DNA from: a virus
Direction: 5' to 3' (one strand)
Virus record (IMG/VR): IMGVR_UViG_3300041955_000659
Span: 1 to 21,542 of that record
Length of the DNA stretch: 21,542 nt
The notes beneath the pieces are model-generated. The model saw only the letters and a list, made by a program, of their open reading frames with translations, did no database searches and was not told where the DNA came from. Within the stretch, counting starts at the first letter, position 1, and the number at the start of each line of letters is the position of its first letter. The translations under genes and the position numbers were made by a program. This document shows, piece after piece, positions 1 through 21,542 of this stretch.

Positions 1-141
1 TCTCCTGCGCGCCGCTGCATGCCCCACCAGCCAGTGCGCCCGCAGCGGGTCGCCCGCGAGCAGCGGACAGTCGCGCGGCAGCAGCCCGCGGCACGCCGCC
101 GCGTAGCCGGCGCGGTACGCCCGATGGGCGGCAGCAGTCAT
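1..141 (-). CDS. RMF-like small protein, C-terminus outside the window
   Basis: The gene starts at ATG 141-139 and is still open after 47 codons at the window edge, so its C-terminus is missing. Visible motifs are AYRAGYAAACRG near the start, then a CP pair, then HWLVGHAAA. This spacing (aromatic/Gly helix, Cys-Pro, Trp-Leu-x-Gly-x-x-x-Ala) resembles the ribosome modulation factor (Rmf/CrpP-like) fold. Cellular RMF dimerises 70S ribosomes in stationary phase; whether this copy does so is unknown. The start overlaps the stop of the zinc-ribbon gene by four bases (ATGA), so translation is probably coupled and the gene is the distal member of the leftward operon. The family call rests on a short pattern and is moderate. 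Confidence 0.55.
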   Translation of the reverse strand, partial: MTAAAHRAYRAGYAAACRGLLPRDCPLLAGDPLRAHWLVGHAAARRR

Positions 142-344
142 CCCCGCCTCCCTATCACTGGCCCCACCACTACCGCCTCGCGCGTGCCGAACTCGTGCCC
201 GCACGCTACGCACCGCCGCAGCCGCGCGACCGCGGACTCGTCCGCGCGGCGCCGCGTCTCCCGCACGCGGGAGGGGCGCCCGCACTGTGGGCACGGGGCG
301 CTAGCGGCGCCGCGGGGCTTCTTGCGGGGTCTGCTGCTCCTCAT
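138..344 (-). CDS. NrdR-like zinc-ribbon small protein
   Basis: This 68-residue, very basic protein has two CxxC knuckles: CPQCG near residue 18 and CVACG near residue 45. Between and after them the sequence reads SRVRETRRR and RLRRC...HEFGTRE. That is close to the N-terminal zinc ribbon of NrdR, in which two Cys pairs bind one zinc and an arginine-rich stretch touches nucleotide or DNA. The ATP-cone of true NrdR is absent, so this is only the ribbon and is likely a small DNA- or RNA-binding accessory protein. ATG 344-342 is chosen over an in-frame GTG at 359 because it overlaps the upstream stop (TGATG) and has a GGGGAGA Shine-Dalgarno about eight bases before it. Its own stop overlaps the next start. 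Confidence 0.6.
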   Translation of the reverse strand: MRSSRPRKKPRGAASAPCPQCGRPSRVRETRRRADESAVARLRRCVACGHEFGTREAVVVGPVIGRRG

Positions 345-712
345 CAACAGTCTCCCCACGGCTGGTCGGCGCCCGCGTAGACGTACGCCTCTATGGCGTC
401 GGCTGCCTGCGCGGGGGTTGGCCTCACTGGGTGGGGGCCGAACAGACCACCACGGTAGTCGAAGAGAGCTGGGTCCGTGCCCTCGAGGTCAACCAGAATG
501 TCTACGGGAACACCTCTCTTGCGCGCCGCATGTCCAGCTATGCAGCACGCTGTGCCGCAGTATTCTTTCTGGTTGTACCTCTCCGGAGGTATCGCACCGC
601 TGCGCAAGTCGCGCGCTACTTCCAGCAGCGCAAGACACCACTCCTCGCCCAGCACCGCCAGTGCGCGGGGGTGCAGGGTGCGGGTCTCTGTAGAAACTTC
701 TCGGTTGCTCAT
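344..712 (-). CDS. Hypothetical early phage protein with CGTACCIAGHA motif
   Basis: Start ATG 712-710 follows a near-perfect Shine-Dalgarno (AGAGGAGG) at the right spacing. The 47-codon open extension upstream of it lacks such a signal and looks non-coding. The product has 122 residues. Its most distinctive element is CGTACCIAGHA near the middle, a Cys/Gly/His cluster I associate with small uncharacterised phage proteins. An acidic Trp-containing tail (YAGADQPWGDC) closes the protein. There is no signal peptide or membrane segment. It is translationally coupled to the zinc-ribbon gene downstream. The Cys and His residues could bind metal, but no function can be assigned. Confidence 0.6.
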   Translation of the reverse strand: MSNREVSTETRTLHPRALAVLGEEWCLALLEVARDLRSGAIPPERYNQKEYCGTACCIAGHAARKRGVPVDILVDLEGTDPALFDYRGGLFGPHPVRPTPAQAADAIEAYVYAGADQPWGDC

Positions 713-788
713 GGTTAGCCTCCTCTTATAAATGCCGCTGTTTGTCATTGACCCGCGGCCGGTCCTGATCGTCCCGCTTCCAACCTTC

Positions 789-811
789 ATAGGAAGCATG
801 CTTATCCGGTT
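789..811. repeat. Left copy of repeat pair flanking the 825-1373 gene
   Basis: This copy contains ATAGGAAGCAT (789-799) followed directly by GCTTATCCGGTT (800-811). The first element recurs as a direct repeat at 1417-1427 and the second as an exact inverted repeat at 1402-1413. The site lies upstream of the gene starting at 712 and just past the stop of the gene ending at 825. It could be an operator shared by two leftward genes or the edge of a small inserted cassette. Confidence 0.5.
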
Positions 812-824
812 TAGACACACGGCC

Positions 825-1373
825 CTAGATGTTGTGGTCATGGCACGATCCATCTTTCAGTTGCTCGCAATCTCCTTCTCGGCATCCGCAATCCTTGAGC
901 GTGAAGCCAGTGCCAGCGAGCGAAAATTCCTGTCGGGCGCGACCTACCGCGCCGGGACCGTTGACCTGCAAAAGCTCCGGTTTGGCGATGTTGTGAGTTT
1001 CAATAGCGCCAATTTCGATACCAGCCTTAGCCAGATCGGCTGGCAAAGCCGCAATTTCCTCGGACAACGTGAGGGGACCGAACGTAGGCCGCTGCGCTTG
1101 AAGCCGCCTCGCAATCGCAGTGACGGTTTTCGGCATCTTTTCCGAGCTATCGTCGCTCGCTCGCCGCTTGCATTGCTGCGCCCAGTTTTCCGCCCAGATG
1201 ACGAGAATGCGCAATTCGTGCCAGTTGATTTCGACCGTGGTGTCCTTTTCGACGCCGCACGGAATGCCTTGACTGCCGCACTTTGGACAGCCGCCCCAGC
1301 CTTGAATTTCCTCTTGCGTGAAGCGCGCTCCGCAATCGACGCACCACATAACCTCATTGCGATTCATCAACAT
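825..1373 (-). CDS. Zinc-ribbon phage protein, unknown function
   Basis: This 182-residue protein opens with a zinc ribbon: CVDCG around residue 11, then CPKCGSQGIPC around residue 29. A tryptophan-rich stretch (WHELRILVIWAENWAQQ) follows around residues 51-67, and then a helical region (TVTAIARRLQAQRP...LTLSEEI). Three further Cys residues cluster at the C-terminus in KDCGCREGDC. I recall the WHELRILxIWAExWA pattern from uncharacterised phage proteins but know no activity. ATG 1373-1371 is preceded by GAGG about eight bases upstream; a second in-frame ATG lies two codons later. The gene is less GC-rich than both neighbours and is flanked by short repeats, which hints at separate acquisition. 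Confidence 0.65.
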   Translation of the reverse strand: MLMNRNEVMWCVDCGARFTQEEIQGWGGCPKCGSQGIPCGVEKDTTVEINWHELRILVIWAENWAQQCKRRASDDSSEKMPKTVTAIARRLQAQRPTFGPLTLSEEIAALPADLAKAGIEIGAIETHNIAKPELLQVNGPGAVGRARQEFSLAGTGFTLKDCGCREGDCEQLKDGSCHDHNI

Positions 1374-1401
1374 CTAGTATGCCTCAGCGTTTGTGTGCGT
1401 C

Positions 1402-1427
1402 AACCGGATAAGCGTGATAGGAAGCAT
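1402..1427. repeat. Right copy of repeat pair flanking the 825-1373 gene
   Basis: AACCGGATAAGC (1402-1413) is the exact reverse complement of 800-811. It is followed three bases later by ATAGGAAGCAT (1417-1427), a direct copy of 789-799. The site sits about 29 bases upstream of the 1373 start codon, where an operator or promoter element would be expected. Confidence 0.5.
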
Positions 1428-1504
1428 CTTATGACCATTTACCAACATTTTTCGGGAGTTGGAAGACAGCTCATGAAAACTCCGCGTCTTCAAGCTGACG
1501 GCGA

Positions 1505-2068
1505 CTAAATTTCTCGTTCATCTCTGTTCTCCATTGACCGGGGGATGCCCTCCAAACGCAGTCTACCAGCGCGCCGCGCCGCGTCCACGTCGGCACGCGC
1601 CACCCCAGCCAGCAGCAAGGCCCGGACAGTCAGCCCTATGTACACCCTTATCGAAGCCGTGCGCACCCGGTTGCGGTCGCGCCAGTAGGCGTGCCCGTTC
1701 ATCGGGCGCCGCGGGTCGCGCAACGAGCCGTCGCTGGGCGCCGTGACGGGCAGCCGCAGATTGCGGCTTGCGGCGCACACCCACCACTCGTCCGGGTCCT
1801 CCAGGCGCGCGACGCGGGGGAGGGGTTTTACAGCGGGCGCCGCGGCCCGCACCAGCTGCACAAGGGTCCCCAGCGTACGCGCCACGAGCGCGACGGGGGC
1901 GTCGGGCGGGGGGTGCAGCAACGCCATGACAACGTCCGCCTGGCAGAGCCCGCGGGCCTCCAGGGCCTCTATGAGCAGCGGCTCGGTGGCCACGCCCAAC
2001 AAGCGGGCGACAAGCTCGCAGGAGTCGTCGTCCAGCGCCCGCAGCTGGGCGCGGTGCTTCTCTATCAC
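1505..2068 (-). CDS. Hypothetical protein, leftward operon
   Basis: This is a 187-residue alanine-, leucine- and arginine-rich product that I do not recognise. The N-terminal half is predicted helical (MIEKHRAQLRALDDDSCELVARLL...). A Pro-rich linker follows, then an aromatic patch (DPDEWWVCAASRNLRLP), then a second helical part (TASIRVYIGLTVRALLLAGV). There is no obvious zinc knuckle, signal peptide or enzymatic motif. The start is uncertain: GTG 2068-2066 lies nine bases after the stop of the preceding minus-strand gene, with only a weak AGG upstream. The position between two better-supported genes in the same direction favours coding. Overlapping frames in this GC-rich DNA are shadows. Confidence 0.5.
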   Translation of the reverse strand: MIEKHRAQLRALDDDSCELVARLLGVATEPLLIEALEARGLCQADVVMALLHPPPDAPVALVARTLGTLVQLVRAAAPAVKPLPRVARLEDPDEWWVCAASRNLRLPVTAPSDGSLRDPRRPMNGHAYWRDRNRVRTASIRVYIGLTVRALLLAGVARADVDAARRAGRLRLEGIPRSMENRDEREI

Positions 2069-2077
2069 GGGGGTGGC

Positions 2078-2248
2078 CTATGGCGCGCAGGCTCGCCGTC
2101 CGCACCATTCTTTCGCGGCCCGCATGGTTTCGAACCATGTAATTAATACTCCATCTTTGCGAACACTCCAACCACCATGCCTATCTTGTTGCACTATATA
2201 AGGACCAAAAACATAGCAGCGAGTTACCATCGGGAGTTTCCGGGTCAT
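2078..2248 (-). CDS. Small hypothetical protein, first gene of the leftward unit
   Basis: This 56-residue product has a compact fold-like pattern: CYVFGPYIVQQDRHGGWSV, then a DGVLITWFET hairpin and a terminal helix with Cys residues. Such small beta-beta-alpha phage proteins are common and mostly uncharacterised. ATG 2248-2246 is chosen over the longer open frame (to 2317) because AGGAGAG lies about six bases upstream. It is the first gene of the leftward run, so its promoter should lie in the gene-free region immediately to the right. Confidence 0.55.
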   Translation of the reverse strand: MTRKLPMVTRCYVFGPYIVQQDRHGGWSVRKDGVLITWFETMRAAKEWCGRRACAP

Positions 2249-2304
2249 CTTTTCTCTCCTGCGAGGGCAGAAAATGGGCCAGTTTTCGGGCACGAAAAAA
2301 TATA

Positions 2305-2526
2305 TTTTAGGGGTCATTTTTCCCTACCCGTAGGTAAACCCTACACCCAAAAACCGGGTTCGCAAAATTATTTTTGCTCGCGGGATGACAGAAATCGGGG
2401 CGAGCGGGGGTGCGAGCCTGCCCGGCAGCCCCTAAAAAGCAGCCAGGTTGTGCCGAAAAAACACTACCTATGCGCGTGTCGCAGGGCCTTTTTGCGACGC
2501 AATATGTGGGTTTTTGACCCCTAAAA
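2305..2526. repeat. Three CCCCTAAAA boxes, outer two in inverted orientation
   Basis: TTTTAGGGGTCA (2305-2316) and TGACCCCTAAAA (2515-2526) are an exact inverted pair about 200 bases apart; one further base pairs on the outer side (2304 with 2527). A third copy of the core, CCCCTAAAA, lies at 2429-2437. All are upstream of the leftward gene run, consistent with binding sites for a dimeric regulator. No protein is assigned. Confidence 0.45.
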
Positions 2527-2652
2527 TTGGGGGTTGACCCCTGTTTTTGGCTCTTCATGGGTTATTTTGGAGGGTATTTTTGGAGCACAACCCAGGTTTT
2601 TTGCCGTTGCACCCGTCCAAAAGAGGCATATTGCATCGCAATATTCAGGGTC

Positions 2653-3027
2653 GCTATCGGCTATCACTTTGCTATCGTTTGGGAGTGATAGTCGTGATAA
2701 GTAGCTGGTAGCACGGGGGAATCGTGCCGCTTAGTGACTGCCTGAGCTATCACGGCTATCGATAGCCTATCGTCTTGCGTGAAACGTTAGCAAATCGGGG
2801 GAAGTAGCTGTGTTAACTTGGAGAACTGTCCGGGGGGAGTTTGGTCCTATCACGCGCGCGCCCGCGTGGCGGTGCGCGCCGCCTAGGCGCGGGCGCGCAA
2901 GGGTACGTGTGCGTAATGCGCGCGCTCGTGCGCGAGGGGACTTCCGAGAGATCTGCTGGCACAGGGATTGGGGTCCTATCATCTCAAGTGATAGGATAGT
3001 GATAGTCCATGATAGGAACGATAGGAG
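2653..3027. repeat. CTATC/GATAG box array
   Basis: I count about 15 occurrences of CTATC or its complement GATAG within some 375 bases; fewer than one would be expected by chance. Many are extended to CTATCAC/GTGATAG or TCCTATCA/TGATAGGA. Two form dyads: a perfect 14-base palindrome, GGCTATCGATAGCC, at 2754-2767, and TCCTATCA (2974-2981) with TGATAGGA (2989-2996) around a 7-base spacer. The array ends about 120 bases before the first late gene. It could be operators for one regulator or iterons of a replication origin. Confidence 0.65.
2856..2898. repeat. Large GC-rich hairpin/cruciform
   Basis: GCGCGCCCGCG (2856-2866) pairs exactly with CGCGGGCGCGC (2888-2898), and inside it GGCGG (2868-2872) pairs with CCGCC (2879-2883). 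The 43-base structure has 16 strong base pairs. No T-run follows on either side, so it is not a classical intrinsic terminator. It sits within the GATAG-box array. Confidence 0.6.
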
Positions 3028-3072
3028 GGCAGCGGCGAGTGCGGAGCGGATGATACCCCCGGTCGGTGCCGC

Positions 3073-3137
3073 TGTAAAGGGGGGGCTTTACAAACGCGGC
3101 GAATCAGTTTAGACGCCTTGACCCTAGGTGGAGGGTC
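3073..3137 (+). promoter_or_regulatory. Leader hairpins upstream of the NusG-like gene
   Basis: Two inverted repeats precede the first late gene. TGTAAAG (3073-3079) pairs with CTTTACA (3086-3092) across six Gs. GACCCT (3120-3125) pairs with AGGGTC (3132-3137) across AGGTGG. The second would sequester the presumed Shine-Dalgarno (GGAGGG, 3130-3135) of ATG 3145. They may be an operator, a translational control hairpin or a recruitment element for the NusG-like factor. These roles are inference. Confidence 0.4.
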
Positions 3138-3144
3138 GGCGCGC

Positions 3145-3588
3145 ATGGAGTGGGTAGCGACCGTGGTGGCACCAAACTGCGAGAGACGCGTCGAGCGCGA
3201 TCTGCGCCGCCAGGACATCACCGAGATCTACTCCCCCCGCTTCCGCGACAGTCGCTTCCCCAAGAATCCCCCCCGCTCGCTCTTCCCAGGATACATCTTC
3301 GCTCGTGTAGCCGCTGTCACGTGGCGCGCGCTGCTCGGCACGCGGGGCGTGCTGGCGGCGCTGACGTCGCCCGTGCTGGGCCACGAGATAGAGCGGCTGC
3401 GCGCCAGCGAGCGCGGCGGGCTAGTCGTCGTGCCGGAGCCCGATCCGTGGATGCTCGGCGCGACTGTTCATCTTCAGCGTCTGGGCTGCGTTGGCGTCAT
3501 CGACGCGTGTCTGGGCGCGAGCAGAGTACGTGTCGATCTAGGGCACGTGAGAGCAACCGTGAACGTAGCTGACCTGGTTCTCGCCTGA
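3145..3588 (+). CDS. NusG/RfaH-family transcription factor
   Basis: This 147-residue protein matches the NusG family end to end. The NGN domain comes first: MEWVATVVAPNCERRVERDL, then EIYSPRFRD and RSLFPGYIFARV around residues 48-59, then a GTRGVLAAL segment. A C-terminal KOW-like domain follows (MLGATVHLQRLGCVGVIDAC near residues 102-121, ending VNVADLVLA). Family members bind the clamp helices of RNA polymerase and adjust pausing or termination. ATG 3145 is chosen because NusG proteins begin immediately before the Trp strand; a TTG at 3118 would add nine unconserved residues. GGAGGG lies nine bases upstream. Its place as first gene of the late operon, just before terminase, suggests it promotes read-through of this long unit. 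It is shorter than cellular NusG (about 180 residues). Confidence 0.85.
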   Translation: MEWVATVVAPNCERRVERDLRRQDITEIYSPRFRDSRFPKNPPRSLFPGYIFARVAAVTWRALLGTRGVLAALTSPVLGHEIERLRASERGGLVVVPEPDPWMLGATVHLQRLGCVGVIDACLGASRVRVDLGHVRATVNVADLVLA

Positions 3589-3679
3589 TCAGGCCCGAAG
3601 CATTGGGTCCGGAGAGCAGGGGTGTGGCGGACAGAGAGTGGGCTCGCGGAGCTCTCCCCTCTCGCAAACGGCGGCAGCT

Positions 3680-4258
3680 ATGGAAGCGGAGACGTTGGAA
3701 CGGCGTCCGGTAGGGCGGCCGAGCACTTACCAGCCGGTATACGCACAGTATGCGCGGCAGATGTGCAGGCTCGGTGCTACTGACGCGGATATCGCCGAGT
3801 TCCTGGGGGTCGAGATTTCGCGGGTCGGCACATGGGCCGCGATCTATCCTGAGTTCGCCCAAGCCCTAAAACTCGGCAAGGAACTCGCCGACGACGCGAT
3901 GGAGCGCAGTCTCTACCAGAAGGGCCGCGGCTTCTACGTAGAGACCGAGAAGATCTTCTGCAACGACGGGGTCATTACGCGGGCGAGGTCCAGGGAGTAT
4001 CACCCCCCGGACACCGCCGCCGCGTTCATCTGGCTGAAGAACCGCCGCCGCGACGAGTGGCGTGACCGTCACGAGATCGCGCACTCCGGCAAGGTGGAGC
4101 ACAAGTTCAGCCTCTCCGTCTTCGACGGGCAGCGCGAGATCATGGACGAGCAGCGCGCCGCGGACAGGCGCGTGTTGGAGCTCGCGGCGGAGAAGACGCT
4201 GGAGCCCGCGATCAATGGTGGCATGCCGCGTCTCAACGGGAACGGTTACGACCGATGA
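3680..4258 (+). CDS. Terminase small subunit
   Basis: This is the DNA-recognition subunit of the packaging motor. The N-terminal part (VGRPSTYQPVYAQYARQMC, then GATDADIAEFLGVEISRVGTWAAIYPEFAQAL) is the helix-turn-helix typical of phage small terminases. The central part (LYQKGRGFYVETEKIF, then HPPDTAAAFIWLKNRRRDEWRD) is also characteristic. The charged C-terminal tail probably contacts the large subunit. ATG 3680 gives 192 residues. A GTG at 3638 in the same frame would add 14 residues and follows a GCGGACAGAGAG stretch, so the start is not settled. The stop overlaps the start of the small membrane peptide gene by four bases. The immediate neighbour TerL supports the call. Confidence 0.85.
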   Translation: MEAETLERRPVGRPSTYQPVYAQYARQMCRLGATDADIAEFLGVEISRVGTWAAIYPEFAQALKLGKELADDAMERSLYQKGRGFYVETEKIFCNDGVITRARSREYHPPDTAAAFIWLKNRRRDEWRDRHEIAHSGKVEHKFSLSVFDGQREIMDEQRAADRRVLELAAEKTLEPAINGGMPRLNGNGYDR

Positions 4259-4368
4259 CTACGCGCTCGCATCCGCTCGCCGATGGCTTCTTCTGGGCTA
4301 CAATCGCGTTTATTTTCGCGGGTGCCGTGATCGTTGTCTACGCCGCGTTGGCGGAGATCTTTTTCTAA
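4255..4368 (+). CDS. 37-residue single-span membrane peptide
   Basis: A short ORF starts at ATG 4255, overlapping the terminase small-subunit stop (ATGA), and ends with TAA at 4366-4368, six bases before the terminase large-subunit start. The product begins MTTRSHPLADGFFW and continues with a strongly hydrophobic helix of about 20 residues (ATIAFIFAGAVIVVYAALA), ending EIFF. It has a basic N-terminus and one predicted transmembrane segment. The tight fit between two essential packaging genes, with coupled translation, argues that it is a real gene despite its size. It has no recognisable family. A holin-like or membrane-tethering role is possible but unproven. Confidence 0.55.
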   Translation: MTTRSHPLADGFFWATIAFIFAGAVIVVYAALAEIFF

Positions 4369-4374
4369 GTTGCA

Positions 4375-5778
4375 ATGGGCCGCGGCCAGGCATCCCTGAA
4401 CAATCTCGCGGGCATAGGGCGGCGCGCTCGCGAGGAGCACCCCTCGGTCAGTCCGCCTAAGCCCGAGGTCGTGCTGGAGTACACGCGCCCGCCGCTGTAT
4501 GCCAAGCAGTCCGAGGCTATATTCGACCCTCGCCGCATCAGTGCGATAGAGGCCTCCACCAAGTCGGGGAAGACGTCGGGGTGCATCGCGTGGCTGTTCG
4601 AGCAGGCACTCGGCGCAAGAAGACCGGGGCAGAACTACTGGTGGGTTGCACCCGTGAGTCAGCAGGCGGACATTGCGTTCCGGCGCACGTGCCGCGCAGT
4701 GCCGCGCGAGCTCTACGAGGCGCACCTGGGGCTCAAGACGGTTACGCTGCCGCACAACGACGCGGTAATGTGGTTCAAGTCCGGCGACAATCCGGACACG
4801 CTCTACGGCGAGGACGTCTTCGCCGCCGTAGTGGACGAGGCGTCCCGCACCAAGCCGGAGGTCTGGCACGCCCTGCGCTCCACGCTGACCGCGACGCGCG
4901 GGCCGGTGCGCATAATCGGCAACGTCAAGGGGCGGCGCAACTGGTTCTACGAGCTGGCGCGCGCCGCTCAGCGCGCTACCGAGGCGCGGGCACGCGGCGA
5001 CAACGATCCCGATCCGACGCTGGCGTACCACAAGCTGATCGCCGCGGACGCGGTGGAGGCCGGCGTGCTCTCCGCACAGGAGGTGGAGGAGGCCCGCGGT
5101 CACCTGCCTGAGCTCGTCTGGCGCGAGCTCTATCTAGCGGAGCCGGCCGATGATCAGGGCAATCCGTTCGGACTCGCGCACATACGCGGGTGCGTGGCGC
5201 CGCTCAGCACTGCGGACCCCGTAGTCTGGGGCTGGGACCTCGCGAAGAAGCAGGACTGGACCGTGGGCATCGCGCTCGACTCCACGTGCCGCGTCTGCCG
5301 CCTCGTGCGCTTTCAGGCGGACTGGGAGCAGACGTTCAATCGCGTCACGGCGGCCACGGGCCGCGTGCCGGCGCTGGTGGACTCAACCGGCGTGGGCGAT
5401 CCCATAGTGGAGCGTCTCCAGCGAGTGGCGGCGTCGCGCTACGAGGGGTTTCAGTTCACCGCGCAGTCCAAGCAGAAGCTGATGGAGGGCTTAGCGGTGG
5501 CCATCCAGCATCGCAACGTGACGTTTCCGCTGGGACCGATCGTGGACGAGCTGGAGATCTTCGAGTACGTCTACACGCCTGCCGGGGGCGTGCGCTACGC
5601 GGCCCCGGAGGAATACGGCGCGCATGACGACTGCGTCATGGCACTAGCGCTGGCGGTGCAGCACCGTGCGGGCGCTCCGGCGCCGATGCGCATAACGCCG
5701 GAGGTCATCGCCGCGGCGGCGCGGCGGCCGAGCGGGAGAGTGGGGGAGCGAATGCGGTTTGGGATGAGGTTGCCATAA
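4375..5778 (+). CDS. terL: Terminase large subunit (TerL), packaging ATPase/nuclease
   Basis: This 467-residue protein pumps DNA into the prohead and cuts the concatemer. ATPase elements: adenine-binding region YAKQSEAIFDP near 42-52, Walker A ASTKSGKT at 60-67, Walker B VFAAVVDE at 148-155, and a coupling segment RIIGNVKG near 179-186. RNase H-like nuclease elements: WGWDLAKKQDWT with Asp near 288, ALVDSTGVGD with Asp near 336, and GAHDDCVMALALA with the acidic pair near 418-419. All expected acidic residues are present and the length is normal. ATG 4375 has little Shine-Dalgarno character, so it may depend on coupling to the small membrane ORF ending six bases upstream. The next start is one base after the stop. 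Confidence 0.93.
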   Translation: MGRGQASLNNLAGIGRRAREEHPSVSPPKPEVVLEYTRPPLYAKQSEAIFDPRRISAIEASTKSGKTSGCIAWLFEQALGARRPGQNYWWVAPVSQQADIAFRRTCRAVPRELYEAHLGLKTVTLPHNDAVMWFKSGDNPDTLYGEDVFAAVVDEASRTKPEVWHALRSTLTATRGPVRIIGNVKGRRNWFYELARAAQRATEARARGDNDPDPTLAYHKLIAADAVEAGVLSAQEVEEARGHLPELVWRELYLAEPADDQGNPFGLAHIRGCVAPLSTADPVVWGWDLAKKQDWTVGIALDSTCRVCRLVRFQADWEQTFNRVTAATGRVPALVDSTGVGDPIVERLQRVAASRYEGFQFTAQSKQKLMEGLAVAIQHRNVTFPLGPIVDELEIFEYVYTPAGGVRYAAPEEYGAHDDCVMALALAVQHRAGAPAPMRITPEVIAAAARRPSGRVGERMRFGMRLP

Positions 5779-5779
5779 G

Positions 5780-6250
5780 ATGGCTTCGCGCAAGAACTGG
5801 ATTACCATGACCTGTACGGACGCGGAGTACGCGTCCGTTCTCGGGCGGGCGCAGACCGCGGGCGTACCGATGAGCGTGGTGCTGCGTGCTTGCGTCTTCG
5901 GCTATACGCTGGAGCAGGCGCGAGTGAAGTTTGGGCCAAAAGAAGCACCGTGGCCCAAGATTACTACTCCTATCCCGACGACACTCGCTCCACAGATTCA
6001 GAAGCCCGCACCTGCACCGCAGCGCGCCGCCATGCCTCCGCGCACCGTGACCGTGCGTTACTTGGTGTGCCGCCCTGCCGCGCCGCTACCGCCCAAGGAC
6101 CTGGTACGTCGCTCTCGCCCTACACTGGGGCAACGCATCATTAATACCGGCGACCCGCCCCCGGAGCGCTCCGCGCTGATGGAATGGACCGCGCGCCAGG
6201 CGGCGATTGCCGAGGCAAAGCGGAAGCTGGAAGAAGACCTTGCCATCTAA
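5780..6250 (+). CDS. Hypothetical protein with RHH-like N-terminus
   Basis: This 156-residue protein begins one base after the terL stop. Its first 50 residues (WITMTCTDAEYASVLGRAQTAGVPMSVVLRACVFGYTLEQ) follow a strand-helix-helix pattern like ribbon-helix-helix or MobC-type DNA-binding proteins: a short beta strand, a helix starting at TDAEYASV, a GVPMS turn and a second helix. A Pro/Ala-rich, probably disordered linker follows at about residues 55-90. The C-terminus is a charged helix (WTARQAAIAEAKRKLEEDL). Between terminase and portal it may regulate packaging or late expression, but this is a guess. Its last codons overlap the start of the portal gene. Confidence 0.6.
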   Translation: MASRKNWITMTCTDAEYASVLGRAQTAGVPMSVVLRACVFGYTLEQARVKFGPKEAPWPKITTPIPTTLAPQIQKPAPAPQRAAMPPRTVTVRYLVCRPAAPLPPKDLVRRSRPTLGQRIINTGDPPPERSALMEWTARQAAIAEAKRKLEEDLAI

Positions 6251-7991
6251 GAAGTCACAGAAACGTCCGCGCCGTCCTCCCTCCCGGAGCAGGCGCGGAC
6301 GTGGCGCCGCCGCTCATCCCCGTCCCCCCAGACAGAAGCGGCGGCGCCAGTCACCTCAAGAGAAGACCGCGCGTAAGCAGACGCTGAAGCAGGCTACGCT
6401 GACCCCGCGACAGGCCGCGCGCATTACTCACGAGATCGTGGCACGTGCCCGAAAAGGGCGCCCCCCGCTCGTGCCGATGATGATGGACAGCGTCTTCGCG
6501 CCCGCCAGGCCTCCTCCGGGGGTCGTGCCCAAGAAGGCGCAGATCGCGCTGGACAGCGCGCAGAATCAGGTCATCCAGTGGGCCGGGCAGTTCGGCTTCT
6601 ACAACGGTACGTTCGCGCAGGGCTACACGTTCATGGGGTACCCGTACCTGGCCGAGCTGGCGCAGGTGCCGGAGTACCGAGTCATCACCGAGACGCTCGC
6701 GGAGGAGATGACTCGCAAGTGGATCCGCTTCCAGGCGGTAGGCGACGACGATCTGGACGAGCAGCGCGCCGACCGAATCCACGAGCTCGAGGACCGCATG
6801 GACGAGCTCGTGGTGCGTGACGTGTTCCGCCGCACGGACGAGCTCGACGGCTTCTTCGGGCGTGGACACATCTACATAGACCTCGGCAATACCGAGGAGC
6901 GCGAGGAGCTCCGCACCAGCATCGGCAACGGGCGCGACGCCGTCAGTCGTCGCAAGATAGGGCGCCGGAACAAGATCTACGCGCTGCGTCCCGTGGAGCC
7001 GGTTTGGACGTACCCCACCACGTACAACAGCGATGATCCGCTGCGGCCCGACTGGTACGCGCCGACGCACTGGTTTGTGATGGGCAAGGAGGTCCACGTC
7101 TCGCGGCTGCTGCCGTTTGTCAGTCGGCCGGTGCCGGACCTGCTGAAGCCAGCGTACTCGTTCGGTGGTCTGAGCATGTCGCAGATGGCCAAACCCTACG
7201 TGGACAACTGGCTGCAGACGCGGCAGTCGGTGAACGAGGGCGTCCACACCTACTCCACGATGGTGCTGGGCACCAACCTGGCGGAGTCCATGCAGCAGGG
7301 TGGTGAGCAGCTGTTCATGCGCGCCGAGCTCTTCAACGCTACGCGGGACAACCGCGGGCTGATGATGACGGACAAGGAGTCCGAGACCCTGGAGAACGTG
7401 GCGGTGCCGCTGGGCTCGCTCGATCTGCTCCAGGCGCAGGCACAGGAGCACATGTGTGCGGTGAGCAAGACGCCCACCGTCAAGCTGCTCGGCTTGCAGC
7501 CCGCGGGCCTGAACGCGTCCAGCGAGGACATGATGCGCGTCTTCGAGGACATGATCGCCGCTCGGCAGGAGCGCTTCTACCGCCCGCACCTGACTAAGAT
7601 CGTGCACCTGGTCATGCTCGAGCTCTGGGGCGAGGTGGACGAGAGTATTACATTTCAGTTCGTGCCGCTGCGCTCCCTGGACGAGCGCGGGCAGGCGGAG
7701 GTGCAGAAGATCAAGGCGGAGACGGACGTCGTCCTCGTGGACGGCAATATCCTCCACACCGAGGAGTCGCGGCAGCGCATCGCCGACGATCCCAACTCGC
7801 CGTATCCGGGGCTCGACGCGGACGACGTGCCGATAGAACCAGAAGACGAGATCTCCGGTGGCGAGGAGGGTGGGGGGCTGACGAAGACGAAGATAAACGT
7901 GGCGGGTGGCGACGAGGCCGCGCTCGCGGCGAACGGGGGTGTCCCGCTCGGAGCGCGGAGGCGCAGACAGAATGCCGCGCCGACGCACTAG
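6240..7991 (+). CDS. Portal protein (DUF1073 type)
   Basis: The portal is the dodecameric ring at the capsid vertex through which DNA passes. The body matches DUF1073 portals: VIQWAGQFGFYNG and FMGYPYLAELAQVPEYRVITETLAEEMTRKW near the start, FGRGHIYIDLG, then SFGGLSMSQMAKPYVDNW, and the late SKTPTVKLLGLQPAGLNASSED segment. The first 80 or so residues are extremely basic and probably disordered. No ATG lies near the expected start. TTG 6240 is preferred because GGAAG lies six bases upstream, giving 583 residues; TTG 6207 in frame would add 11. Either overlaps the preceding gene. The acidic C-terminus overlaps the next start at 7972. Position after terL and before a gpF-like protein is canonical. 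Confidence 0.88.
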   Translation: MPSKKSQKRPRRPPSRSRRGRGAAAHPRPPRQKRRRQSPQEKTARKQTLKQATLTPRQAARITHEIVARARKGRPPLVPMMMDSVFAPARPPPGVVPKKAQIALDSAQNQVIQWAGQFGFYNGTFAQGYTFMGYPYLAELAQVPEYRVITETLAEEMTRKWIRFQAVGDDDLDEQRADRIHELEDRMDELVVRDVFRRTDELDGFFGRGHIYIDLGNTEEREELRTSIGNGRDAVSRRKIGRRNKIYALRPVEPVWTYPTTYNSDDPLRPDWYAPTHWFVMGKEVHVSRLLPFVSRPVPDLLKPAYSFGGLSMSQMAKPYVDNWLQTRQSVNEGVHTYSTMVLGTNLAESMQQGGEQLFMRAELFNATRDNRGLMMTDKESETLENVAVPLGSLDLLQAQAQEHMCAVSKTPTVKLLGLQPAGLNASSEDMMRVFEDMIAARQERFYRPHLTKIVHLVMLELWGEVDESITFQFVPLRSLDERGQAEVQKIKAETDVVLVDGNILHTEESRQRIADDPNSPYPGLDADDVPIEPEDEISGGEEGGGLTKTKINVAGGDEAALAANGGVPLGARRRRQNAAPTH

Positions 7992-9576
7992 AGACGTCGT
8001 GCTCCGCCCCGTCCGCCCCAACGCGGGCCTGGAGGCATGCTACCGCAAGCGGCTGCGTCGTCTTGTCGAGCAGATGACGCGCTCCGTGCTCTATTGGGTG
8101 CGGGCCGCGTACCGCGCCAACGAGCCGGAACTGGCACAGGACGCCAACGCTGCGACCGAGCTGCGCCGCGCGTTGCGGAAGCTCACGGCGCGGTGGCAGT
8201 CGCGCTTCGACGAGGCGAGCGAGGAGATGGCGGAGTGGTTCGCGCAGTCGGCCTCCGCCCGCAGCGACGCCAGCATGCGGCGCATCCTGCGCAACGGCGG
8301 CCTCAGCGTGCGCACGCGGCACACGCCCGCGCAGCGCGAGGTCATGGGCGCGATAGTCGCGGAGAACGTGGCGCTGATCAAAAGCATTCCGCAGCGCTAT
8401 CTCGGCGCGGTTGAGGGCTCCGTGATGCGCTCGGTGCAGACGGGGCGCGACCTCAGCGCGCTGACCAAGGAGCTGCAGAAGGAGCACGGCGTCACGTCGC
8501 GCCGGGCCGCGCTGATAGCGCGGGACCAGAACAACAAGGCCACCGCGGCGCTGCACCGCGTGCGGCAGACGGAGCTCGGCATCACGGAGGCCATCTGGCT
8601 GCACTCCGGCGGCGGCAAGCACCCGCGGCCAACGCACAAGCGCAACAGCGGCAAGCGCTACAACGTGGCGGAGGGATGGTACGATCCGGAGGTCAAGCGG
8701 AACGTGTTCCCCGGAGAGCTCATAAATTGTTTTCCAGGCCAATCAAAGATCCAGTTCGCGCGTAATATAGAAGTAGCGTACCGGCGTTTCTACACAGGCG
8801 AATTGGCCTTTTTGGTTACGGAATCTGGTAAAACGCTCCGAGCGACACCAAATCACCCGGTTCTTACGAAACGAGGGTGGGTCCCGATAAGTTTGGTCGA
8901 TGTAGGCGACTACATCACTGAGATTGCCTCGGACACAATCATTCCTGCCGTAGCTGAAAGCTATGTAGATAACACAGTACCCTCTCTTGTTGAGATATTT
9001 GATTCTCTTGCGAGAACGGGGAAGGTTAGGCCGAGGTCGTCCCTGGGTTACTTCCACGGCGATGCTGTCTGCGATAGCAATGTCGATGTTGTAGATGCCG
9101 CAAGGCCGTTGAGCTTCGACAGTTTTGAACTGCTTAGAAAGAGCCGAGAAAACCAGATCTTCACAGGCTCCAATTATCCTAGACTTGCGCATAGCTTTGT
9201 TTCTAAGCTCTTTACGCGAGGCTTTTTTGCCACGGCGCGCTTCGTTGGCTTTTCTGGTAATTTCTTTGCGCCTTTTAGGACTTTCTTTTTGCATCCGCAA
9301 CTTGTTGGCTTCTCCGAGCGTTCTTCTGGTTCCTCCTGCAGCCAAGATACGATTAAGAACAGGTCCTCTGTCGATTTGAAATTTTTTGGCGAGAGCCGCG
9401 AGACTAATCCCCTTTTCATATTGCCGACGAAGCATTCTCGCGTCACCCATGTCGATGTAACCACGTTTGATGGACATGTCTACAACCTCCAGACTTCTGA
9501 CGGATGGTACGTGACCGGGGGGATCATAACACACAATTGTCGCTGTGTGTCACGCAGCGTGATACCGGGACTGTAG
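7972..9576 (+). CDS. Mu gpF-like head morphogenesis protein interrupted by an intein
   Basis: The 534-residue precursor is a minor head protein of the Mu F/SPP1 gp7 family, which associates with the portal and internal capsid. Family hallmarks are ALIARDQNNKATAALHRVRQ around residues 181-200, WLHSGGGKHPRPTHKR, and the C-terminal PGELIN...CRC. The PGELIN and CRC parts are separated by 270 intein residues (codons 8728-9537). Without the intein the host protein would be 264 residues: 252 before and 12 after (CRCVSRSVIPGL). ATG 7972 has GGAGG ten bases upstream; an in-frame GTG at 7906 lies deep in portal and is rejected. The start overlaps portal. The insert is much less GC-rich than the exteins (one 60-base line at 9241 is 40% GC versus 65% at 8641). 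Confidence 0.9.
   Translation: MPRRRTRDVVLRPVRPNAGLEACYRKRLRRLVEQMTRSVLYWVRAAYRANEPELAQDANAATELRRALRKLTARWQSRFDEASEEMAEWFAQSASARSDASMRRILRNGGLSVRTRHTPAQREVMGAIVAENVALIKSIPQRYLGAVEGSVMRSVQTGRDLSALTKELQKEHGVTSRRAALIARDQNNKATAALHRVRQTELGITEAIWLHSGGGKHPRPTHKRNSGKRYNVAEGWYDPEVKRNVFPGELINCFPGQSKIQFARNIEVAYRRFYTGELAFLVTESGKTLRATPNHPVLTKRGWVPISLVDVGDYITEIASDTIIPAVAESYVDNTVPSLVEIFDSLARTGKVRPRSSLGYFHGDAVCDSNVDVVDAARPLSFDSFELLRKSRENQIFTGSNYPRLAHSFVSKLFTRGFFATARFVGFSGNFFAPFRTFFLHPQLVGFSERSSGSSCSQDTIKNRSSVDLKFFGESRETNPLFILPTKHSRVTHVDVTTFDGHVYNLQTSDGWYVTGGIITHNCRCVSRSVIPGL
8743..9477 (-). CDS. Antisense-nested homing endonuclease (HTH + Vsr/PD-(D/E)XK-like)
   Basis: This 244-residue gene lies wholly inside the intein on the opposite strand. 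N-terminal helix-turn-helix: LRRQYEKGISLAALAKKF then DRGPVLNRILAAGG, residues about 16-49. A very basic linker follows (RTLGEANKLRMQ, then RRKEITRKANEARRG), similar to linkers in Vsr-like homing nucleases. The nuclease core at about 100-175 is IIGACEDLVFSALSKQF, GIYNIDIAIADSIAVEV, then KYLNKRGYCVIYIAFSYG. Candidate catalytic residues are E106, D132 and E142. Its role would be to cut intein-less alleles so that repair copies the intein. ATG 9477 is chosen because GGAGGT lies seven bases upstream. The frame opens to a GTG at 9534, three bases inside the intein edge; the TGA is at 8745-8743. Its codon boundaries coincide with the intein frame. Nuclease-family placement is by motif only; activity is inferred. 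Confidence 0.82.
   Translation of the reverse strand: MSIKRGYIDMGDARMLRRQYEKGISLAALAKKFQIDRGPVLNRILAAGGTRRTLGEANKLRMQKESPKRRKEITRKANEARRGKKASRKELRNKAMRKSRIIGACEDLVFSALSKQFKTVEAQRPCGIYNIDIAIADSIAVEVTQGRPRPNLPRSRKRIKYLNKRGYCVIYIAFSYGRNDCVRGNLSDVVAYIDQTYRDPPSFRKNRVIWCRSERFTRFRNQKGQFACVETPVRYFYITRELDL
9485..9528 (-). promoter_or_regulatory. Shine-Dalgarno and extended -10-like sequence for the antisense gene
   Basis: On the minus strand GGAGGT (9490-9485) lies seven bases before ATG 9477, which is essentially consensus. Further upstream TATGAT (9528-9523) is preceded by TGT (9531-9529), making an extended -10 pattern TGnTATGAT; transcription from it would begin near 9516. No good -35 is seen at 17 bases. 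The Shine-Dalgarno is antisense to the Asn-Leu-Gln codons of block F, and the -10 is antisense to the Ile-Ile codons of block G. The ribosome site is strong; the promoter is a candidate only. Confidence 0.55.
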
Positions 9577-9581
9577 GTCGC

Positions 9582-9926
9582 ATGAACGTCTCAGAGCTGC
9601 ACCCCCCGCTCAAGAACGGCGGAACGCCGCCCCTAGAGGCACCCCCCGATCCCCAGCGCATGCTGGCCGACTGGGTGGAGTCGCTCGTCAACGTCACGGT
9701 GCGGGGGCTGGTCGCCGCGCTGCCGCGAGTGCCCGGCGCGCTGGTGCTGCAGATGTGCTGCGAGGCCATGGGCCGCATGACCGGCAAGATAATCCACGGC
9801 CAGCCCGACGCGGTGGCTAAGCTGCGTCGCGAGTGCCGCGAGGCGTTCCTGCGCGGGCTGCGCGAGACTCCGTCGCAGGAGGACGCGCCGCCGTCCGCGC
9901 GGCAGATGACGGCGCTGCGAGGCTGA
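9582..9926 (+). CDS. Hypothetical head-region protein
   Basis: ATG 9582 follows the gpF-like stop by five bases, giving 114 residues. The open frame extends upstream into the intein end, but those codons are a shadow. The N-terminus is Pro-rich (LHPPLKNGGTPPLEAPPDPQ). The rest is mostly helical (MLADWVESLVNVTVRGLVAALPRV, then VLQMCCEAMGRMTGKII and AKLRRECREAFLRGLRE) with a polar tail. No family is recognised. The Shine-Dalgarno is weak (TAGG). The stop is one base before the protease/scaffold start, so translation is probably coupled. A small head accessory role is likely from position alone. Confidence 0.6.
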   Translation: MNVSELHPPLKNGGTPPLEAPPDPQRMLADWVESLVNVTVRGLVAALPRVPGALVLQMCCEAMGRMTGKIIHGQPDAVAKLRRECREAFLRGLRETPSQEDAPPSARQMTALRG

Positions 9927-9927
9927 C

Positions 9928-11541
9928 GTGCCCCGTGAGCTATTGGCCCTCGATCGGGGGGCCGCCGACTCGGTGCGCTCCTACGACAAGGACGGGCGCC
10001 TGCACGTTGCCAAGGCGCACATAAGCAAGGCGAACGTCTGTCCGTATCGCGGCAGCGAGATCCCGGGCGCTGAAGAATTAAAGCTGGACCCCGACAGGGT
10101 CTACCAGCTCCTGCGCGATCCGGACGAGCTCACGCGGGCGGCGGCCACGTCCAACAACGTGCAGCTGATGAGCGAGCACCTGGTGGTGGACGCGGGCACG
10201 CCGCACGAGGACGCGGTAGCGGGCAGCACTGGCACGGACGCGGAGTTCGTGTTCCCGTACCTGGACAACAGCCTGGTGATCTGGCGCCAGGAGGACATCG
10301 ACGCGGTGGAGTCGCGCGAGCGGTGCGAGCTCAGCTGCGGATATCACTACCGGGCGGACATGACCCCCGGCGTCTGGAGAGGTACCCCGTACGACGGGGT
10401 CATGCGCGACATCGTGTTCAATCACGTCGCGCTGGTGGAAGAGGGTAGAGCAGGCAGCGACGTAGTGGTCGCCGACAGTAAAAAGGGAACCAAGACTATG
10501 GACAAGGCAACTGCAACGGCACTCTCGCGTCGCGCCGTCACTGTCAATGCGCTCGTGGCCTATCTGACGCCGCGTCTGGCCAAGGACGCCGAGGTCAGCG
10601 TGGCGAAGGCGCTGGACGGTGTTACCGGCAAGACCTTCAAGGCAAAGCGCCCGGCGATCGTGAAGTCGATCGAGGACCAGACGCGCGGCAAGCTGGCCGC
10701 CGACGCCACGCTGAAGGACATGACCAATCTCATGGACTCGCTGGAGCGGCTGGAGGACGAGGAGGCCGAGGACGTCTCAGTCAGTCCGGAGCAGCACCGC
10801 GCCATGGAGGCCGCCGCGCACGGCAGCTCCAAGCTGGGCATCCCCGAGAAGGTGGGGAAGGAGTTCGAACAGGCGGACAAGGGTCATCACTTCGGCGATC
10901 GCGCGCGCGACTGGATGACTGGGCGCGGCATGTCCGACGACGACATCAGCGAGCTGGAGGACCTCATGGGCGAGGACTCCGAGGAGGACCCCAACGAGGA
11001 CGAGCGGCCCGACGAGCTCGAGGGGCACGAGGGCGAGGACGAGGAGCCCGACGAGAAGGACAAGGACAAGCGCGGCAAGGACAAAAAGGGCCGTGATCGC
11101 AAGGGCCGCGACGAGCCGCCCCCGTTCGCAGGACAACCGCTGGTAGGAGGCAAGATGCGCGGCAAGGACAAGAGGGGCATGGACTCCCGACAGCCGGTGC
11201 TGGTCACCGAGGCCGCCATGGACGAGAAGATCAAACTGGCGGTGGACGCCGAGCGCCGGAATCAGCGCGAGGTCCGCGAGGCGTACGAGGCGGTGCGTCC
11301 GTGGGTGGGCACCATAGCGGTCGCCCTGGACTCCGCGCACGCGGTGCACCGTACCGCCCTGGAGATGCTAGGTCATCGGGGGCTGGAGAAGATCCACCCC
11401 GACGCCTACCTGCCGATCCTGCAGGCTAAGCCGCTGCCGGGGCGCGAGCGCGCCGAGCGGGACCCCCCGGTCGCGCTGGATGCCGCCGCGGCCAAGAGCT
11501 TCGAGGACCGCTTCGGCACCGGCCGCATCGGCCACGCGTAA
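9928..11541 (+). CDS. DUF2213 prohead protease fused to scaffold-like domain
   Basis: Residues 1-185 match DUF2213: RSYDKDGRLHVAKAHISKANVCPYRGSEIPG, MSEHLVVDAGT with His84, CELSCGYHY with Ser136, and FNHVALVEEGRAG. A His followed about 50 residues later by Ser in an E-L-S-x-G-Y context is the arrangement of herpesvirus/HK97-type prohead proteases. I infer that His84 and Ser136 are catalytic. The remaining 350 residues are highly charged and helical, with a long Glu/Asp then Lys/Asp tract around residues 345-395, as in scaffolding proteins. The fusion would couple assembly and proteolysis. The GTG start at 9928 is one base after the preceding stop, with GAGG upstream. An internal start at 10498 may yield scaffold alone. 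The neighbouring cement and capsid genes support the role. Confidence 0.85.
   Translation: MPRELLALDRGAADSVRSYDKDGRLHVAKAHISKANVCPYRGSEIPGAEELKLDPDRVYQLLRDPDELTRAAATSNNVQLMSEHLVVDAGTPHEDAVAGSTGTDAEFVFPYLDNSLVIWRQEDIDAVESRERCELSCGYHYRADMTPGVWRGTPYDGVMRDIVFNHVALVEEGRAGSDVVVADSKKGTKTMDKATATALSRRAVTVNALVAYLTPRLAKDAEVSVAKALDGVTGKTFKAKRPAIVKSIEDQTRGKLAADATLKDMTNLMDSLERLEDEEAEDVSVSPEQHRAMEAAAHGSSKLGIPEKVGKEFEQADKGHHFGDRARDWMTGRGMSDDDISELEDLMGEDSEEDPNEDERPDELEGHEGEDEEPDEKDKDKRGKDKKGRDRKGRDEPPPFAGQPLVGGKMRGKDKRGMDSRQPVLVTEAAMDEKIKLAVDAERRNQREVREAYEAVRPWVGTIAVALDSAHAVHRTALEMLGHRGLEKIHPDAYLPILQAKPLPGRERAERDPPVALDAAAAKSFEDRFGTGRIGHA
10483..10500 (+). promoter_or_regulatory. Possible internal translation start for the scaffold
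   Basis: AAGGGA (10483-10488) lies nine bases before in-frame ATG 10498 (codon 191), immediately after the protease domain ends at VVVADS. Starting there would give a 347-residue scaffold-only product. This resembles lambda, where the scaffold Nu3 is made from an internal start in protease gene C. Confidence 0.35.
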
Positions 11542-11577
11542 CACCCCGACACACCGAGATAACAGGAGCACGCCATC

Positions 11578-12558
11578 ATGGGTCTCGCCAACGCACTGGG
11601 TCCCTCCCAGATCAACGTTCAGCCGGCACCGGCCGTAGCCGGTGACTTCGCCTCCGCCAACCCGCGCTTCAACTATCTGGCGGGGCCGGGCGGCCTCGTG
11701 GCGGGCATCGGGGGCCTGACCATCGGCCTCTTCGCCTGGGTCACTGCCTCCCCCGTGGATGCCAACGGCACGCCGGCCTGGGCTACCAACGCGGGAGCTG
11801 GGCCGGCGGCGGGCTTTGTCCACCGCGAGCAGCAGGCGCTCATCACGACGTACCTCACCGACGCCGGGATGACCATCCCCGCGGGATTCGAGTGCGGACT
11901 GATGACCGGGGGGGACTTCTGGGTCGTCAACAGTGGCACCACGGAGGCGGAGGTGGGCATGAAGGCCTACGCCAACTTCGCCAACGGCAAGGCCACGTTT
12001 GCGGCCACCGGTAGCCCTACCAACGCGGCCACCTCGACGGCGTCCACCATCGCGGCAGAGACCAACGGCTGGACGGGGTCCATCTCTGGCAACCTCATGA
12101 CCGTTACGGCCGTGAGCTCTGGTACTCTGGTACCGGGCACGCAGGTTAGCGGTACCGGAGTAGCGGCTAACACCGCGATCCTGGGACAGGTTATTCCGCT
12201 CCTGGCCGGCGAGACGCTGGGCGGCATCGGACGTTACACGCTCAACGTCCCGGAGCAGATCGTTGCCTCCGAGGCCATGACCGGCACTTACGGGCTGCTG
12301 ACCGTGGGTGGCACGCTCACGGGCACCTACGCGGTCGGGCAGACCCTGACCAGCGCGGTCAGCGGCTTTGCCGCTGGCACGCAGATCACCGGGCTCGGCA
12401 CCGGCACGGGCGGCGCGGGCACGTACTACGTGAACCTCACGCAGACCGTGGGCTCGGGCATCATCGACGCATCCGTCAACGTCGAGACCAAGTGGATCGC
12501 GATGTCCGCGGGCCTCGCTGGCGAGCTCATCAAGATCAGTAGCCAGGCACTCGGCTGA
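11578..12558 (+). CDS. Structural cement/decoration protein (Gp24-like)
   Basis: This 326-residue protein probably coats the capsid surface and stabilises it. The N-terminal 140 residues carry the pattern of phage cement proteins: AGDFASANPRFNYLAGPGGL, GIGGLTIGLFAWVTASP, GFVHREQQALITTYL, IPAGFECGLMTGGDFWVV. The C-terminal half adds two Gly/Thr-rich beta repeats. One begins NLMTVTAVSSGTLVPGTQVSG; the second begins LLTVGGTLTGTYAVGQ and closes GGAGTYYVNLTQTVGSG. These repeats recur in many virion surface proteins and look like an insertion in the cement fold, because the ending (VETKWIAMSAGLAGELIKIS) reads as a fold-closing strand. AGGAG lies upstream of ATG 11578. It sits directly before the major capsid gene. 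Confidence 0.78.
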   Translation: MGLANALGPSQINVQPAPAVAGDFASANPRFNYLAGPGGLVAGIGGLTIGLFAWVTASPVDANGTPAWATNAGAGPAAGFVHREQQALITTYLTDAGMTIPAGFECGLMTGGDFWVVNSGTTEAEVGMKAYANFANGKATFAATGSPTNAATSTASTIAAETNGWTGSISGNLMTVTAVSSGTLVPGTQVSGTGVAANTAILGQVIPLLAGETLGGIGRYTLNVPEQIVASEAMTGTYGLLTVGGTLTGTYAVGQTLTSAVSGFAAGTQITGLGTGTGGAGTYYVNLTQTVGSGIIDASVNVETKWIAMSAGLAGELIKISSQALG

Positions 12559-12604
12559 TAGGCAGAAACACCCGGCGCACCGGGCCAAGAAGGAGCACAG
12601 GACT

Positions 12605-13717
12605 ATGAGCAGACACGAGGCGATGGCCCAGTTTCGCGCCGACAAGCCGATGCTGGAGGCAATGGGCGTGAGCTGGCATGCGTCGGTAGAGCCGCGCATG
12701 TACGCAACGCCGGAGTTCAAGCGCAACTACACGCTGGCCATGGACGCGTTGGGCATGGACGCTCAGCCGCCGCTGAGCACGGACCCCAATTCCGCCGTGC
12801 CGGCGATGCTGACCACGCTGATCGACCCTGACGTCTACAAGGTGCTGTTCAGCCCGAATCGCGCCGCCGAGATTCTTGGCGAGGTACGCAAGGGATCCTG
12901 GCTAGACGACACCGCGATGTTCCCGATCGTGGAGCACGAGGGCGAGGTCACCTCGTACGGCGACTTCAACGAGTCCGGTCACGCGGGCGCCAACACCAAC
13001 TGGCCCCAGCGGCAGGCGTACCTCTTCCAGATCGTGAAGGAGTACGGTGAGCGCGAGCTGGAGCGCGCGGGGCTGGCGCGCGTCAACTGGGTGAGCGAGC
13101 TGGACGCCGCGGCGGCCACGATGCTGAACAAGTTCAGCAATCTGACGTACTTCTATGGCGTCAGCGGTCTGCAGTGCTACGGTCTGCTCAACGATCCCGG
13201 CCTCACGGCGTTTGTCACGCCAGGCACCAAGGCATTCGGAAACAAGCTCTGGGTGACCAGCGGAGTCGTGACCGCGACCGCCAACGAGATCTTCGCCGAC
13301 ATTCAGACGTTGTGGATCACGCTCGTCGGGCAGAACCAGGGCCTGGTTGACCAGAACGCCAAGGTCACGCTCGCGATGTCGCCGACGTCCGCCATGGCTC
13401 TGACCGCCACCAACAGCTTCAACGTGAACGTGGCGGATCTGCTCAAGAAGAACTTCCCGAACATCCGCATCGAGACCGCGGTGCAGTACGGCGCGCTGAC
13501 GTCCAGCAATCCGCAGGGCAGCGCGGGCGGCAACATCGTGCAGATGATCGTCGGCGAGGTGGAGGGCCAGAAGGCCGGCTACTGCGCCTACAACGAGAAG
13601 ATGCGCGCGCACCCAATCATCCGGGCGATGTCGTCCTTCCGGCAGAAGGTGAGCGGGGGTAGCTGGGGCGCGATAGTGCGGCAGCCGGCACTCTACGCGC
13701 AGATGATTGGCGTCTGA
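12605..13717 (+). CDS. Major capsid protein (DUF2184, HK97 fold)
   Basis: This 370-residue protein forms the capsid shell. DUF2184-type signatures are EVTSYGDFNESGHAGANTNW, QAYLFQIVKEYGERELERAG, YFYGVSGLQCYGLLNDPGL near the middle, FNVNVADLLKKNFPNI, and the C-terminal FRQKVSGGSWGAIVRQPALY. The helical N-terminal arm (first 60 residues) may be trimmed by the DUF2213 protease; no cleavage site can be named. The start ATG 12605 has AAGGAG ten bases upstream, one of the best ribosome sites in the operon and fitting for the most abundant virion protein. No terminator is seen after it, so transcription probably continues. Confidence 0.9.
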   Translation: MSRHEAMAQFRADKPMLEAMGVSWHASVEPRMYATPEFKRNYTLAMDALGMDAQPPLSTDPNSAVPAMLTTLIDPDVYKVLFSPNRAAEILGEVRKGSWLDDTAMFPIVEHEGEVTSYGDFNESGHAGANTNWPQRQAYLFQIVKEYGERELERAGLARVNWVSELDAAAATMLNKFSNLTYFYGVSGLQCYGLLNDPGLTAFVTPGTKAFGNKLWVTSGVVTATANEIFADIQTLWITLVGQNQGLVDQNAKVTLAMSPTSAMALTATNSFNVNVADLLKKNFPNIRIETAVQYGALTSSNPQGSAGGNIVQMIVGEVEGQKAGYCAYNEKMRAHPIIRAMSSFRQKVSGGSWGAIVRQPALYAQMIGV

Positions 13718-13754
13718 GCCCCCCGTCGAGCGCTAAAACAAGGAGACCAGACCG

Positions 13755-13994
13755 ATGGACATCGACGCGATGGTCGCGCAGCACGCCAGGCTGAAGCGGT
13801 ACATGCCGATGCTGGAGGACATGTACAATCAGTGGCAGGGCTTCAACGAGGCCCGCGAGCGGCGGCGCGCGCTGCGCGAGGCTCAGACCGAGCAGTCCCG
13901 CCCTACCCGGCAGGCCACCGATGAGGACTCGCGTGCCCGGCAGGTGCTCTATCACGCTCAGCGAATAAGACGTCTTGTGGCACCCAAATCGTGA
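13755..13994 (+). CDS. Small charged hypothetical protein
   Basis: This 79-residue helical protein is rich in Arg, Gln and Glu, with a hydrophobic N-terminal third (MDIDAMVAQHARLKRYMPMLEDMYNQW) and a basic tail (HAQRIRRLVAPKS). AAGGAG precedes ATG 13755 at good spacing. There is no recognisable family. Position right after the capsid gene suggests a small virion or assembly factor. Its stop is one base before the next ATG. Confidence 0.6.
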   Translation: MDIDAMVAQHARLKRYMPMLEDMYNQWQGFNEARERRRALREAQTEQSRPTRQATDEDSRARQVLYHAQRIRRLVAPKS

Positions 13995-13995
13995 G

Positions 13996-14352
13996 ATGTT
14001 CCTGCGCAGCATAGAAGAGAAGCTTACCACGATCGCAGCCGCGATCGCGGCACTCTCCGAGAAGGAAGACGCCATCATGGCCGCAGTCGACGACCTCAAC
14101 TCCGCTCTTACTACCCTCGCCGCCAGCGTCAATACGCTGGCCAGCAACGTCGCCGCCAACAGCACAGCCGTGCAGGACGAGATCACGGCGCTGAAGGCCG
14201 CCATCGCCGCGAACAACTCGGCCGCGATCGAGACCGCGGTGGCCAACATCACCAGCCTCAACAACACCATCGGCGCGCAGGCTGTCGCCGTAGCCACCGA
14301 GACCACCGCACTGACCACGTCGCTGGCGCCGCCTGCGCCACCTACCACCTAG
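13996..14352 (+). CDS. Coiled-coil protein
   Basis: This 118-residue product consists almost wholly of Ala/Leu/Ile/Val heptads (KLTTIAAAIAALSEKEDAI, then AVDDLNSALTTLAASVNTLA and AIETAVANITSLNNTIGAQ), ending in a Pro/Thr tail. It should form a long parallel coiled coil. ATG 13996 is one base after the preceding stop. ATG 14077 in the same frame has a better Shine-Dalgarno (GAAGGAAG) and would give 91 residues; both could be used. Coiled-coil proteins of this kind occur as head fibres or trimerisation elements, but no specific role can be stated. Confidence 0.6.
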   Translation: MFLRSIEEKLTTIAAAIAALSEKEDAIMAAVDDLNSALTTLAASVNTLASNVAANSTAVQDEITALKAAIAANNSAAIETAVANITSLNNTIGAQAVAVATETTALTTSLAPPAPPTT

Positions 14353-14363
14353 GGGGTTCTCGT

Positions 14364-14576
14364 TTGGGCGAGAATGTCACCAGGCTGGAGCCCGTCGCCG
14401 GCAAGCCAGACAAGGAGCTAGCGGCCGAGTTCCGCGAGCGAGTGATCAAGGCGTACGAGCCAATAATCCAGCTCTGCAACGAGATGGACCGTGCGGGCTT
14501 CGAGCTTCAGGTGCAGACCGGCAAGGGGCCGCTGGGGCATTCCATCATGGTCCTGAAGATCACCAAGGCATACTGA
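14364..14576 (+). CDS. Small hypothetical protein
   Basis: This 70-residue protein has a helical middle (DKELAAEFRERVIKAYEPIIQLCNEMDRAG) and a beta end (FELQVQTGKGPLGHSIMVLKITKAY). It starts at TTG 14364, with AGGGGG about eight bases upstream and no in-frame ATG or GTG near it. The alpha-beta pattern recurs in small phage proteins of unknown function. It lies 11 bases after the coiled-coil gene in the same operon. Confidence 0.55.
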   Translation: MGENVTRLEPVAGKPDKELAAEFRERVIKAYEPIIQLCNEMDRAGFELQVQTGKGPLGHSIMVLKITKAY

Positions 14577-14585
14577 TTTCAGAGA

Positions 14586-14675
14586 GGACAAGATGTCAGA
14601 GGTAGCAAAAGCGTCGTCGTCCGGCACCGTGGACAAGATGTCAGAGGTAGCAAAAGCGTCGTCGTCCGGCACCGT
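14586..14675 (+). repeat. Perfect 45-bp tandem duplication over a start codon
   Basis: Two identical 45-base units (14586-14630 and 14631-14675) each contain an ATG (14593 and 14638) and encode the same 15 residues, starting MSEVAKASSSGTV. GAGAGG, the probable Shine-Dalgarno, sits at the junction before the first copy only. Exact identity implies a recent duplication. Confidence 0.9.
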
Positions 14676-15153
14676 CACGGTAGCCTGCAAGATCCCCGCG
14701 GGACTGGTGCTGAGCCTGGACCGCATGGTCGAGGGCCAGGAGCCGGTGATGGGCGGGGGATGGAAGACGGTGAAACGGGCGGAGCCGATAGGCGAGCCGG
14801 TGCGGCTGCTCGGCCCGCGCAAGCTGGTCGGCGAGCTCCAGCGCAATCTCGTGGCGGGCTACGCGCTGACCTACGGCGTGAGCCGAGAGTTCTGGGACGC
14901 GTGGTACGCGGCCAACAGAGAGACCGATCTCGTGCGCAACCGGATGGTCTTCGCGCACGAGCGCAACACAGAGGCGCTCGCCAAGGAGCACCGCAAGGCG
15001 CTCAGCAATCTGGAGCCGCTGACTACCGCGCAGCGGACCGAGGGCGACCGCAAGGTGCCCGTGGACCCGCGCTGGCCGCGACGTCCGGCAGGCAGCACGC
15101 TCGGCGAGCTGGAGTCCGACCCCGACAGCGACAACACCAAGCGGGCGGCGTAG
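14593..15153 (+). CDS. Hypothetical phage structural-region protein with duplicated N-terminus
   Basis: The 186-residue product starts with two copies of a 15-residue segment, then a compact beta region (TVTVACKIPAGLVLSLDRM, GWKTVKRAEPIGEPVRLLGP). A helical part follows (VSREFWDAWYAANRETDLVRNRMVFAHERN, then ALAKEHRKALSNLEPL) with a charged disordered tail. I recall uncharacterised phage proteins with the CKxPxGLxL and FWxxWxxxN patterns in head-tail clusters but know no function. ATG 14593 has GAGAGG upstream. The second ATG at 14638 lacks it, so the longer form is preferred. It precedes the DUF4054 adaptor gene. Confidence 0.65.
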   Translation: MSEVAKASSSGTVDKMSEVAKASSSGTVTVACKIPAGLVLSLDRMVEGQEPVMGGGWKTVKRAEPIGEPVRLLGPRKLVGELQRNLVAGYALTYGVSREFWDAWYAANRETDLVRNRMVFAHERNTEALAKEHRKALSNLEPLTTAQRTEGDRKVPVDPRWPRRPAGSTLGELESDPDSDNTKRAA

Positions 15154-15173
15154 AGGCCCCCCGGTCAAGGCCC

Positions 15174-15650
15174 ATGGGCTCCCAGGTCCCATTCGTCTAC
15201 GCCGACTGGCAGGCCCAGTTTCCTGAGTTCTCTGCCAACGTCAACCAGGTCCAGGCGACGGCGTACTTCACGCAGGCCACGGTCTACTGCCGCAACGACG
15301 GCGGCGGGCCGGTGCCGTCCGCGGCGCTGCAGACGCAGCTGTTATACCTGCTGACCGCGCACATCGCGCAGCTCTTCGCCGCCGCGGCCAACGGCACGCC
15401 CTCGCCGCAGGTGGTGGGGCGGGTGGAGTCCGCGACGGAGGGGTCGGTCAGCGTCAACCTGGACTACAAGGCCGCGGAGAACCCCAACGCGAGCTGGTTC
15501 ACGCAGACCAAGTACGGGGCCGCCTACTGGCAGGCCATCGCGCCGTTCCGTACCATGCGCTACATCCCGCGCAACACGCCGCTCGGCAACCCGTTCGCGG
15601 GGCCGGTCTGGGGCGGAGTAGGCAGCTTTGGGCGCCGGTTCGGAGGCTAG
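15174..15650 (+). CDS. Head-tail adaptor (DUF4054 type)
   Basis: This 158-residue protein resembles DUF4054/gp6-like adaptors that dock under the portal. Features are FVYADWQAQFPEFS at the start, a helical QVQATAYFTQATVYC segment, LLYLLTAHIAQLFAAA around residues 57-72, the GRVESATEGSVSVNLDY strand pair, and ASWFTQTKYGAAYWQAIAPF near the end. The start is ATG 15174, 20 bases after the preceding stop, with a weak AAGG. A longer open frame upstream is a shadow of the previous gene. Location between capsid genes and a gp10-like protein fits the head-tail connector module. Confidence 0.8.
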   Translation: MGSQVPFVYADWQAQFPEFSANVNQVQATAYFTQATVYCRNDGGGPVPSAALQTQLLYLLTAHIAQLFAAAANGTPSPQVVGRVESATEGSVSVNLDYKAAENPNASWFTQTKYGAAYWQAIAPFRTMRYIPRNTPLGNPFAGPVWGGVGSFGRRFGG

Positions 15651-15735
15651 AGGAATAAGTCCCGCGGGGCGCCACGTCAACAGGGCACGCGTTGAGCTGG
15701 CCCGACTGCTGGTGCTGCATAGAAGAGGAAGAACG

Positions 15736-16077
15736 ATGGCGGACCAGAACTCGCAGTTCCCGGAGGTGACGTCCCTGGTCGCCGACATCGCGGGACTGCG
15801 TGCCAAGATCGCGGCCCGCGCTACCAAAAGCTCGGTCAAGCTCGGGAACCTCTATACGTCCTTCGACGCGCGTGTCAGCTCCGCCGAGACTATTTTGCAG
15901 AAGGCCCTGGACGAGCGCGCGCTGGACGTGGAGAGTGCGGTGCGGCAGCTGACCAACCTGGGGGAGCAGGTATCCGCCGCCGCTTTGGACACGTCCCTGG
16001 ACACGTCTTCGAGCACCTCGCAGGAGGTCGCCGCGGAGCAGTCGCCGCGATTTCTCAACGGGGGGAGTAATGGCTAG
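15736..16077 (+). CDS. Hypothetical helical protein in connector cluster
   Basis: This is a 113-residue, mostly helical, Ala/Ser-rich protein (TSLVADIAGLRAKIAARATK, then SAETILQKALDERALDVESAVRQL). Its C-terminal tail is Ser/Thr-rich and probably disordered. ATG 15736 follows GAGGAAG at good spacing; the open frame upstream to 15628 lies largely over the adaptor gene and is non-coding. It overlaps the next start by eight bases. No family is recognised. Confidence 0.58.
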   Translation: MADQNSQFPEVTSLVADIAGLRAKIAARATKSSVKLGNLYTSFDARVSSAETILQKALDERALDVESAVRQLTNLGEQVSAAALDTSLDTSSSTSQEVAAEQSPRFLNGGSNG

Positions 16078-16282
16078 GCCGGACTACAGCAGCGCTCTGG
16101 ACTACGCCTTCTCGGAGCGCGTCTCGAAGGCGTTCGACGTGCTGTGCGACGCTACCATAGCGGCCGGCGCCCTCCGGGACGACCCCGCGCACATGCGGGC
16201 GCTACAGGAGCGCTTCTGGCGCGGCGTGGAGCTCGCGGCGGCGGTGCGCGATGGGCTGCTGGCTCCCGACACCAAGAAGTAG
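16070..16282 (+). CDS. Small helical hypothetical protein
   Basis: This 70-residue protein consists of predicted helices (LDYAFSERVSKAFDVLCDATIAAG, then AHMRALQERFWRGVELAAAVRDG). ATG 16070 is preceded by GGGGGAG and overlaps the upstream gene by eight bases, so it is probably co-translated. It is followed six bases later by the gp10-like gene. No family is recognised; a small connector chaperone or structural role is possible. Confidence 0.6.
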   Translation: MARPDYSSALDYAFSERVSKAFDVLCDATIAAGALRDDPAHMRALQERFWRGVELAAAVRDGLLAPDTKK

Positions 16283-16288
16283 GATCCA

Positions 16289-16732
16289 GTGGCATCCTTC
16301 CGTGGCGGCACACGGCTTCAGCAGGCCATGCGCGACCTCTCGCGCAAGCTGAATAACGCGGGCACCTTGCGCGTCGGATTCCTAGAGCGTGCCAGATACC
16401 CCGACGGCACGCCCGTAGCGATGGTGGCCGCGATCCAGAACTTCGGTGCCCCGCGCCGCAACATACCCCCCCGGCCGTTCTTCAGCGCCGTAGGTGCCCG
16501 GCTGCCGACCGAGGGGCCACGTGTCGCGGTGGCAGCACTTAAGGCTACGGGCCTGGATGCTCGCCGCGCGATGGATCTCATCGGCGAGCACTTCCGCGGC
16601 GAGATCCAGCAGTCCATCCGCGACACCAACTCGCCGCCGCTGAAGCCCGCGACGGTGAGGCGCAAGGGGTTCCAGAAACCTCTCGTTGACACCGGACACA
16701 TGCTGGCCTCCGTCAGCTACGAGATCAAGTAG
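16289..16732 (+). CDS. HK97 gp10-like neck/tail-completion protein
   Basis: This 147-residue protein carries the gp10/virion-morphogenesis pattern: LRVGFLERARYPDGTPVAMVAAIQNFG, IPPRPFFSAVG around residues 60-70, a helical LIGEHFRGEIQQSI, and PPLKPATVRRKGFQKPLVDTGHMLASVSYEI at the end. Such proteins complete the head-tail interface or tail terminus. The start GTG 16289 has AGGA five bases upstream and lies six bases after the previous stop. This is the last recognisable connector gene before the signal-peptide proteins. No tail-tube, sheath or tape-measure gene is visible after it in the window. Confidence 0.8.
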   Translation: MASFRGGTRLQQAMRDLSRKLNNAGTLRVGFLERARYPDGTPVAMVAAIQNFGAPRRNIPPRPFFSAVGARLPTEGPRVAVAALKATGLDARRAMDLIGEHFRGEIQQSIRDTNSPPLKPATVRRKGFQKPLVDTGHMLASVSYEIK

Positions 16733-16755
16733 TTCCAACCAGGAGACTCACCACC

Positions 16756-17508
16756 ATGAGACGCCTCCTAATCGCTGCCGCCGCAGTCCTCTTCGGCACG
16801 CTCGCGGCCCTCGCGCAGTCCACGGTCACGGACCAGACACCCATCCCGTTCACGGGTGGCAACGCGTCCGAGTCGCTCCTGCAGTCCTTTGCCGTGCCGG
16901 GCGGCACGGTGGACTGCGTATTCGCAAAGCCCGCAGGTCAGCCCACCACGGCTCCGGTGCCGCTTGGCGCGGGCTGCGCCTTCGTGCCGGGGGGCGGGGG
17001 TAGCGTCATCCGCTATCTGCCGCTGACGGACGTCAAGACGGATACCGGGTTGCCAATGATCACGGCTACGGCCGCGACCACCCTGCCGGGCATCGCGCGC
17101 ACGGCTGGCACCAGCATGTATCTCACTGGTGTCGCTACCTCCGGCGCCAGCACCGCGACCACCAAGATGCTCTGGGAGTTCAATCTGCCGAGCACCTACG
17201 TCGCGGGCGCGAACATTCCCCTCCTTGTCAACTGCGCGGTGCCCACGGCCACCGACGTCACGGCATCTACCACGACCATGACCGTCGCGGCCTACACCGA
17301 GATCAACGGCGTGGAGGCAGCTCTCACCGTCTCCGCGGCGCAGCAGATCCCCATCACTACCGCTGCTACCTTGACGTTCACGTTGACTGGTGCGGCCTCC
17401 GGCCTAGTACCTGGCTCGCACGTCTCCATCGAGCTGACGATGGCCGTGACCACCACCGCCGGCGGTGCCTCCAGTGGGCAGGTCAACAGCGTCGCCTATC
17501 AAGGCTGA
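16756..17508 (+). CDS. Putative exported/virion protein with signal peptide
   Basis: The 250-residue product has a textbook Sec signal peptide: MRRL, then LIAAAAVLFGTLAALAQ, with likely cleavage after ALA near residue 20. The mature part is Thr/Ala/Gly-rich and all-beta in character. It starts with a TDQTPIPFTGGNASESLLQSF segment, and strands such as TSMYLTGVATSGASTATTKMLW and TLTFTLTGAASGLVPGSHV suggest a jelly-roll or trimeric coat-like domain. Three Cys residues are spaced along the mature chain. The family is not recognised. It lies in the late operon between neck and tailspike genes, where virion proteins are expected, so a signal peptide is unusual. GGAG precedes ATG 16756. Confidence 0.65.
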   Translation: MRRLLIAAAAVLFGTLAALAQSTVTDQTPIPFTGGNASESLLQSFAVPGGTVDCVFAKPAGQPTTAPVPLGAGCAFVPGGGGSVIRYLPLTDVKTDTGLPMITATAATTLPGIARTAGTSMYLTGVATSGASTATTKMLWEFNLPSTYVAGANIPLLVNCAVPTATDVTASTTTMTVAAYTEINGVEAALTVSAAQQIPITTAATLTFTLTGAASGLVPGSHVSIELTMAVTTTAGGASSGQVNSVAYQG

Positions 17509-17534
17509 ACTCTCGCCGGTCGCGCGGAGGCAAC

Positions 17535-17900
17535 ATGCGTAGGTTTTTGCACCCCCCGGTCGTTCTGCTCCTTCTTACACTCCTGAGCGGGGGGGCATTC
17601 GCTCAGGCCGGGCTGCGACAGGTTCCTCTGGGATTCTGCAGCCTCTCGTCCATGTCGGCCGCGACGGGGCTGGCCTCCTGCTCGGGGGGCATTCCGGCCG
17701 GGACCGCCTATGCGGTCATCTGCGCGTACGTGCAGGGCGTCGTCTGGCGCGATGACGGCACCGCGCCCACGGGCACACCCGGCACGGGCGGTCAGGGCAT
17801 CGCCGCCAACCAGTGCCTACCCTACAACGGGACGTTCACGGCGTTCCAGGTCATACAGCAGACGTCCGGAGCCATTCTCGGAGTCTCGTTCTACCGATGA
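17535..17900 (+). CDS. Small phage virion-type protein with signal peptide
   Basis: This 121-residue protein begins with a signal peptide (MRRFLHPPVVLLLLTLLSGGAFAQ, likely cleaved after AFA). The mature part fits a common small phage structural pattern: LSSMSAATGL, then VICAYVQGVVWRDDGTAP, a GQGIAANQCLPYNG turn, and FTAFQVIQQTSGAILGVSFY at the end. In relatives that I recall, the same domain has no signal peptide, so its presence here is notable. Four Cys residues in the mature part could form disulfides if exported. GGAGG lies upstream of ATG 17535, and its stop overlaps the next ATG (ATGA). Confidence 0.7.
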   Translation: MRRFLHPPVVLLLLTLLSGGAFAQAGLRQVPLGFCSLSSMSAATGLASCSGGIPAGTAYAVICAYVQGVVWRDDGTAPTGTPGTGGQGIAANQCLPYNGTFTAFQVIQQTSGAILGVSFYR

Positions 17901-19561
17901 CCCGCCTTCTCGTCGCGCTGTTCTTCGTGCTGGTGGCGAGCACCACTCTTGCTCAGATGCCTCCCAGCTACTGGTCGCCGATGGTTCCTGGCGGTCCAAG
18001 CCCGATAGTCAGTGTTGGTTCCAGTATCCCGGGACCGTTGTTTTCCATTATCAACAATTACCAGCCTGGAGCATCCAGCCTCATATCGACCACTCAGGTC
18101 TCGCACTACGATACTGATGGCAACGTGATCGACGCCCATGCGGGCAACCTTCTCCAAGTCGGCGGGACGTTCTATCTATACGGCGAGTCCCACGCTTGCG
18201 GCTTCACGCCGGGCACGGGCGGTAATCCTTGGTGTGGCGTTAAGGTCTATTCGTCAACCGACCTGAGAATTTGGACTTACCGCGGATATCTGTTTGACGG
18301 TTCAACTGGAACATGGCAGACCAACTGCGCTACGACAAATAACGGTTATAGTGGCTGTTACTCGCCGAAGATGCTCTACAATGCAGCAAACAATAACTAT
18401 GTCTTGTGGATCTACGGTGCTGATAATTCTGGTGACGGCACTTTTTATGTTTTTACCTGCACCTCTCCGACTGGTGGCGCAACGCCGACTATGCCGGGCA
18501 CAGGATGCACGCAGCAAGCCAACGCAACGATGCCGACCTCGCAGGCGGAAGCGCCGTCGTTCTACGTCGATGGCAGCGGCAACGGCTATGCGGCCTATAC
18601 CGATCTGGGAAATTCCTATTCGGTCAGAGTGGTTGCCCTCAACTCCGCTTTCACCAGCACAACGGGATCGCCAACGGCGACTGGGCAGTCGGGAGAAGGC
18701 AATTTCATCTTCCAGCAAGGGGGCAATTTCGTCGGATTTGGTTCCATGGGCTGCGCTTACTGCGACACTGCGGCGACGGTGGTAGTTTCTGCGACAAGCC
18801 CGCTCGGAACCTACGGCTCTCCGACCACGATCAGGAGCGATTCCTGCCAGGGTCAGCCGCGCGACGCTTCCGTCCTGACCACGCTCGGCACTCCCGTTCT
18901 CTACATGAGCGACCAATGGTGGGCGCAAGGTGGTGGCGGACGTTGGAATCAGGGCTTTGCCAATATCTACTTTCAGCCGTTGACGGTCACGGCCGGTGTG
19001 GTTCAACCGTTCTCATGTTCTGCTCAAGTGCAGATCAACGGTCTTTCGGGCGGTAGCTTTCAGAGTCCCGGCGATCCCGACCAGACCGACTTCGGCGACG
19101 TGTTTCTCAACTACTGCGACATCGCCTCCGGTCTGTGGAGGATGCAGACCTTCGTTCCGACGCGATCAACCGTTGCCTCGGTTTCTCTTCCGCTTGCCAA
19201 GAACAACGCAAGTTGCGCCGTTGCATCAGCCTGCTCGGATCCCAATGGATCGGTCACGGTCTCGCTCGTGACCTTGGATGGTAGCAACAATCCGGTAACG
19301 ACGCTCGCGTCACAGAACATCCCGGTCGCAAGCCTCATGTGGGCGCCGCAGTGGACTAATGTGACATTCAATCAAACAGTCACTCCGGGAACGGCCTACG
19401 GGATCGTCCTATCAAGCAACACGACGACGGGGTGCATCGGAACGGCTTTCAACACCGCAGGCTCGGCGCCGTATCCGACTGGTGTGGAGCGCGTTTCAAC
19501 CAATAGCGGTGGCAGTTGGACCACGGAGGCTAGCCGCTCACTGATGTTTTCAAGCTATTAG
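17897..19561 (+). CDS. GH43-like beta-propeller protein with signal peptide (putative glycan-degrading tail protein)
   Basis: The 554-residue product starts with a signal peptide (MTRLLVALFFVLVASTTLAQ). Residues 65-370 resemble GH43 five-bladed propellers of the galactanase-like type. Visible blade motifs are DGNVIDAHAGNLL with Asp79, VKVYSSTDLRIW, YSPKMLYNAANNNYVLWIYG, GEGNFIFQQGGNFVGFG with candidate acid Glu267, and VLYMSDQWW. The usual Glu-Arg-Pro-Lys motif reads YSPK, so activity may be altered. Residues about 400-554 form a separate jelly-roll-like domain (FVPTRSTVASVSLPLA, then WTNVTFNQTVTPGTAYGIVLSS). A role in degrading host surface polysaccharide is inferred. ATG 17897 overlaps the previous stop. 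GC content drops within the first 50 codons, suggesting that a foreign propeller was joined to a resident signal peptide. Confidence 0.72.
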   Translation: MTRLLVALFFVLVASTTLAQMPPSYWSPMVPGGPSPIVSVGSSIPGPLFSIINNYQPGASSLISTTQVSHYDTDGNVIDAHAGNLLQVGGTFYLYGESHACGFTPGTGGNPWCGVKVYSSTDLRIWTYRGYLFDGSTGTWQTNCATTNNGYSGCYSPKMLYNAANNNYVLWIYGADNSGDGTFYVFTCTSPTGGATPTMPGTGCTQQANATMPTSQAEAPSFYVDGSGNGYAAYTDLGNSYSVRVVALNSAFTSTTGSPTATGQSGEGNFIFQQGGNFVGFGSMGCAYCDTAATVVVSATSPLGTYGSPTTIRSDSCQGQPRDASVLTTLGTPVLYMSDQWWAQGGGGRWNQGFANIYFQPLTVTAGVVQPFSCSAQVQINGLSGGSFQSPGDPDQTDFGDVFLNYCDIASGLWRMQTFVPTRSTVASVSLPLAKNNASCAVASACSDPNGSVTVSLVTLDGSNNPVTTLASQNIPVASLMWAPQWTNVTFNQTVTPGTAYGIVLSSNTTTGCIGTAFNTAGSAPYPTGVERVSTNSGGSWTTEASRSLMFSSY

Positions 19562-19563
19562 AG

Positions 19564-21542
19564 ATGAGTCCGACATTTGGCGGCGGAGGTCTCCTTCTAG
19601 GCTCTCCTAATCAGGGAGGTGGCACAACATGGTCAGAGGAATTTGTCGGACCTCTTGCTAGCTGGTTGAATGTTCAAACTGGCTTCGGTGCAGTTGGCAA
19701 TGGAACGACCGATGACACAACGGCCATCCAAAACGCTCTAAACACAATTACGGCTGGCGGACAACCGAACCTTTACTTTCCTCCCGGCACTTACAAAGTC
19801 ACGAGCACGTTGAGCCTCATCGGCAACCTCGGCCTTTCGCTCATTGGTGCCGATCCTGCAACGACACGGATTCAGTGGGCAGGATCAAGCGGTGGGACAA
19901 TCCTGCACATTGATGGTGTGGCTTATGGCCGTTACCAGCGCATGACCATCGATGGCGCGGGAACTGCTGGTATTCTGATCGACCAGACGGCCACAAGTGG
20001 ATCACCACCACGAAACTTCGACACCGGAAACCAATATTCAGACCTCATTTTGCAAAATGCTGTCACCGCCCTCCAAGGCGGCAACGATAATATAGGCGCA
20101 GCAGAGAGCACCGTTCTCCGCGTTGTGTTCAACAACATCACGGCCTATGGCGTCAGCATATGCAATTTTAATGCGCTCGATTGGTGGCTTTGGTATTGCA
20201 CGTTCAACAATGTGGCTGTCGGAGTTACGAATTATGCCAACGCCAACACTAGCCATGCTGGCAATTATCGCATCTATGGTTGCTTGTTCAACTCCCCAAC
20301 CAATACATTTGATATCAATTACTTAAATACTGGCATCTTTTCGTTCCGAGACAACTATAGCCAGTCGTTCAAGTTTTTTCAAGCCGAGTATTTCTATTCG
20401 AACGCGGCAAATACCTTTTTGCAATCCAATACCGTCAAGATGGCAACGCGCGGCGATCAGTACAACGGCACCACAGTCTATTTTGGTAACATGGGACCGC
20501 TGTTCTTGTTCGACAACGTCATGCAGAGCCCGTCAAACGCGGTGCTAAACAACGGGACGAATAACCCCATCATCGCTGGAACATTGAACGCTTCGGACAT
20601 TCTTTCCCTTGACGGTACTTACACGCTTGCCAATCCGGTTTATTCGACACCTACGGCGCGGGAGATCGAATATGGCGATCAGACTGTCCTCTATAGTTCG
20701 CTCTCGTTGTCCCCACCGACATTGCCTGGTGTGCTTCCAAACTATAATCGAACCATCTTTGAGATAACCGCTGGGGCATCTACTGCGACCATTCAAGCGG
20801 CGATTACGTCGGCCGCCGCACTAAACGGAAACCGACCTGTTGTACACCTTCAAGCTGGTTCATACACGCTGACGACTGCACTCACGATCCCGGTCTGCGA
20901 CCTGCAACTCATCGGAGATGGGTTCGGCAATCAGAATGGGACCGTGCTTAACTGGGGCGGTTCGGGAGCAGCCATTATCTTGCAGGGACCGTCACATGTG
21001 ATATTGCAGGAATTTTACTTGGCGGCTGGCACCGGCATTGGGATCGCAATCCAGAATGCTGATCAGGTTGGTGCCAGAATTTTCATGCAGCAACCGTTGT
21101 TGACGGCATCGACTGCTGGTGGCCTATTCGTCAATGGTTTGGACTATGCGCTAGTCGAGGGCCACGACACTGAACTTGAAGGGCAAGTGGCTGGATTGAT
21201 CGTGGTCGGAGGTACGCACGCTGCGGCAGGAAACCCGCAGGGTGGTCAAACGCACATCCTTTCAGGCAGCGGTGTCGGCAACGGAATGACCATCAGCCTC
21301 TCAAGCGGCGGCACTCTGGTATTCCGCGACGTGTGGGCAGAAAGTGATAGCATTTCCACGTTTATCCAAGCGTCAGGCCCCAGCACTCTCCTAGTGGAAG
21401 GTTGCCGGATGGCTTTTCCTGGAGGGCAGACCGGGCCGACCTTTGAATTCATTAGCTTTAGCGGCAACGCTACGATCCTCGGGAATCAGCCGGACACCAA
21501 CGTCTCGATAGATGCGGCATCAACGGGCAATGTGTGGGTAGT
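19564..21542 (+). CDS. Beta-helix tailspike (pectate-lyase superfamily), 3' end outside the window
   Basis: An open frame from ATG 19564, two bases after the previous stop, continues without interruption for 659 codons to the window edge. The first module begins WLNVQTGFGAVGNGTTDDTT (residues about 34-53) and continues through LYFPPGTYKVTSTLSL. That is the classic N-terminal cap of phage right-handed beta-helix tailspikes of the pectate-lyase/GH28-like superfamily. A second similar entry begins near residue 400 (ITAGASTATIQAAITSAAAL, then VVHLQAGSYTLTTALTIP), so two beta-helix modules seem to be present. Beta-helix coils rich in Asn, Gly and Thr follow each. It probably recognises and cleaves a host surface glycan. 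Composition is far less GC-rich than the head genes, suggesting horizontal exchange. The C-terminal trimerisation part is not visible. Confidence 0.8.
   Translation, partial: MSPTFGGGGLLLGSPNQGGGTTWSEEFVGPLASWLNVQTGFGAVGNGTTDDTTAIQNALNTITAGGQPNLYFPPGTYKVTSTLSLIGNLGLSLIGADPATTRIQWAGSSGGTILHIDGVAYGRYQRMTIDGAGTAGILIDQTATSGSPPRNFDTGNQYSDLILQNAVTALQGGNDNIGAAESTVLRVVFNNITAYGVSICNFNALDWWLWYCTFNNVAVGVTNYANANTSHAGNYRIYGCLFNSPTNTFDINYLNTGIFSFRDNYSQSFKFFQAEYFYSNAANTFLQSNTVKMATRGDQYNGTTVYFGNMGPLFLFDNVMQSPSNAVLNNGTNNPIIAGTLNASDILSLDGTYTLANPVYSTPTAREIEYGDQTVLYSSLSLSPPTLPGVLPNYNRTIFEITAGASTATIQAAITSAAALNGNRPVVHLQAGSYTLTTALTIPVCDLQLIGDGFGNQNGTVLNWGGSGAAIILQGPSHVILQEFYLAAGTGIGIAIQNADQVGARIFMQQPLLTASTAGGLFVNGLDYALVEGHDTELEGQVAGLIVVGGTHAAAGNPQGGQTHILSGSGVGNGMTISLSSGGTLVFRDVWAESDSISTFIQASGPSTLLVEGCRMAFPGGQTGPTFEFISFSGNATILGNQPDTNVSIDAASTGNVWV

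Follow-up and report, generated by a model that had tools for sequence, protein, structure and literature searches.

A phage head-protein intein with a predicted Vsr-like homing endonuclease encoded in register on its opposite strand

Our analyses of a 21.5-kb virus record (IMGVR_UViG_3300041955_000659; all 21,542 nucleotides were analyzed and are called the window) revealed a locus that is very probably a mobile intein whose homing endonuclease lies on the complementary strand, in precise codon register, rather than in frame within the intein. The Hint blocks of this intein are selected on the sense strand and its middle on the antisense strand, the middle being chiefly a by-product of the gene encoded there. 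The double-coded arrangement of intein and antisense nuclease is found again in widely differing phages and appears to be previously undescribed.

The host of the intein is a MuF/SPP1-gp7-like minor head protein gene at positions 7906 to 9576 of the plus strand, which matched PF04233 (E 2e-10) and phrog_324 (E 2e-72). The 270-residue intein (8728 to 9537, plus strand) is inserted at ELIN|CRC and matched PF14890 with an E of 9e-7, under the curated cutoff. Its translation contains the splicing residues, namely Cys1 (at 8728), a TPNH block B (residues 40 to 43), block F (GHVYNLQ) and a His-Asn end, with the terminal Asn270 ending at 9537 and Cys+1 following directly. The GC content of the intein is ∼48%, compared with ∼70% in its flanks. 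In an AlphaFold model of the sense protein (overall pLDDT 72.7), a Hint fold is predicted with core pLDDT values >90, and the top Foldseek matches were solved inteins, with a probability of about 1. Confidence is high in both the N-terminal half (residues 1 to 70; 8728 to 8937, plus strand; pLDDT mostly >90) and the C-terminal half, which includes block F and HN|C (9427 to 9537, plus strand; pLDDT >90). Between them lie an accessory module of a helix and strands that contains an FHGD motif (residues 81 to 130; 8968 to 9117, plus strand; pLDDT 72 to 93) and a filler predicted to be disordered (residues 140 to 230; 9145 to 9417, plus strand; pLDDT mostly <50). Thus, sequence and model indicate that the sense product is a MuF-like head protein interrupted by an intein of Hint fold, and splicing is predicted.

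The antisense gene (8743 to 9477, minus strand) encodes 244 residues, from an ATG at 9477 to 9475 to a stop at 8745 to 8743, in codon register with the intein. It is preceded by a Shine-Dalgarno-like GGAGGT (9485 to 9490, minus strand) that is written in the block F (YNLQ) codons and whose position is conserved across relatives. As the preliminary description of this DNA had it, sense residues 109 to 124 (FHGDAVCDSNVDVVDA; 9052 to 9099) are complementary codon for codon, and letter-perfect, to antisense residues 127 to 142 (GIYNIDIAIADSIAVE); the span of 9052 to 9111 given there starts correctly and ends four codons too late, as residue 124 ends at 9099. The pairings it named also hold: Glu142 (GAA) faces Phe109 (TTC, 9052 to 9054), and Asp132 (GAC) faces Val119 (GTC), the first Val of a VDVV motif. 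The accessory sense module overlaps the catalytic region of the antisense protein, and the disordered filler faces its helix-turn-helix (HTH) and linker.

The in-register antisense frame contains no stop in 244 codons, despite 18 Leu and 26 Ser sense codons opposite (P about 6e-6, assuming even use of synonymous codons), while the remaining antisense and sense frames over the same region contain 6 to 19 stops. Across 113 inteins, 23 antisense-stop codons were observed versus about 975 expected from the codon usage of the host proteins. The antisense start falls on a block F codon, as ATG in 71 and GTG in 6 of the 113 (CAT makes up 38% of host-protein His codons), and is absent from its usual place in 18. 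The block F Leu codon is CTC in 73/113, compared with 22% in host-protein codons, and it is this CTC that supplies the GAG of the Shine-Dalgarno sequence. The antisense stop falls within the first 1 to 15 intein codons. A sigma-70 consensus scan placed no promoter to drive the antisense gene; promoters of the host may differ from this consensus.

In this register, the third position of a sense codon faces the first position of an antisense codon. Position-specific differences were counted in 24 independent pairs, the host-protein figure coming from pairs with usable host sequence. Sense third- and first-position differences numbered 409 and 693 across the HTH and linker (p 1e-17) and 235 and 339 across the nuclease core (p 2e-5), and 3216 and 1508 in the host protein, corresponding to third/first ratios of 0.59 to 0.69 in the intein middle versus 2.13 in the host protein. 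When sequences were aligned by the sense protein, the counts were 583/873 for the middle, 319/213 for the Hint N-terminal half (a ratio of 1.50) and 149/96 for blocks F and G. Because sense first positions vary more than third positions in the intein middle, it is the antisense strand that is selected there, an answer to the question of which strand is conserved that the preliminary description had proposed to settle by codon-position substitution rates. Selection on the sense strand prevails in the Hint blocks, including the N-block that faces antisense residues 190 to 231, which are mainly sense-selected; likewise, at the C-terminal β-hairpin of the antisense protein (residues 206 to 242; 8752 to 8862, minus strand), which faces the same block, the sense strand is the more selected. 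The antisense frame is a real, selected gene.

The AlphaFold model of the antisense protein (pLDDT 93.4, pTM 0.79) combines an HTH and a helical linker with a nuclease fold. The HTH (residues 13 to 46; 9340 to 9441, minus strand) is supported by the model helices and by Pfam HTH families in relatives, and resembles resolvase/transposase HTHs; together with the linker (residues 54 to 98; 9184 to 9318, minus strand), the region of the conserved Ala77, Arg82, Gly83 and Ala95, it forms a predicted N-terminal DNA-binding region joined to the nuclease. The Vsr/PD-(D/E)XK-like nuclease domain (residues 101 to 199; 8881 to 9177, minus strand) carries Glu106, Gln123, Tyr129, Asp132, Glu142 and Arg158. 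In structure comparison, this fold was closest to VSR (1cw0; Z 11.3, rmsd 2.8 over 111 residues), I-Bth0305I (3r3p; Z 9.6, rmsd 3.6 over 94) and 3hrl (Z 9.3), and profile searches matched 3hrl (1e-7) and 3r3p (1e-6). Foldseek with the antisense model had no match at E ≤ 0.001; 3r3p ranked second. For the antisense protein of the window itself, family assignments by Pfam and PHROG were weak or absent. Among 124 sequences of <90% nucleotide identity, Asp132 and Glu142 are invariant (124/124), Tyr129 is conserved in 98% and Glu106 in 93%; Glu106, Asp132 and Glu142 are the residues set against the EDxHD signature, to parts of which they may correspond. Some relatives have a GG-x-W-H stretch after Glu142, which the window's copy lacks. 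Thus, the antisense gene appears to encode an HTH joined to a Vsr/I-Bth0305I-like nuclease whose activity is predicted.

Searches by tblastn returned 133 records with the sense query and 61 with the antisense query, the same phage head genes being found by both; for example, Klebsiella phage RCIP0054 was found with E values of 5e-20 (sense) and 4e-20 (antisense). Each of the first 14 phage MuF inteins, a divergent set, had a nested, in-register antisense ORF. The alignment of these 14 was too diverse for scanning collections and closer subsets were used; three viral-contig scans then gave 163 loci, a genome-contig scan one (Gordonia) and a plasmid search two phage-like records. An intein stands in register opposite the nuclease in 176 of 178 nuclease loci. 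To avoid selection by the antisense protein, 80 viral inteins were also chosen by the 63-residue Hint N-block alone, and 78 of these have the nuclease; the other two are one at a contig end (L228) and one mini-intein. Both samples bear out the earlier expectation of an intact antisense ORF, and FHGD-like inteins, mentioned in the preliminary description for other phages, indeed occur in many annotated phage head proteins, antisense to the nuclease. The usual insertion site in diverse phages, HPN|CRC, is near-constant. The two loci without an intein opposite the nuclease (L160 and L161, one virus type) encode a free-standing homologue (2219 to 3142, plus strand, in L161), arranged tail to tail with a MuF gene that lacks an intein, as also found in L272 and L273; the protein is thus conserved without an intein opposite. 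This free-standing copy is a possible ancestor or escapee. In the entry for Salmonella phage vB_StyS-sam (L010), a short hypothetical protein (2075 to 2476, minus strand) is annotated antisense to the intein; it may be an unrecognized piece of the nuclease ORF.

The preliminary description had suggested that the FHGD...VDVV stretch of the intein is a shadow of the antisense catalytic motif. For VDVV (9082 to 9093, plus strand), which lies opposite antisense Tyr129-Asn130-Ile131-Asp132, and for the central filler, this view was borne out. Antisense wobble positions are free at Tyr129 (TAC 86, TAT 35), Asn130 (AAT 67, AAC 53) and Asp132 (GAC 73, GAT 51), indicating that the sense VDVV is a shadow. 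FHGD (9052 to 9063, plus strand), the antisense of Ile139-Ala140-Val141-Glu142, is different. Here the antisense wobble is frozen at position 139 (xTC in 120), Ala140 (GCC in 115/124) and Val141 (GTG in 99) and skewed at Glu142 (GAA 110 versus GAG 14), whereas other Ala and Glu codons of the antisense gene vary freely in their wobble base, including that of Ala77, an antisense-only residue (GCC 47, GCT 45, GCG 22, GCA 7). This freezing at AVE indicates that the sense FHGD residues are selected too. Moreover, two mini-inteins without the nuclease, L235 (about 176 residues) and L304 (172 residues), retain FHGDG as TTT CAT GGG GAT; their antisense frames are dead, and TTT would destroy the antisense Glu. 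The two lie apart from each other in the Hint tree, where support for the placement of L304 is weak. Such natural mini-inteins of 172 to 176 residues are possibly useful as small splicing elements.

That FHGD is only a shadow of the nuclease and by itself does nothing for the intein would fit the antisense selection of the intein middle and the use of TTC for the sense Phe in all 110 Phe cases, a codon that the antisense Glu (124/124) needs, while the sense His is kept in just 103/124. We consider it very unlikely, given the frozen and skewed wobble of residues 139 to 142, the predicted order of the FHGD module in the sense protein and, above all, the two mini-inteins, which largely refute it unless their loss of the nuclease was very recent; the FHGD part of the shadow proposal accordingly fell on the very kind of homologue, one that keeps FHGD over a disrupted antisense frame, that its author had named as contradicting it. 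Freezing of the wobble by a DNA- or RNA-level signal, such as a regulatory or protein-binding site, rather than by a sense peptide would account for a run of four codons in which, in most copies, positions 1 and 3 are both largely invariant. It seems equally improbable, and at the DNA level was rejected, because both mini-inteins keep the same amino acids with different codons. Thus, FHGD/IAVE is constrained on both strands, and the frozen codons, the mini-inteins and the contrast between an ordered module at residues 81 to 130 and disorder at 140 to 230 make it most likely that FHGD has a sense role of its own. At antisense position 160 (8998 to 9000), the sense Phe is kept in 86/124 while the antisense residue alternates between Lys and Glu; sense selection dominates at this point inside the nuclease region.

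The opposite reading, in which the antisense ORF is a by-product of sense-intein conservation and codon bias, draws on the fact that in-register antisense frames echo sense conservation, as they do at residues 190 to 231. It is barely tenable and in its pure form was rejected: third/first ratios are <1 outside the Hint blocks and >2 in the host protein, antisense-stop codons are avoided (23 versus about 975), the nuclease fold is confidently predicted and a free-standing homologue has no intein opposite. Alternatively, the nuclease may be real and serve a purpose other than homing, as a domesticated enzyme acting against rival phages, against the host or in DNA packaging. The free-standing copy outside an intein is in keeping with this, but the location within an intein, the low GC relative to the flanks in the window and the near-constant HPN|CRC site fit homing, and we regard a non-homing function as unlikely. 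Under the preferred reading of a mobile intein, the antisense protein would be translated from its own transcript, use its HTH to bind HPN|CRC in a MuF gene without the insertion and cut there, and repair would copy intein and nuclease into the cut gene. The intein would remove itself from the head protein by splicing, and antisense coding would uncouple production of the nuclease from that of the head protein, which is abundant and late.

Mobile inteins are generally described with the nuclease in the same reading frame, and gene finders drop antisense ORFs of this kind as overlaps. Classical large inteins (PI-PfuI, RecA, VMA) likewise combine a Hint domain that has all splicing residues with a nuclease in one mobile element, but there the nuclease is in frame; in the window, the sense middle is filler predicted to be disordered, and a gene of its own on the complementary strand encodes the nuclease. 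The phage homing endonucleases of the I-Bth0305I/EDxHD (Vsr-like) group are alike in nuclease fold and sequence, joined DNA-binding modules and phage setting. Their described members are intron-encoded or free-standing, whereas the window's nuclease is antisense in an intein and has an N-terminal resolvase-like HTH and an Asp...AVE signature. The Vsr mismatch endonuclease (1cw0) and DUF559/MTES_1575 (3hrl) have the PD-(D/E)XK-like core in common with it, and Glu, Gln, Tyr, Asp and Glu of the antisense nuclease align with 3hrl, yet these proteins lack an HTH, are not mobile and are sense-coded. Annotated intein-containing head proteins (phrog_15127, phrog_324, e.g., phage Snoke MK931441) represent the same host gene and intein family, with the antisense nuclease unannotated in their records or present as short unnamed ORFs alone. 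Antisense homing endonuclease genes are known in nuclear group I introns, where I-DsqI is expressed and active; it too is antisense within a self-splicing element, but that element is a ribozyme and can dispense with an open protein frame on its sense strand (PMC9548176). Searches of a collection of open-licence papers turned up no antisense or out-of-frame intein nuclease, an absence that is no proof.

Other overprinted nucleases were found in phage inteins. The MuF intein of Gordonia phages Lennon and SchottB lacks FHGD; the frame antisense to it codes for another protein, which begins with MKLDPVAAAYVAAFIDGEGTV and shares 32 to 33% identity with endonucleases annotated in Cyanophage PP and Caulobacter phages (E 9e-7). 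This protein looks LAGLIDADG-like, with weak Pfam support. Differences between the two phages at sense positions 1, 2 and 3 numbered 33/1/7 in the antisense core and 12/6/59 in the host protein. A search of viral contigs for this LAGLIDADG-like antisense enzyme found nothing. In L304, a MuF-like gene (minus-strand ORF, 6059 to 3056) contains two inteins, the upstream one with a 325-residue GIY-YIG ORF in another sense frame (Pfam E 4.5e-9) and K/R/S-rich filler in its own. Together with the Vsr-like case, these suggest that overprinted nucleases arose more than once. It is thus fairly likely that phage head-protein inteins repeatedly carry homing endonucleases overprinted in frames other than that of the intein: Vsr-like antisense (widespread), LAGLIDADG-like antisense (Gordonia) and GIY-YIG in another sense frame (L304).

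Phage hosts of the architecture described here range from Gordonia to Vibrio, and inteins annotated without a recognizable endonuclease may hide one in another frame. The locus offers a natural test case for dual coding: the same short motif forms an active-site strand of a nuclease and belongs to an ordered region of an intein, and relatives that are free-standing or lack the nuclease provide controls. If repeated overprinting is borne out, it would represent a further mobile-intein architecture beside in-frame and free-standing nucleases, one in which expression of the nuclease is separated from that of a late structural gene and which, in the Vsr-like case, would include a catalytic-site motif selected on both strands.

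Follow-up and report, generated by a model that had tools for sequence, protein, structure and literature searches.

The window analyzed here, i.e., the whole 21,542-nt stretch of viral DNA (IMG/VR record IMGVR_UViG_3300041955_000659), contains a phage Mu F-like (MuF) head morphogenesis gene on its plus strand (7906..9576; PF04233, E 2.2e-10; phrog_324, E 2e-72) that is interrupted by an intein. The N-extein lies at 7906-8727 and the C-extein at 9538-9576 (+), and the start codon of the MuF-like gene is undetermined. The intein (8728..9537, +) comprises 270 aa, running from Cys1 to a His-Asn/Cys+1 junction (the slash marks the splice point). Its splicing blocks, recognized in the sequence, are block A, CFPGQSKIQF (8728..8757, +); the core of block B, TPNH (8845..8856, +), in which T40 and H43 are invariant; block F, GHVYNLQT (9472..9495, +); and block G, Ile-Ile-Thr-His-Asn (9523..9537, +). 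The criteria for an intein were met, namely Cys1 in block A, TxxH in block B, His-Asn in block G, and Cys at +1, and C1, T40, H43, and N270 showed no variation across 44 relatives. The Pfam family Intein_splicing (PF14890) matched the window protein with 26.6 bits (E 5.9e-6), under the curated cut-off of 35.8, which was passed by three relatives (L163, 39.1; L185, 45.8; L146, 37.4). An AlphaFold2 (AF2) model of the sense intein had a pLDDT of ~95 at residues 1-66 and 231-270 and of ~50 at residues 140-230. The criterion of an in-frame nuclease domain between blocks B and F was not met, given this low confidence at 140-230 and a nuclease encoded antisense. Self-splicing of the head protein is inferred from the conserved splicing residues, as is splicing activity itself. 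An intron identity for the insert was rejected, since no Rfam family, including group I intron RNA, was matched at gathering score anywhere in the window.

On the opposite strand, a 244-aa gene (8743..9477, -) encodes a helix-turn-helix (HTH) plus a Vsr-like nuclease, a probable homing endonuclease. It runs codon-on-codon against the sense frame over almost the whole intein. Its ATG start (9477-9475, minus) is opposite the CAT His codon of block F and its TGA stop (minus 8745-8743) is opposite a TCA Ser codon in block A. An AlphaFold2 model of the antisense protein, built with 45 members, reached a mean pLDDT of 94.6 and a pTM of 0.79, and the matching sense region was mostly without confident structure. 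We compared the codon positions of differences in 33 pairs of relatives across the HTH and nuclease zone and found that antisense position 3 varied more (0.436) than position 1 (0.275). Single differences in this zone that were antisense-silent but sense-changing numbered 1377, and those of the converse type 400. Across from blocks A and B, the balance tipped the other way (115 vs 225). When pairs were aligned by the sense protein instead, substitutions were still of the antisense type in 33/33 pairs, with identities of 0.676 for the antisense and 0.512 for the sense protein. Therefore, it is the antisense reading that selection protects in the middle of the intein, and the sense reading at its splicing end. 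Since members of the family share ancestry, P values throughout are nominal. Taken together, the folded model, the antisense-type substitutions, and the wide conservation show by computation that the antisense ORF is a real gene; there are no RNA or protein data.

The HTH region of the antisense protein (~residues 10-50; 9328..9450, -) is defined by AF2 helices and by a match to the HTH of the IstA transposase (41 residues, rmsd 1.2), and HTH Pfam matches also occur in its relatives. The nuclease motif region (9052..9162, -) contains the conserved residues Glu106, Gln123, Asp132, and Glu142. The top PDB match of the model in Foldseek was the catalytic domain of I-Bth0305I (probability 1.00, E 0.032), and VIA structure comparison gave Z 9.9 for Vsr (1cw0; 112 aligned, rmsd 2.8) and Z 8.0 for I-Bth0305I (94 aligned, rmsd 3.5). 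By both methods, the criterion of a Vsr fold for the catalytic domain was met. At the sequence level, profile comparison matched 3hrl (E 6.2e-4), and REase_MTES_1575 (PF18741) matched 17/31 members with E no higher than 0.1, the lowest value being 5.2e-8. The window's own antisense protein scored 15.1 bits against PF18741, below the curated cut-off of 38.2, and did not meet that criterion. Glu106, Asp132, and Glu142 were invariant in 45 members and Gln123 was conserved; together the four residues are compatible with a nuclease site, although catalysis is inferred, and any residue-by-residue correspondence to the EDxHD motif of I-Bth0305I rests on conservation without superposition. By coordinate mapping, the nuclease segments IAVE and YNIDI are the exact antisense counterparts of the sense motifs FHGD and DVDVV, so that a conserved sense motif in these intein proteins is the shadow of the antisense nuclease. 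We conclude that the antisense product is probably a Vsr-like homing endonuclease, whose cleavage activity and target are inferred. SurE and mitoribosomal chains were also among the Foldseek and VIA matches, mostly at lower scores, and were read as common folds. A BFVD match, A0A3G3BXE8, is a possible free-standing relative that could not be placed.

Successive searches of viral contigs returned 9, then 51, then 240 relatives of the antisense protein, the best 80 of the 240 being kept. Relatives were found in 60 named phage records with the window protein as query and in at least 119 with the protein of Klebsiella phage KpTDp1. For a broader sample, viral contigs were scanned for the sense block F motif GHVYN[L/F][QE]T with all Leu codons allowed, which yielded 80 loci chosen without regard to the antisense strand, some of them on contigs already in the profile. 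The antisense family was present opposite 78 of these 80 inteins (E 8.1e-7 or better), and at the remaining two loci the contig breaks off within 25 codons. Controls were phage inteins with a canonical block G (NHNF[VIM]ANG), of which 79 candidates were reduced to 67 by deduplication. None of the 67 carried the antisense family, and the median of their longest open antisense stretch was 61 codons. Scans of genome contigs with short peptide patterns found no cellular relatives; prophage copies are not excluded by this. In the nine named phage records first examined, no antisense CDS was annotated over the intein (9/9). Two further intein-bearing records differed in this respect, vB_StyS-sam having a 133-residue piece annotated as hypothetical and the other record nothing.

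The collection held 224 loci, nine of which lacked an antisense match; six of these (L105, L120, L131, L144, L150, and L154) are truncated where their contig stops, and the other three (L186, L201, and L216) were not inspected singly. From the 215 loci with a match, 15 were excluded for want of a block F by the pattern used. The non-redundant set (<80% protein identity) contained 131 loci, from which three were excluded for the Shine-Dalgarno (SD) energy test (n = 128), six for the -10 test (n = 125), and 12 for placement of Cys1 (n = 119). At L204 the +1 Cys was misplaced, which concerns one row of the 131 in the block G codon table.

Two putative expression signals precede the antisense start, and both lie opposite splicing blocks. 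The original prediction had placed a GGAGGT at minus 9490-9485, seven bases from the ATG at 9477 and antisense to the Asn-Leu-Gln codons of block F, and TGTTATGAT at minus 9531-9523, antisense to the Ile-Ile-Thr codons of block G. Both claims held, base for base. The SD (9485..9490, -), with its 7-nt spacer, is opposite AAC CTC CAG. The extended -10 (9523..9531, -) matches TGNTATAAT at 7 of 8 positions and is opposite ATC ATA ACA, directly before His-Asn/Cys. From the -10 spacing, transcription would be expected to start at 9516 (-), a position that is inferred and not observed. Within the window, GGAGG-N4-9-ATG occurred 10 times vs 4.0 expected, and an equal or better SD arose in 29.5% of synonymous variants that keep the sense protein. 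TGNTATRAT occurred once vs 0.27 expected, with at least one match in 21/100 shuffles, and in 3% of synonymous variants some place in the region matched the extended -10 at least as well. A consensus promoter scan of the window did not list the TGTTATGAT site, since that scan requires a -35. Considering these chance figures, the motifs are present but unproven from the window alone.

Across the family, the codons of block F are strongly skewed in favor of the SD. Opposite the block F His, the antisense start codon was ATG in 106/131 members and GTG in 19/131; in control inteins the residue at this position is Asp, Arg, Glu, or another. The block F Leu codon was CTC in 89/121, compared with 26% in the N-exteins of the same genes, and CTC or CTT in 106/121, compared with a background of 38%. 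In control inteins, CTC was used for this Leu in 3/27. Over 128 loci, the energy of pairing with the anti-SD averaged -5.9 kcal/mol, compared with an average of -3.5 kcal/mol for synonymously reshuffled sequences (z -10.6), and 87/125 members had an SD at -4 kcal/mol or better. Codon use at a neighboring free wobble site (-18) was flat. A sense-strand cause of the codon bias was rejected on the grounds that the 67 canonical phage inteins were near background and the -18 site was flat. By computation, then, an SD opposite block F is shown to be a general feature of these inteins, and in most of them codon choice maintains it.

The -10 was examined at its fixed register in 125 loci. Matches of at least 7/8 to TGNTATAAT were found in 30.4%, compared with 4.0% after synonymous reshuffling, and the mean match was 5.30/8 vs 4.44 reshuffled (z 13). 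The true -10 consensus ranked first of 280 permuted motifs. Other, sliding registers gave z from -4.3 to 6.3; a residual composition bias in the -10 test must therefore be acknowledged. Codon choice was biased above both extein and intein backgrounds at three consecutive positions of block G: at -5, ATT (55/91 Ile); at -4, ATA (39/68 Ile) and GTA (23/38 Val); and at -3, ACA (21/50 Thr) and GCA (12/25 Ala). The 67 control inteins showed no -10 bias as a group (mean 3.96; 4.5% at 7/8 or more). TS6, vB_StyS-sam, and vB_EcoS_GZMU_E2010, which are phages of Salmonella and E. coli, have a perfect 8/8 element, TGCTATAAT. The element is not universal, since 61/125 members matched at 6/8 or more and 64/125 fell below 6/8. 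The closest relative of the window (L071) has TACAAC (4/8) and retains the SD, and examples from Vibrio, Edwardsiella, and Mycobacterium phages score 2/8. Base frequencies of the 125-locus set showed no enrichment of a -35 element. The criterion of a sigma70 extended -10, i.e., a TGNTATAAT-like element kept beyond coding constraint, was met. These results demonstrate computationally that an internal -10 is frequent, though not universal, and that codon choice preserves it in many members; that it drives transcription is inferred.

Evidence for the signals was thus weak in the window and strong across the family. Comparison of codon choice in related inteins had been named beforehand as a check, and it showed that synonymous choice favors both the SD and the -10. 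The case named as refuting, loss of both signals, was seen in 19/125 members at loose thresholds and in 4/125 at strict ones. The further claim, that the intein accommodates the whole set of core promoter, ribosome site, ORF, and stop, is supported by sequence, without transcript data.

The antisense stop was opposite intein residues in 112/119 members with Cys1 placed. Most host genes encode MuF proteins, but portal-MuF fusions (L146, L165, and L185), dCMP deaminase (L155 and L180), and an HD-domain protein (L204) are also interrupted in the same arrangement, which supports the predicted portability to any host gene. In Salmonella phage TS6, a 272-residue intein is inserted at HPN/C, and the near-identical phages GRNsp27 and vB_SenTO17 are without it. 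Likewise, KpTDp1 has a 325-residue intein at PIN/C that is missing from ZCEC13. Presence and absence at one site in near-identical phages meets the criterion of a homing element. Between about -480 and -180 there is no difference between TS6 and GRNsp27, but identity falls from 1.00 to 0.77 adjoining the insertion, a gradient compatible with co-conversion. However, the pair GRNsp27/PhiSTP1, in which both phages are intein-free, also dips to 0.82, and for this reason the dip in the flank was not counted as evidence of co-conversion.

Our preferred reading is that the intein contains a self-contained antisense homing-endonuclease cassette, which we consider very likely (probability ~0.82). The gene, its fold, selection on the antisense reading, selection on SD and -10 codons, and the existence of empty and filled sites are shown by computation; transcription, nuclease activity, target, splicing, and timing are inferred. 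According to this reading, the element would be a mobile intein in a MuF-like head gene whose homing endonuclease gene is antisense instead of in-frame. Sense translation would yield a head protein precursor from which the intein excises itself. The extended -10 opposite block G would give rise to an antisense mRNA with a leader of ~39 nt, and the SD opposite block F would direct translation of the HTH and Vsr-like nuclease. The nuclease may then cut the head gene of a co-infecting phage at its uninterrupted N/CRC site, and repair of the cut gene would copy the intein across. An early promoter for the host polymerase would uncouple the nuclease from the late timing of the head gene, a timing that is itself inferred. 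Since promoter core, ribosome site, ORF, and stop lie inside the intein, the cassette could be moved to other genes independently of host-gene transcription. A bolder reading, which we hold with less confidence but still think likely, is that ambigrammatic phage inteins are widespread and overlooked. Here block F would double as the start and ribosome site, and block G as the extended -10, of an antisense Vsr-like homing endonuclease that host RNA polymerase expresses early, apart from the late head gene, and FHGD/DVDVV would merely reflect, on the sense strand, the active site of the nuclease.

The rival that survives best accepts the antisense gene and its translation from the SD but attributes its transcription to read-through from an external promoter, antisense or convergent, with the -10 auxiliary or lineage-specific at most. 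This remains possible. In its favor, the SD is kept more widely (87/125 at -4 kcal/mol or better) than the -10 (61/125 at 6/8 or more), L071 has an SD without a -10, and the Vibrio, Edwardsiella, and Mycobacterium phage examples reach only 2/8. Against it, three consecutive codon positions of block G are biased toward the -10 consensus and are not so in the 67 controls, and Salmonella and E. coli phage members have the perfect 8/8 TGCTATAAT. A second rival holds that the antisense protein is produced but has lost its role in homing, and instead regulates the intein or head gene through its HTH or through antisense RNA. The HTH is indeed well conserved, and antisense RNA would be inferred to cover the head mRNA. 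Nevertheless, we regard this as very unlikely: the invariance of Glu106, Asp132, and Glu142 in 45 members, the fact that near-identical phages either have or lack the element at one site, and its occurrence in unrelated host genes are all as expected for active homing. Lastly, the idea that codon bias in the codon-on-codon register produced the antisense ORF as a side effect, with the motifs coincidental in conserved Asn-Leu-Gln and Ile-Ile-Thr codons, draws support from the equally strong SD in 29.5% of synonymous variants of the window alone and from an N-extein in which likewise 0/274 codons give antisense stops, but is all but excluded by the folded nuclease model, the antisense-type substitutions in 33/33 pairs, and the gene's presence in 78/80 sampled inteins and absence from 67/67 controls. 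A chance ORF arising from codon bias was accordingly rejected by fold, substitution pattern, and distribution.

An antisense homing cassette of this kind, if borne out, matters in several ways. Many phage head genes are annotated without the second gene that lies across them. The mobility of inteins without an in-frame nuclease becomes directly testable, and the study of overlapping genes gains a natural test bed in an antisense gene that is compact, movable, and strongly constrained by double coding.

Intein homing endonucleases are regarded as domains within the intein. In inteins of the LAGLIDADG type, the endonuclease domain is in frame and nuclease-driven mobility carries the element into the uninterrupted gene (PMC3943268). 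The inteins described here share with them a self-splicing insert with blocks A, B, F, and G and, by inference, nuclease-driven mobility. They differ in having a separate nuclease on the opposite strand, with an SD and -10 of its own and a gene that runs across the splicing blocks as well. The Didymium nuclear group I introns S956-2 and L2066 (PMC9548176, PMC13182076), likewise self-splicing elements, are known to carry homing endonuclease genes on their antisense strand, and a potential internal promoter has been reported there. Those genes, however, lie in peripheral loops of an rDNA RNA intron, whereas here both strands encode protein, codon-on-codon, and the expression signals are in splicing-block codons. 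The ShiLan domain, a hidden out-of-frame HNH in a phage methylase with no detectable ribosome-binding site (RBS; PMC11855218), is similar in that a homing nuclease is hidden in an overlapping frame of an insert in a phage gene. In that case the nuclease is an HNH carried on the methylase's own transcript, without a splicing domain or RBS; ours is antisense, Vsr-like, and set in a recognizable intein with SD and -10. The closest solved folds to the antisense nuclease domain are those of I-Bth0305I, an EDxHD nuclease, and Vsr. Identity to I-Bth0305I and Vsr is only 15-17%, and the antisense protein is distinct in having an HTH as its DNA-binding part and an antisense genomic arrangement. Ambigrammatic narnaviruses also have overlapping open frames on both strands (PMC8316113), but they are simple RNA viruses with a polymerase in the forward direction, whereas the present elements are in DNA phages, with a forward intein and a folded nuclease in reverse. 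An antisense nuclease in an intein was not found in the open-licence literature searched, subscription papers being mostly outside the scope of that search. Set beside that literature, an antisense nuclease with its expression signals in splicing-motif codons reads as a variation on the known homing intein.

At the 5' end of the antisense nuclease gene, the start codon was found to differ between two related inteins on near-identical contigs (L001 1507-1509 vs. L002 2989-2991), being ATG in one and ATA in the other. On the sense strand this same difference exchanges His for Tyr in block F, and it could conceivably represent a natural loss of the antisense start codon. At the opposite end of the protein encoded in the window (8743-9477, minus strand), the final 35 residues (207-241) form a confident beta hairpin, even though their codons face splicing blocks A and B, a region in which selection mostly follows the sense strand.

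Elsewhere in the window, a phage-encoded NusG-like protein (3118-3588, plus strand; PF02357, E 1.1e-8) is encoded immediately upstream of the packaging genes and may influence transcription across the head operon. Proteins resembling glycosyl hydrolase family 43 and pectate lyase are encoded at 17813-19561 and 19564-21540 (both plus strand) and are possibly tail depolymerases.

Among related inteins, the remoter members (L058 to L060, L066, L067, and L314), which have GHVYDL or lack the His, keep the antisense arrangement, albeit with an unclear start codon in some; some occur within portal-MuF fusions and actinophages. At three other loci (L155, L180, and L204), the intein with its antisense nuclease resides inside dCMP deaminase and HD-domain genes rather than the usual head gene. 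In Salmonella phage vB_StyS-sam (L313 1697-2098, plus strand), a 133-aa part of the antisense nuclease is annotated as a hypothetical protein.
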